Below are positions 1 to 53,368 of a stretch of 53,368 nt of DNA, one piece after another. The notes beneath the pieces were generated by a model. The model made no database searches and was not told where the DNA came from. It saw nothing but the letters and a program-made list of their open reading frames with translations. The stretch covers positions 1 through 53,368 of the forward strand of contig NZ_FUWU01000020.1 of the NCBI RefSeq assembly GCF_900167415.1, in the 5' to 3' direction. The translations under genes and the position numbers were made by a program. Numbering within the stretch: position 1 is the stretch's first letter; each line of letters starts with the position of its first letter. The DNA is from Fibrobacter intestinalis (GTDB lineage: Bacteria > Fibrobacterota > Fibrobacteria > Fibrobacterales > Fibrobacteraceae).

Positions 1-12
1 TGGGGCTTTGCA

Positions 13-176
13 TCCCTGAAACTAGGAATCTCCGATTCCGTAGTTGAAGTATCCCTGAAAGGGACAATTCGCCTAAAGGAAGCGGAGCTTCCAAGACTCA
101 TAGGTAAGCGAGCATCTCGCTGTCTGCGAGAAGAAATTCACCTCTGTGAAAAAAGTTCACGTATTGAAGCTTTCAA
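13..176. repeat. Dispersed multi-hairpin repeat, copy A
   Basis: Intergenic repeat with several short hairpins in series: CTAGGAATC/GATTCC near 23-44, TCCC/GGGA near 51-64, and GGAAGC/GCTTCC at 78-92, followed by an AAGACTCAT flank. Related copies lie at 3543-3590 (inverted), 3642-3785, 32954-32998 (inverted) and, diverged, 38129-38170 (inverted). No coding potential is visible. Between this block and the first gene lies another GC-rich repeat (249-310) and AT-rich DNA containing the probable promoter. Confidence 0.75.
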
Positions 177-248
177 AAGAATGGAATGTTTTGACTTTCG
201 CGTTAGCGACCGACGCCCGGATGGGTTCGGACAAATTTCTGGAAATTT

Positions 249-310
249 GGCTGAACGGACGCCGAAAGCGATAACGCTAGGGAGCGGCCCGCCGCAGGCG
301 GGAAACGCCC
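249..310. repeat. GC-rich palindromic repeat
   Basis: Contains GGCTGAACGGACGCCG, then GCGATAACGC, then CCCGCCGCAGGCGGG (a short palindrome) and a closing ACGCCC. The same blocks in the same order recur at 4225-4313 with different spacer sequence, so this is a dispersed REP-like element. Sequence outside the conserved blocks is not shared. Confidence 0.65.
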
Positions 311-459
311 GGAAATAGCGAACTTTGTGAAAAATTTTTAAATGCGAAGATTTCGTGGAATTTTGTATAAGCCTTAAAATTTTTAGCTCGTCAAATGGAA
401 ATGTCGCTCGGTTTGCACTTTCTCTTTGGGCGGGAGAAGGCGTTTTTCATTTCGGAAAT

Positions 460-465
460 TATATT
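460..465 (+). promoter_or_regulatory. Probable -10 box of the NYN gene
   Basis: TATATT, followed by CTAGG, lies 31 bases before the start codon at 497. The same TATATT(C) motif occurs upstream of hsdM (11374), hsdR (20864) and 24092, suggesting it is a standard -10 element here. No convincing -35 box was seen. Confidence 0.4.
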
Positions 466-496
466 CTAGGCGAAGCGTTCACAGGAAAGGAAAGAG

Positions 497-1282
497 ATGA
501 AAAATAGATCGTTTGCGAAACAGGAAATGGAAGAGTCTTCGGCAAAACTGGCGGTTCTTATCGATGCGGATAATGCACAGCCTTCGGTTTTCGAGTATCT
601 GCTTTCGGAAATTGCCAAATACGGCGAAGCGACGGTCAAGCGGATTTACGGGGATTTCACTTCTCCCCAAAGCGCCCAGTGGCGGGCGATTCTCAATGAA
701 TTCGCCATCAAGCCGGTTCAGCAATTCGCCTATACCAAAGGGAAGAATGCGACGGACAGCACGATGATTATCGATGCGATGGATTTGATGTACACACGCC
801 GCTTTGACGGTTTTTGCATTGTTTCCAGCGACAGCGATTTTACGAGCATTGCCACCCGGATTCGTGAAGAAGGCCTGCTGGTTTACGGCTTTGGCAAAAA
901 GACGACTCCCGAAGCGTTTAAAAATGCCTGCCATGTATTTGTCGATACGGAAATTTTTGCGCCCTCGAAGCCGGAAAGAAAATCGGCGAATAGAAAGAAT
1001 TCCGAAAAACACGAATTTTCCCAAACGGGGCCCTCCCTGCCCTCGAAAACCGTTAAAGCTATTGCGACCGCTTTAGAACAATCCAGCGACGATACCGGCT
1101 GGTCGCATCTCGGGACTTTCGGCAGCATTTTACTCAAGTTGAAATCGGATTTTGATCCGCGCCAATACGGATTTAAAAAGCTGAGCGAGTTTGTCAAAGG
1201 CCGCAGCGATTTGTTTGAAATTCAAGAACGCAAACAGGCAAATTCCGAATCCATTGCTCTCTATTTGCGCCCCAAGAAATAG
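497..1282 (+). CDS. NYN-domain protein with C-terminal OST-HTH/LOTUS domain
   Basis: 261 aa. Residues about 18-155 form a NYN (LabA/DUF88, PIN-like) domain: the acidic strand AVLIDADNA carries D23, D25 and N26, and a later VSSDSDFT motif supplies the second acidic cluster typical of this nuclease-like fold. Residues about 185-261, after a charged linker, look like an OST-HTH/LOTUS domain (WSHLGTFGSIL...FDPRQYGFKKL...FVKGR). Together they suggest a cytoplasmic RNA-binding or RNA-cleaving protein; substrate and activity are inference. The ATG at 497 has a purine-rich GGAAAGGAAAGAG ribosome site just upstream. It appears to be a single-gene unit; the next gene begins 155 bp downstream with its own ribosome site. 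Confidence 0.88.
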   Translation: MKNRSFAKQEMEESSAKLAVLIDADNAQPSVFEYLLSEIAKYGEATVKRIYGDFTSPQSAQWRAILNEFAIKPVQQFAYTKGKNATDSTMIIDAMDLMYTRRFDGFCIVSSDSDFTSIATRIREEGLLVYGFGKKTTPEAFKNACHVFVDTEIFAPSKPERKSANRKNSEKHEFSQTGPSLPSKTVKAIATALEQSSDDTGWSHLGTFGSILLKLKSDFDPRQYGFKKLSEFVKGRSDLFEIQERKQANSESIALYLRPKK

Positions 1283-1437
1283 CGGAAGCATTGCTGTTAC
1301 AAAAATGAAATTTTTTAGCGTTTGCTTTTTGCGGAAGAAGGCGAAATTTTTTGTAGTCCCCAAAAAAACAAGGGATTTTCAGAAATTCAAATTCTTCTTT
1401 TTTTAATTTTGGGACGAATTGCAAAAGAGGAATTTTC

Positions 1438-3228
1438 ATGTTTACCCATAAAACGAAAATTGTCTGCTCCATGGGCCCGACCACTGCCGACGACGCAATC
1501 GTTTCCCGCCTGATTCTCGCCGGGATGAATGTTGCCCGGTTTAATTTTTCGCACGGGACTCACGAATCCCATTTGGAAATGATGGATCGGGTGAAGCGGG
1601 TTTCATCGGCGTTGAATCGCCCTATCGCGCTGATGCTGGACACGAAAGGTCCCGAAATCCGGACGGGGAATACGGCGAAGAATGCTCCCGTTTTGATTCA
1701 AAAAGGCTACAGGGTTTTGGTTTCCGTCGATGGTTGCGAAACGGTGGCGGCGACGGAATCCGAACCGGCGCGGATGTCGGTGTCGTGGACGGATTTGCCC
1801 CACCGGGTTCAAAAGGGAAATCGCATTCTGGTGGCCGACGGGCTTTTGGAATTGGATGTGGAAGATTCGGATGGTTCCACGGTTTTTGCGGTTGCCAAAA
1901 ATTCCGGGGAAATTTCCAGCAAGAAAAATGTGAATCTTGTGGGGCTTCACGCCGGGCTTCCCATCATGAGCGAGCAGGACAAGCTGGACATCAAGTTTGG
2001 CGTGGAACAAAACGTGGATTTTATCGCGGCCAGTTTTGTGAGTTACGCCAGTGAGGTTCAGGAAATCCGTCGCTACCTGGAAAGCCTGAATTCCAAAGCG
2101 CGGATTATTGCCAAAATCGAAAACGAGGAAGGCCTGAACAACATTCGGGAAATCGCCGAAGCGGCGGACGGCGTCATGATTGCCCGCGGGGATTTGGGAG
2201 TGCAGCTGCCCACGGAAAAAATCCCGCTGGCGCAAAAGCATATTATCCGGGTTTGCCGCCAGTTTGGAAAGCCGGTCATTACGGCGACGCAAATGCTGGA
2301 ATCCATGATTTCTCACCCGCGCCCCACCCGTGCGGAACTGACGGATGTGGCCAATGCGATTTTTGACGGCACGGATGCGGTGATGCTCTCCGGGGAAACC
2401 GCCAATGGCAGCTATCCCATTGAAGCGGTGGAGACGATGGTGCGGGTGGCGGTGACGGTGGAATATTCGCCGGAGTATTACAAGAAAATGCGGGAATCTT
2501 TTGAAATGGATTTGCGGGGGGACATCAGCCGGATTGTTTCCCAGAACGCTTACCAGACCGCCCGGGATGTGAGTGCCACGGCGATAATCACTCCCACCCT
2601 CAGCGGCAATACGGCCCGTATGGTCAGCATGTTTCGACCGGAACAGCCGATTCTGGCGGTGACTCCCCATCAGCAGGTGGAACGCCAGCTGCTTTTGAAT
2701 TGGGGCATTTTCCCGCTTTTCGCAAAACTGGTGACAGGCTCCGATGACATGGTGCAAAATGCCATTAAGAGTGCCCACGACGCGGGAGCCGTTCGCATTT
2801 CCGATAGAATCGTGATGGTTTCCGGTTTTCCGCTGTCGGCTTCCGTGGTGAATACGATTCGCGTCCTGTATGTGGGAAACATCTTGGCTCGGGCGGATTT
2901 TGGCGGGGTCGCCAGCGAAGAATTTCCCCGGGCCACGGGAAGGATTTTACGGGCGAACTCGCCGACGGAAGCTTACTTGCTCCAGCGCAAAGAAAGCGAC
3001 GAGATTCTGCTTTGCCCTACGCTCACCGAAGAATACATTCCGGTTCTTCGCCAGGTGCGAGGCGTTATCGTGGAAGGGGAATGCAAGATTCCGCCGGACG
3101 TGCTTTCCATTGTCAATCCCCGCTTGGTGTGGCTTTCGGCGGTGAAAGACGCCATGCGGATGCTGGAACCCGGATTCGCGGTGACCATCGACGGCAAGAG
3201 CCTTGTGGTTTATGAAGGACGCTTGTAA
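1438..3228 (+). CDS. pyk: Pyruvate kinase with degenerate C-terminal PEP-utiliser-like domain
   Basis: 596 aa. Catalyses phosphoenolpyruvate + ADP to pyruvate + ATP, the last step of glycolysis, in the cytoplasm. Recognisable parts are the N-terminal barrel start (TKIVCSMGP, NVARFNFSHG), the substrate loop LDTKGPEIRTG, the lysine strand IIAKIENEEG, ITATQMLESM and the domain C region. At about 470 residues most family members end; here about 120 more follow. That tail resembles the Bacillus/Geobacillus-type extra C-terminal (PEP-utiliser swivelling) domain in layout (a GRIL-type strand, then GVIVEGECK, then VTIDGKSLVVYEG), but the usual TSHA histidine motif is absent. The start ATG is preceded by AGAGGAA. 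It is flanked by repeat-rich gaps, so probably monocistronic. Confidence 0.95.
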   Translation: MFTHKTKIVCSMGPTTADDAIVSRLILAGMNVARFNFSHGTHESHLEMMDRVKRVSSALNRPIALMLDTKGPEIRTGNTAKNAPVLIQKGYRVLVSVDGCETVAATESEPARMSVSWTDLPHRVQKGNRILVADGLLELDVEDSDGSTVFAVAKNSGEISSKKNVNLVGLHAGLPIMSEQDKLDIKFGVEQNVDFIAASFVSYASEVQEIRRYLESLNSKARIIAKIENEEGLNNIREIAEAADGVMIARGDLGVQLPTEKIPLAQKHIIRVCRQFGKPVITATQMLESMISHPRPTRAELTDVANAIFDGTDAVMLSGETANGSYPIEAVETMVRVAVTVEYSPEYYKKMRESFEMDLRGDISRIVSQNAYQTARDVSATAIITPTLSGNTARMVSMFRPEQPILAVTPHQQVERQLLLNWGIFPLFAKLVTGSDDMVQNAIKSAHDAGAVRISDRIVMVSGFPLSASVVNTIRVLYVGNILARADFGGVASEEFPRATGRILRANSPTEAYLLQRKESDEILLCPTLTEEYIPVLRQVRGVIVEGECKIPPDVLSIVNPRLVWLSAVKDAMRMLEPGFAVTIDGKSLVVYEGRL

Positions 3229-3369
3229 TTTTCTGGCTACAGACGGCAATTCTCTTTTTTGTTTCGTTTTTCCAAGCTTCTTGAAATCTAACTTCGCATT
3301 TTTCAAGGAGCGTGGCGGGGTAGCCTTGACGCAAGTTGGTGATTAGCGATTAGTGATTAGTTCGGCAAC

Positions 3370-3391
3370 CGGTTGCTGAGCCTGTCGAAGG
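3370..3391. repeat. REP-like TTCGACAAGCTCAG element (inverted copy)
   Basis: CGGTTGCTGAGCCTGTCGAAGG is the reverse complement form of the TTCGACAAGCTCAGCAACCG element found as a tandem pair at 3991-4035 and in variant form at 13037-13060 and 14580-14600. It lies in the 1.2-kb gene-free interval between pyk and the phosphate transporter. Confidence 0.65.
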
Positions 3392-3542
3392 GCAGGGAGC
3401 GGTTGGGTGTCGGAACTGATAACTGGGTTCCCCTTGTGAAAGCCCCCCCTCTCGACACTACCATTTCATTCCTCCCTATAAATTCAAAATTTTTCAACTA
3501 TAAAGCGTGGCGGGGGATAGGGTGAAGGGAAAAGGGGCTGCC

Positions 3543-3590
3543 CATGAGTCTTAAGAGTTTTACTCTTTTAGACGAATTGTCCCTGGAAGG
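3543..3590. repeat. Multi-hairpin repeat core, inverted copy
   Basis: Inverted copy of the core found at 61-104. Read on the minus strand it keeps the flanks CAATTCGTCTAA and AAGACTCATGG, but its hairpin arms are AAGAGT/ACTCTT (3553-3558 and 3562-3567), different in sequence from the other copies yet still complementary. Together with 3642-3785 it forms a large inverted repeat. Confidence 0.7.
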
Positions 3591-3641
3591 GAGTCTTTGC
3601 AACTTGGAAGCCCCCTTATCCCTTCCGCCCGCTGGCCTACA

Positions 3642-3785
3642 AGGCATCCCTGAAACTAGGAATCTCTGATTCCGTAGTTGAAGTATCCCTGGAAGGGACA
3701 ATTCGTCTAAGGGAACAAGTTCCCAAGACTCATGGGGCTTTGCACAATTCGCCTAAAGGAAGCGGAGCTTCCAAGGCTCATGGGC
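3642..3785. repeat. Multi-hairpin repeat, copies B and C
   Basis: Repeats the CTAGGAATC/GATTCC hairpin and the GACAATTCG core seen at 13-104. Copy B has stem GGGAAC/GTTCCC (3711-3716 and 3719-3724); copy C follows directly, with CACAATTCGCCTAA and the stem GGAAGC/GCTTCC. The block continues into a stretch shared with 105-176 (GTAAGCGAGCA-type). Confidence 0.75.
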
Positions 3786-3822
3786 GTAAGCGAGCACCTC
3801 GCAGTCTGCGAAAAGAAATTCC

Positions 3823-3900
3823 CCTTGTGAAAAAGAAATTCACGCTCTGAAAAAAAATTTATTTGAGAGTATTTGGTGGAAGATCGTATATAATTCCCAA
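3823..3900 (+). repeat. Promoter-like dispersed repeat
   Basis: About 75 bp running from CCCCTTGTGAAAAAG through TTTATTTGAGAG to GTATATAATTCCC. A near-identical inverted copy lies at 37972-38056 and a degenerate copy at 4093-4176. The conserved TTGAG(A/G) and TATATAAT, about 18 bp apart, look like -35 and -10 boxes. No gene begins within 500 bp downstream, so what it drives, if anything, is unclear. Confidence 0.5.
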
Positions 3901-3990
3901 AACTTTCTGCGGCAACAAATTTTCACGTACACACGGGGCAAAATTTCTGCGGCGGGTAATTTTCACGTGAAAACGCGCTAAAACCGGTTT

Positions 3991-4035
3991 GCTTCGACAA
4001 GCTCAGCAACCGTGCTTCGACAAGCTCAGTAACCG
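3991..4035. repeat. Tandem TTCGACAAGCTCAG REP-like elements
   Basis: Two consecutive copies of GCTTCGACAAGCTCAG(C/T)AACCG, 22-23 bp each. This REP-like sequence is also at 3370-3391 (inverted), 13037-13060 and 14580-14600. Confidence 0.7.
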
Positions 4036-4224
4036 TCTGTCTCCGTTTGATAAACCCAGGGACCGGTTGGAACTTGAAACTGATAACCGAGTTTCCCCTT
4101 GAGAAAAGAAGTTCTCCTTTTTGAAAAAAATCCTAATTGCGAGTATTGGGTGGAGGATTGTCCATCATTCTCGTTTTTTGCGTGAGGGATAGCAGTGGCG
4201 AAGCCATTCGGACTCGCGAAGCGA

Positions 4225-4313
4225 GGCTGAACGGACGCCGGGCTCTGGATTTTTTGATTTGAATTGCCCGGCGATAACGCCATAGCCCGACCCGCCGCAG
4301 GCGGGGGACGCCC
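4225..4313. repeat. GC-rich palindromic repeat, second copy
   Basis: Shares GGCTGAACGGACGCCG, GCGATAACGC, CCCGCCGCAGGCGGG and ACGCCC, in order, with 249-310. The rest of the 3229-4428 interval holds no convincing gene; short frames through it are repeat-derived. Confidence 0.65.
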
Positions 4314-4428
4314 ATTCCGTTTTTGCTTTTTTGCCTTGTGTAAAATCGATGTAAAGTCTGTGAGAAATTTTTTCAAAAGCTGCTCGGACGCTCTTGTTCC
4401 GGCGCGTTTTCCCGTTTAATTTTGGGGC

Positions 4429-6669
4429 ATGGATATTTATGTAATCGTTATCGGAATGCTTTTTCTTTTGGCCGTTTTCGATTTGATAAACGGCGTGTCG
4501 AACGATGCCTCCAATTTTTTGAATTCGGCGGTGGGCTCCAGGGCTTTCGGTTTCAAGTTTCTGATTGCGATTGCCGCAGCGGGGATTTTAATCGGCGCTT
4601 CTTTTTCGAGCGGGATGATGGACGTGGCGCGGCATGGGATTTTTCAGCCGCAGCATTTTACGTTCGCAGAAATTATGGCGATATGCGCGGGTGCTATGCT
4701 GACCGATGTGATTTTGCTCGATATTTTTAATATGCTCGGCCTTCCGACTTCGACGACGGTTTCGATGGTCTTTGAACTTTTGGGCGGGACTTTTTCCCTT
4801 TCGCTGATCAAGCTGCATCGGGGCGCGGGTGAACTTTCCCTTGGCGACTTGGTCAATTCGGAAAAGGCGCTGTCGGTGATTATCGCCATTTTTACGTCGG
4901 TCGCCGTCGCTTTTGTCTTTGGCTGGATTGTCCAGTGGATTTCCCGCGTCGTTTGGACGTTCCGTTATAAACCTCGGGAGAAGTATTTTATCGCCGTATT
5001 CGGGGGGATTTCCTTGTCGGCGATTTTCTATTTCGTCCTTTTTCAAGGGCTTAAAGGTTCGGCGATTGCGGTGCCCGAAGTTTTGGCGCAGAACAGGCTT
5101 GGTACTTTTCTAGGCAGCTTTCTTGTTTTTGCGGCTTTGTCCGAACTCCTCTTCCTGTTGAAGCGCAACGTGTTCAAGCTGATTGTCGCAGCGGGAACCT
5201 TTTCGCTTGCACTCTCCTTTGCCGGGAACGATCTGGTGAATTTTATCGGAGTGCCACTTACCGGGCTTTCCGCTTTTATGGCGTATGCGGATAGCGGGCT
5301 TTCGGCGGATCAGGCGATGATGACGGCGCTCTGCGCTTCGGAAAAAAGCCTGTGGTGGATTCTTTCTTTGGCGGGCGTCATTATGGCGGTTTCGCTTGCG
5401 ACTTCCCGCAAGGCGCGGAATGTGATTCGCACATCGGTTTCGCTTTCGAGCCAGTCTTCTTCGGAGGAATTGTTCGGCACAAGCCCTATCGCCAGGGCTT
5501 TCGTCCGTTATGCGGATCTTTTGTCGTCGGTGGTGCGCGGAATCGTCCCGTTTAAAATTCGGAATTTTTTGAACAGGCGCTTGGATGCCCGACGATTGCA
5601 GCTCGAAGAAAGCGACGCCGCGTTCGATTTGCTGCGGGCTTCGGTGAATTTGATGCTCGCTAGCATTCTGATTTCGCTCGGCACGTTTTTCAAATTGCCG
5701 CTATCGACGACCTATGTGACATTTATGGTCGCTATGGGTTCTTCGCTGGCGGACAAGGCGTGGGGGCGCGAGTCTGCGGTCTATCGCATCACGGGTGTTT
5801 TCTCGGTGGTCGGCGGCTGGTTCTTTACGGCGTTTGCGGCGTTCGTGTGCGCCTTCATGGTGAGCGGCATGATTTTTTGGGGTGGCATTCCGGTGGCCTT
5901 CCTGCTTTTTGGTCTGGTGGTTTGCATTCTTGTGCGCTCGTCCGTCCGGTATCGAAAAAAAGAGAAAGAAAAGGAGGCGGCTCCCGGAGAATTTCAAACG
6001 ATTATGGAAGAAAAGGATTCGCAAAAAATTCTGCCGATGGTTCAAGCCTATTATTCTAAAGGCTGGGGCTGGTTCCTCGTGTTTGTGGAAGATTCCGTCC
6101 TCGATACGCTGAAAGCTTTGGCAAACGAGGACTTGGAGATGTTGCGCTATGTCCGGCAAAGGATGAAGCAGGAGTATAAGACGCTGCACCGCTTGCGCCA
6201 CGAAGGATTTGCCTGTTCGCAAAAAATGTTCCACGAAGAAACGCTGGCAAAAAAATTTTTCCTTTACCAGGCGAACGATTTCGCGATGTCTCTCTATTTC
6301 AGTTTGGAACGCGTCCATAAGCCGTGCCTGAATCACGTCGATAATCACTTGACGCCTTTGGGAGAATCGCAAAAAAAGGTCCTGCTGGAACTCGCCGAAG
6401 AAATGCGCGATGGCATCGAAGATTCCGCCCGCATGATTTTGGAAAACGACTATTCGGATTATGCGGGGTTGCAAAATCGGCTTCGAGCGCTGGGGGCGAA
6501 AATCGTCGGCATTCGGAAAACGGCTATGCAGCAAAAGGTGCCTGAAAATCAGATGGTGGCGAGCGTCAATCTGCTTTTTTTGACCGTCCTTTACGAGTGC
6601 CGCGCCATTCTCGATGCTACGGGCTATTTAAACAAGTCCTCTAAAAAAATGATGACGGATTTAGTCTAG
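4429..6669 (+). CDS. PiT-family inorganic phosphate transporter with C-terminal cytoplasmic PhoU-like region
   Basis: 746 aa. Inner-membrane symporter for inorganic phosphate. The N-terminal half carries the PiT signature FDLINGVSNDASNFLNSAV (about residues 17-35) and, near residues 262-272, a second copy AGNDLVNFIGV; the repeat of this motif in two halves is a hallmark of the family. About ten membrane segments run to about residue 500. Residues 515-746 are soluble and helical, with the charge pattern of a PhoU-like domain, and make the protein much longer than plain PitA (about 500 aa). The PhoU assignment is inference. The two-component pair immediately downstream (45 bp gap) fits phosphate sensing. 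ATG at 4429 has a GGGG stretch just upstream as a weak ribosome site. Confidence 0.9.
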   Translation: MDIYVIVIGMLFLLAVFDLINGVSNDASNFLNSAVGSRAFGFKFLIAIAAAGILIGASFSSGMMDVARHGIFQPQHFTFAEIMAICAGAMLTDVILLDIFNMLGLPTSTTVSMVFELLGGTFSLSLIKLHRGAGELSLGDLVNSEKALSVIIAIFTSVAVAFVFGWIVQWISRVVWTFRYKPREKYFIAVFGGISLSAIFYFVLFQGLKGSAIAVPEVLAQNRLGTFLGSFLVFAALSELLFLLKRNVFKLIVAAGTFSLALSFAGNDLVNFIGVPLTGLSAFMAYADSGLSADQAMMTALCASEKSLWWILSLAGVIMAVSLATSRKARNVIRTSVSLSSQSSSEELFGTSPIARAFVRYADLLSSVVRGIVPFKIRNFLNRRLDARRLQLEESDAAFDLLRASVNLMLASILISLGTFFKLPLSTTYVTFMVAMGSSLADKAWGRESAVYRITGVFSVVGGWFFTAFAAFVCAFMVSGMIFWGGIPVAFLLFGLVVCILVRSSVRYRKKEKEKEAAPGEFQTIMEEKDSQKILPMVQAYYSKGWGWFLVFVEDSVLDTLKALANEDLEMLRYVRQRMKQEYKTLHRLRHEGFACSQKMFHEETLAKKFFLYQANDFAMSLYFSLERVHKPCLNHVDNHLTPLGESQKKVLLELAEEMRDGIEDSARMILENDYSDYAGLQNRLRALGAKIVGIRKTAMQQKVPENQMVASVNLLFLTVLYECRAILDATGYLNKSSKKMMTDLV

Positions 6670-6714
6670 ATTTTTGGAAAACGCATTTTTAAAGGTCGCC
6701 CAAAGGATGCTTCG

Positions 6715-7431
6715 ATGATTTGTGTGGTAGAAGACGACAAGAATATCCGGGAAATGGAAGTGTATGCGCTCCAGAGCGCGGGATACGAGGTGGTTTCAGC
6801 CTCTTCTGCGGACGAGTTTTTTTCGGTTCTGGAAAAGCGGGTTCTTTCTCTGCTGATACTCGACGTGATGCTTCCCGGAAAGGACGGTTTTGCGATTCTT
6901 GAAGCTTTGCGCAGGGACAATCGCACGGCTTCTGTTCCCGTGATGATGGTGACTGCCAAGACGACGGAACTGGACAAAATCCGCGGGCTGGATTCCGGAG
7001 CGGACGACTACTTGACCAAGCCTTTTGGCATTATGGAATTTTTGGCTCGTGTGCGCGCATTGTTGCGCCGCGCCGAAAAGCGATTTGAAAATCGGGAATC
7101 GGAAGAATCGCGCCGCATTTGTCTGGGCAAAATCGAAATCGACGACTTGCGGCATGTCGTCACGGTGGAAGGCGAACCGGTAGAATTGACTTTCAAGGAA
7201 TACGAAGTTTTGAAATTGCTTTGTTCCCATCCGGGAATCGTTTTTGGGCGAAACCAGCTGCTGGAAAAATGCTGGGGAATTGACGCCGCTCTGGAATCGA
7301 GAACGGTCGATATGCACGTCAAAACGTTGCGAAAAAAACTGGGAAGCGTCGGCGATTACATCAAGACGGTTCGAAACGTCGGTTACAAGGCGGAAAGTGG
7401 GGAAAACGGTGAAGGAAAAACTGAGCTTTAG
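6715..7431 (+). CDS. OmpR/PhoB-family response regulator
   Basis: 238 aa. Receiver domain at residues 1-115 with acidic pocket E6/D7/D8, phospho-acceptor D50 (LLILDVMLPG), T80 and K102 (TKPFG). A winged-helix DNA-binding domain follows at about 130-230, with VELTFKEYEVLKLL and a recognition helix near RTVDMHVKTLRKKLG. It should be phosphorylated by the kinase encoded next and bind promoter DNA. AAAGGA lies 7 bases before ATG 6715. Its 3' end overlaps the kinase start by 23 bp, so the two are translationally coupled. Lying directly after a phosphate transporter, a PhoB-like role is likely but not proven. Confidence 0.93.
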   Translation: MICVVEDDKNIREMEVYALQSAGYEVVSASSADEFFSVLEKRVLSLLILDVMLPGKDGFAILEALRRDNRTASVPVMMVTAKTTELDKIRGLDSGADDYLTKPFGIMEFLARVRALLRRAEKRFENRESEESRRICLGKIEIDDLRHVVTVEGEPVELTFKEYEVLKLLCSHPGIVFGRNQLLEKCWGIDAALESRTVDMHVKTLRKKLGSVGDYIKTVRNVGYKAESGENGEGKTEL

Positions 7432-9088
7432 TCTTTTCTATGTCGGGCTTCTTGCCGCCCTCATCGCCATGCTTTTGACGGCGGGCGCATTTCGCACGGG
7501 AATTGCGAATCAGGCTGTTCAAGATTTAAAACAGCAGGGAGCGATAGTCGCCAGCGCTTACGGGTTTATCGATTCCGTCGCGGATTTGGAAAAATTGGCG
7601 ACGCCCTCTTTGCGCATCACATTGATTTCGCCTACGGGAGATGTCCTCTTTGAATCCGACGCCAAGGACAAAACGCTGGACTTGCATCTTTCCCGCGCGG
7701 AAGTGCGTGCTGCTTTGCAGAATGGTGAAGGTTCGAGCTACCGTCTTTCCCAGACTTTGGAAACGGGAGTGTATTATTACGCCCGGCTTTTGCCCGACGG
7801 CAATGTCTTGCGCCTTTCCGTTCGGAAAAGCATTGCCTTTTCTGTCCTTTCCGATGTCTATCCCAAACTGGCGATTCTCTTGGCTGCGATATTTTTGCTT
7901 TCCCTGTTCTTTGCCCATATTCTTTCCCATCGTTTTGTGGAACCGATTCGCCGTCTGGCGGAAAATCCGGATTCGCTCCAGTTTCCGGAAGGGGATTTGC
8001 TTTATCGGGAACTCGCTCCGTTTGCGCGGCAGCTCAAGCGGGAAAGGGACAATACGCTGCGGGAAATGTCGCGCCTGAAATTTGAAAGGAACCGTTTTCG
8101 CACGCTGATTGAAGAAATGTCCGAAGGCATGATTTTGCTGGATTCCCAAAGCGACGTCGTCCTGGTGAATGGTGTCGCCCGGGAAATGTTCGGCGTCGAT
8201 GGCGATTTTTCGGGAAAGCCTTTGCGCGCTTTTTCAGAACGCCCGGAACTTCTCAAGGCGGTGGAAAAGGCTTTGAACGGCGTCAAGGAAGATGCGGAAA
8301 TTCAGCTTGCAGGCAAGGATGTCCGCCTCATCGCCAGCCCTGTTTTGGTCGGCGGCGAAGTTTCGGGTGTGATAGCCATCCTGCTCGATGTCACCGAAAA
8401 GAAAAACCTCGCTCTCCTTCGGGAAAGGTTTACAGCCAATGTCTCGCATGAATTGAAAACGCCGCTCACATCGATTGCGGGCTATGCGGAAATGATGGAA
8501 TCGGGGATGGCGAAAAGCGAGGACATTCCGGAATTCGCCGGGAAAATCCGCAAGGAATCGGCGCGTCTGATTTCCCTCACCAACGATATCCTCAAACTTT
8601 CGGAACTGGACGAACTCGACCCGAATGCTCTTCGCCTGGAAAAATGGAACCTGCGGGAAATTGTCGGGGAAGTCGCCTCTGAACTGGAATCTTTGGCGAA
8701 AGCGCGGAACATTTCCATAACTCTTCCGCAACGGGATTTTTTCCTGCGGGTGGATAAAAGAAAAATCTTTGAAATGCTGTATAATCTGCTGTCGAATGCG
8801 ATTCGTTACAATAAGGATTCGGGAAAAGTCGCCGTTTCCTTTGAAGGGAATGCGGTCGTCGTGAGCGACAGCGGCGTGGGGATCTCAGAAGAACATTTGC
8901 CGCATATTTTTGAACGCTTTTACCGCGTGGACAAAAGTCGTTCCAAGGAAACGGGCGGCACAGGACTTGGGCTCGCGATTGTCAAGCATATCGCCGAAAT
9001 TCACCGGGCGAAAATTTCTGTCCATTCCGTTTTCGGCGAGGGAAGCCGCTTTCGGGTCGAGTTTCCCGCGGAATCGGTTTCTGGCTAA
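7409..9088 (+). CDS. PhoR-like sensor histidine kinase
   Basis: 559 aa from a GTG at 7409. The frame is open upstream, but that part only shadows the regulator gene, and the GTG start gives a proper N-terminal membrane segment (residues 9-28) after GGGGA. A periplasmic loop (about 30-150), a second membrane segment (about 152-173), a PAS-like domain (about 229-330; FRTLIEEMSEGMILLDS), a HisKA domain with phospho-acceptor H347 (VSHELKTPLTS), and an ATPase domain with N box NLLSNAIRYN, DSGVGIS and GTGLGLAI follow. This is the PhoR architecture. It presumably phosphorylates the regulator at 6715-7431. The ligand is not evident from sequence; phosphate starvation is the natural guess given the PiT transporter upstream. 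Confidence 0.93.
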   Translation: MKEKLSFSLFYVGLLAALIAMLLTAGAFRTGIANQAVQDLKQQGAIVASAYGFIDSVADLEKLATPSLRITLISPTGDVLFESDAKDKTLDLHLSRAEVRAALQNGEGSSYRLSQTLETGVYYYARLLPDGNVLRLSVRKSIAFSVLSDVYPKLAILLAAIFLLSLFFAHILSHRFVEPIRRLAENPDSLQFPEGDLLYRELAPFARQLKRERDNTLREMSRLKFERNRFRTLIEEMSEGMILLDSQSDVVLVNGVAREMFGVDGDFSGKPLRAFSERPELLKAVEKALNGVKEDAEIQLAGKDVRLIASPVLVGGEVSGVIAILLDVTEKKNLALLRERFTANVSHELKTPLTSIAGYAEMMESGMAKSEDIPEFAGKIRKESARLISLTNDILKLSELDELDPNALRLEKWNLREIVGEVASELESLAKARNISITLPQRDFFLRVDKRKIFEMLYNLLSNAIRYNKDSGKVAVSFEGNAVVVSDSGVGISEEHLPHIFERFYRVDKSRSKETGGTGLGLAIVKHIAEIHRAKISVHSVFGEGSRFRVEFPAESVSG

Positions 9089-9221
9089 CCGCCCGTCGTA
9101 CTATCCGGCGCGTCAGTTTTAAATCGTCCTTCGCATTGCAAAAAACTTTGCAAATATCTTTTTCCCGCTTTTCCACCGGCGAAATTTTTTTTGTATAGAT
9201 TAGGGGAAACGCGGTCTTATT

Positions 9222-10061
9222 ATGGATAAATTGTCTCCCTTTCAATTTTTAGATTATCGTGAATATCTGACGGCTTTTTTTGAAAGCAAAAAGGCAAAGT
9301 CCCCCTGGTATTCCTATAAGGTCTTTGGCGATGGGGTCGGGCTGGATCAGAGCCAGGTTTTTCGGATCCTTCAAAAGAATTTGCACATCTCCAAACGCGC
9401 TCTTCCGCGTTTTATCGAATATCTGAAATTAGACGAAAAGGAAGCGCAGTATTTTGAAAAGCTGGTGGAATTCGGGCGCGCTCGCCGGGAATCCGACACC
9501 CGGCGGCTATTTGCCGAAGCATTGGCGTTGAAGGGGGCGACCAGTCGGGACCTTAAAGCGGACCAGTATGAATTATACGCCTGCTGGTATCACAGCGCAG
9601 TGCGGACGCTGTTGGGCTTTGTTCGCATTCGGGATGACTATGCGGCTTTGGGAGCGATGGTTTCTCCGCCGATTTCCGCCGACGAAGCAAAAAATGCTGT
9701 GACTCTGCTCTCCCGTTTGGGGCTGGCTGTGCGGGATGCCGAAGGCTTTTGGAAACTTTCGGATTTGACATTAAGGGCGGGAGGCGCAGCATTGCAGGCG
9801 AAACGGGTCCGGGCGTATCAGGCCGAATCGATGAAATTGGCTATGCAGAGTCTGGAAATCCACGATAAATCGAAACGCGACATCAACGTGATGAATATGG
9901 CCTTGGACGAATCCGCATTTCGGGATTGTCTTGCTATCTTGGAGAATGCGCGCGACGAAATTCGGGCCCGGGTCGAAAAGGTCCATTCGCCGGATAGGGT
10001 CATGCGTTTGGCGACGGCGTTTTTTCCGGTTGCTTTTTCAAAAGAGGTTTCGTCTTCATGA
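9222..10061 (+). CDS. TIGR02147 family protein
   Basis: 279 aa. The opening (SPFQFLDYREYLTAFFE...KSPWYSYKVFGDGVGLDQSQVFRIL) and the later ADQYELYACWYHSAVRTLLG segment match the TIGR02147 family, known to me as an expanded paralogous family in Fibrobacter. The first 80 residues resemble a helix-turn-helix region (SQVFRILQKNLHISKRALPRFIEYL), so a DNA-binding regulatory role is plausible, but function is unknown. No signal peptide. The stop overlaps the next ATG (ATGA), coupling it to the lipoprotein gene, which suggests the two proteins act together. An AGGGGA lies 13 bases before the ATG, an unusually long spacing, and a TATAGA box is at 9194-9199. Confidence 0.88.
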   Translation: MDKLSPFQFLDYREYLTAFFESKKAKSPWYSYKVFGDGVGLDQSQVFRILQKNLHISKRALPRFIEYLKLDEKEAQYFEKLVEFGRARRESDTRRLFAEALALKGATSRDLKADQYELYACWYHSAVRTLLGFVRIRDDYAALGAMVSPPISADEAKNAVTLLSRLGLAVRDAEGFWKLSDLTLRAGGAALQAKRVRAYQAESMKLAMQSLEIHDKSKRDINVMNMALDESAFRDCLAILENARDEIRARVEKVHSPDRVMRLATAFFPVAFSKEVSSS

Positions 10062-11215
10062 AAAATGCGGCAGTTTATCAAATGTTTTTCCTCTCGCTCT
10101 GCTTGGGGCTTTTCTCTTCGTGTTCCGAATCGACGCAGACCAGCGGAGGCATTTGGGACGAAACGCAGAACACTCTCGCCGTCCGCATCCGTTTGGCTTC
10201 TGGGGAACCCGCCGTGGCGGCAAAAGTCCGCTTGGTTACGGAAACCGCCATCGTCGAAGACAGTGCCGTTGCCGATGAATCGGGAATCGCCCGGTTAAAG
10301 CGCCCTTCGCAGAACGGCTTCATCGAAGTCCAGGAAAAGTCCGGCGTTGCCCGGAATCGGGTTTTGGCAGGGGATTCCCTTTTGACGGATACATTGAAAA
10401 AACCGGCGAGTTTGCAGGGAAAACTGGTCGTGCAAACGGCAATGCCTCGGCGGCTCTTTCTGTTTGGAACGTCCTATGCTGCGGAAGTTTCCGAATCGGG
10501 CGCATTTCGTTTTGAAAACATTCCGGATGGGGAATACGCCGTACTTTCGGAAGGGGAGTCGGAATATGTTTTTTGGGAAACTCTTGTTGCTGACGGCAAT
10601 GCTGCCGCGGAAACGGAACTTGTAGAGCCTTCCCCAGACAGTGTTCTCGTCGAAGACTTTGAACGTTCCGTGGCGACAAATCGCTTCGCCGCATTGACGG
10701 GGGCAAGCTGGTGGTTTACATCTTCGGATTCTTTGAGCCACGTCGAACCGGAATCGCCAACGGACGCTTTAGTGCGTTCCCCGGAAAGCTTTGAAACTTC
10801 GCAGAGTGCCCATTATACATTTGTCGTCGATACGACTTTGGCAGATGCCTTTGCCCTTTGCGGCTTCGATATCGGCGTTTCGTTTTGGCAGGACTCGACT
10901 ACCTCTTACGATATGTCTCAAACGGACAGCGTTTCGTTTTACATTCGGGGCTCTGGCCACGTCGTCATGCAATTTGCGGGATTAAACGAAGCCGGTGAAG
11001 TGGAATCCTGGGACTTTGAATTTGACATTCCTTCTTCCACGGAATGGGTTCGGGTTGCCGTGCCGCCGTCGGGAAATGAAACTTGGGAAAAGATAAAGTC
11101 GCGGATGCGGATGATTACTTTCCTTTCGACAAGAAATATGGATTTGTGGCTGGATAAAATCGTTTTTCACGGTGTCTCCGCACAGGATTTGTTCCGGGAT
11201 TTGCTCGGGCGTTAG
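10058..11215 (+). CDS. Lipoprotein with jelly-roll-like C-terminal domain
   Basis: 385 aa. Signal peptide with lipobox LGLFSSC, lipidated cysteine C22. Residues about 38-190 look like two carboxypeptidase-regulatory/transthyretin-like beta modules (LAVRIRLASGEPAVAAKVRLV; AFRFENIPDGEYAVL). Residues about 200-375 (VLVEDFE...SVSFYIRGSGHVVMQF...WVRVAVPP...LWLDKIVFHG) have the pattern of a CBM11/CIA30-type jelly roll that could bind carbohydrate. Translation is coupled to the TIGR02147 gene by a 4-bp overlap. Probably anchored in the outer membrane; role unknown. Carbohydrate binding is inference from strand pattern only. Confidence 0.82.
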   Translation: MKNAAVYQMFFLSLCLGLFSSCSESTQTSGGIWDETQNTLAVRIRLASGEPAVAAKVRLVTETAIVEDSAVADESGIARLKRPSQNGFIEVQEKSGVARNRVLAGDSLLTDTLKKPASLQGKLVVQTAMPRRLFLFGTSYAAEVSESGAFRFENIPDGEYAVLSEGESEYVFWETLVADGNAAAETELVEPSPDSVLVEDFERSVATNRFAALTGASWWFTSSDSLSHVEPESPTDALVRSPESFETSQSAHYTFVVDTTLADAFALCGFDIGVSFWQDSTTSYDMSQTDSVSFYIRGSGHVVMQFAGLNEAGEVESWDFEFDIPSSTEWVRVAVPPSGNETWEKIKSRMRMITFLSTRNMDLWLDKIVFHGVSAQDLFRDLLGR

Positions 11216-11373
11216 TATTTTTTTGGGGGCGGGGGCGAGTCTAAAATAATTCCCGGCGACCCGTCGTGTATGATAGAATCGGTGGAGAGTCTTTGAAAAT
11301 TCTCCGATAAAGTTCAAATACTTTATTGGCTTGGAAGCGCCTATTTGTAAATCGGAATGATTTTGTGAATTTT

Positions 11374-11379
11374 TATATT
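11374..11379 (+). promoter_or_regulatory. Probable -10 box of hsdM
   Basis: TATATT, 25 bases before the hsdM start, followed by GAAAGGAAAAGGAG, which is the ribosome-binding site. Confidence 0.35.
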
Positions 11380-11404
11380 TGAAAGGAAAAGGAGTTTGCA
11401 AAAA

Positions 11405-12973
11405 ATGACAAGTATTCATCAAAGAGAGCACCTGCAATCTCAGATTTGGAAAATAGCCAACGAAGTTCGAGGAGCCGTGGATGGCTGGGATTTCAAGCAG
11501 TTCGTTTTGGGAACCTTATTCTACCGTTTCATTAGCGAGAATTTTGCGGACTACATAAAAGGCGGCGACGATAGTATTGACTACGCTTCGTTAAAAGACA
11601 GCGTGATAACGCCGGAAATCAAAGATGATGCGATAAAGACAAAAGGGTATTTCATCTATCCGAGCCAGCTGTTTGTCAATGTGGTCAAAAATGCCAACAC
11701 CAATCCGAATCTGAATACAGACTTGAAAGCCATCTTTGATTCCATAGAAAGTTCTGCCAATGGTTATGCCTCTGAAAAGAATATCAAAGGACTGTTTGCC
11801 GATTTCGACACCACAAGTACGAGGCTCGGCAATACGGTGGAAAGTAAGAACAGCCGTTTGGCTGCCGTCCTAAAAGGCGTAGAAGGATTGAACTTTGGAA
11901 ATTTCGAAACGCATGAAATAGACCTTTTCGGCGACGCATACGAGTTTCTGATAAACAATTATGCAGCCAATGCTGGAAAGTCTGGAGGCGAGTTTTTTAC
12001 TCCGCAGAATGTATCAAAGCTCATTTCCCGGCTTGCCATGCACAGGCAGGAAACCGTCAATAAAATCTACGATCCGGCGGCGGGTTCGGGATCGTTGCTC
12101 TTGCAGGCAAAAAAGCAGTTTGAAAATCGCATCATCGAAGATGGATTCTTCGGGCAGGAAATCAATCATACGACATACAATCTGGCTCGTATGAATATGT
12201 TCCTGCACAACATCAATTACGATAAATTCAACATCGCGCTTGGCAATACGCTTACCGAGCCGCAATTTGGAGACGAGAAACCTTTTGATGCCATTGTCTC
12301 CAACCCGCCCTATTCGGTAAATTGGATTGGCTCGGACGACCCGACGCTCATCAACGACGACCGCTTTGCTCCAGCCGGAGTTCTAGCTCCGAAATCAAAA
12401 GCCGATTTCGCCTTTGTTCTCCATGCGTTGCATTATCTTTCCGGAAAAGGTCGTGCTGCCATCGTTTGCTTCCCGGGCATCTTTTATCGCGGCGGTGCAG
12501 AGCAGAAAATCCGAAAGTATCTGGTGGATGGCAACTATGTGGAAACGATTATTTCCTTGCCCGCCAATCTTTTTTATGGTACTTCCATAGCGGTGAATAT
12601 CCTTGTCCTTTCCAAGCACAAAACGGATACGAAAATCCAGTTTATCGACGCAAGCGGTGAAGGATTCTTTACAAAGGAAACCAACAACAATGTGCTGGAA
12701 GACAAGCACATCGAGAGAATTATTGATATTTTCGATAAGAAGGAAGATGTAGATTATATCGCGAAATCGGTTGATTATAAAGACGTCGTCGAGAATGATT
12801 ACAATCTGTCGGTAAGCAGCTATATTGAAGCGGAAGACACTCGCCCGAAAACCGACATCAAGGAACTGAACGAGCAGATTCGCCGCATTGTGGCTCGAGA
12901 GAATGAGTTGCGCGCAGAGATAGATAAGATAGTCGCGGAATTGGAGGAGGCGAGGAATGAACAAACTGGATGA
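11405..12973 (+). CDS. hsdM: Type I restriction-modification methyltransferase subunit HsdM
   Basis: 522 aa. N6-adenine methyltransferase subunit of the HsdR2M2S1 complex. An N-terminal HsdM helical domain (residues 1-130; [17 protein letters not shown]) precedes the catalytic domain with SAM motif DPAAGSGS (223-230) and catalytic NPPY (300-303). A C-terminal coiled region (about 480-522) is typical of the part that contacts HsdS. ATG 11405 is chosen over the in-frame TTG at 11396 because AAAGGAG then sits about 10 bases upstream. The last codons overlap an 18-codon frame that looks like an abandoned hsdS start. First gene of the island; base composition becomes visibly AT-richer than in the preceding genes, consistent with transfer. 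Confidence 0.96.
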
Positions 12974-13010
12974 ATTGCGGTCGAAATTTTCGACCACAAA
13001 AGGTCTGTGA
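12957..13010 (+). pseudogene. Remnant of an hsdS 5' end
   Basis: An ATG overlapping the hsdM 3' end, behind an excellent GAGGAGGCGAGGA ribosome site, opens an 18-codon frame beginning MNKLDEL. HsdS proteins commonly begin MSKLDEL or MNKLDEL and are often coupled to hsdM this way. The frame is then cut by the palindrome GGTCGAAATTTTCGACC (12979-12995) and stops. I read it as the original hsdS start displaced by repeat and cargo insertion; a chance short frame cannot be excluded. Confidence 0.4.
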
Positions 13011-13060
13011 AAAGCAGGATGCTACGGCGGAACGAATGTTCGACAAGCTCAGCGACTGAA
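12979..13060. repeat. Palindrome plus REP-like element after hsdM
   Basis: GGTCGAAATTTTCGACC at 12979-12995 is a perfect palindrome. At 13037-13060 GTTCGACAAGCTCAGCGACTGAAC is a variant of the TTCGACAAGCTCAG element, and a related GTCGAACCAGTCGAAATG lies near 13107-13124. They fill the gap between hsdM and the first cargo gene. Confidence 0.6.
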
Positions 13061-13144
13061 CATTGAGTTTAGGTTAGTGTGTTTCGGCTATGCTTAGTAA
13101 CCATTCGTCGAACCAGTCGAAATGACCGCAAGGAGATATAGCAA

Positions 13145-13528
13145 ATGAGTAAACTGCAAATCAGAAACAGCACGGTCGATTTTCTTGTCTTTACGCGCGA
13201 CGCAAAGGAAGAGGGAATTGAAGTGCGTGTGCAGGAGGGCGATGTCTGGCTTACGCAAAAGGCAATCGGCGAACTTTTTGAAGTTGACCGCAGCGTCGTC
13301 GCAAAGCATTTGAAGAACATTTTTGAAACAGGCGAATTGCAGGAAAGTGCAACTTGTGCAAATTTTGCACAAGTTGCCGACGACGGCAAAGTAACGGTGG
13401 AAATTGCAAAAGCGTTTGCCGAAAGCGAATTTGAAAAATACCGCGTAACGCAAGACCGGCTGTATCAAAGCGATTTTGACAAGATGATGCGGGAAATTTG
13501 CGAAAAGGAAACACACCATGGCGAATGA
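13145..13528 (+). pseudogene. RhuM-family protein with internal deletion
   Basis: 127 aa. The first 75 residues match the start of RhuM-type proteins (EVRVQEGDVWLTQKAIGELFEVDRSVVAKHLKNIFETGEL followed by ATCANFAQV). Residues about 85-120 (AKAFAESEFEKYRVTQDRLYQSDF) match the extreme C-terminus of the family. The roughly 200 residues normally between are missing, so this is an in-frame deletion derivative. RhuM genes often sit inside type I restriction operons; function is unknown. A good ribosome site (AAGGAG) precedes ATG 13145, and the 3' end overlaps the next gene by 11 bp, so the short product may still be made. Confidence 0.7.
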
Positions 13529-14558
13529 AATAGAATACAAGAAAACGGAAAACCTGCTTGAAGACGCGAAAGTCATTATCGAATCGGCGCAGAAGTTTGC
13601 GTATTCTGCCATCAATTTTGCAATTATACAGAGAAACTGGCTCTTGGGAAAACGAATTGCAGAAGAGAACTTGCATGGCGAAAAAAGGGCATCTTACGGA
13701 AAGCAAGTCATCAAAAAACTTTCCAAAGAGTTGACGGATTTATACGGCAAAGGATTTGACGCAAGCAATCTTTACAAGTATTTCGATTTTTATCAGACAT
13801 TCCCGAATTTAGACACACTGCGTCTAAATTCTTTGTCATGGTCGCATTACAGAATCTTGTTGCAAGTGGAAAATGCAGAAGCACGTTCTTGGTATGAAAA
13901 AGAGGCGGCGGCGGAAATCTGGAGCACACGCACTTTGCAGCGCAATGTTTCTTCGCAATATTACGAGCGCACATTGCTTTCGCAGCACAAGGAACTTGTA
14001 AAAAGTGAAATGCAGGAACTTACCAAACCGTTGCAAAGAAAACTGGAGTTTATCAAAAATCCGGTTGTGACGGAGTTTTTAGGACTTTCGCAAAACAATG
14101 ATTTTACGGAAAGCAAACTTGAAAGTGCCATCATCTCAAATATTCAGAAGTTTTTAATGGAACTCGGCAAAGGCTATGCGTTCGTTGCACGGCAACAGCA
14201 CATCCACACCGAAAAAGAAGATTATTACATAGACCTTGTTTTTTACAACTACATTTTGAAGTGCTTTGTCCTTATCGACCTGAAAACATCGAAAATCACC
14301 CACCAAGATGTCGGGCAGATGGATATGTATGTGCGGATGTATGACGAGTTGAAACGAAGTGACGGCGACAATCCTACTTTTGGCATAATTCTTTGCTCTG
14401 ATACAGATGACGATATTGCAAAGTATTCCATTCTGCACGGAAACGAAAAACTTTTTGCTTCAAAATACAAGCTGTATCTTCCTGATGAGGAAAGACTAAA
14501 AGCCGAGATAGAAGCGCAGAAAGAAATTTTCAGACTTCAACATAACACGAATAATTAA
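13518..14558 (+). CDS. PD-(D/E)XK nuclease of the DUF1016 (YhcG) family, first copy
   Basis: 346 aa. N-terminal DUF1016 helical region (about 10-170; INFAIIQRNWLLGKRIAEEN, then SWSHYRILLQV) and a C-terminal PD-(D/E)XK nuclease domain (about 180-335). Candidate active-site residues are D239 in YYIDLVFYN and D254-x-K256 in LIDLK, followed by the conserved GQMDMYV helix. Family members frequently sit within type I restriction loci. It overlaps the RhuM remnant by 11 bp and is likely expressed from the same transcript as hsdM. Role inside the island (accessory nuclease or mobile cargo) is not known. Confidence 0.9.
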   Translation: MANEIEYKKTENLLEDAKVIIESAQKFAYSAINFAIIQRNWLLGKRIAEENLHGEKRASYGKQVIKKLSKELTDLYGKGFDASNLYKYFDFYQTFPNLDTLRLNSLSWSHYRILLQVENAEARSWYEKEAAAEIWSTRTLQRNVSSQYYERTLLSQHKELVKSEMQELTKPLQRKLEFIKNPVVTEFLGLSQNNDFTESKLESAIISNIQKFLMELGKGYAFVARQQHIHTEKEDYYIDLVFYNYILKCFVLIDLKTSKITHQDVGQMDMYVRMYDELKRSDGDNPTFGIILCSDTDDDIAKYSILHGNEKLFASKYKLYLPDEERLKAEIEAQKEIFRLQHNTNN

Positions 14559-14573
14559 CGGGAGAACAACAAA

Positions 14574-14640
14574 TGAGCCCTTCGGCAAGCTCAGGGAACG
14601 ACAGACAACCGGGCATTGAGCCGTGTCGAACTAGTCGAGG
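14574..14640. repeat. REP-like elements between cargo genes
   Basis: Contains CTTCGGCAAGCTCAGGGAACG and, further on, GTGTCGAACTAGTCGAGGC, both variants of the TTCGACAAGCTCAG class. An open frame from 14616 reads through it but is repeat-derived until the ORF6N start at 14670. Confidence 0.55.
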
Positions 14641-14669
14641 CATACCAACCACATAAAGGAGAAATGACA

Positions 14670-15008
14670 ATGCAAAATGAAAAGGCGGCAGAATTACAAA
14701 CAAATTTAAGAAGTAGAATATATACAGTCCGCAATGTGCAGATAATGCTTGACTACGACTTGGCAGAAATTTACGGATATGAAGTCAGGGCGCTCAATCA
14801 GCAGGTAAAACGCAATATAAACAGGTTCCCGGAAGACTTTATGTTCCAGCTTACAAAAGATGATGTTGATGCGGTGAAATCACAGATTGTGACATCACGG
14901 AAACCCGGATTCTTTGAAGGTCAAGACGGAGGAACAAGAAAACTTCCCAACGCATTTACGGATTTGGGAAAAAATGCTTTGCATTTGAAATACTTGACTC
15001 TTCATTGA
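14670..15008 (+). pseudogene. ORF6N-domain protein, C-terminally truncated
   Basis: 112 aa. The ATG at 14670 is 7 bases after AAAGGAG; an upstream in-frame start at 14616 is repeat sequence. Residues about 15-95 are an ORF6N DNA-binding domain (IYTVRNVQIMLDYDLAEIYG, VKRNINRFPEDFMFQLT, GGTRKLPNAFT). The family then continues for 100 or more residues, but here the frame diverges after NAFTDLG and stops. ORF6N/KilA-N genes are phage-related and often found near restriction systems. Probably a decayed remnant, although the DNA-binding domain itself is nearly complete. Confidence 0.65.
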
Positions 15009-15045
15009 TACCGATGATTTTACAAAATATAGAGGAGAACGACAA

Positions 15046-16071
15046 ATGAGCAAATTGCAAAGAAATCTGCCGGCAGAGGCTGATTTAAACGAGTTGGCAA
15101 ATAACATAACGTCTTTGGTAACAGGTGCAAAGGCACATCTATTCCAGTCTGTCAATACGACGTTAGTTGAAACCTATTGGAATGTAGGAAAATATATTGT
15201 TGAGTTTGAACAGAAAGGAAATGCTAAAGCTAAATACGGAACGGCTTTGTTGTCATCGCTTGCAAAACTGCTGCAAATAACGCTGGGGAAAGGATATAGC
15301 CGTCCGAATTTGAACAATATGCGTAAATTCTATTTGCTTTATCCGATTTGTCAGACAGTGTCTGACAAATTAAGCTGGTCGCATATCTGTGAACTTATAA
15401 CCATAGACGATGATCTGGAACGCTGTTTCTATGAAAAAGAATGTATAGCAGAACAATGGAACGTGAGATCGCTTCGCCGACAAATTGACAGTGCCTTGTA
15501 TCTTCGGCTGGCGGCAAGCAGGGACAAAGAAGGTGTGTTGCAATTGTCACAAAAAGGACTGGCAATACAACAGCCGGAAGATGTGATAAAAGATACATAC
15601 ACGCTTGAATTTCTCGGATTGCCGGATAAGGAAAAGTATAGTGAGCAGGATTTGGAACAACGTTTGATAGACAACCTCCAAACATTTCTATTGGAGCTTG
15701 GCAAGGGGTTTGCTTTTGTAGGCAGGCAATACCCGCTTACAATCGGCAATCGTCACTACCATGTAGACTTGGTCTTCTATCACAGAATTTTAAAGTGCTT
15801 TGTCCTTATCGATTTGAAGAAAGATGCAGTCAAGCATCAAGATATTGGGCAGATGAATATGTATATGGGTTACTTTGCCAAAGAAGAAAACACTGCTGGC
15901 GATAACCCTCCCATAGGAATTATCTTGAGCCATCTGAAGGATGAACTTCTTGTTGAATATGCCACATACGGAATGGATTCCCAATTGTTCGTGGCGAAGT
16001 ATGAATTGTATTTACCGAACAAAGAAGAATTGAAAAAATTGGTGGATGATGTTCTGAATCAAAACAAATAA
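15046..16071 (+). CDS. PD-(D/E)XK nuclease of the DUF1016 (YhcG) family, second copy
   Basis: 341 aa. Same architecture as 13518-14558 but clearly diverged, so not a recent duplication. N-terminal DUF1016 region (TYWNVGKYIVEFEQKG, KLSWSHICELI) and C-terminal nuclease domain with D241 (HYHVDLVFYHR) and D256-x-K258 (VLIDLKK), then GQMNMYM. GAGGAG lies before ATG 15046. It lies between the ORF6N remnant and a GIY-YIG gene, within the hsdM-hsdS interval. Confidence 0.9.
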   Translation: MSKLQRNLPAEADLNELANNITSLVTGAKAHLFQSVNTTLVETYWNVGKYIVEFEQKGNAKAKYGTALLSSLAKLLQITLGKGYSRPNLNNMRKFYLLYPICQTVSDKLSWSHICELITIDDDLERCFYEKECIAEQWNVRSLRRQIDSALYLRLAASRDKEGVLQLSQKGLAIQQPEDVIKDTYTLEFLGLPDKEKYSEQDLEQRLIDNLQTFLLELGKGFAFVGRQYPLTIGNRHYHVDLVFYHRILKCFVLIDLKKDAVKHQDIGQMNMYMGYFAKEENTAGDNPPIGIILSHLKDELLVEYATYGMDSQLFVAKYELYLPNKEELKKLVDDVLNQNK

Positions 16072-16086
16072 ATAGGACAAAATGAA

Positions 16087-16453
16087 ATGAGTAAACTAGA
16101 TGATTTGATAAAGGAACTTTGCCCGGACCTGCCTGCCGTCTACCTGTCGGACAGACAGGGCAGGCAGGCGGTGTGGAATATCGAAAATCTGCCTTCGGAT
16201 GAAAATAAATTTTATACATACGTTTTGATTTGTGAAAATGGCTGCCTATACAAGGGCTTTACTAATAATCTAAAAGCGAGATTTAAACGTCATTGCGATG
16301 GAGACGGTGCAGAATATACAAAGAAATACAAACCATTGGGAGTTGTTTATTTTGAAAGCTTTGATACGGAAAAAGAAGCCGTTGAAAGGGAAAAATACTT
16401 TAAATCCGGATGCGGCAGAGAATGGCTAAAGGGAAAAATAAGCGAGGTAATTT

Positions 16454-16470
<17 letters not shown>
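16087..16470 (+). CDS. GIY-YIG nuclease with hsdS-like N-terminal leader
   Basis: 127 aa. Residues about 42-125 are a single GIY-YIG domain: YTYVL and LYKG stand for the GIY and YIG strands, followed by TNNLKARFKRH (catalytic arginine region) and AVEREKYFK (acidic residue). The first 14 residues, MSKLDDLIKELCPD, are what many HsdS subunits begin with, and the stretch after them (about 14-29) is encoded by a palindromic repeat at 16128-16168. The gene therefore looks like a small nuclease gene inserted just inside an hsdS 5' end. No other ATG is in frame before the domain. Overlaps hsdS by 17 bp. Confidence 0.82.
16128..16168. repeat. Palindrome inside the GIY-YIG gene
   Basis: CCTGCCTGCC (16128-16137) pairs with GGCAGGCAGG (16159-16168), with an inner CTGTC/GACAG. 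It lies within the coding frame and does not interrupt it. Confidence 0.75.
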
Positions 16471-18443
<1,973 letters not shown>

Positions 18444-18470
18444 GCGGTTTCCCCCTCATTGCGAGCAGTA

Positions 18471-19028
18471 CGTCATTGCGAGGAGCGTCAAAGACATAGC
18501 AATTCATACGGACTCTTCGTCATTGCGAGGAGCAAAACAACGAAGCAATCTTGGCTGGCTTCCCGTCCTTGCGAGGCGCGCTAGCACCGTGGCAATCTTG
18601 TCAGCAGGAAAGGATTGCTTCACCCTTTCGGGGTTCGCAATGACGAATACCACCAGTCGCCCCGAAGAGTGCTAGCACCTCTCGTCCTTGCGAGGAGCGT
18701 CAAAGACATAGCAATTCATACGGACTCTTCGTCCTTGCGAGGCGCAAAGCAACGAAGCAATCTTGGCTGGCTTCCCGTCCTTGCGAGGCGCGATAGCACC
18801 GTGGCAATCTTGTCAGCAGGAAAGGATTGCTTCACCCCTTCGGGGTTCGCAATGACGAATACCACCAGTCGCCCCGAAGAGCGCTAGCACCTCTCGTCCT
18901 TGCGAGGAGCGTCAAAGACATAGCAATTCATACGGACTCTTCGTCCTTGCGAGGCGCAAAGTAACGAAGCAATCTTGGCTGGCTTCCCGTCCTTGCGAGG
19001 AGCAAAGCAACGAAGCAATCTTGGCTGC
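18471..19028. repeat. 212-bp tandem repeat array of CGTCATTGCGAGG palindromes
   Basis: Units begin at 18471, 18683 and 18895, an exact 212-bp period, with the third unit incomplete and ending in a variant. Each unit contains several short palindromes, including CGT(C/A)(C/A)TTGCGAGG...GCAATCTT and GGATTGCTTCACCC...GGGTTCGCAATGACG. Frames through the array are repeat-derived, not genes. A further copy of the same unit resumes beyond the GIY-YIG gene near 19530. Nothing else is seen between hsdS and 19155 apart from the GIY-YIG leader region. Confidence 0.9.
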
Positions 19029-19154
19029 TTTCAAACGCCAGGCGCAATGGCGGAAAAAATCGCTAAACCTAGCGAAGGTGAACGTCAGAATGGTCTTACA
19101 TTGCCTATATTGGTACCATTCTAAAAATGTGGGAAACATCAAAAGGAGGAACGA

Positions 19155-19448
19155 ATGAGCAAAAAGTCTTTCGTTTACATTATGACAAATTTTACCAATA
19201 CCGTATTGTATGTCGGCGTTACAAATGACCTTGTCCGTAGAGCCTATGAGCACAAAAATAAACTGTTTGAGGGATTTACAAAACGCTATAATGTGACAAA
19301 GCTTGTGTATTTCGAAATCTTCGATGATATCACGCTGGCCATTCAGCGAGAAAAGCAATTAAAGGCCGGCTCCCGGCAAAAGAAAATCGAATTGATTGAA
19401 AAAAACAATGCAGAATGGAAGGATTTATACGAAAGCATTGTTCAATGA
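19155..19448 (+). CDS. Small GIY-YIG nuclease inside the repeat array
   Basis: 97 aa, one GIY-YIG domain: FVYIMTN (GIY strand), TVLYVGVTNDLVRRAYEHKN (YIG strand and catalytic arginine helix), KLVYFEIF, and IQREKQLKAG (glutamate-bearing helix). It is of the stand-alone UPF0213-like size and has an ideal AAAGGAGG ribosome site 7 bases before ATG 19155. It is flanked on both sides by copies of the same palindromic repeat, as if lodged in the array. Cleaves DNA by family inference; target unknown. Confidence 0.88.
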   Translation: MSKKSFVYIMTNFTNTVLYVGVTNDLVRRAYEHKNKLFEGFTKRYNVTKLVYFEIFDDITLAIQREKQLKAGSRQKKIELIEKNNAEWKDLYESIVQ

Positions 19449-19750
19449 CGGCAACCCTCAAGAAAGATTGCCGCGCTCCGCTCGCAATGACGAATACCAC
19501 CAGTCGCACCGAAGAGCGCTAGCACCACTCGTCCTTGCGAGGAGCGTCAAAGACATAGCAATTCATACGGACTCTTCGTCCTTGCGAGGAGCGTCAGCGA
19601 CACGGCAATCTCACCCGCCCCCCGTCCTTGCGAGGAACGTCAGCGACACGGCAATCTCACCCGCCCCCCGTCATTGCGAGGAGCGTAGCGACGTGGCAAT
19701 CTTACCCTCAAAAAAAGGATTGCTTCACCCTTTCGGGGTTCGCAATGACG
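19443..19750. repeat. Continuation of the palindromic repeat array
   Basis: Includes CGTCCTTGCGAGGAGCGTC near 19530 (same unit as 18683), two copies of GTCAGCGACACGGCAATCTCACCCGCC (near 19588 and 19633), then CGTCATTGCGAGGAGCGTAG and the GGATTGCTTCACCC/GGGTTCGCAATGACG hairpin ending at 19750. The remaining bases to 19863 hold no gene. Confidence 0.85.
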
Positions 19751-19863
19751 GCAGCATTCAAGAAAGCCGAGATATCAACCGATCGAACAGGAATTCACAT
19801 TCTTTTTGGGATATTATTGTATCTTTAAAGAAGATGAATTTGTTTTTATTGTCACAAAGGTGA

Positions 19864-20097
19864 ATGATGAGCACAGCAACAAAAGAACCCATAACCGAAG
19901 CGTCCGATATAAAAAAACGCCAATCGATATATTCCAAGGCGGGTATTGCTGCTTACAAGAAGGCTCTCTCAAGCGGGGTTCCAGTCTGTTTTACTGAAGG
20001 GACTGTTATCTATAAAATGTTCCCGAACGGAAGAAAATTGAATATCGGTCAAGTAAACCCACCGGTGAAACTTGCTCAAAAAAAATTCTCCATATGA
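19864..20097 (+). CDS. Putative antitoxin of a zeta-like toxin pair
   Basis: 77 aa (76 if the second ATG at 19867 is used; AAAGGTGA fits either). Basic and unrelated to anything I can name, but with the pattern of small partners of zeta-type kinases: a helix with IKKRQSIYSKAGIAAYKKAL, then a short beta segment VCFTEGTVIYKMFPNG. Its stop overlaps the toxin start as ATGA, the usual antitoxin-toxin coupling. The assignment rests on position and size. Confidence 0.6.
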   Translation: MMSTATKEPITEASDIKKRQSIYSKAGIAAYKKALSSGVPVCFTEGTVIYKMFPNGRKLNIGQVNPPVKLAQKKFSI

Positions 20098-20858
20098 CAA
20101 AGAAGCGTTTTAGAGTATTTGCAGGGCCTAATGGCTCTGGCAAGTCCAGTTTATACGATTTTCTCGTGAAGCAGAAGTATTTCACGGAACGACTAGATGT
20201 CAATGCAGATAAGATTGCGAAAGATTTAAGGCTAAAAGGCTTTAATATCAAAGACTGGCCTATTTCATGTAGCATAGATGAATTTCTTGTTTCCGCAGCT
20301 CGGAATACACGCCCTGGCAATGGCATAACCATGGATTATATTCAGAAGAAATTGGGACTTGAAAAAGGTCTTTTTACATGGAATGGTAAAAAAGACTACA
20401 AAACCATAAATACCGTGGCAGCCTACCTTGTAGATTATCTGACGGCGAAGATGCTTGAAACTGACGGTACTTTTTTCTATGAAACTGTTTTTTCGCATCG
20501 GTCAAAATTGCAATTGTTACAAGATGCGAAAAACAAGGGATTCAAAATTTACCTCTACTTTGTATCCACCAAGGATCCGACAATCAACTGGGAACGTGTT
20601 AAAAGCCGTGTAAAACAAGGCGGTCACAAAGTTCCCAAGGAAAAGGTCGTCAGCAGATACTATCACTCTCTTGAAAATCTATATCCGGCATTAAAAATTG
20701 CAGACCGAGTCTATTTTTTTGACAATTCGGAATCGGGCAAGACTTCCTACTTGAATTTCGCCGAATGCAGGGAGGGCAAGATTTCCTTCACAGAAGAAGT
20801 AGTGGAAGTCCCAGAATGGTTTAGCAAATACGTGATTGAAAAGATAAAAGTTGTTTAA
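20094..20858 (+). CDS. Zeta-toxin-like P-loop kinase
   Basis: 254 aa. Walker A GPNGSGKS at residues 11-18 at the very N-terminus, then [12 protein letters not shown], which in zeta-type kinases contributes to the acceptor-substrate site, and a [31 protein letters not shown] segment typical of the zeta/AAA_33 group, with a lid-like [22 protein letters not shown]. Family members phosphorylate UDP-N-acetylglucosamine (zeta/PezT) or similar small substrates; whether this one does is unproven. Translationally coupled to the upstream small gene. It is placed between hsdS and hsdR, where it could make loss of the island costly. Confidence 0.8.
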
Positions 20859-20863
20859 TTGCT

Positions 20864-20869
20864 ATATTC
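20864..20869 (+). promoter_or_regulatory. Probable -10 box of hsdR
   Basis: TATATT (followed by CTCGG) begins 42 bases before the hsdR ATG and 5 bases after the toxin stop, suggesting hsdR has its own promoter separate from hsdM/hsdS. A clear -35 box was not identified. Confidence 0.4.
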
Positions 20870-20905
20870 TCGGTAAAAATTCAGCCATATCGCAGAGGGT
20901 TTTGC

Positions 20906-23900
20906 ATGCAGTATAACACCATCGCAGAAACAAACCATTTTATCGTTCTTGACGACTATACCAAACATAGCGAACTGCACGAACCATCTGTTGCATATCA
21001 GACCGAAGCGAATCTTGAAAAAGAGTTTATCCAGGATTTGGTCAGTCAAGGCTATGAATACCGCAAGGACATTTCGACTCCCGAAGCTTTGCTCTCGAAT
21101 GCCCGGATGCAGATTCAGTCCCTTAATGATATGGCGTTTACCGATAAGGAATGGAATCGGTTTGTGGAAGAATATCTGGACAAGCCGGGAGATTCGCTGA
21201 TTGATAAAACCCGCAAGATTCACGATAACCACATTTACGATTTTGTCTTTGACGATGGGCATATTCAAAACATCTATATCGCCGACAAGCAAAATATTGC
21301 CCGAAATAAAGTGCAAGTCATCAACCAGTTTGAGCAAGTTGGAACGCAGGCGAATCGCTACGACGTGACGATTTTGGTGAATGGCTTGCCGCTTGTCCAA
21401 GTGGAATTGAAAAAACGCGGCGTCGCTATCCGCGAGGCTTTCAATCAGGTGCATCGTTATAGCAAGGAAAGTTTCAATGCGGAACATTCGCTTTTCAAGT
21501 ATCTTCAGGTGTTTGTCATTTCAAACGGCACGGACAGCCGCTATTTTGCCAATACCGTGGAGCGCAACAAGAACAGCTTCGACTTCACGATGAACTGGGC
21601 AAGGGCTAATAATGCGCCGATAAAAGACCTGAAGGATTTTACGGAAACCTTTTTCCAGAAAAACACGCTGCTGAATGTGATTTTCACCTATTCGGTGTTC
21701 GATGTAAACAATACCCTGCTCATCATGCGCCCTTACCAGATTGCCGCGGTGGAGCGGATGCTCTGGAAAATCCAAAGTTCTTTTATGGCAAAAATATGGA
21801 GCAAGCCGGAGAGCGGTGGATTTGTTTGGCACACTACAGGTTCCGGAAAAACGCTTACCAGCTTTAAGGCGGCAAGGTTGGCTACACGCTTGGATTTTAT
21901 CGATAAGGTTTTCTTTGTCGTGGATCGCAAGGATTTGGATTACCAGACGATGAAGGAATACCAGCGGTTTTCGCCCGACAGCGTAAACGGCTCGGAAAGC
22001 ACGGCGGGTTTAAAACGCAATATCGAAAAAGACGACAACAAGATTATCGTCACCACGATTCAGAAGTTGAACAACCTGATGAAGAGCGAAGACAATTTGC
22101 CGGTCTATCAAAAGCAAGTCGTTTTCATTTTCGATGAATGTCATCGCTCCCAATTCGGCGAAGCGCAAAAAAATCTAAAGAAGAAATTCAAAAAATTCTA
22201 TCAGTTCGGTTTTACGGGAACGCCGATATTTCCGGAGAACGCTCTCGGAGCAGAAACGACAGCCAGCGTGTTTGGCCGTGAATTGCATTCGTATGTTATT
22301 ACCGATGCCATACGCGACGAGAAAGTGTTGAAGTTCAAGGTCGATTACAATAATGTGCGTCCGCGATTCAAGGATGTTGAAACGGAGCAGGACGAAAAGA
22401 AACTAACCGCTGCCGAAAATAAATTGGCCCTGTTGCATCCTGCCCGTATTCAGGAAATTTCACAATACATTCTGCAAAATTTCAGAATCAAGACGCACCG
22501 GAACCAAGGCGATAGCAAAGGATTTAACGCCATGTTCGCCGTGAGCAGCGTCGATGCCGCCAAATGCTATTACGAAGAACTGAACCGCTTGCAGGTGGGC
22601 TTGGAAAGACCGCTGAAGATAGCGACCATATTTTCTTTTGCCGCAAACGAAGAACAGAATGCCGTAGGCGACATTCCCGATGAAACTTTTGAAGTGTCGG
22701 CAATGGATTCTAGCGCCAAGGAGTTTTTGGCAAAAGCGATTGGTGATTACAATGGAATGTTTGGCACAAGCTTTGGCGTAGATGGCAAAGAATTTCAGAA
22801 TTATTACCGCGATCTTGCCAAGAAAGTGAAAAATAGGGAAGTGGATTTGCTGATTGTGGTGGGAATGTTCCTGACCGGTTTTGATGCGCCTACATTGAAC
22901 ACTTTATTTGTGGATAAAAACTTGCGCTATCACGGATTGCTCCAGGCTTTTTCACGAACCAACCGCATTTATGACGCCACCAAGACTTTCGGCAATATCG
23001 TCACTTTCCGCGATCTTGAAAAGCACACCATCGACGCCATTACTTTATTCGGCGACGAAAGTACCGCCAATGTCGTGCTAGAAAAGAGTTACAAAGAATA
23101 TCTGGAAGGTTTCAAAGATCTTGTTTCGGGCGAAGTGCGTAAAGGCTATGTCGATATCGTCAAGGAATTGAAAGAAAAATTCCCGGATACAGATAACATC
23201 GTGAAGGAAAAGGATAAAAAGGAATTTGTCAAGCTGTTTGGCGAATACTTGCGCGCAGAAAATGTGTTGCAGAATTATGACGAATTTACAGCTCTTCGGG
23301 ATTTCCAAAAGATAGATGCCAATAATTCGGAAGCCGTTGAAGCTTTCAAGGCGGCGCATTTTGTGACGGATGAAGACATTGAAAAAATGCAAAAAATAGA
23401 AATGCTTTCGGAAAGAGTCGTTCAGGATTACAAGTCCGCTTACAACGATATTCGGGAATGGATTCGCCGGGAACAGCGTGGAAATGATTCTGAAAAATCA
23501 AAAATAAATTGGAATGATGTCGTATTTGAAGTCGATCTGCTGAAATCGCAAGAAATCAATTTGGATTATATTCTGGAACTGATTTTTGAACACAACAAAA
23601 AGAAAATGGACAAGTCTTCGCTTATCGAAGAAATCCGTCGAATGATTCGTTCAAGCGTCGGCAATCGCGCCAAGGAAAGTCTGATTGTGGATTTTATCAA
23701 CGATACCAATCTGGATTCCATTGGCGACAAAACGGAAATTATAAAAGCGTTTTTTGAATATGCGCAAAAGGAACAGCAAAAAGAAGCGGCGGATTTGATT
23801 GAAAGTGAAAAATTGAACGAAAGGGAAGCGAAGCATTTTCTGAAAATTTCTTTAAAGCGGGAATACGCCAGCGATAACGGAACGGATTTCAATAGCATTT

Positions 23901-24010
23901 TGCCTAAGATGAGCCCGCTAAATCCGCAATACCTGACAAAGAAGCAGACGGTGCTGCAGAAAATTGTGGATTTTGTCGAAAAATTTAAAGGTGTCGGCGG
24001 GGAGGTTTAA
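20906..24010 (+). CDS. hsdR: Type I restriction endonuclease subunit HsdR (EcoR124-like)
   Basis: 1034 aa, full length for the family. N-terminal PD-(D/E)XK nuclease with D153, E167 and K169 ([10 protein letters not shown]...VQVELKK), almost the same positions as D151/E165/K167 of EcoR124I. A superfamily 2 translocase motor follows with Walker A TGSGKT (311-316), the DECH box ([11 protein letters not shown]) and GFTGTPIF, then a helical C-terminal domain. It cuts unmethylated DNA after ATP-driven translocation, as part of HsdR2M2S1. With the TAEL repeats in hsdS this marks a type IC system. The restriction subunit is intact, so the island could restrict DNA. Confidence 0.96.
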
Positions 24011-24091
24011 CGGGGGCATTTTCCCGCCCGCAAATCCTTTTGGTCGGGCTGTTTCATGAATGTAATTTTCTATATTCTCGCCGAGGTTTGT

Positions 24092-24493
24092 ATGAAAAAA
24101 ATTCTTTTATTGCTTTTGCTTGCGCTTTCCGTTTCCTTTGCGGAAAATTTGACCATTCAAGGGAAACTGACGGAAATCCCGGGCAAGATGCCGCCGAACG
24201 ATTTGTACAATTACGTCTATATTTTGAAGTATAAAGTCACGAAAGTGCTCGAAGGGAAATTTGCCGGCAAGGAAATTCTGGTGGGCGTCTATAATCCGCT
24301 GACTCCGCGCGGAGCATCTGCCGATAAAATGGCCAAGCTTTTCCAAGGGGATGTGCGGGCGTTCAAGGCGGGCGATTCCCACGTTTTGAAACTGCTCCCT
24401 CTGGAGGGCAATTATTCGGGTGCGGTCGAAGACGAATATTTTGACGACGAATCGGAACGCTATTTGGCGGTCGAAGTTTTAAAGGCGAAGTAA
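24092..24493 (+). CDS. Small exported protein of unknown function
   Basis: 133 aa. Clear signal peptide (MKKILLLLLLALSVSFA, cleavage before EN). The mature part is beta-rich (IQGKLTEIPG, YILKYKVTKVLEG, KEILVGVYNPL, THE-type strand pattern) with no motif I recognise. ATG 24092 is chosen over 24056 because it starts the signal peptide and follows GAGG; a TATATT box is at 24071-24076. It ends 1 base before the next gene's TTG start, so the two are likely co-transcribed. Confidence 0.75.
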   Translation: MKKILLLLLLALSVSFAENLTIQGKLTEIPGKMPPNDLYNYVYILKYKVTKVLEGKFAGKEILVGVYNPLTPRGASADKMAKLFQGDVRAFKAGDSHVLKLLPLEGNYSGAVEDEYFDDESERYLAVEVLKAK

Positions 24494-24494
24494 T

Positions 24495-25913
24495 TTGGTT
24501 TTCTCGTCCCAGATTTTCCTTTTCTACTTTCTTCCGCTTTTTTTTGCCGGCTATTATTTTTTGCTCTGGCGAAAGGCGAAGCATTCCTCGCTGAATTTTT
24601 TCATCACCGTATTCAGTTACATTTTTTACGGGTGGATGGAGCCGCGGCTCGTCCTGCTGATGTTCGGGACGACTCTTTTGAATTATGTCGCTGGCAAATG
24701 GATTTCTGCGCCGGGAGCTTCGTCTTTGAAGCGCAACTCTTCCTTGACGATTTCGATTCTGGTGAATTTGGGAACTCTCGGCTTTTTCAAGTATTATATG
24801 TTTGCGATGGGCGGGGTCAATGCGGTCGTCCAATCTTTGGGCGGGGAGCCGTTTACCGTTCTGCGGGTTCTGTTGCCGGTGGGCATTTCCTTTTACACTT
24901 TCCAGGCGATGAGCTATACGGTGGATGTCTGGCGCGGGGATGCGCCCCCGGTCAAAAATTTTGCGACTTTCGCCTGCTATGTTTCGCTTTTTCCGCAGCT
25001 GGTCGCCGGGCCGATTGTCCGCTATAACACTGTCGCCGAAGAGCTGGATTCCCGAAAGCATTCGTGGGAAAATTGGATGCGGGGCATGACCTATTTCTGC
25101 CTGGGGTTCGCTAAAAAAATTTTGATTGCGAATCAGGTCGGGGTGATTGCCGACCGTGTGTTTGAAGCGGATTCTCCCGGCATTTTGAATGCCTGGTGGG
25201 GCTCTCTCGCCTACATGATGCAGATTTACTTTGATTTTTCCGCTTATTCCGATATGGCCGTGGGACTGGGACTCATGCTGGGTTTCCATTTCCCGCGGAA
25301 TTTCAACGGGCCGTATCGTTCGGGGAGCATTTCCGAATTCTGGAGCCGCTGGCACATCTCGCTGACGACGTGGCTTAAGGACTATCTCTATATCCCGCTT
25401 GGGGGGAATCGGGTCGCTCGCTGGCGGGTCTATCTGAATCTTTTTTTGGTGATGTTCGCGTCGGGAGTCTGGCATGGGGCGGCGATGACGTTTATCTGCT
25501 GGGGACTTTATCATGCGTTCTTTATGATTGTGGAACGCGTCAATGGAAAACGCGCTCTCTATTTCAAATTCCCGCGCCTTGCGCAAGTTCTTTTGACGCA
25601 GATTATCGTGCTGTTTGGCTGGGTGCTTTTCCGCGCTGCCGACATTTCGTCGGCGTTGAAAATGTGGAAATCCATGCTGGGGCTTTCCGCTGTGAATCCG
25701 GCGGATCCGATTCTTTTTGCCGAAGTGTTCACGCCGACTTCCGTCGTGTTTATGCTGTTGGCTCTTGTCTATGCGTTTTCGCCGATTCGGGCTTTTGAAT
25801 GGTGCCAAAAAATCAGCGTTCCCCGGTTAGTGACGGCGTTTGCCCTATTTGCGTTTGCCGTTCTCGCCCTGTTTACGCAGACTTATAATCCGTTCCTGTA
25901 TTTTCAGTTCTGA
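24495..25913 (+). CDS. MBOAT-family O-acyltransferase (AlgI-like)
   Basis: 472 aa from a TTG at 24495, which gives the canonical family start VFSSQIFLFYFLPLFFAGYYFLLW. Inner-membrane enzyme with about 10-12 membrane segments that passes acetyl groups across the membrane to extracytoplasmic polysaccharide. Motifs: LPVGISFYTFQAMSY, FPQLVAGPIVRY, FWSRWHISLTTWLKDYLYIPLGGNR, and the catalytic-histidine region VWHGAAMTFICWGLYHAF. No SGNH partner is adjacent, unlike the second MBOAT at 39005-40852. The stop overlaps the convergent UvrA-like gene by 10 bp. Confidence 0.92.
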   Translation: MVFSSQIFLFYFLPLFFAGYYFLLWRKAKHSSLNFFITVFSYIFYGWMEPRLVLLMFGTTLLNYVAGKWISAPGASSLKRNSSLTISILVNLGTLGFFKYYMFAMGGVNAVVQSLGGEPFTVLRVLLPVGISFYTFQAMSYTVDVWRGDAPPVKNFATFACYVSLFPQLVAGPIVRYNTVAEELDSRKHSWENWMRGMTYFCLGFAKKILIANQVGVIADRVFEADSPGILNAWWGSLAYMMQIYFDFSAYSDMAVGLGLMLGFHFPRNFNGPYRSGSISEFWSRWHISLTTWLKDYLYIPLGGNRVARWRVYLNLFLVMFASGVWHGAAMTFICWGLYHAFFMIVERVNGKRALYFKFPRLAQVLLTQIIVLFGWVLFRAADISSALKMWKSMLGLSAVNPADPILFAEVFTPTSVVFMLLALVYAFSPIRAFEWCQKISVPRLVTAFALFAFAVLALFTQTYNPFLYFQF

Positions 25914-28264
25914 ACCCGTTTGAGAATGCAGCGGTAATCGGCTTTTTGCAGAAAATCTTCCTGGTGCTCGATGGCGATGACGGTATGTCCGTTTTGGCAG
26001 AGTTCCTGAATGAGGGCGAGCATTTTGTCGATATCGCTTTTGTGCAGTCCTCGCGCGGGTTCGTCAAAGAGAAAAAGAGTGTTCGGGAATTTGGCGCGGG
26101 CAAGTGCCTGCGAAAGTTTGAGGCGAGCCGCTTCTCCGCCGGAAAGGTTTGTGGTGGGCTGCCCCAATCGCAAGTAGCCAAGCCCGGTTCGGATAAGCGG
26201 GGAAAGCTTGTCGGTGAATTTGTTTGCAAAATGGAAAATCGTAGCGGCTTTTTCGATGGTCAGGTCCAGAACGTCGGCATAGGAAAGGGTTTTGAATCGG
26301 ATTTCCAGAATCTCGTCGCGGAAGCGTTTTCCTTGGCAGACGGGACAGACGCTTTCTTCGTAACCGGACGGGTCGCGAATGACGCCTTCGCCCTTGCAGG
26401 TTTCGCAACGCCCGCCGGGAATTGCCGTGCTGAATCGGGACGGGGAATATCCCTTGATTTTGCTTTCGGGAAGTTGGGCGAAGAGGTCGCGAAAAAGCGG
26501 TGCGATGCCGATGGCGCTCGCGATGGTGCTGCGTCGATTTTTGAAGAATCCGCGAGAGCTCAACAAGGAAATGTTTTGAATCCCCAGCGTTTTAAATTCG
26601 CCGCGAAAAAATCGGGGGAGAATGTTCTGGAATAAAAGAGTGCTTTTGCCGCTGCCGCTTTCTCCGGAAATGACGCTGAACTTGCCTATGGGAAAGTCGG
26701 CGGATACGGGCAGCATGTCGTAAAGGCGGAAGTTCTGGACGGCGATGCGGGATGGGGATTTGCCAGCGTTTTTCGTCGCTTGCGTTTTTTTCGCCAGTTC
26801 CCGCAACCATTTTCCCGTGGGGGAATCCGCTTGGCGAATCAGTTCTTGGGGCGTTCCTTGAAAAAGAATTTCGCCGCCGAGTTCGCCGGACCCTGGGCCC
26901 ATTTCAATCACTTTGTCCGCTTTGCCGATCAAGTAGGGATTGTGTTCGATAAGGACCAGCGTGTTGCCTCGGTCGCGGATTTCTTCAAAGATTTTCCACA
27001 GCTTTTCGACATCGGTTTTGAAAAGCCCGCAAGAAGGTTCGTCCAGACAAATGCACATCCCGTCCAAGTGTCCTGTCGCCAAAGGGGAAAGTCGCAAGCG
27101 GCTGAGTTCGCCTCCGGAAAGGGTGCTGCCGATGCGTCCCGCTCCCAAATAGTCAAGCCCGATTTTGTTTACGGCTCGAATGCGGGCGAGCAGCGTTTCG
27201 GCTGTGCTCTTCAGGTATTCCGGCAGAAGGCCTTCAAAAAGATTTTGAAAACGCGATTCCAATTCCGAAAAGGAGGATTCCAAAATTTGCTTCCAGCTCG
27301 TTTCGCGAATGCTGGAGGCGAGAATTTGCGGTTGCAGGCGGAGACCGCGGCAATCCGGGCAAAGGCTGAGGCAATGTTCGCCGCTTTCCTTCGCCGACTC
27401 TTCGATTTCGCCGTCACCGTTGCAGGTCGGGCATTTAAAACGCGGGGAATGCGGGGAAAGATCGGCGGGATCGATAGGAGTCGCCGTCGTATCGTGTTCT
27501 GCGCAATAGGGAACCGTGCTGAAAATTTCCTTTTTTTTCCCGTCGTCCAAAATCACTTGTGTGCGGGAAAAACGCAAAGTGGCATCTACCGCTTCGGCGA
27601 TGCGGGTCCGGACTCCTTCGCGGATAACGACGCGGTCCAGTACGACAAAGATTTCTTGCGGTTTTAAAAGGCGTTCGGCGGAGGTCAGGTCGCCCAGGGA
27701 ATAGTTCACCCCGTCGGCGATAATCCGGGCGTAACCTTGCGAGAGAAGAGTTGCGGAATTGGCGTCCAGCGTCAGCCCTACGGATTCGATTTTGGCCAGA
27801 AATTGCAGCCGACTGCCCGGTTCGCTCTGGCAAATTTTGACGATGATTTCTTCGCGGGAAAAACTCCGCATCGGTTTTCCGCATACAGGGCAGGCGGGAC
27901 TTGCCAAAGCCGCCCAGAGGATTCGCAAGGGAAGGCCGCACTCGGAAAGGGAAAGCGGGCTGGACTTTGCCGAAGCTTCGCCACGGGATGCCGAAATGGC
28001 GATGCTCGGATGAAGCCCGTCGGCGCTGTCGAGGGGAATGCTGGTTTTTCCGCCCAGGATCCGGATGGCAAAAGGACTGAGCGTTTCCAGATAGCGCCTT
28101 CGGCTTTCGCCATGGAGAACGTCCATGACCAGAGTCGATTTTCCACAGCCGGAGGGACCGCAGACGACAGAAATTTTTCCCAGAGGAAAATCCACATCCA
28201 GATTTTTCAGATTGCGGAGGTGGGCTCCGCGCAGGGAAATCGGGCGTTCTTCGGCGGGCTTCAG
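25904..28264 (-). CDS. UvrA-like ABC ATPase, shorter than housekeeping UvrA
   Basis: About 786 aa. Two ABC ATPase halves: first half GPSGCGKST, UvrB-binding-like insertion, a zinc module CPTC...CPDC, LSGGELSRLRL and DEPSCGL; second half GESGSGKST, zinc module CETC...CPVC, LSGGEAARLKL and DEPARGLH. The GTG at 28195 is too late: the frame upstream continues ISLRGAHLRNLKNLDVDFPLGK, the standard UvrA opening. The only plausible start there is CTG at 28264, which overlaps the preceding stop as CTGA and has GGAG 6 bases upstream. The C-terminus ends soon after AIEHQEDF, without the usual GPEGG tail. Probably a UvrA2-like paralogue in damage tolerance or drug resistance; not necessarily the excision-repair enzyme. 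Confidence 0.85.
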   Translation of the reverse strand: MKPAEERPISLRGAHLRNLKNLDVDFPLGKISVVCGPSGCGKSTLVMDVLHGESRRRYLETLSPFAIRILGGKTSIPLDSADGLHPSIAISASRGEASAKSSPLSLSECGLPLRILWAALASPACPVCGKPMRSFSREEIIVKICQSEPGSRLQFLAKIESVGLTLDANSATLLSQGYARIIADGVNYSLGDLTSAERLLKPQEIFVVLDRVVIREGVRTRIAEAVDATLRFSRTQVILDDGKKKEIFSTVPYCAEHDTTATPIDPADLSPHSPRFKCPTCNGDGEIEESAKESGEHCLSLCPDCRGLRLQPQILASSIRETSWKQILESSFSELESRFQNLFEGLLPEYLKSTAETLLARIRAVNKIGLDYLGAGRIGSTLSGGELSRLRLSPLATGHLDGMCICLDEPSCGLFKTDVEKLWKIFEEIRDRGNTLVLIEHNPYLIGKADKVIEMGPGSGELGGEILFQGTPQELIRQADSPTGKWLRELAKKTQATKNAGKSPSRIAVQNFRLYDMLPVSADFPIGKFSVISGESGSGKSTLLFQNILPRFFRGEFKTLGIQNISLLSSRGFFKNRRSTIASAIGIAPLFRDLFAQLPESKIKGYSPSRFSTAIPGGRCETCKGEGVIRDPSGYEESVCPVCQGKRFRDEILEIRFKTLSYADVLDLTIEKAATIFHFANKFTDKLSPLIRTGLGYLRLGQPTTNLSGGEAARLKLSQALARAKFPNTLFLFDEPARGLHKSDIDKMLALIQELCQNGHTVIAIEHQEDFLQKADYRCILKRVQN

Positions 28265-28854
28265 AATTCGCTCCAGTTGATAAAGACGGCTCCGAAGGGC
28301 GTATTGAAATCGCCGTTGGAAAAACCGTCTTCGGAAATGCCCAGGAAGAATCGATAACCGCCGCCGATACCGATTTCGAGGGTACGGGTGATTTTATAGT
28401 TGAAGTGCAGAGCGGCGTCGCCCATAAAAAATCCATCGTCCGCTTTGGAATTTTCGGAACCCTGCTTGCTGATGTTTGTGAATCCCGCACCGGCGGTCAG
28501 CGGAACGGAAATCGAAAAAGCGTTGTAGGCAAAGGGCTTCAGCTCGGTAAAAATGCCCAGCGATTTGTAGTCCACCGAAATTTTTTTCCCGCCTTTTTGC
28601 AGATTGACGTCATTTGCGACCGTAGAGGCGTATAATCCCAAGCGAAAGAGCGGATGGAAAGAAACGCCGCCGTGGATGGAAAAAGCAATCGATCCGTCTT
28701 CGAGAAGCAGGATGTTGTTCGCTTCAAATCCGACAAATGTCTTGACCGTTTTTTCGGAACGCGCCACTTCGTCCGTGTCGGTGAGAACGGTGATTTCGGC
28801 ATTTGCCGTGGAAACGCCTAACGCTAGAGCTAGAATCCAGAATGTTTTTTTCAT
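28261..28854 (-). CDS. Small outer-membrane beta-barrel protein
   Basis: 197 aa from ATG 28854. Signal peptide MKKTFWILALALGVSTANA. The mature part is alternating hydrophobic strands with glycine-rich turns (FSIHGGVSFHPLFRLGLYAS, LHFNYKITRTLEIGIGGGYRF) and a terminal aromatic (WSEF), the signature of an 8- to 10-strand barrel. GAAGGGA precedes the ATG. Its start overlaps the YihY stop by ATGA and its stop overlaps the UvrA-like start by CTGA, so it is the middle gene of a tightly coupled operon. Function unknown. Confidence 0.8.
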   Translation of the reverse strand: MKKTFWILALALGVSTANAEITVLTDTDEVARSEKTVKTFVGFEANNILLLEDGSIAFSIHGGVSFHPLFRLGLYASTVANDVNLQKGGKKISVDYKSLGIFTELKPFAYNAFSISVPLTAGAGFTNISKQGSENSKADDGFFMGDAALHFNYKITRTLEIGIGGGYRFFLGISEDGFSNGDFNTPFGAVFINWSEF

Positions 28855-29786
28855 AGGTTCCCTTCGGTTTTCACCCAGTTCCATTTTTTGGAACCCGATT
28901 TCGGCCAGGAATAGATGGTCCACACCAGACAGTTCCCGTAGAGCATGATTGCCCAAAAGCCAAAGGCGAAAAGCAGCACAAGCGGAATGAACGCCAGCGA
29001 CCCGTAAAACAGCGACATCCTGCTGACCAGGTTTTTTTGCAGCATGATGAGGATGATCAAATAACCGCAGGTGCAGACCCAAATGCCGAGGCTCACGACC
29101 AGCGACGGCCAAAAAAGTTTTTTATACGAATAGTGGCCTTTCCGGTAGGGGAGCAGGTAGAGGGCGAAAAAAATGAGAGCGACAAAAATCACGTTCATCG
29201 TAAACGTCCAAAAAGTGCTCATGATTTGAGGAACGGTTTCGGCGGTTAGAAACTTTCCGTTGTGCGCGATATCCAAAAGCCCGATTTTCAGATGATTGAC
29301 GAACATGGCGAAAAAGGCGAAGCCTAGAGCGGCGATTAAAAGCAGCGGCGTGTAGGCGACAAATTGCTTGAAGAACGGCCTGGATGTCTGGTTTTCCCAG
29401 ACGACGTTCATATTGACTTCCAGATTGCCAATGGCAAAGATGTAAGTGATGAACAGCGATATGGAACCGATGGCGCCCAGGGTCTGCAAATGGATGTGCT
29501 CGGTATTTTCCAGAAGCGGCATGATGTCGTCCAGTGGAAGCCCGAGCGAAAAGAACTGGTCCAGAACGGGCAGGTAGGTGTTGAAAAAAGAGCCCAGCCC
29601 CAAAGAAAGCGAAATCGCGGTGAGCAAAATCAGAAAAGGAATGACGGCGAGAAATGACGTGTATGTCATCGCCGCAGCCCGGATGGTGCCGTGATGAAAA
29701 AGAAACGCCTTTGTCGAAACGATGATCACGCGAAGCGGAATGGGCCATTTGTGGGTGATTCTGTCTATCTTCTGTTCAAGAGGCAT
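28851..29786 (-). CDS. YihY/BrkB-family inner-membrane protein
   Basis: 311 aa. Six predicted membrane segments and the family hallmarks AAAMTYTSFLAVIPFLILL near the N-terminus, MNVVWENQTSRPFFKQFVAYTPLL in the middle and LFYGSLAFIPLVLLF near the end. Formerly called ribonuclease BN, but the family is a membrane protein group of unsettled function. First gene of the operon; translation is coupled to the outer-membrane protein gene by ATGA. Confidence 0.92.
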   Translation of the reverse strand: MPLEQKIDRITHKWPIPLRVIIVSTKAFLFHHGTIRAAAMTYTSFLAVIPFLILLTAISLSLGLGSFFNTYLPVLDQFFSLGLPLDDIMPLLENTEHIHLQTLGAIGSISLFITYIFAIGNLEVNMNVVWENQTSRPFFKQFVAYTPLLLIAALGFAFFAMFVNHLKIGLLDIAHNGKFLTAETVPQIMSTFWTFTMNVIFVALIFFALYLLPYRKGHYSYKKLFWPSLVVSLGIWVCTCGYLIILIMLQKNLVSRMSLFYGSLAFIPLVLLFAFGFWAIMLYGNCLVWTIYSWPKSGSKKWNWVKTEGNL

Positions 29787-29833
29787 TTCGCAGGATTCCT
29801 AAAATCTGAAAAGTAAATATTAGCAAAGTTTGT

Positions 29834-29839
29834 TATACT
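29834..29839 (+). promoter_or_regulatory. Probable -10 box placing transcription start at the start codon
   Basis: TATACT ends only 6 bases before the GTG at 29846, and there is no ribosome site, so the mRNA is probably leaderless or nearly so. Confidence 0.4.
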
Positions 29840-29845
29840 TGTTGT

Positions 29846-30748
29846 GTGAAAATTCGAGTTTTTTCCTGCTTGCTGCCTGTTGTATTTCTTTTCGCCTGTG
29901 GTGGAGAATGGGTCGCTGAAGAATCGTCGAAAGTTTCTTGTGATATTTCGGATGTGCCTTTTTCGACCGCGCAAAAAATTTCCCTTTCTGCGGATGGAGA
30001 AAAGCTTTATATTTTGGACCGTTACGGCCATGCCTACGCGTATTCGCGGAACGAGGCGAGAACTTGCGCTTATGAATTGGACAGGACTCCGGAAAATCCC
30101 GACGGCGAAATTCCGGTATCGATGGCGGAGAATATCGAAAAGGTCGGATCGTTCCTGTATTATTACGACGGCATTTCCGTTTTGCGCTATGACGATGCGG
30201 AGTTTTCTTGCGATATTTCTTTGAATGCTTTTGCGCTGACTCCCTCCTTTGTTTACTATGCGCCCTCTGCGGGACTGGGAAAAAATCGCATCACGGCGAC
30301 GGGCTGCGTCAAAACAAATGTTTCCTTTTCTGCCGCGCGGGTGATGACTTTGGACGCTTCTGCGGACAGGATTGTCACCGTGGAAACTTCTGGAGCCTTG
30401 TCGGATCCGCCACAGCGTCTGGTGATTTATGATGAAGAGGGGAATGCGCTCGCGCGTTCCGCTTTGGCTGCGGACGATGTGAATAATTCCCTGCATTTTT
30501 GTTCGGCGACCCGGGTGCGTTTTGGCGCGGCTTTTGTGGCGCTTCTCGATGTGAAATGCGGCTATCTCGGCGTTTTTAGTTTGGACGGAGAATTGATGCA
30601 TCGTCTGGATCTTTCGGAAATGGGAATTCGCAACGCTGTGGATATGGACATTGCCCGGGACGATCTTTTCCTTTTGACTTCCAGTTCGGTCTATCCGCTT
30701 TATTTTTTGGATTTCTCGTCGTTCGCTTTTGGCGAAGAAAGAATGTAG
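29846..30748 (+). CDS. Lipoprotein with beta-propeller-like repeats
   Basis: 300 aa from GTG 29846. Lipobox FLFAC with C18 as the lipid anchor (MKIRVFSCLLPVVFLFACGG). The remainder has about seven short repeats of the type LSADGEKLYILDRYG, MTLDASADRIVTVE and LGVFSLDGELMHRLDLSEMG, suggesting a beta-propeller. No catalytic motif visible. Divergent from the YihY operon with a 59-bp gap, and followed after 11 bp by the lipid-kinase gene. No recognisable ribosome site. Confidence 0.75.
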   Translation: MKIRVFSCLLPVVFLFACGGEWVAEESSKVSCDISDVPFSTAQKISLSADGEKLYILDRYGHAYAYSRNEARTCAYELDRTPENPDGEIPVSMAENIEKVGSFLYYYDGISVLRYDDAEFSCDISLNAFALTPSFVYYAPSAGLGKNRITATGCVKTNVSFSAARVMTLDASADRIVTVETSGALSDPPQRLVIYDEEGNALARSALAADDVNNSLHFCSATRVRFGAAFVALLDVKCGYLGVFSLDGELMHRLDLSEMGIRNAVDMDIARDDLFLLTSSSVYPLYFLDFSSFAFGEERM

Positions 30749-30759
30749 ATTGTGACTAT

Positions 30760-31764
30760 ATGCTCAAGTTCAGCTTTTTAATCAATCCGATTAGCGGAGG
30801 CGGACAAGGAAAATCCATTCTCAAGTTCGTTCCCGAAATCATGCATTCCATGGATTTTGACGATGCGGAATGGAAAGCGGAATTGACAGAGGGGAGTCGC
30901 CTGCGGGAACAGATCCGGGAATGCGCGGAAGAAACGGAAACGCTGATAGCGGTTGGTGGCGACGGCACGATGTCCACGATTTTATCCGTCATGCTGGAAT
31001 CGGGACTTGCCGATAAAGTGCGGCTCGGCTTGATTCCGCTGGGTACCGGAAACGATTTGGCGCGAGTCTTGAATTTATACGAAACCTTTGTCAATAAGGG
31101 ACTTCTTTTTTTGGTGAGGAAGCTTGTGCAGGCAAGGCACAGGCCTTTCGATATTTGGAAAGTCAATGGGAAATTTGTGCTGGCGAATTATTTTTCGAGC
31201 GGAATCGACGCCCGGATTGCGCACGATTTCAATGCGGACAGGGCTTCCGGAAAAATTTCCAGCTCGTCGGTTCTGGCAAATAAAATGCACTATGTGAAAC
31301 GATTTTTTGCGGACCGGCGGCATTGCCTGGGCGAAGCGGAACTCCGTTTTTGCGACAAAGAAGGCTGTTGGAAATCCCGGGATGTGTCCGGTTTTCGGAC
31401 GGTGATTGTCGGCAATATCCCGAGTTTTGCTTCGGGGGCGAATCCTTTTGACGGCGGCGATATGGCGGACGGGCTTTTGGAAGTCGTTCCCGTTCCCAAC
31501 ATGAATTCTTTTTTCGGCGCTTTGGCACTTGGAACTTTTCCGCTCGTCGGAAAACTTTACAAGCGTTTCTTTTTAAAAACCTATCATGCGAAAGAAATCA
31601 TTTTGCGGACTTCCCAACAGGAATTTCACCAGCTCGACGGCGACGATTTGACGCACCGCGTCGGCTCGGAGATTCGCATTGAATATGGATGCCGCGTGCA
31701 AATGCTGACTCTGGAACCGGGAAACCGCTTTCCTTCGAGTAGAGAAAACAGGGCTGTTTTATGA
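30760..31764 (+). CDS. Diacylglycerol kinase-family lipid kinase
   Basis: 334 aa. DAGK catalytic domain with nucleotide loop GGDGT (66-70), NPISGGGQG near residue 9 and PLGTGND (93-99); the C-terminal beta-sandwich includes DGGDMADGLLEV and the TYHAKEIILRT strand. Such enzymes (DgkB/YegS group) phosphorylate lipid alcohols such as diacylglycerol on the cytoplasmic face. The stop overlaps the lpxD start (ATGA), so the two are translationally coupled. No strong ribosome site. Confidence 0.92.
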   Translation: MLKFSFLINPISGGGQGKSILKFVPEIMHSMDFDDAEWKAELTEGSRLREQIRECAEETETLIAVGGDGTMSTILSVMLESGLADKVRLGLIPLGTGNDLARVLNLYETFVNKGLLFLVRKLVQARHRPFDIWKVNGKFVLANYFSSGIDARIAHDFNADRASGKISSSSVLANKMHYVKRFFADRRHCLGEAELRFCDKEGCWKSRDVSGFRTVIVGNIPSFASGANPFDGGDMADGLLEVVPVPNMNSFFGALALGTFPLVGKLYKRFFLKTYHAKEIILRTSQQEFHQLDGDDLTHRVGSEIRIEYGCRVQMLTLEPGNRFPSSRENRAVL

Positions 31765-32714
31765 AAATGACGACGGCGGAAACGCTGGCCAATTGGCTCG
31801 GCACGAAAATCGAATACCAGCAAAGTCCAACGAATTTTGCGATTTCGGGATTTGCCCCGCTTTCCATGGCTCAAAAAAATCAGGTTTCGTTCTGGACGGG
31901 AAAATCGGTGGCGGGGGAATTGCGCAATACCGAAGCAGGACTCCTTCTGGTTCCTAAGGATTTTGCGGGTGCGCCTTCTGTCGGCGCTTTGGCGCGGGTG
32001 GAAAATCCCTATGCGGCGATGGTCCGTGTGGTCGAATTTCTCCATGAAGAAGAAGCGTTGCCGCGTTGCGTGCCCGCTTCGGCAAAAGTACACGAGTCTG
32101 CGGTCGTCGAGGGCGTTGTCGAAGAAAATGTGCAAATCGGGCCGCATTGCGTGGTCATGCGAGGCGCAAAAATCGGGCGGGGAACGGTTTTAGAGGCCAA
32201 TGTGACCGTTTACGGAAATGTGCAAATCGGAGAAAATTGCGTTTTGCAGGCGGGAGTTGTCATCGGTTCGCGCGGCTTTGGATTTTACACGGACACGGAT
32301 GGCGTGCGAAAAATGGTTCCTCACCGGAGCGGAGTCCGCATTGGAAATTTTTGTGAATTTGGAGCCAATTCTGTTGTGGCGGCGGGTTTTCTGTCTCCGA
32401 CAACCATTGGAAACCATTGCCATTTCGATTCCTTTGTGCAAATCGGGCACAATTGCCGTGTGGGAAACAATGTGTATATGGCGTCCCAGTCGGGGCTTGG
32501 CGGGACGACGCTTGTGGAAGACGATTGCGAATTTGCCGGGGGAGCGCAAATTGCGGGGCATTTGACTATTGGGCGCGGGGCGGTTATCGCGGCAAAAGCC
32601 GGAGTGACCAAAAGTGTTCCTGCGGGGGCGTTTTATGCGGGTTTTCCTGCCGAACCGGTTGATCGGTGGCGCAGGGGAATTGTCGCCGTCCGTCGTCTAG
32701 CGGAAAAGAAGTAA
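31761..32714 (+). CDS. lpxD: UDP-3-O-acylglucosamine N-acyltransferase
   Basis: 317 aa. Third enzyme of lipid A synthesis: adds the N-linked 3-hydroxyacyl chain to UDP-3-O-acylglucosamine. N-terminal uridine-binding domain (residues 1-95; FAISGFAPL...NQVSFW) and a left-handed beta-helix of hexapeptide repeats (about 105-285; VVEENVQIGPHCVVMRGAKIG). Catalytic histidine is H230 (FVQIGHNCRVGN), and GSRGFGF is the family loop. Coupled to the lipid-kinase gene. Other Lpx genes are not in the window; confirms a lipid-A-bearing outer membrane. Confidence 0.95.
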   Translation: MKMTTAETLANWLGTKIEYQQSPTNFAISGFAPLSMAQKNQVSFWTGKSVAGELRNTEAGLLLVPKDFAGAPSVGALARVENPYAAMVRVVEFLHEEEALPRCVPASAKVHESAVVEGVVEENVQIGPHCVVMRGAKIGRGTVLEANVTVYGNVQIGENCVLQAGVVIGSRGFGFYTDTDGVRKMVPHRSGVRIGNFCEFGANSVVAAGFLSPTTIGNHCHFDSFVQIGHNCRVGNNVYMASQSGLGGTTLVEDDCEFAGGAQIAGHLTIGRGAVIAAKAGVTKSVPAGAFYAGFPAEPVDRWRRGIVAVRRLAEKK

Positions 32715-32790
32715 ACTTTTTGCGAACAAATTTTAGGGAAAAGTCTTGCCCACCATTCCCCTTTTTAAAACCACCCGTCGAATACAGGAG

Positions 32791-32872
32791 AAGCGGCTTC
32801 TAGCCGCTTTAAATCTAGCCGTGCAAGGAAGGACGGCCAGCCGGCAGTCAGGACGGTCTCCCGACCGTCCTG
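32791..32872. repeat. Two strong hairpins after lpxD
   Basis: AAGCGGC/GCCGCTT (32791-32797 and 32803-32809) and a perfect 10-bp-arm hairpin CAGGACGGTC/GACCGTCCTG (32849-32858 and 32863-32872). Neither is followed by a T run, so they are not classical terminators. Confidence 0.65.
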
Positions 32873-32953
32873 AAGTCTGGAAATATGCAAAAGCATTTCT
32901 CGCCAATTCCGACATTCCACTCCCCTTCAGAAAAGCAACGCCAAGCGGCGGGG

Positions 32954-32998
32954 ACCCATGAGACTTAGGAACTTGTTCCTTTAGTCGAATTGTGCCTG
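32954..32998. repeat. Multi-hairpin repeat core, inverted copy
   Basis: Minus-strand copy of the 61-104 core, with arms AGGAAC/GTTCCT (32967-32972 and 32975-32980), flanked by CCCATGAG and TTTAGTCGAATTG. The rest of the 32715-33246 gap holds hairpins, the sigma-gene promoter and no gene. Confidence 0.7.
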
Positions 32999-33138
32999 AA
33001 AAGGCTGCCGCTTCTCCCAGGAGCCTCTCCCTGTCAGCGAAAAGTCTGAAATTCCATTTCGCATTTCAGAAAATACCGACCGGGAAAAATCCCTCTAAAA
33101 AAATACAACGTCCCGCATTCCTTCTAAAGATACACAAG

Positions 33139-33212
33139 ACGTAATTTTGGACGACTTTGGAGGAAAGCCGCCTATAATTTTCCCGCAAAAAAATAAAAAA
33201 ACGTAATTTTGG
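33139..33212 (+). promoter_or_regulatory. Candidate promoter region of the ECF sigma operon with direct repeats
   Basis: ACGTAATTTTGG occurs twice, at 33139-33150 and 33201-33212, exactly 62 bp apart, with TATAAT at 33173-33178 between them. The repeated word could be a -35 or operator site for the operon's own sigma factor; this is inference. Confidence 0.4.
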
Positions 33213-33246
33213 TGACACTTTTTCTTTCCTCAGGTGTTTAAGAGGC

Positions 33247-33744
33247 ATGAACAAGCAAAGTTTTGCGGAACGTGAAGCCTTTTCCAAATTGTACGAAGCT
33301 TATGCGCCCATGGTTTACCGCCGTTGCGTTTTTATGCTGAAGGACGAAGCGGAAGCCGGAGATATGATGCAGGACGTTTTTCTGCGGATTTTTTCCCGCC
33401 GGGATTCCCTGGATTTATCGGCCCCTTCCAGCCTGCTCTGGAATACGGCCACAAGGCTTTGCCTCAATCGGATTCGTGATAATATCCGTCATGGAGTGCA
33501 CGTGGCAAACGACGATTTGCTTTTGCAGATTGCCTCTGCCCGTGACGAATTTGACGATTACGAAGCCAAAGGCGTTCTGGCAAGAATTTTTGCGAAAGAA
33601 CCGGAATCGACGAGGACCATGGCGGTGCTGCACTATGTGGACGGCATGACTCTTGAAGAGACCGCGGAAGCCGTGGGGCTTTCTGTCAGTGGGGTTCGCA
33701 AGCGTTTACGTTCTCTAAAATCCAAGGTCAAGGAGGTGAAGTGA
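33247..33744 (+). CDS. ECF-family RNA polymerase sigma factor
   Basis: 165 aa. Region 2 (about residues 10-75): LYEAYAPMVYRRCVFML, GDMMQDVFLRIF, and SLLWNTATRLCLNRIRD. Region 4 (about 108-160): VLHYVDGMTLEETAEAVGLSVSGVRKRLRSLKSKV, a helix-turn-helix for the -35 box. Domains 1 and 3 are absent, as expected for group 4 sigma factors. The stop overlaps the next ATG by one base (TGATG), coupling it to a membrane protein expected to be its anti-sigma factor. Confidence 0.95.
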   Translation: MNKQSFAEREAFSKLYEAYAPMVYRRCVFMLKDEAEAGDMMQDVFLRIFSRRDSLDLSAPSSLLWNTATRLCLNRIRDNIRHGVHVANDDLLLQIASARDEFDDYEAKGVLARIFAKEPESTRTMAVLHYVDGMTLEETAEAVGLSVSGVRKRLRSLKSKVKEVK

Positions 33745-34517
33745 TGAAATTTGACGCTCACATTCCAGAGATAAAGCTGGAAAAGTATCTACTGGGGGAA
33801 CTTCCCGAAAAGGAAATGGAAGAAATCCGCCATCGGGCAGAAAAGGACGATGTTCTGCGTTTCCGTTTGCAAGCGATGCGGGAGCAAAATGGGAAAATCC
33901 TCGCAGAGAATCCCTTTGAAAATCTGGCGGAAAAATTTTATGCTGCGGAAAATGCCCGGCCCGCAAAAATTTCGGGAGAGTTCCTTCCGCTGTTTGTAAA
34001 AGTGGCGGCAGCCCTTGTGCTTGCCCTCGGTATTTTTACGGCGATTTTCACTTTTGGGAAATCCGAAACCCTTTTGCTTCAGCCGGAAAACGCCGGAAGT
34101 TCGGATGTGGCCATGGCGGAAACCCGGATTAAGGGAATGCAGGCCCGGATGGAAGTCTGGAAAAAAACGGGGGATTCCGCAGTGCAGCTGCAGGCCAACG
34201 ATTGGGCGCGGGAAGGCGACGAATTGCAGCTTCGCTATCTGGTTCCCGAAAAATGCTTCGGCTTGCTTTTCAGCATGGACGGAAACGGCGTGCTGACGGT
34301 GCACTTGGGAAATGGGGATAAAGCGGTGGCATTGGAACCGGGAAAAATGACGACTTTGCCTTTTGCCTACAAATTGGACAATGCGCCCCATTTTGAAAAA
34401 TTCTTTTTATTGACTTCGGCGGATGCATTTTCGGTAGATGGCTCGGATATTGACAAATCCCTTGCTCAGCCGAAAGTTCAGACCATTTCTTTCACCCTTC
34501 GCAAACAGGAAAAATAG
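33744..34517 (+). CDS. Membrane-anchored anti-sigma-like protein with DUF4384-like periplasmic domain
   Basis: 257 aa from ATG 33744, 5 bases after an ideal AGGAGGTG; an in-frame GTG at 33741 is less well placed. Cytoplasmic N-terminus about 1-80 has the anti-sigma look (IKLEKYLLGELPEKEMEEIRHRAEKDDVLRF), without a zinc HxxxCxxC motif. One membrane helix at about 81-104, then a periplasmic part in which about 128-235 resembles DUF4384 (NDWAREGDELQLRYLVPEKCFGLLFSMDGNGVLTVHLGN). DUF4384 is often found fused to caspase-fold proteases, and the next gene is one. Holding the sigma factor at the membrane is inference from context and topology. Confidence 0.78.
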   Translation: MKFDAHIPEIKLEKYLLGELPEKEMEEIRHRAEKDDVLRFRLQAMREQNGKILAENPFENLAEKFYAAENARPAKISGEFLPLFVKVAAALVLALGIFTAIFTFGKSETLLLQPENAGSSDVAMAETRIKGMQARMEVWKKTGDSAVQLQANDWAREGDELQLRYLVPEKCFGLLFSMDGNGVLTVHLGNGDKAVALEPGKMTTLPFAYKLDNAPHFEKFFLLTSADAFSVDGSDIDKSLAQPKVQTISFTLRKQEK

Positions 34518-34526
34518 GAGGTAGCC

Positions 34527-36809
34527 ATGAAAAACTTTTTCCAAAAATATGTGAAATCCGCCATGGAAAATTTTCCTGGCGACTCGAATGCGCTTCTTTT
34601 TTGTCTTTTCGGATTTTTGATTTTCTGCGTTCCGGCTTTTGCGGCGAATGCGCCCGCTTCCATTGAACGCTACGTCTTCGCCATCAGCGCGAACGACGGC
34701 GGCAAGGACCGCGCCACTCTGCGCTATGCTGAAAGCGACGCCAAGGCTTTTGCTTCGGTGCTCAAGGAATTGGGCGGCGTTCCCCAGAAAAACGTACTTC
34801 TGGTGCACGAACCCAGCCTTTCCCAGTTGAACGCCCGCTTTGACCAGCTGGACAAAATGATTCGCCAGGCAAAGGGGAATAGCGGCAGGGACGAAGTGCT
34901 GGTGTATTACAGCGGCCACGCCGACGAAAAGGGACTCCGCCTGGGTTCGGAACTTTATGTGTGGAGCGAATTTCGCAAACGGGTGGATGCCTTGAGTTCC
35001 GACGTGAAAATTGCGGTTATCGATGCGTGCGGCTCTGGAGCGATTATCCGGGCCAAGGGCGGAGTTTCCGTTCCCGCTTTTATGATGGACAAGAGCAGTG
35101 ATATGAAGGGCTACGCTTTTATTACCAGCAGCACCCAGGACGAATCCAGCCAGGAAAGCGACAAGTTGCAGGGTTCCTTCTTTACCCATTCGCTGGTGAG
35201 CGGGCTTCGCGGTGCAGGGGATGCGAGCGGCGATGGGAAAGTGACCCTTTCCGAAGCTTACCAGTTCGCTTTTAACGAAACCCTTTTGAAAACGGAAACC
35301 ACCATGGGCGGCGCTCAGCACCCCAGCCGGGATATGAATCTGATGGGCACGGGCGACGTGGTGATGACGGATTTGCGCAGCACCAGCGCGGGGCTGGAAT
35401 TGAATGAGGATGTGGATGGTCGCATTTTTGTCCGGGACGAAAACGGCGTTCTCGTTGCGGAACTTTACAAAAAATCCGGACGTGCCATGAGCCTTGGGCT
35501 TCCGGCTGGCAAATACACGGTGCGCTTGGAATGCCCTGCGGAATACAAGGAAACGGCTGTGGCTCTGGTGGATGGCAAGCGGGAACACGTCGGTGCGAAC
35601 CGCTTTCAAAAGGTGGCTGCGGAAGAAACGGTTTCCCGCGGGAATTTGGATAAAAATTGTGCTGCTGGCGATACCGTCAAGTGCTCCTTGGATTCTCTGG
35701 ATCATCACGGCGTTTCTCGGGTCTCCTTCAATGTGGTGGATATCGAAAACAAACCTCGCAAAGGGACGCAACTGGGATTCTTTGTGACAGTCAGCAAGGA
35801 TTACATGCTGGGGAGTCAGGTCAGCCTGCTTGCCAACATCGCCGATAAGGAAATGCACGGAGTTCAGATGAGCGCGCTCTCCAATATCGCCGACGAGCAT
35901 CTGGAAGGGGCACAAATATCCAGCGTCTTCAACTATGCAAATAGCTTTGACGGACTTCAGCTTTCCACGGTGAATGTATTAAGAAATTCATCTCAGGGCG
36001 TGCAGATTGGAACTATCAACGTGGCGACGGATTCCGTTAAATCTTTACAGTTGTCGGTTGTCAATGCCGCCGCTTATGCAAAAGTTCAGGTGGGTGCTGT
36101 GAACGGAGTCGGCGCTTCTGGTACGCAGGTCGGCGTTGTCAATGGTGCGGGAAAAGCCGACGTCCAATTATCCACACTCAATGCAGCGGGAACTTCCGGC
36201 ACGCAGGTCGGCATTGTCAATGTGACCGGAAAATCCACAGGCCGGCAGTGGGGCGTTATCAACGTGTGCGGCAACTGCGAAAACACTCCTATCGGTCTTA
36301 TCAGTTTTGTCGGGAACGGCGTCTGGTCCGCTTCGGGAATTTTCAACGAAATGGGAGGAACGGGCATCAAGGTGGATTTGGGAACGGCCTATTTCTATAC
36401 CAGCTTTGAATCGGCTCGCAATTTCAAGGATGACAAATTATTTGAACGCTATGACCGAATTTTTGAAACCGGTTTTGGCGTGGGAACGCACTTTGGCAGA
36501 TACGGCAGCCATTTTGAACTGGAATACATGTTCCTGAATGTGACCAGCAAATATGCGGACAGCTTTGGCTTTGTCAGCAAGGATGAAAAAACGGCCTTCC
36601 ACCATCGTGTTCGCTTTGGCGCAACCTACCAGCTCTTTACCGGCGTAGGACTTTCCGGAGGCGTTTCCCTGAATTTGGCGACCAGAGGTTACGCCGACAA
36701 AAATCCGCTGAAACCTTTGGGCGATTACCATGCCGACTTCGGTTCGGAAACTCGGGACGGGCGCGTTTGGCCGGGCTTCTATGCCGGGCTGACCCTCGGA
36801 CGATTCTAA
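34527..36809 (+). CDS. Exported caspase-family protease with surface repeats and C-terminal beta-barrel
   Basis: 760 aa. Signal peptide (hydrophobic 20-36, cleavage near AFA at 37-39). Caspase/C14 domain at about 47-275: YVFAISAND, catalytic H131 (YYSGHAD) and C168 (IDACGSG), and a calcium-loop-like D232-x-S234-x-D236-G-K...E243. Residues about 285-350 form a carboxypeptidase-regulatory-like beta module. From about 415 to 600 runs a series of roughly 20-residue repeats with GVQ(I/M/L) and (V/I)N pattern, resembling LA_2272-type surface repeats. From about 610 to the C-terminal F760 the strand pattern is that of an outer-membrane barrel. AGGAGG precedes ATG 34527, 9 bp after the anti-sigma gene. 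Both catalytic residues are present, so activity is expected; substrate unknown. Confidence 0.85.
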   Translation: MKNFFQKYVKSAMENFPGDSNALLFCLFGFLIFCVPAFAANAPASIERYVFAISANDGGKDRATLRYAESDAKAFASVLKELGGVPQKNVLLVHEPSLSQLNARFDQLDKMIRQAKGNSGRDEVLVYYSGHADEKGLRLGSELYVWSEFRKRVDALSSDVKIAVIDACGSGAIIRAKGGVSVPAFMMDKSSDMKGYAFITSSTQDESSQESDKLQGSFFTHSLVSGLRGAGDASGDGKVTLSEAYQFAFNETLLKTETTMGGAQHPSRDMNLMGTGDVVMTDLRSTSAGLELNEDVDGRIFVRDENGVLVAELYKKSGRAMSLGLPAGKYTVRLECPAEYKETAVALVDGKREHVGANRFQKVAAEETVSRGNLDKNCAAGDTVKCSLDSLDHHGVSRVSFNVVDIENKPRKGTQLGFFVTVSKDYMLGSQVSLLANIADKEMHGVQMSALSNIADEHLEGAQISSVFNYANSFDGLQLSTVNVLRNSSQGVQIGTINVATDSVKSLQLSVVNAAAYAKVQVGAVNGVGASGTQVGVVNGAGKADVQLSTLNAAGTSGTQVGIVNVTGKSTGRQWGVINVCGNCENTPIGLISFVGNGVWSASGIFNEMGGTGIKVDLGTAYFYTSFESARNFKDDKLFERYDRIFETGFGVGTHFGRYGSHFELEYMFLNVTSKYADSFGFVSKDEKTAFHHRVRFGATYQLFTGVGLSGGVSLNLATRGYADKNPLKPLGDYHADFGSETRDGRVWPGFYAGLTLGRF

Positions 36810-36821
36810 TTTACTCCTCTA

Positions 36822-36907
36822 AAAAATCGAGAGCAACTATCGCTAGCGGGAAACTTCCAACAAAGCCCCGCAGCTCCAAATCTCAGACAGCAGGTCTCTC
36901 GATTTTT
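36822..36907. terminator. Long stem-loop after the caspase operon
   Basis: AAAAATCGAGAG (36822-36833) pairs perfectly with CTCTCGATTTTT (36896-36907), ending in a T run on both strands; the loop contains GC-rich GCTAGCGGG/CCCCGCAGC that can pair inside. Probably a bidirectional terminator, though the large loop makes another structural role possible. Confidence 0.5.
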
Positions 36908-36959
36908 CTTCATTAAAATTTTTAAGAAACCTCAATTCAAAATTTTTCTGGGTTCAAAA

Positions 36960-36976
36960 GGATAAAGTTTTTATCC
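36960..36976. promoter_or_regulatory. Small palindrome before an outer-membrane protein gene
   Basis: GGATAAA, GTT, TTTATCC: a perfect 7-bp-arm inverted repeat ending 13 bases before ATG 36990, just ahead of the AAGGGA ribosome site. It could be an operator or a small hairpin limiting translation. Confidence 0.35.
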
Positions 36977-36989
36977 AAGGGATAGCTGT

Positions 36990-37946
36990 ATGCATATTCG
37001 ATTTTTTATGCTGATTTTGCTCTGTGCAATGGGCTTGTTTGCCACCGAAATCAAGGATTCTTCTTCCCGGAAAACGGAGCTGGAAAACCGCTTTTCCTTT
37101 GTGGGCATTTTCTTGCCGCACCAGTCCTTGCGCAATTCGGAATCCCTGCACAAGTGGCCCTTTTTTCTCACGGCGTCGCCCATGGGTTGGAATACGAGCT
37201 TGCGGGCGCAGCGGGATTTTGGGAAGTGGATAACGCCCAAGGCTTCTTTGAACGGGGATCTTTTTCTGTTCGGACTCGGGATTCGGAGCGACCTCTCCTT
37301 TGAATTCTTGCACCTTTTGGAAGTGGGCGTTCAAGGGAACGTCAGCACGGCCATCAATTATGGGAGCGTAGCGACCTTCATGGGAACCTACAATCCGGAA
37401 AAAAAGGACTACGATTGCGATGCGTTTATGACGCGATTCCTTTTGGGCGTGAACTACCATGCGACGTTTTCCATCCCGCTGATGGCGTTCCTTCCCAGGA
37501 CCGCCTGGACGAAATGGATTTTGAAAGCAGAGGCTTCGTTGAATTATTTGCATTATACGGGCGCAGACGATGGGGATGTCTGGATTGTTGGAACGGAGAT
37601 TGCAGCAAATGGTTACAAATGGCAATACGGGGCGACCTTTGTTTGGCCTTTGCCGTTTGCGCATTTCCCCATGGCGATGGTCTCCTATGGCGTTCAAGGG
37701 ATTATGCACAAGTCCGACTACGACACGGTTTATGATCCCTATGACCCGGAATTCAAGCGAATCCATGTCACTCCGCAAATCGTCATCAAGTTAAATGAAA
37801 ATTGGGCGGGAATGTTGATGGCGTCCGTTTCCCGCAACCGGAAATACCGAAACCGTTATGAAAGCAATCAGGAACTTTTGCAGGAACGGACCGGGCACGA
37901 GTGGCTGCTGTCGGCGGTGACTCTTGTTATCAGTCGAAAGTTTTGA
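36990..37946 (+). CDS. Outer-membrane beta-barrel protein, unknown function
   Basis: 318 aa. Signal peptide MHIRFFMLILLCAMGLFA. Mature protein of alternating strands rich in aromatic residues and ending in F (AVTLVISRKF), typical of an outer-membrane barrel of 12-14 strands. No similarity I can name; resembles uncharacterised envelope proteins common in Fibrobacter-like genomes. AAGGGA precedes ATG 36990. It follows the caspase operon but is separated from it by a stem-loop, so it is probably a separate unit. Confidence 0.75.
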   Translation: MHIRFFMLILLCAMGLFATEIKDSSSRKTELENRFSFVGIFLPHQSLRNSESLHKWPFFLTASPMGWNTSLRAQRDFGKWITPKASLNGDLFLFGLGIRSDLSFEFLHLLEVGVQGNVSTAINYGSVATFMGTYNPEKKDYDCDAFMTRFLLGVNYHATFSIPLMAFLPRTAWTKWILKAEASLNYLHYTGADDGDVWIVGTEIAANGYKWQYGATFVWPLPFAHFPMAMVSYGVQGIMHKSDYDTVYDPYDPEFKRIHVTPQIVIKLNENWAGMLMASVSRNRKYRNRYESNQELLQERTGHEWLLSAVTLVISRKF

Positions 37947-37971
37947 AATGAAAGCGGTTATTTGCTGGTCG

Positions 37972-38056
37972 ATAAAAAGGGAAATTATATACAATCTTCC
38001 TTCAAATCCCCTCAAATAAATTTTTTTCAAAGCGTGAATTTCCTTTTCACAAGGGA
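37972..38056 (-). repeat. Promoter-like dispersed repeat, inverted copy
   Basis: On the minus strand this reads CCCTTGTGAAAAGG...TTTATTTGAGGGG...GTATATAATTTCCC, almost the same as 3823-3900. If active it would transcribe toward the 3' end of 36990-37946, i.e. antisense. Confidence 0.55.
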
Positions 38057-38128
38057 AAATTAGTTCTCAATTCTCAGTTCCAACTTCCTGTCGAACTAGC
38101 CGAAGGGCACTAACCACTAACTTGTAGG

Positions 38129-38170
38129 AATACTTCAACTGCGGAATCATAGATTTCAACTTTTAGGGAA
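38129..38170. repeat. Diverged inverted copy of the multi-hairpin repeat
   Basis: GAATACTTCAACTGCGGAAT and the following AGATTTCAAC match, in reverse complement, the TTGAAGTATCCC and CTAGGAATCTC...GATTCCGTAG part of 13-60, with several changes. The rest of the 37947-38368 gap contains no gene. Confidence 0.5.
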
Positions 38171-38368
38171 CCTCGGAGGCGGCTGCCGTTTTTCCTAAGA
38201 ATTCTAACAACTGACAACTAGCCACTATCTACGGACTTCTCTTCCTCTTTGCTCTTCGGAGAGCGGAAATCCTCGTTTTCAACAATCTGCCCCCCGAACT
38301 TATTCCATGTTTTCTTTTCGGAATTTTATTTTTATGGCGTCTTTAAGGGCAATTAAGGTAAACGCTGT

Positions 38369-38953
38369 GTGTCAAAGATCGAATCCCATCCATTAGAACC
38401 CTTTTTGCCGCAAGGCACGAAATTGCTGATGCTCGGCAGTTTTCCGCCGCCGCAGAATCGCTGGTGCATGCCCTTTTACTACCCGAATTTCAACAATGAT
38501 ATGTGGCGGATTTTGGGAAAGGTCTTTTTTGACGAACGCGAACATTTTGTGCTGCCCGCCAAAAAATGTTTTGACAAGTCTTTAATCGAAAGTTTTCTGA
38601 AAAAAGTCGGCATCGGTATTTTTGACACGGCTTCTGCGGTCATTCGGGAAAAGGGAAACGCTTCGGACGCATTTCTTCAGGTGGTGACGCCGACGGATGT
38701 GCGCTCTATGCTTTTGAAAATTCCACATTGCCTGGCGGTCAATACGACGGGGACTTTGGCGACCGAAACGGTTTGCGCGCATTTTGGAATCGAGGTTCCG
38801 CGCGTGGGGGAAAAGGTGCCGTTCTTTCTTGGCGAACGCAAACTTTTCCTTTATCGGACGCCGAGTTCTAGCCGCGCCTATCCGCTCGCATTGGAAAAGA
38901 AAGCGGCCGCTTACCGGAAAATGTTCGAAGAACTCGGAATGCTTGCGCTTTAG
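38369..38953 (+). CDS. Uracil-DNA glycosylase superfamily protein (Mug-like)
   Basis: 194 aa from a GTG at 38369, behind AAGG. Motif 1 region LLMLGSFPPPQNRWCMPFYYPNFNNDMWRIL has the glycine-proline strand and the aromatic/asparagine loop of the mismatch-specific glycosylase group, and the late TPSSSRAYP corresponds to the motif 2 loop. Expected to remove uracil or ethenocytosine from mismatched DNA in the cytoplasm. The family contains members not tested for activity, so the substrate is inferred. Convergent with the MBOAT gene, 51 bp apart. Confidence 0.8.
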   Translation: MSKIESHPLEPFLPQGTKLLMLGSFPPPQNRWCMPFYYPNFNNDMWRILGKVFFDEREHFVLPAKKCFDKSLIESFLKKVGIGIFDTASAVIREKGNASDAFLQVVTPTDVRSMLLKIPHCLAVNTTGTLATETVCAHFGIEVPRVGEKVPFFLGERKLFLYRTPSSSRAYPLALEKKAAAYRKMFEELGMLAL

Positions 38954-39004
38954 ACAACCTATCAATTTACCCAAGCCGTTTTTAAGCCGCCATCAATCGT
39001 CGGC

Positions 39005-40852
39005 TTAAAATTGGAAATAGATGAACGGCGGCGAGTCGGCACTGGAAAACTGGTAGATGATGACGCAAGAAATGACCGCGCAGACGATAATCGCCCAAAG
39101 GGGAAGTTTGCAGAATACAATCCGGTAGAATCGTTTAAATCGGTCGGGAAGCCAATGGATGAGCATTCCCAACGCAAAAACCAGAATAATGGAAAGGTGG
39201 GAGAACGCCATTTGGGGAAGGAGCGAAAGGTCCCAAGGGCTTCCGATTTGGTGAATCATATTGCGGGCGGTTTCCCAGGCGACTTGATTCGCTTCGGCAG
39301 GGTCGAGATTGGAACCGGCTCGGAAGAACAGGCGCGTCGAAGTGATGAAGATGAATGTCAGAACGACGTTCCAAGCAAAGCGTAGGCGGGGGAGCGCTTT
39401 TTGGAAAAAAAGTCCGTAGAGCAGCTTGGCGTAAATACCTGCAAAAATGAGTCCGCTCCAGACGGCGACAATTCCCCAAAGCGGCGTGTAATGCCATTTG
39501 CAGGCAATGGCCGCGATGGCGGCGATAAAGAACATCAGGATGGCGCGCACTTCGATTTTCTGCTTGCTCCATTGCGTGTTTGCTATCATTCCGAGTCCGT
39601 TCAGTCCGCCCCAGATGATGAAATTCCAGCTGGCGCCGTGCCAGAGTCCGCCGATAAGCTGCGTAATCATGGCGTTCATGTGTTTGGCGATTGTCTTGCG
39701 GGAGTCCTTTTTGAAGAATGCGCTCAGACCGAGAATCAGGTAAAGAATCCCCAGGGCGAGAGCGACCCAGACGCTTCCCGAAAGCATAATCGCAATGGCG
39801 GAAATGATTGCCGTCCAAAAGAACGTGCCGAATCCTGCGCCCCGGTTTCCGCCGAGAGGAATATACACGTAATCGCGTAGCCAGCGGGAAAGGGACATGT
39901 GCCAGCGATGCCAAAATTCCGAAGGCTTGTCCGCCTTGTAGGGGCTGTTGAAGTTCTGCGGCAGATGAAATCCCATGAGAAGGGCGACTCCCGTGGCGAT
40001 GTCCGTGTAACCGGAAAAATCCGCATAGACTTGCAGCGAATAGGCGAAGAGGGCGAGCAGATTTTCAAAACCGGTGAAGAGCAGCGGCGTTTCAAAAACC
40101 TTGTCCACAAATTGCGTGGCGAGAAAATCGCTCAGGATGATTTTTTTGGCGAGCCCGTTCAGAATCCAGAAAACGGCGATGCCGAAAGCATGGTGCGAAA
40201 GGAAAAATTTTCGGTGCAGCTGGGGAATGAATTTGTCGGCGCGGATGATGGGGCCGGCGACGAGTTGCGGAAAGAAGGTCAGGTAAAATCCGAAGTCAAA
40301 GAGATTGGAAATCGGTTTGACGGTCTTTTTAAAGACATCGACGCAATAGCTTATCGCCTGGAAAGTAAAGAACGAAATGCCCACGGGCAAAATAATCTGA
40401 TCGACGAGAGAATGGGCATGGAAAAAGTGATTTCCAGCGGCGGCAAAGAAATTATAGACTTTCAGGTCGATGCCGAAAAGTTCCCGAAGGACGTCCAGAA
40501 AAAAGTAGGCGTATTTAAAATAGCCGAGAGTCAGCAGATTGATGATGACAAGGACGACCAGCGAAAAGATTTTTTTCCCGCGGTGATCAATCCGGTAAAG
40601 AATGTGCCCGCCGATAAAATTGGCCAAAACGCAGAAGGCGAGCAACACCAGATAGCTGCCGCTGGTTTTGTAGTAGAAAAAGAGGCTCGCAAAAAAGAGG
40701 AAGGCGTTGCGAAGCAGAATCTTGCTGTGCACCAGGGCGAACAGCGCAAAGACGACGGCAAAAAATGCCCAAAAATAAAACTGCGTAAAAATCAGCGGTT
40801 TAGAGGGATCGAACAGGAACAGGCTTTGAAGAAGGCTTATCGGATCCATCAT
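39005..40852 (-). CDS. MBOAT-family O-acyltransferase of an SGNH/MBOAT operon
   Basis: 615 aa, longer than AlgI (about 470-520). Multiple membrane segments and motifs LPVGISFFTFQAISY, FPQLVAGPIIRAD, FWHRWHMSLSRWLRDYVYIPLGGNR and GGLWHGASWNFIIWGGLNG with the conserved histidine. About 60 extra residues lie between GGNR and the WHG motif. It should deliver acetyl groups to the periplasm for the two SGNH proteins encoded just upstream, with 4-bp overlaps between all three genes. Likely target peptidoglycan or a surface polysaccharide. Confidence 0.92.
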   Translation of the reverse strand: MMDPISLLQSLFLFDPSKPLIFTQFYFWAFFAVVFALFALVHSKILLRNAFLFFASLFFYYKTSGSYLVLLAFCVLANFIGGHILYRIDHRGKKIFSLVVLVIINLLTLGYFKYAYFFLDVLRELFGIDLKVYNFFAAAGNHFFHAHSLVDQIILPVGISFFTFQAISYCVDVFKKTVKPISNLFDFGFYLTFFPQLVAGPIIRADKFIPQLHRKFFLSHHAFGIAVFWILNGLAKKIILSDFLATQFVDKVFETPLLFTGFENLLALFAYSLQVYADFSGYTDIATGVALLMGFHLPQNFNSPYKADKPSEFWHRWHMSLSRWLRDYVYIPLGGNRGAGFGTFFWTAIISAIAIMLSGSVWVALALGILYLILGLSAFFKKDSRKTIAKHMNAMITQLIGGLWHGASWNFIIWGGLNGLGMIANTQWSKQKIEVRAILMFFIAAIAAIACKWHYTPLWGIVAVWSGLIFAGIYAKLLYGLFFQKALPRLRFAWNVVLTFIFITSTRLFFRAGSNLDPAEANQVAWETARNMIHQIGSPWDLSLLPQMAFSHLSIILVFALGMLIHWLPDRFKRFYRIVFCKLPLWAIIVCAVISCVIIYQFSSADSPPFIYFQF

Positions 40853-42303
40853 TTTTTGACCTTCTTGGGTACGGTTCGTTTGGATTTGGTTTTCGTGCCT
40901 TTCATTTTTTTGGCGGGGGAATTGGCCGTTGGCAAATTCCCGATAGCGGGAAGATTCTGGGGAATTTGCGTGACTTTCGGGGATTCCGGAAGCAAGATCT
41001 CCTTGATGGCATCGTAAAAAAGATCGCCCAGAAGTTCATAACCCGCATTTTTGAAATGCACACGGTCTTTTTTGGCGTAGTCCGCAAGCTGCCAGATTTC
41101 CATGGATTTGAAACCGCCCATGATGCCGTATAAATCCCAGAAACCGCCTTTGTATTTTTGCGCCAGTTCGCGCATCGCCTGGGCGACGAGAACGCTGTTC
41201 AAGTTGGGCTGATTGGAAGACGTCAGATAGCAGTCGTTGTTCGATACGAAGAGGAAGGCGGCGTGGGGCGAGACCGATTGGATGCGCGAGAGGAGAGTGT
41301 CGTAATGCGCCTTGAAAAGGTCGGGATTAAAGATATTGACATTCGCGTCGTTGATGCCGATGGCCAAAATGACCAGATCGGGCTTGGAATATTGCAAATC
41401 CCGTTCCAAATTTTCCAAGGAGAGATAGGCGTTCAAGTCCGCGCCATTGACGCCGATGGAGTTATAGGTGAGGCCTGGAAGCGTGTCGCTCAGAAGAATT
41501 CCCGTCAAGGTAAAGGAAACCGGAGCCGAAAAAAAGAATGACGAATCCGCAAACAGGGAGTCCACCTGCGGGGACGTGAGGTTCGCGAAAATTTTTCGGA
41601 AGTTTTTTTCCTTCTCGGCATTTTCCCAAGGGAAGGTGAGAATCAGCGAATCGGCGCGTCGGGGGAGCGAAAAAACGAAACTGCTGGACGTGGAATCGTA
41701 TTTGGGCTTGTACTTTTTTCCGTTTTCGGCCAATTGCAGAACCGGTTCCGTCGAATCGGTCGAAGTGCCAAAGACCCGAACCTGCGTAAAATTCCAAAAA
41801 TCTTCGCCCGGAATTCGCGTGTTGAGGACGATACGGATTTCGGCGTCCGGGTCGATGGTGGTGACTTCAAACCCCATAAGCCCCAAGGGATGCGGACGCT
41901 CCTTGAAAACGCTGCGTTTCCATTTGAAGTGGCCCTTTTTTCGGGAAACGTAACTGATGGGGGTGTTGGAATTGGCCGCCGTATAAGGAAATACGAATCC
42001 TCTTCCGGCGGCGGGAATCTGGAGGTCTTTGACCAGTCTTGCGCGAACCCGGTTCGAAATGACATCCGCTTGGATGTGGGACCCGCCGAGATGCAATATG
42101 TTGATGTTGCCTTGACCGGTGTAATTCAGGGAATCCAGTTTGTGGAGAAATGGGGCAAGGGCGGCGTTGCCTGCCGGAAATTCAATATGGTTCAGGCTGG
42201 TGTCTATCGGCAGATTTACCGTTTTGACAGAGAGCGAATCCGCCCAGATGCAGGTGGCGAAAAAAAGCAGCGATACGAGAAAAGGCGTCGCTCGCAAAAT
42301 CAT
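40849..42303 (-). CDS. Exported SGNH-fold acetyltransferase or esterase, second of pair
   Basis: 484 aa. Signal peptide MILRATPFLVSLLFFATCIWA. SGNH fold: block I HLGGSHIQAD with S75 (the usual GDS is GGS here), GVNGADL, LAIGINDAN and the C-terminal DRVHFKNAGYELLG with Asp and His. The lysine-rich tail KKMKGTKTKSKRTVPKKVKK may contact the membrane or polymer. Coupled to the MBOAT gene (ATGA) and to the first SGNH gene (ATGA). Confidence 0.87.
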   Translation of the reverse strand: MILRATPFLVSLLFFATCIWADSLSVKTVNLPIDTSLNHIEFPAGNAALAPFLHKLDSLNYTGQGNINILHLGGSHIQADVISNRVRARLVKDLQIPAAGRGFVFPYTAANSNTPISYVSRKKGHFKWKRSVFKERPHPLGLMGFEVTTIDPDAEIRIVLNTRIPGEDFWNFTQVRVFGTSTDSTEPVLQLAENGKKYKPKYDSTSSSFVFSLPRRADSLILTFPWENAEKEKNFRKIFANLTSPQVDSLFADSSFFFSAPVSFTLTGILLSDTLPGLTYNSIGVNGADLNAYLSLENLERDLQYSKPDLVILAIGINDANVNIFNPDLFKAHYDTLLSRIQSVSPHAAFLFVSNNDCYLTSSNQPNLNSVLVAQAMRELAQKYKGGFWDLYGIMGGFKSMEIWQLADYAKKDRVHFKNAGYELLGDLFYDAIKEILLPESPKVTQIPQNLPAIGNLPTANSPAKKMKGTKTKSKRTVPKKVKK

Positions 42304-43925
42304 GGTTCGCTTTCTCCGACGTTATCCAAGGAATCTTCAGTGGAAATTTGATGGATGGGTGTCAGAATCAGCGTGTCGTTTTGCGCGATCAGCGTGTCGG
42401 CTTTTGCCGTTTCTTTTTTTAACTGCTGGATTTCTTTGAGCTGGTCGTTTCCGATGTCGTGCTTCTTGCGGAACTGGTAATAGTCAAAGTGGAGCTTGAT
42501 CGCATTGTAGAAAAGTTCGCCCATGCGCGCTGCGCCGTTGCGGGTGAAGTGGATGTAGTCCGGACCACCGAGCTTTTGCTGGACCCAGGATTTCATCGAA
42601 TTGTGCCCGCCCATGACGCGATACATATCCCAGTAGGCGCATCCGTTTTTGAGGGCGATTTCCCGGATTTTTTCGACGGTCATTTTCAGGCTTGGAAAGC
42701 TGGTCCATTTGCCATTGATTTTTTTGGACATGTCCGCCGGACCGATGAAGAGAATGTCGGCATCGGGTGCCGCTTTGCGAATGGCTTGGATTTGCTTTTC
42801 CAGAATGCGTTCCACCCAGTCCAGATTGCTCGAATTGACGCTGGGAACCAGATTGCCTCCGTATTCCAAAAGAATCAGTTTGGCGTTCATCGCTTCCAGT
42901 CCAGTCCCCAGAAGCGCATTGTCCATTTTGGTAAAGATGGTTCCGGAGCTGCCGCGCATCGCCACGTTATCGACGGCGATTCCGGATTCCGCGTCCAGAG
43001 CGATAGTGTAAAGTTCCGCGTTGCCGGAAATGGTGAGGGTGAGCGATTCGGTTTCGTGCTGCAGATTCCAGGTGTAAACGGACATTCCGGGAAGCGTCGT
43101 GATTTCCGGGTCGTTCGCCTGGAATTTCCGCTTCTTTTCGCGCACAAGAGGCGGGAGCGTGTCCTGCGGAATCGTGTCGGAGACAACGGCGGAGTAAATC
43201 AGTCTGGTTTTCAGATTGGCCTTGTTGGCGAGCAGGCGAACCTTTTGGAATCGTCCCGCTTGAGGGAAGCCTTTTTGGTGCAGACTCTTTTTGAACGAAA
43301 AGGTGGCGCTTCCGTGCAAGTCCGTAACCTGCGCCAGGGGACCATATTTGTTATGGCGGGCGTGTTCCTTTTCAGGGCCGAAAATGCGGTGTCTTTGCAG
43401 GCTGCCCACGCTGTGACTTCCGATGACGAACGTCGGGATGTCGGCGAGGGGCGGAAGCATTCCCGGGCCGGAGCCGCCCCAAAGGGTTTGTGCAGATTCT
43501 CGGATGCTCGAAGTGATGCGGTCGCCTTCCAGCTGGGAATCGCCGTAGTGGACAATCCGGACGACTTCTCCGGAGTCTTTCGCTTTGGACACGCGGTCAA
43601 AGAAACGGTCGAACCAGCCGGGATTGCTGTCGGGAAAATCGAATCTTGTGGGACCGTTGTCGAAAAAGTCTTCGTAAAAAGCCAGCGAGTCCGCATATTC
43701 GGCGAATTTTCGTGCGCGGGTTTCGGCGAGCATTTGCCGGATCTGCTCTTCCGGATCCACTTGGAGGGAATCTTCCTGCGGGTTTTGCGGAAGATTTTCG
43801 AGAAGGGACGGAAAGCGGAGCGTCAAAGAACCCACGGAAATGCCATTGCTCGGGAAAAAAAGCGAAATGAGCCCCAGCAAGGCAAAAACGGCAAGGATGG
43901 CAAAAAGGGTGCGAAAAGGCGACAT
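42300..43925 (-). CDS. Membrane-anchored SGNH-fold protein, first of pair
   Basis: 541 aa. N-terminal membrane anchor (about 6-24), a charged linker, then an SGNH domain with block I YGDSQLEGD (G128-D129-S130), LLEYGGN, FIGPADMS and the late DYIHFTRNG with Asp and His. It therefore keeps the standard nucleophile box, unlike its partner. First gene of the operon, only 12 bp downstream of hisS and likely transcribed with it. Probably works with the MBOAT to transfer or trim O-acetyl groups. Confidence 0.87.
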   Translation of the reverse strand: MSPFRTLFAILAVFALLGLISLFFPSNGISVGSLTLRFPSLLENLPQNPQEDSLQVDPEEQIRQMLAETRARKFAEYADSLAFYEDFFDNGPTRFDFPDSNPGWFDRFFDRVSKAKDSGEVVRIVHYGDSQLEGDRITSSIRESAQTLWGGSGPGMLPPLADIPTFVIGSHSVGSLQRHRIFGPEKEHARHNKYGPLAQVTDLHGSATFSFKKSLHQKGFPQAGRFQKVRLLANKANLKTRLIYSAVVSDTIPQDTLPPLVREKKRKFQANDPEITTLPGMSVYTWNLQHETESLTLTISGNAELYTIALDAESGIAVDNVAMRGSSGTIFTKMDNALLGTGLEAMNAKLILLEYGGNLVPSVNSSNLDWVERILEKQIQAIRKAAPDADILFIGPADMSKKINGKWTSFPSLKMTVEKIREIALKNGCAYWDMYRVMGGHNSMKSWVQQKLGGPDYIHFTRNGAARMGELFYNAIKLHFDYYQFRKKHDIGNDQLKEIQQLKKETAKADTLIAQNDTLILTPIHQISTEDSLDNVGESEP

Positions 43926-43937
43926 GCGTCTTTTGCC

Positions 43938-45227
43938 CTATTTGACAAGCTGCGTGATTTCGTGGATGGAGCCCGCGCCGGAAGTTCCCGATGCGAGAAT
44001 CTTGTATTCGAATCCGCTTTCGGGAGCCTTGTCGCCATCGACATAGACGACGATTTTGGCGCCTTGGGCATTGGCCTGTTCCATCTGTTTGCCGAGCTTT
44101 GCCGCGGAAAGCGGATGATTGACGTTGAATCCCAGATTGCGGAGCTTGCTCGCTACGGCAAAAATCTTGTCCAGATCGTTGGTGAAGCTTGCTACGAAAA
44201 AATCGACGGATTGTTTGGAAGAGGGGAGAAGGCCGCGTTCTTCGAGGAGATTGGCCAGCACGACGTCGCCCATGCCAAAGCCGACCCCGGGGACTTTCTG
44301 CCCGCCGAGTTTTTCCGTGAGGCTGTCGTAACGTCCACCGCCGGCGATTGCCCGCATGGATTTGCCCTTGTCAAAAACTTCAAAAACGATCCCGGTGTAA
44401 TAGGCGAGTCCGCGGACAATGGAAAGGTCGAGGGCGACCGAGTTTCCCGCTCCAGAAACTTCGAGGGTGTGGAAGAGCTGCCGGATTTCGTCGAGCGCGG
44501 CTTTCGATTCGTCGCTTTGAATTTTGGCGGCGACGTCGTCGATGCTTTTGCAGTCCATCAGGGAGTCGAGCTTGCTTGTCTGCTCGTCGGAAAGCCCCGC
44601 GTCGGCAAGTTCCGCGTAAAAATCCTTCTTTTCGATTTTCAGGCGGCGATCCAGAACGGGATAGACTTTGGAAACGTCGGCGACTCCGATTTCGGAAAGG
44701 TAGGCGTTCAGCAGTTTTCGGCTGGAAACGCCAATGCAAAAGTCGTCGTCTTTGAGACCGAAATCCTTGAGCATGGAGGCGATCGCCGAGAGCAGGTCCG
44801 CTTCCGCATAGATGCTTTCTGTGCCGATAATGTCCAGATTCAGCTGGAAGAATTCCCGCAGACGTCCTTTCTGGGCGCGTTCGTAACGGAAAAGGCGGGG
44901 CATGCTGAACCATTTGAACGGCTTTCGGAGGGAGTTGCCCTTTTGAATGACCAGACGGGCAAGAGTCGGCGTCATTTCGGGGCGGAGCGCGATGTGGCGG
45001 TCGCCTTTGTCTTTAAAATCGTAGAGCTGGCTAACGATTTCTTCGCCGGATTTTCCGGTGTAAAGTTCCAGATGCTCGAACATGGGACCTTCGTATTCTT
45101 CGTAGCCAAAACGGAGAGCGGCTTTGCGCCAAGTGTCAAAGATATAGTTTTGAATCCGCATGGATTCGGGATAAAAATCGCGCGTTCCTTTGGGAAGCGG
45201 TGGAGTCTGCATCTTGAGGTTGTTCAT
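43938..45227 (-). CDS. hisS: Histidine-tRNA ligase
   Basis: 429 aa. Charges tRNA-His with histidine in two steps via histidyl-adenylate. Class II core: motif 1 region PPLPKGTRDFYP to YGYEEYEGPMFE, motif 2 RLFRYERAQKGRLREFFQ, and the histidine-binding LDLSIVRGLAYYTG with AGGGRYDSL; anticodon-binding domain from about residue 330. ATG 45227 is chosen; a GTG at 45233 and an ATG at 45212 are in frame. None has a ribosome site. A TACATT box ends 9 bases before ATG 45227, so the mRNA may be leaderless. Its 3' end lies 12 bp before the SGNH operon. Confidence 0.95.
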   Translation of the reverse strand: MNNLKMQTPPLPKGTRDFYPESMRIQNYIFDTWRKAALRFGYEEYEGPMFEHLELYTGKSGEEIVSQLYDFKDKGDRHIALRPEMTPTLARLVIQKGNSLRKPFKWFSMPRLFRYERAQKGRLREFFQLNLDIIGTESIYAEADLLSAIASMLKDFGLKDDDFCIGVSSRKLLNAYLSEIGVADVSKVYPVLDRRLKIEKKDFYAELADAGLSDEQTSKLDSLMDCKSIDDVAAKIQSDESKAALDEIRQLFHTLEVSGAGNSVALDLSIVRGLAYYTGIVFEVFDKGKSMRAIAGGGRYDSLTEKLGGQKVPGVGFGMGDVVLANLLEERGLLPSSKQSVDFFVASFTNDLDKIFAVASKLRNLGFNVNHPLSAAKLGKQMEQANAQGAKIVVYVDGDKAPESGFEYKILASGTSGAGSIHEITQLVK

Positions 45228-45235
45228 ACGCACGC

Positions 45236-45258
45236 AAATGTAGAATTTTTCTACATTT
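45236..45258. promoter_or_regulatory. Symmetrical divergent promoter of hisS and surE
   Basis: Perfect inverted repeat with arms AAATGTAGAA and TTCTACATTT and a 3-base TTT centre. Each arm supplies a TACATT -10 box that ends 9 bases before a start codon: ATG 45227 (hisS, minus) and ATG 45267 (surE, plus). Only 39 bases separate the two codons. Confidence 0.5.
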
Positions 45259-45266
45259 AATGCGCA

Positions 45267-46037
45267 ATGGCTACAAATGCGAAACCAGAAATTTTACTTG
45301 TAAACGATGACGGATACACAAGCGCCTATCTCGAACGATTTGCGCGAGCGCTTTCGGAAGTGGCTAAAGTCTATGTCGTCGCTCCCAAGACGGAACAGAG
45401 CGGCGTTTCGCATTCCTTTCAAGGTTTTGCAGGGCATTCGCTGGAAAAAATTCCGGGCAAAATCCCGGCGGATTTTTATGCGCTGGACGGATCGCCGGCG
45501 GACTGCACCAAGTTCGGCTTGCAGGAGCTTTTCAAGGATCGCCCTATCGAGTGCGTTTTTTCGGGACCCAACCACGGGGAGAACGCGGGGGTTTCGTCGC
45601 TGTATTCGGGAACGGTCGCCGGAGCTCGGGAAGCGGCGCTTTGGGGTGTCCCTGCGGTTGCGCTCTCGCTCTGTTTCGGGGCGACTTCCGTTATGGAAAA
45701 CGAGGCCGCGCGGTTTGCGCAAAAAATCATCGAGGATCGGCTCTATCGCACGATGCCCGCCCATTCTTTCTGGAACGTGAATTTTCCCGACGAAAAGAAG
45801 GCGCCTTTTGCCGGCTACCGGGTGGCGAGGCAGAGCGTTTCCATGTTCACGGACCATTACGAAAAAAAAGACGGCAAATTCTTTTTGGATGGCTGCAAAT
45901 TGCCCGAAACCTTTGCCGCCAATTCGGACGATCTGGCTTTGCACAGGGGATATGCGTCTATCACGCCGATGACGGTGGATCAGACCCTGGAAAGCGACCT
46001 CTCCCCGCTATTTCGGCTTGTTCAACAGAATTTTTAA
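45267..46037 (+). CDS. surE: 5'/3'-nucleotidase SurE
   Basis: 256 aa. Metal-dependent phosphatase acting on nucleoside monophosphates. Signature ILLVNDDGY with D14-D15 (metal ligands), a SGPNHGENAG motif (metal Asn), and YSGTVAGAREAA. No signal peptide. No ribosome site; see the palindrome at 45236-45258. 22 bp before gyrA, which may share the transcript. Confidence 0.94.
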   Translation: MATNAKPEILLVNDDGYTSAYLERFARALSEVAKVYVVAPKTEQSGVSHSFQGFAGHSLEKIPGKIPADFYALDGSPADCTKFGLQELFKDRPIECVFSGPNHGENAGVSSLYSGTVAGAREAALWGVPAVALSLCFGATSVMENEAARFAQKIIEDRLYRTMPAHSFWNVNFPDEKKAPFAGYRVARQSVSMFTDHYEKKDGKFFLDGCKLPETFAANSDDLALHRGYASITPMTVDQTLESDLSPLFRLVQQNF

Positions 46038-46058
46038 GACAAAAATCGAGGAAAATCA

Positions 46059-48749
46059 ATGGCTGATGAAAAAATAAAATTGACTCCGGGAATGCATTAC
46101 GATTCCCTCATCGAACGCGAAATGCAGGACTGCTACCTGCGTTATTCCATGAGCGTGATCGTTGCTCGTGCGCTGCCGGACGTTCGCGACGGACTGAAGC
46201 CGGTGCACCGCCGGGTGCTGTTCGCCATGCACAAGCTGGGACTGACTGCGGACAAGGCGACCATGAAGTCGGCGCGTATTGTCGGTGAAGTCATCGGTAA
46301 ATACCACCCGCACGGGGACGCCGCCGCTTACGATACGCTGGTCCGGATGGCCCAGGATTTTTCGTTGCGCTATCCGCTGGTTCGCGGGCAGGGCAACTTC
46401 GGTTCTGTCGATGGCGACAGTGCTGCCGCTATGCGTTACACCGAAGCCAAGATGACCCGAGTCGGCGAATTGATGCTGGACGACTTGGACAAAGAAACCG
46501 TGGACATGGGCAAGAACTACGACGAGACTCTCGACGAGCCGCTGGTTCTTCCTGCTGCGTTGCCGAACTTGCTCGTGAACGGCTCTTCGGGAATTGCCGT
46601 CGGTATGGCGACGAACATCCCCCCGCACAATTTGCGCGAAGTCACGCGGGCGATTCATGCCTATTGTGAAAACAACGACATTACCGGCGAAGAACTTTTG
46701 AATTACGTCTCGGGACCGGATTTTCCGACGGGCGGCATTATTTGCGGTCGAGCGGGTATTCGCGATGCTTATCTGACGGGGCGTGGAAGGGTTCGTGTTC
46801 GCGCCCGTGTCGAAATTGAAAAGGACGCCAAAGGCCGGGAACGTTTGATTATCAGCGAAATCCCGTATATGGTGAACAAGGCTCTTCTCGTCAAGAACAT
46901 GGCGGATCTGGTTCGCGACAAGCGAATCGATGGCATCAGCGACATCCGCGACGAATCCGACCGGGAAGGGATGCGCGTCGTCGTCGATATCAAGCGGGAT
47001 TTCCAGGGCGACATCGTCCTGAACAACCTGTACAAGTACACCCAGCTTGAAGACACGTTCAGCATTTACAACCTCGCTCTGGTGAACCGGACGCAGCCGA
47101 CCCTTCTTCCGTTGAAGGACATGATTCGCTACTATGTGGATCACCGCTTGGAAGTCATCCTTCGCCGGACGCAGTTCGATCTGAAAAAGGCGCAGGCCAG
47201 AATGCACATTTTGGAAGCGCTCCGCGTGGCGTGCAGCAATGTCGATGAAGTCGTTGCGATTATCAAAAATTCAAAGAGCACCGAAGATGCCAAGCTGAAT
47301 TTGAAAGACAGATATGCGTTTGACGACATCCAGGCGCAGGCCATTGTGGATATGCAGCTCAAGCGCATCACGGGGCTGGAAATCGAAAAACTCGAAAACG
47401 AATACCAGCAGCTGGTCATTACGGTCCAGGATTTGGAAGACATCATCGCCCGTAAGGAACGCCGGGTGCAGATTCTTTTGGAAACCCTCGATGCGATTAC
47501 CGAAAAGTTCGGGGACGAACGTCGTACTTCGATAGAAAACGCCGTGCAGGACTACGATTCCGAAGACTTGATCCCGGAAGAGGAGCAGGTGATCACTTTG
47601 AGCCGAGAAGGCTACGTGAAGCGGCTTCCCATCGGGACTTTCAAGGCGCAGAATCGCGGCGGCAAGGGAATCATCGGTGCAGGCCTTAAGGACGAAGACA
47701 ATATCCAGTCGATTTTCACGGCGAGCACCCACAGCTACCTTCTCGTGTTTACGAATAAAGGTCGGGTCTATTGGACAAAAGTGTACAACCTGCCGGAAGG
47801 TTCGCGGAACGGCAAGGGCAGACCGATTGTCAATTTTGTCAATCTGACTACGGGCGAAAAAGTTTCGGCGATTGTCCCCGTGCGCAAATTCGGCGGCTAT
47901 AATTGCCTCGTTTTCGCCACTAAAAATGGCGTTATCAACAAGATGGATTTGAAGGTCTTCTCGAATCCGCGCCGTTCGGGAGTCAATGCGATTTCCCTGG
48001 ACGAAGGAGACGAACTGGTGAAGGTCCTCTTGGTGGGCGTCACCGCCGAAGAAATGGAAGCTTCTGCCCGTGGCGAAGACATCGACGACGATGCAAATGT
48101 TGCCGAAGTGGAAGAATCCGATGTGGAATCCGCCGACGAACCGGTGGACAGTTCGAATATGGCGAAGGACTTGTTGATGCTGGCGACAAAGAACGGCCAG
48201 GCGATTACCTTCCCGATTTCGAGCTTGCGCACCATGGGACGCGGGACGCATGGTGTTCGGGGCATCCGTTTGATGGACGCTGACGAAGTGATAGCCCTGT
48301 TGTGGCTTAAATCCGAGCGCAAGGTTCTGACCATTAGCGAAAACGGCTATGGCAAACGTTCTGAGCCGGCGGCGTATCGCATTACGCGTCGTGGCGGCAA
48401 GGGAGTTCGCAATCTGAACATCACCGAAAAAACGGGCTGTGCCGTATTTGTCGATAGCGTTGCCGACGACTACGATTTGATTATCACCAGTCGTGAAGGG
48501 CAAGTGATTCGCATTCCTGTAGAAAGCATCCGTTTGACCGGGCGTGTTTCTCAAGGCGTAAAAGCGATTACCTTGGCAGAAAATGACAAGGTTCAGGATG
48601 CGACGGCATTGCCTAGCGATGACGATATCGAACAGGAAAGTGTCGAGGCGCAAGCTGGAGCGGAAAGCTCGGAAGGAGAATCTCCGGTAGAAATTGCCGA
48701 GGATGTCCCCACTCCGGAAAACCCTGCGGACGGCGAATCCGAAAACTAA
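46059..48749 (+). CDS. gyrA: DNA gyrase subunit A
   Basis: 896 aa. Breaks and rejoins DNA in the A2B2 gyrase. Catalytic Tyr127 (AAAMRYTEAK), DNA-gate region RDGLKPVHRRVLFAMHK, and the C-terminal beta-pinwheel with GyrA-box-like RGGKG sequences (QNRGGKGIIGAG and TRRGGKGVRN). The quinolone-determining loop reads HPHGDAAAYD: the position of E. coli Ser83 is alanine (A88), Asp87 is kept (D92). A 50-residue acidic insertion (about 660-715) and an acidic tail of about 45 residues are additions. An AGGAAA before the ATG is the ribosome site. Followed by a terminator. Confidence 0.96.
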   Translation: MADEKIKLTPGMHYDSLIEREMQDCYLRYSMSVIVARALPDVRDGLKPVHRRVLFAMHKLGLTADKATMKSARIVGEVIGKYHPHGDAAAYDTLVRMAQDFSLRYPLVRGQGNFGSVDGDSAAAMRYTEAKMTRVGELMLDDLDKETVDMGKNYDETLDEPLVLPAALPNLLVNGSSGIAVGMATNIPPHNLREVTRAIHAYCENNDITGEELLNYVSGPDFPTGGIICGRAGIRDAYLTGRGRVRVRARVEIEKDAKGRERLIISEIPYMVNKALLVKNMADLVRDKRIDGISDIRDESDREGMRVVVDIKRDFQGDIVLNNLYKYTQLEDTFSIYNLALVNRTQPTLLPLKDMIRYYVDHRLEVILRRTQFDLKKAQARMHILEALRVACSNVDEVVAIIKNSKSTEDAKLNLKDRYAFDDIQAQAIVDMQLKRITGLEIEKLENEYQQLVITVQDLEDIIARKERRVQILLETLDAITEKFGDERRTSIENAVQDYDSEDLIPEEEQVITLSREGYVKRLPIGTFKAQNRGGKGIIGAGLKDEDNIQSIFTASTHSYLLVFTNKGRVYWTKVYNLPEGSRNGKGRPIVNFVNLTTGEKVSAIVPVRKFGGYNCLVFATKNGVINKMDLKVFSNPRRSGVNAISLDEGDELVKVLLVGVTAEEMEASARGEDIDDDANVAEVEESDVESADEPVDSSNMAKDLLMLATKNGQAITFPISSLRTMGRGTHGVRGIRLMDADEVIALLWLKSERKVLTISENGYGKRSEPAAYRITRRGGKGVRNLNITEKTGCAVFVDSVADDYDLIITSREGQVIRIPVESIRLTGRVSQGVKAITLAENDKVQDATALPSDDDIEQESVEAQAGAESSEGESPVEIAEDVPTPENPADGESEN

Positions 48750-48765
48750 AGCGCATTTCTTTTTG

Positions 48766-48826
48766 AAATCCTGTGCACGACTTCAGCGGCTCTCTCCGCT
48801 GCCGGAATGCATAGGATTTTTTGTTT
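48766..48826 (+). terminator. Rho-independent terminator after gyrA
   Basis: AAATCCTGTGCA (48766) pairs with TGCATAGGATTT (48808), an inner AGCGG/CCGCT extends the stem, and the structure ends in a T-rich TTTTTTGTTTTA tail. Confidence 0.75.
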
Positions 48827-48902
48827 TATAGACTGTAGATTCAAGGGGCGCAGAAAGGAAATTGCGCCTTTGGGATGCAACAGTTTTCTCCCCATTTTAA
48901 CT

Positions 48903-48908
48903 TATATT
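48903..48908 (+). promoter_or_regulatory. Probable -10 box, leaderless start
   Basis: TATATT followed by TCCCTTGT and then ATG 48917, a gap of 8 bases with no ribosome site. Confidence 0.35.
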
Positions 48909-48916
48909 TCCCTTGT

Positions 48917-49450
48917 ATGTCTATCCATTTTATCCATCCGAAAAAGTCCGTCAATTCCGCATTTTTGAAATTGCCTGTGTCCGTTGAAAATATGGAGCGG
49001 TTCAGCACGTCGCTTGTGAACTTGTCCAAAAAACGCAACCCCGAACGGGATGAAGAATATCACAAGGGGGAAATCTGGAAATTCCTGCGGGGGATTTTCG
49101 AGCCGGATTATTCGGTGCAGGTAAAGCGTCCCATCGACTTGGCGATTTTCAATGGGAACGATACCAACGCAAAACCCGCCGTGATCATCGAAGTGAAATC
49201 CCCGACGAATGCAGCGGAAATGTTCAGCGCGTCAAAGCCCAACGTGAAGTCCTTGCAGGAGCTGGTGTATTACTTTATGCTGGAATGCAAAATGTCAATA
49301 ATTACAATGCTTGCGGGACAAGTGAGCATTTTTTTGAGCACAAAAAAAAGAACCCCCGCACCGATGTGCGAGGGTTACTACCATAATGGAACAACAATGA
49401 AGTTCTTTTCCGATGTCAAATATACGAGTTTCCAGTCAAAGCGTCAATAA
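48917..49450 (+). pseudogene. N-terminal fragment of a type IIG restriction-modification enzyme, cut by an integrative element
   Basis: The frame codes for 177 aa from ATG 48917. The first about 120 residues (FIHPKKSVNSAFLKLPVS, IWKFLRGIFEPDYSVQVKRPIDLAIFNG, VIIEVKSPTNAAEMFS, LQELVYYFMLE) match the N-terminal DUF7149-type nuclease region of large single-chain restriction-methylation enzymes (over 900 aa). After LQELVYYFMLE (about 49286) homology ends abruptly; the rest reads into terminator and integrase-flanking sequence. The methyltransferase domain is missing here. The VIIEVKSP motif is the PD-(D/E)XK E-x-K core. Insertion of the integrase element is the likely cause. Confidence 0.75.
49342..49376 (-). 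terminator. Rho-independent terminator downstream of the integrase
   Basis: On the minus strand AACCCTCGCAC pairs with GTGCGGGGGTT around ATCG, followed by TTCTTTTTTTT. It faces the element's genes and marks its left border near the truncated type IIG gene. Confidence 0.8.
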
Positions 49451-50445
49451 TTCCCGAACATTTTTTCAATTTCATCTGTTAAATCGCTGTTCAATAAGTG
49501 GGAGTACGTGTTAAGGGTCATCTGGATGTTGGAATGCCGCATGAGCAGCTGCACCGCCTTGATGTTAGCGCCAGACCTGATAAGGTTGCTTGCGAAAGAA
49601 TGCCGGAATCGGTGGTTCGTCGCCTCGCCCTGGAACCCCTCGGTGATAGCCGTTGCAGCCGCCTTCTTTAGTACTTTCAGTTGAGCGTTTATTGCGTAAG
49701 GCTTCCAGGCATCTCCGGCTATCTCTATCTCTTTTTTGAGACGTGAGGAAACAGGAACCTTTGCCGCCTTGTTGCCTTTTCCAATTACGTACAAGTGACC
49801 GTCAATGATGTCTTCGGGCTTTGCCTTTATCGCTTCGTGGATGCGTAGGCCTGCGAATGCCATTAGCGCCCACACGATGCGATAAGTAGGTCTCGGCGCC
49901 TTATCGAGAATGCGGTCAATCTGATCGGGAGTCCAGAAGTCGCGTTCCGCCATTTGCGCTTTCCTGCTCTTGATTATTTCCGCGGGATTGCGAATGTCAA
50001 GGTCAAAGACTTCTATCGCATATTTCAAAGCCGTCTTAAGGATGTTTTTTTCGTTGTTATATGAACTAGCCTTCTTTCCCGTTCTCGTTTCGTCAAAGGC
50101 GTCAAGAAGCGCTTTCTTTTCTACGCCCGCAATGTTGAGCGTCCAGACGCTTTTCATCGTCCTAGCTACGAATTGCGCCCGATTTATCGAGTGATGGCTA
50201 GCGTTCCTGCTTTCCAGATGCTTTATATACGTATCGAACGCATCCTTGAACGTCACGCGTTTTTTGCCGTCGCCGGAAAACGTGCCCGACGCCTTCATCT
50301 CCGCAAGGCGTTCAAAAGCCTCAGCCTTCTTTGCCGTTCCTAGACTCTCGTAGCGGATTTTGCCGCTCTCCGTGTCGAAGATGCGGGCGTACCATGTCAT
50401 TATCTTGCGTGCCTTGTTACGCTGGCAAAGCGATAGCCTTATCAT
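49444..50445 (-). CDS. Tyrosine recombinase / integrase
   Basis: 333 aa. Inserts and excises an element at attachment sites. SAM-like N-terminal core-binding domain (about 65-150), catalytic domain from about 165 with R201 (AGLRIHE), H278-x-x-R281 (NHRFRH), H304 (RHSNIQMTLN) and nucleophile Y314 (NTYSH). All canonical residues present, so it is probably active. AGGAGG sits 6 bases before ATG 50445. Adjacent to the truncated type IIG gene, with an excisionase-like gene 10 bp upstream. Confidence 0.94.
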   Translation of the reverse strand: MIRLSLCQRNKARKIMTWYARIFDTESGKIRYESLGTAKKAEAFERLAEMKASGTFSGDGKKRVTFKDAFDTYIKHLESRNASHHSINRAQFVARTMKSVWTLNIAGVEKKALLDAFDETRTGKKASSYNNEKNILKTALKYAIEVFDLDIRNPAEIIKSRKAQMAERDFWTPDQIDRILDKAPRPTYRIVWALMAFAGLRIHEAIKAKPEDIIDGHLYVIGKGNKAAKVPVSSRLKKEIEIAGDAWKPYAINAQLKVLKKAAATAITEGFQGEATNHRFRHSFASNLIRSGANIKAVQLLMRHSNIQMTLNTYSHLLNSDLTDEIEKMFGNY

Positions 50446-50455
50446 GGCAAACCTC

Positions 50456-50665
50456 CTATTTCCTCGGGCGCGGCTTGACTATTTGCCGCTCAACCCATTC
50501 GTCAAGCCATTCGGGCAAAAACAAGACCCTTTTTGCGTGCTTGAAGTAGCGGATGTTTTGCCTGTACATCTCTCGCCGGACGTGGTGTACGCTGACTCCG
50601 AGCGACTTTGCCGCTTCGTCGATTCCCATGTATTGCCTGTTGTTTATTACAATCATGTTTTCCAT
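50456..50665 (-). CDS. Small HTH protein, excisionase-like
   Basis: 69 aa. Winged-helix/HTH_17-like pattern: YMGIDEAAKSLGVSVHHVRREMYR...YFKHAKRVLFLPEWLDEWV, the form of AlpA/Xis-type directionality factors. AGGAGA precedes the start. Lies directly upstream of the integrase, where excisionases usually are. Function by family and position. Confidence 0.82.
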   Translation of the reverse strand: MENMIVINNRQYMGIDEAAKSLGVSVHHVRREMYRQNIRYFKHAKRVLFLPEWLDEWVERQIVKPRPRK

Positions 50666-50674
50666 TTTTGTCTC

Positions 50675-50968
50675 CTATTTGTTTTTCATTTCCCAGTTTA
50701 TGCACCTGTCGCCCCAGTCGTGGAATTTCTCGTCCACGATGCAGAACGCCTCGCCGCCGTGGCATTCTGCGCACCGGTGCCCCGGAATGTCGGGGAGGTT
50801 CTTCCCTGAATGCCGACAGTTGGCGCAGCACCGCAGTTCCTCGGCCTCTTTTCGGAGCTTCCGCAGCTCTTCCATAGTCGCGTCGTAATCCGACAGCGGG
50901 ATGGTGACGGCGTACGGCTCGTGGTTCAGCGGGTAGCCGCCAGCCCCGGTGAATCCGTAGTCGCTCAT
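50675..50968 (-). CDS. Small cysteine-rich protein of the element
   Basis: 97 aa from ATG 50968 behind GAGGAAG. After a coiled region (MEELRKLRKEAEELR) come several Cys-x2-Cys pairs (CCANC, CAEC) and GEAFCIVDEKFHDWGDRCINWE, suggesting a zinc ribbon. Function unknown. Start overlaps the stop of the preceding gene by ATGA. Confidence 0.7.
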   Translation of the reverse strand: MSDYGFTGAGGYPLNHEPYAVTIPLSDYDATMEELRKLRKEAEELRCCANCRHSGKNLPDIPGHRCAECHGGEAFCIVDEKFHDWGDRCINWEMKNK

Positions 50969-51153
50969 TTGGTCTTCCTCTCGGGGAAATTGCGTAGGCA
51001 CTTCCCGGCCTTTGCGCATTCGGCAAGCCCGCCGTTGGAATGCCCCAATCTGGAGCAGTCCCAGCACGGGAAACGGGCCATCAGGCGGCGTACGGCGTTG
51101 TTGTATGCCGTCCGGTTCTTTTCGGCCTTGAACGCATTTTCCTCGTGTATCAT
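50965..51153 (-). CDS. Small protein of the element, unknown function
   Basis: 62 aa from ATG 51153, after GAGGGGG. Has a CWDCSRLGHSNGGLAECAKAGKC cysteine cluster that may bind zinc. ATGA overlaps on both sides with neighbours. No family recognised. Confidence 0.6.
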   Translation of the reverse strand: MIHEENAFKAEKNRTAYNNAVRRLMARFPCWDCSRLGHSNGGLAECAKAGKCLRNFPERKTK

Positions 51154-51323
51154 TTGCGCCCCCTCGTCGCCTTTTGGCGGCGTTCCCACTCGTCGTAGAT
51201 GGACTGCTTGCCTTTTTTTTTGGCGGCCTTCCTGCGGACGATTTCGCCGACTGCGAACGCGACGGTTATGATGGCCAATGCAGCGAAGAATGCCGCCGCC
51301 TGTTGGATGGTGATTTCGGTCAT
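51150..51323 (-). CDS. Small single-pass membrane protein
   Basis: 57 aa from ATG 51323. One hydrophobic helix (AAAFFAALAIITVAFAVGEIV, residues about 8-28), then a highly basic tail (RRKAAKKKGKQ). Could be a phage-type membrane peptide. Coupled by ATGA overlaps to both neighbours. Function unknown. Confidence 0.55.
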   Translation of the reverse strand: MTEITIQQAAAFFAALAIITVAFAVGEIVRRKAAKKKGKQSIYDEWERRQKATRGRK

Positions 51324-51640
51324 GCGGCCTCCTGCGCCTTGGCGGCTTCCTTTTTCTTGCGTCGCCATTCCCGCTTGTAGGCGTTCCGTTTATCGCGGTT
51401 TTTGCGATTCCATTCCCTTTGGTTTTCCCTGTATTTTTCGGGGTGCGCCTTTTTCCATTTCCTCTGGCGTTCCCGTTCCTTTTCCTTGTTTGCGGCGCGG
51501 TACGCTTTCGCTTTCGCTTGGCACTGTTCCTTGTGCGAGGCGTAGTAGCGTTGGTCTTTCGTTTTTCCCGGTGCTTTCGCAGAGAATCCTTCCGCCGCCC
51601 GCAATGCGGCAAGTCTGTAGAAATCGTCAGTTTTCGACAT
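51320..51640 (-). CDS. Basic, helix-rich phage-type protein
   Basis: 106 aa, dominated by Lys, Arg, Glu and Ala in long helices (KEKERERQRKWKKAHPEKYRENQ). No known domain. Overlaps the upstream gene by 14 bp and the downstream gene by ATGA. Confidence 0.6.
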   Translation of the reverse strand: MSKTDDFYRLAALRAAEGFSAKAPGKTKDQRYYASHKEQCQAKAKAYRAANKEKERERQRKWKKAHPEKYRENQREWNRKNRDKRNAYKREWRRKKKEAAKAQEAA

Positions 51641-52136
51641 CGGCGACCCCCTGCAATTTGTCGGCGAGCTTCCGGACGGAATCCGCGAAAATCTTGTAGT
51701 AGTGGTGGTTGTCCTGTTCGCGCGCCGCCCTTTCGCAATTCTCGAGGCGTTGAATTACCGCCATGGCGAAACCGGAAAGCCGGTTCAGCTCCTCGCGGAT
51801 TTCCCGTTTCTCGCCCATTACGCCGCGGAACACGTCCTCGTAGAGTTTCAGGTAATGGGCGGCGAGATACTTTTCTCGGCGTCCCACGAGCAGTCCATTG
51901 TGGATGAAGCTGCGGACGTTCACGGCGACATCCTTCGGCGGGTTGTCCGGGAAGCTGTTTTTGAACCGCCTGATTCCTTCGTCGCTGCGGGTGTTGTCGA
52001 ACGGCTCATGCCATTTTCCGGCTTCCGCTTTTTCGGGCGTTTCGCCAGCTCCGGCGGAATGGTCCATTTCCGCTTCCACGAGCGCGTACAGCTCGTCCAG
52101 CCGTGCGCGTTCCTCTTCGGTTTTTATTGCGGTCAT
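51627..52136 (-). CDS. Hypothetical protein of the element
   Basis: 169 aa from ATG 52136 after GGAGGG. Soluble, acidic N-terminus (EEERARLDELYALVEAEMDH), then a helix-rich part (REKYLAAHYLKLYEDVFRG...LNRLSGFAMAVIQRLENCERAA). No domain recognised. ATGA overlap with the preceding gene. Confidence 0.65.
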   Translation of the reverse strand: MTAIKTEEERARLDELYALVEAEMDHSAGAGETPEKAEAGKWHEPFDNTRSDEGIRRFKNSFPDNPPKDVAVNVRSFIHNGLLVGRREKYLAAHYLKLYEDVFRGVMGEKREIREELNRLSGFAMAVIQRLENCERAAREQDNHHYYKIFADSVRKLADKLQGVADVEN

Positions 52137-52612
52137 TTCGCACCCTCCGCCATCATCTTTCTGGATTTTTCAAGAAACTTCTTGGCGTTTTCGTGAAATT
52201 CCTTTTTGCGTTCATCCGGCAAATCTTTCCACCAGTCCATAGGGTCGTAGATAGACAGGAAATGATTGCCTGGCCCAAATTCTCCGCAGACATCGAGTTC
52301 GTCCTTATACATGCTTTCCGCCAGCTTTTCATCGACGGGCAAATCGAACTCTTTGACAAGTTCTTTCGGGTCTGGCGTCCTGTCGTTCCAAGATTTTTCT
52401 TCTTCTTCCGAAGCGCATTCCCAAACGTATTGCTGCATAAAAAGAACGTCCCGAAGAAATTTTGTCGCCTTGTAACGCAGCTTCATGATTTCGGCATCCA
52501 GTTTAGGGCACCCCAAATCCTTTGTAGGCTTTTCGATTGCCTGTTTGATGCGCCAAAGACGTACGTTCAATTCGTATATTTCGGCTTCGTTTACGGTCAT
52601 GTAATTTGTCAT
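52133..52612 (-). CDS. Hypothetical protein of the element
   Basis: 159 aa. The ATG at 52612 is preceded by AGAGGAGAAAG; the frame is open further upstream but without a better start. Helical protein with a WEC...FLPV-type pattern and a YDPMDWWKDLPDERKKEF segment. No family recognised. ATGA overlap with both neighbours. Confidence 0.65.
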   Translation of the reverse strand: MTNYMTVNEAEIYELNVRLWRIKQAIEKPTKDLGCPKLDAEIMKLRYKATKFLRDVLFMQQYVWECASEEEEKSWNDRTPDPKELVKEFDLPVDEKLAESMYKDELDVCGEFGPGNHFLSIYDPMDWWKDLPDERKKEFHENAKKFLEKSRKMMAEGAK

Positions 52613-52932
52613 GGTTCTTTCTCCTCTATTTCGTTTTCCAGCATTTCCATAGTGCGGAGAATCACCGCCCCGCACTGGGCGAGTTCCAGCATGGCGGGGA
52701 CTAGGTCTTCTTTCTGGTATGCCTCGATAGCTTCAAAGACTTCCTCTAAAATGATTCTGTCGGCCATGTAGGGGGGCTTCCCGTTCTTTTCCCTCATTGC
52801 TTTAAGGTTAAATTTCACGTTCCCTGCTGAACGCTCGGATAATCCGTCCGCGAAGTGCGGGTGCTTCGACTCGGCCTCGGCAAGCTCGATTTTCATCTGG
52901 GCGATGAACTTGTTCAGTTTTTCGGGCTTCAT
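52609..52932 (-). CDS. MazG-like phage protein (tentative)
   Basis: 107 aa from ATG 52932, 7 bases after AGGAGG. Contains RIILEEVFEAIEAYQKEDLVPAMLELAQCGAVILR, which resembles the E-x-x-E ... E-x-x-D helices of MazG-type nucleotide pyrophosphohydrolases, but the last acidic position is Gln here, so activity is doubtful. ATGA coupling on both sides. Confidence 0.5.
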   Translation of the reverse strand: MKPEKLNKFIAQMKIELAEAESKHPHFADGLSERSAGNVKFNLKAMREKNGKPPYMADRIILEEVFEAIEAYQKEDLVPAMLELAQCGAVILRTMEMLENEIEEKEP

Positions 52933-53366
52933 TCCTCCACCTCCTTGCCGCAAGGCGAGCCGTCGAGAAATTCACAATCAGTTAAGAAGTTTTCCGCAGG
53001 AATTGCGTCAATGCCAAATGTTCCATCGGAAAAGCGGTTTAATAGAGTTATTGTATACTCGTTTTCTTTGCCTTTTTTTCGATACCACTTCCCCCGCAGC
53101 ATTTCACGGTCTTCCCAAGTAAACGAAACCAGTTTCTTTCTCTTCGCGATTTCGACAGGGTAGAAGAAGTCGAAAAAGTTTCCAGCGTCAGACTTGAAAG
53201 GATATGGGCATCCTTCGGTGATTACATCTTTCAGCTCTTGGATGCAATCGCCTTCTTCGACCATTAGTTTCAACTCAATGATTTTGTCCGCAAAGAATCC
53301 CTTGCTTCCTACGACTGCCCTGTCTGTGTGCAGGGCGTTGATAATTTTAGACTCGTCGAATTTCAT
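52929..53366 (-). CDS. Hypothetical phage-type protein at the window edge
   Basis: 145 aa, apparently complete: ATG is at 53366, 2 bases inside the window end, so the ribosome site is not visible. Opens FDESKIINALHTDRAVVGSKGFFADKIIELK, a pattern I associate with phage-encoded proteins of unknown role, then a beta-rich part (KLVSFTWEDREML, EYTITLLNRF). Stop overlaps the next gene by ATGA. The cluster continues beyond the window. Confidence 0.6.
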   Translation of the reverse strand: MKFDESKIINALHTDRAVVGSKGFFADKIIELKLMVEEGDCIQELKDVITEGCPYPFKSDAGNFFDFFYPVEIAKRKKLVSFTWEDREMLRGKWYRKKGKENEYTITLLNRFSDGTFGIDAIPAENFLTDCEFLDGSPCGKEVEE

Positions 53367-53368
53367 TT

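Follow-up and report, generated by a model that had tools for sequence, protein, structure and literature searches.

The 53,368-nucleotide window analysed here, from Fibrobacter intestinalis, carries at positions 33212-36809 of the plus strand an ECF-type promoter followed by the genes for an ECF sigma factor, a one-pass membrane anti-sigma factor and an exported caspase. The three coupled genes, all on the same strand, were found as the initial annotation had them. We read this operon, with a probability of about 0.55, as a self-amplifying envelope-to-transcription switch in which the caspase cuts the anti-sigma factor to free the sigma factor.

The sigma gene (33247..33744, plus strand) encoded a protein of 165 aa, P0001, for which the profile search gave matches over cut-off to Sigma70_r2 (4e-11), Sigma70_r4_2 (9e-7) and TIGR02937 (1.6e-21). 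ECF factors were defined as having sigma2 and sigma4 regions in about 160-200 aa without sigma1 or sigma3, and by its sequence P0001 is one of them, as the earlier assignment had it.

The second gene (33744..34517, plus strand) encoded the membrane protein P0002. Its best start was the ATG at 33744, which has AAGGAGG immediately 5'; residue numbers are counted from the GTG at 33741, the start used by the tools. The AlphaFold2 model (pLDDT 85.6) consisted of a cytoplasmic helical domain, one transmembrane helix (model residues 82-105; 33984..34055, plus strand), also found by transmembrane prediction, and a periplasmic Ig-like beta-sandwich of the DUF4384 type (residues 136-255; 34146..34505, plus strand), assigned from homologue matches, the model and the fold search. 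For the periplasmic domain the fold search returned nothing but generic Ig-like matches, and it was hardly a test of the cytoplasmic helices. No informative match came from searching the sequences of solved structures with profiles of the anti-sigma factor and of the caspase. The helical cytoplasmic domain, single span, periplasmic domain and sigma-adjacent gene fit the layout of a membrane anti-sigma factor, and zf-HC2 matches in 7 of 39 homologues support the assignment. P0002 lacked the zinc ligands (HxxxCxxC) that its positional homologues have, and we file it as a putative zinc-less homologue of the zinc anti-sigma (ZAS, zf-HC2) proteins. FecR was matched neither by P0002 at E<=1 nor by the 39 homologues at E<=0.01. 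For the DUF4384-like domain noted earlier, 18/39 homologues matched at E<=0.01 (best 7.7e-10), but P0002 itself gave a weak match only (E 0.028, 15 bits against a Pfam cut-off of 27).

The third gene (34527..36809, plus strand) encoded the 760 aa exported caspase P0003, with a signal peptide at about residues 1-40 by inspection. Matches over cut-off were found to PF00656 (Peptidase_C14, 2.3e-12) and to the LA_2272 repeats (NF047436, 32 bits against 25), and no TPR or CHAT match was returned by the profile search. In the model (pLDDT 77), residues 43-286 (34653..35384, plus strand) adopted a caspase fold by structure comparison, with Z 14.7 to procaspase-7 and Z 14.6 to Arabidopsis metacaspase 4. 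Alignment showed the dyad H131 and C168 to be invariant in 78/78 caspases of relatives; with this fold and dyad, P0003 belongs to caspase family C14. In TbMC2, Asp95 and Asp211 are the two acidic S1 residues. The acidic pocket of P0003, D71 and D166, was likewise invariant in 78/78, the residues being matched by sequence motif and not by superposition; such a pocket is typical of enzymes that cut after Arg or Lys, and a basic specificity of the metacaspase/orthocaspase kind is predicted. An EF-hand-like loop at residues 232-243 (35220..35255, plus strand), D232-x-S-x-D-x-K-x-T-x-x-E243, was seen in the alignment of 78 sequences, with D232 and E243 in all of them and D236 in 70.

At the C-terminus, residues 598-759 (36318..36803, plus strand) formed an outer-membrane beta-barrel that resembled the OprF barrel (Z 14.7, rmsd 1.9 over 116 residues) and, by Foldseek, NspA (5e-4). 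This barrel places the caspase in the periplasm, the compartments being predicted, and with the single span of P0002 it puts the protease and the outer half of the anti-sigma factor in one predicted compartment. The intact dyad, surface repeats, barrel and calcium-loop-like motif noted earlier were confirmed, and the shared compartment proposed for these proteins agrees with the predicted topology.

A terminator-like hairpin lay 3' of the caspase gene (36822..36907, plus strand; MFE -25.5 kcal/mol, z -3.3), and none of 200 shuffles was equally good. P0004 (36990-37946) was rejected as a fourth gene of the operon because the hairpin stands between it and the caspase gene. P0004 was also downstream of the caspase gene in a sister genome. 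The ORFs neighbouring the trio included no obvious Cas gene, and the F. intestinalis genome held one M50 site-2 protease.

Conserved linkage of the three genes in relatives had been set beforehand as a test of the initial annotation, and the result was very strong. The order sigma, anti-sigma, caspase recurred in 59/69 loci in whole-genome searches and in 67/80 loci in the named-genome scan. The loci recurred across Fibrobacterota, and records from Gemmatimonadetes and Acidobacteria also have them. The three genes showed co-loss, and paralogous trios were co-inherited as units, the observed correlation being reached by 0 of 2000 within-genome shuffles. Caspases of the same phylum from outside this clade had no sigma or anti-sigma neighbours. 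The linkage is far beyond chance. Apparent anti-sigma-caspase fusions, long caspase ORFs in four GC-rich loci (L066, L067, L069 and L070), were rejected: the frames upstream of these caspase genes are open, and the long ORFs were read as artefacts of this.

The predicted ECF promoter (33212..33241, plus strand) has a -35-like GTGACAC and a -10-like GGTGTTTAA and is conserved in relatives. The ATG of the sigma gene lies 35 nt from its first base, and the sigma mRNA is predicted to be leaderless. The consensus, GTRACACWTT-N11-RGTGTTWMA, preceded the sigma gene and, in split operons, also the caspase gene, with a promoter-to-start spacing of 35 nt at 66/80 sigma sites and 21/25 caspase sites. Across 61 genomes the strict pattern had 22 matches and its reversed control had none. 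In relatives it also stood 5' of a TonB-dependent receptor and of DUF3450-ExbB-ExbD-TonB operons, and the further targets were envelope proteins, including the receptor, in which Plug was found and no STN domain was reported, and a repeat protein of the LA_2272 type. A conserved predicted promoter is common to the sigma, caspase and TonB genes, and this sigma factor would be the one that reads it. In the F. intestinalis genome no second target was found at <=1 mismatch. Co-occurrence of DUF3450 with the trio was uninformative, since nearly all genomes hold another DUF3450 copy. The promoter sequence forms an imperfect inverted repeat, and another regulator could alternatively use it as an operator.

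A candidate cleavage site of the anti-sigma factor, R129-I-K131-G132 (34125..34136, plus strand), was identified from alignments and the model. It sits between a disordered linker and the periplasmic domain, as a coil beside a linker of pLDDT<50 in the AlphaFold2 model. K131 and G132 were each present in 89/90 anti-sigma homologues across two alignments, and the distance from the transmembrane helix to the motif varied between 9 and 88 residues. The caspase has a copy of the motif in the loop that follows its catalytic Cys, R175-A-K177-G178 (35049..35060, plus strand; alignment and model), a candidate self-processing site. There, K177 and G178 were found in 78/78 relatives and R175 in 65/78, and loop residues 169-213 were modelled at pLDDT<50. 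An anti-sigma paralogue from which both R-x-K-G and DUF4384 have been lost, at two loci (L088 and L089) that count as one event because they come from sister genomes, had no adjacent caspase. A cyanobacterial plasmid caspase beside a sigma-70 gene (L263) was rejected as the same system: the sigma factor is larger and of another type, with no intervening anti-sigma gene. Since KG also occurs in its loop, at a different register, K-G in a caspase does not by itself identify the system. In the anti-sigma factor and the caspase of the trio alike, K-G could be structural. A cleavage role is plausible given the position of the motif at the edge of a variable-length disordered linker and its repetition in the caspase loop.

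In the proposed switch, the ECF sigma factor would be kept at the inner membrane by the membrane anti-sigma factor. Some envelope signal would activate the caspase, whose barrel would anchor it on the inner side of the outer membrane. The active enzyme would then cleave the juxtamembrane linker of the anti-sigma factor in the periplasm, with R129-I-K131|G132 or its close vicinity as the most probable site. This cut would take off the DUF4384 domain, and the site-2 protease would then finish the anti-sigma factor. The freed sigma factor would transcribe its own operon and, in many relatives, also TonB-dependent uptake genes; the additional caspase from the sigma-driven operon would give positive feedback. 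A caspase-gated switch had been suggested by the initial annotation, and that proposal is favoured by the linkage, the zf-HC2 homologues, the single span, the predicted outer-membrane-anchored caspase and the candidate cleavage motif. We hold a wider version tentatively, at a little under even odds: the outer-membrane-tethered caspase would pass an envelope signal, which may depend on calcium, on to transcription by cutting at an R-x-K-G site that mimics its own activation site. Such a self-amplifying system, gated by a caspase, would be the counterpart of RseA/FecR signalling, would govern TonB-dependent uptake throughout Fibrobacterota and would be present in other phyla too.

The caspase might instead be an output and not the trigger. 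The sigma factor would then be released by other means, such as a DegS- or Prc-like protease or a FecR-like interaction with a TonB receptor, and the caspase would be an effector in the envelope, where it would process proteins of the surface or of the TonB system. Its position as third gene suits an effector, it has the regulon promoter even when unlinked, and the other targets are envelope proteins that include the receptor and an LA_2272-type repeat protein. A pure effector, however, has no need of adjacency to an anti-sigma gene across phyla, and loss of the periplasmic half of the anti-sigma factor coincides with the lack of an adjacent caspase. Since no other promoter target at <=1 mismatch was seen in the F. 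intestinalis genome, the trio would there regulate only itself, and overall we consider an effector role possible but unlikely.

It is more doubtful still that the relation runs in reverse, the anti-sigma factor or its DUF4384 domain restraining or docking the caspase, or the caspase serving as a negative-feedback factor that keeps sigma off. Fusions of DUF4384 to orthocaspases in other bacteria (PMC7475262) would suit a binding or regulatory domain, and a caspase under the sigma factor's own promoter would also suit negative feedback, but such a relation by itself leaves unexplained both the catalytic dyad, invariant in 78/78, and the retention of an exposed basic linker motif. That the genes are chance neighbours with separate roles is very improbable: nothing was found for it but the general abundance of ECF operons, and it is opposed by the recurrent linkage, co-loss, shared promoter and co-inheritance, and by the same-phylum caspases of other clades that lack such neighbours.

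The proposed caspase-gated switch shares features with several known systems. RpoE-RseA, with DegS and RseP, is the case of regulated proteolysis of an anti-sigma factor, and like it the trio has an ECF sigma factor, a one-pass anti-sigma factor, a proposed periplasmic first-cut protease and an available site-2 protease. In contrast to its PDZ serine protease, the protease of the trio is an outer-membrane-tied caspase from the same operon, and the anti-sigma factor, unlike RseA, has a DUF4384-type domain. FecI/FecR is a cell-surface signalling system that likewise pairs an ECF sigma factor with a membrane anti-sigma factor, and the TonB receptor and machinery of relatives lie under the trio's promoter; the trio differs in having no FecR domain, in its linked caspase and in the relatives' receptor, which has Plug with no STN reported. 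Craspase Csx29/Csx30 (PMC10028731) also sets a caspase-clan protease beside a sigma factor, with cleavage proposed to release sigma, but it is a cytoplasmic RNA-guided TPR-CHAT enzyme, whereas the trio combines an exported, membrane-anchored C14 caspase with a membrane anti-sigma factor. Protease-controlled sigma release is shared with CalpL/CalpT/CalpS (PMC11417357), in which CalpL is a Lon-type protease switched by cyclic oligoadenylate; such parts are absent from the trio. The ECF54 group (PMC8999054) has caspase-clan proteins in its genetic context (CHAT, with subtilase neighbours) but is proposed to work without an anti-sigma factor, while the trio has one between sigma and caspase. Orthocaspases with DUF4384 (PMC7475262, PMC6426788) share the association of caspase and DUF4384 and a predicted basic P1 specificity, in one polypeptide; in the trio DUF4384 is on the anti-sigma factor and the caspase carries an outer-membrane barrel.

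No published description of a sigma/anti-sigma/caspase trio was found in the literature, and this widespread bacterial gene trio is apparently undescribed. New here are the promoter shared by the sigma, split caspase and TonB genes and the occurrence of R-x-K-G in both the anti-sigma factor and the caspase loop. Discussion of bacterial caspases usually centres on cell death or phage defence, and to our knowledge the physiological roles of most are unknown. With a sigma factor, its membrane-bound inhibitor and a defined promoter as partners, a conserved caspase would assign a signalling role to this family of proteases. The substrate, the cleavage site and the reporter are all predicted and can be tested together, and the system might serve as a protease-controlled switch in engineering. 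For Fibrobacter, a cellulose digester, the trio points to a way in which species of the gut may regulate a second TonB uptake machine.

The three tightly coupled genes lie on the forward strand where the initial annotation had placed them. The ECF sigma gene (33247-33744, with ECF sigma domains) is overlapped at its stop codon by the gene for a one-pass membrane protein (33744-34517, AAGGAGG upstream), and the caspase gene (34527-36809), with AGGAGG ahead of its ATG, encodes a Peptidase_C14 domain and LA_2272 repeats. The genome carrying this trio is 3.29 Mb. Behind a terminator-like hairpin after the caspase gene, an exported 318 aa protein (P0004, 36990-37946) of unassigned family had no match in Pfam or NCBIfam; in sister genome G001 (L008) it again follows the caspase.

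The expected linkage of the three genes was conserved in relatives. Caspase relatives were present in 49 of 61 related genomes, and an ECF sigma gene lay at most 2.5 kb upstream in 59 of the 69 caspase loci from these genomes, nearly always separated from the caspase by a 230-330 aa protein with a single TM helix near residue 80-100. The other 10 loci comprised eight caspases without an adjoining pair and two artefacts of contig edges or ORF calling. When named species genomes were scanned independently, 80 loci were retained, 67 of them canonical trios. Outside the phylum, trios were found in records labelled Gemmatimonadetes (L258), Acidobacteria (L260) and uncultured proteobacterium (L262), with a partial second case labelled Acidobacteria (L261). 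Close sigma and anti-sigma homologues were absent from all 12 of the 61 relatives without the caspase, and same-phylum caspases outside the trio clade had no adjoining sigma or anti-sigma of the trio families. For genomes with several trios, the sigma-caspase distance correlation was 0.943, and none of 2000 within-genome reassignments exceeded 0.901.

Other caspase loci were also recorded. In G008 a remnant locus (L090, 3267-3551) retains the trio's promoter and, immediately behind it, the final 94 residues of the caspase; sigma and anti-sigma are gone. A same-genus genome without the trio (G003) has two adjoining small caspase genes of a different clade (L266, C1 512817-514334), with no sigma alongside. 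On Rippkaea orientalis plasmid pP880101 (L263, 2435-5693), the gene immediately after a caspase-domain gene bears a sigma-70 family annotation, another caspase-sigma neighbourhood whose arrangement is unlike the trio.

Homology identifies the middle protein as an anti-sigma factor: an HxxxCxxC zinc motif is present in distant orthologues at the same place in the gene order, and homologues match zf-HC2 (7/39) and DUF4384 (18/39). The proposed anti-sigma-like N-terminus is supported by the zf-HC2 matches, with the zinc ligands lost in the window protein; the proposed DUF4384-like domain stood among the homologues, but the window protein itself gave a weak DUF4384/anti-sigma signal. Its AlphaFold2 model (mean pLDDT 85.6) has helices at residues 10-71, a TM helix at 82-105, a disordered linker at 107-126 and an Ig-like sandwich at 136-255. 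The candidate cleavage motif R129-I-K131-G132 is positioned between linker and sandwich. In two alignments K131 was found in 38/39 and 51/51 members and G132 in 39/39 and 50/51, despite a variable distance of 9-88 residues from the TM helix to R-x-K-G.

The caspase fold and intact dyad were confirmed: H131 and C168, together with acidic pocket residues D71 and D166, were invariant in 78/78 relatives, and model residues 43-286 matched procaspase-7 (Z 14.7) and Arabidopsis metacaspase 4 (Z 14.6). By motif, D71 and D166 are the counterparts of Asp95 and Asp211 in the trypanosome metacaspase, two residues that make room for basic substrates (PMC6426788), and caspase homologues of this kind cleave after Arg or Lys (PMC7475262). 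The loop past the catalytic Cys has little order in the model (pLDDT below 50) and holds R175-x-K177-G178, with KG invariant in 78/78 relatives. R-x-K-G is thus common to a putative activation loop and a putative substrate, which is a lead to cleavage specificity, not proof. The EF-hand-like loop at 232-243 is conserved, so the caspase may be under calcium control. The C-terminal barrel was recovered as a match of model residues 598-759 to the OprF N-terminal barrel (Z 14.7, rmsd 1.9 over 116 residues). The chain ends of OprF-type barrels point into the periplasm, so that on this model the caspase is expected to project from its outer-membrane anchor into that compartment, where it would face the anti-sigma's outer half.

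Two Chitinispirillia genomes (L088, L089) carry a sigma paralogue and then an anti-sigma with no adjoining caspase; this anti-sigma keeps the cytoplasmic domain and TM helix, and both R-x-K-G and the DUF4384 domain are missing. Orphan anti-sigma-like membrane proteins beside a gyrB/parE-like gene (L086, 3518-4228; L087, 2154-2864) have a DUF4384-like domain, no K-G and no adjoining sigma or caspase. This pattern links the caspase to the anti-sigma's periplasmic part, but counts as one or two evolutionary events only.

The promoter and regulon are additions to the initial annotation. The window sigma gene is preceded by GTGACACTTTTTCTTTCCTCAGGTGTTTAAGAGGC-ATG, a predicted ECF-type promoter (33212-33241). 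The consensus among relatives, GTRACACWTT-N11-RGTGTTWMA, lies exactly 35 nt ahead of the start codon at 66/80 sigma and 21/25 caspase sites, and from this spacing a leaderless mRNA is predicted. Across 61 genomes the strict pattern occurred 22 times versus 0 for the reversed control. With at most one mismatch it was found in 28/35 genomes with a close sigma homologue versus 3/26 without, and in those three it precedes the caspase gene or what is left of it. Fibrimonadales-type genomes have the caspase gene apart from the sigma/anti-sigma pair, yet with a promoter copy of its own, and in G028 both sigma and caspase genes have one; the promoter is thus shared by the two genes whatever their position. 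A direct repeat, ACGTAATTTTGG, occurs at 33139-33150 and 33201-33212 (spacing 62 nt), the second copy ending on the promoter's first base, and is possibly an extra regulator site.

Among Fibrobacter-like and several further relatives, the promoter also precedes a TonB-dependent receptor (Plug domain), a lipoprotein, a DUF3450/long ExbB/ExbB/ExbD/TonB/TPR operon, ExbB-ExbD-ExbD clusters, an FMN reductase and an LA_2272-repeat protein. In Fibrobacter-like genomes (L157, L159, L163, L166, L168, L173, L175) the DUF3450-ExbB-ExbB-ExbD-TonB-TPR operon behind this promoter is a second one and adjoins a TonB receptor and a lipoprotein starting CDFHGPWEYYPE. Two LA_2272-type repeat proteins (L180, 1596-2588; L048, 7516-8874) lack a caspase domain; one is behind the promoter, and the other lies a short way upstream of a trio. 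For the window organism the regulon claim is limited to autoregulation, because at up to one mismatch its genome has no promoter site except the operon's own, has no homologue of the promoter-bearing TonB receptor and has its DUF3450 match elsewhere.

Close analogues of the trio are RseA/DegS, FecI/FecR, Craspase (PMC10028731), Calp (PMC11417357) and ECF54, which has CHAT neighbours without an anti-sigma (PMC8999054). The literature searched contained no paper on an envelope caspase linked to an anti-sigma, although coverage was incomplete and an ECF group entry noting caspase neighbours may exist. That the caspase is an output only is a tentative alternative, one chance in a handful or slightly better; that it is a restrained or inhibitory partner is unlikely. 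The most economical reading is protease-triggered sigma release, with a probability of about 0.55. A signal would activate the caspase, which would cut the anti-sigma at or near the K131-G132 junction; site-2 proteolysis would follow, for which the single M50 enzyme in the window genome is a candidate, and the freed sigma would yield more of the trio and target products.
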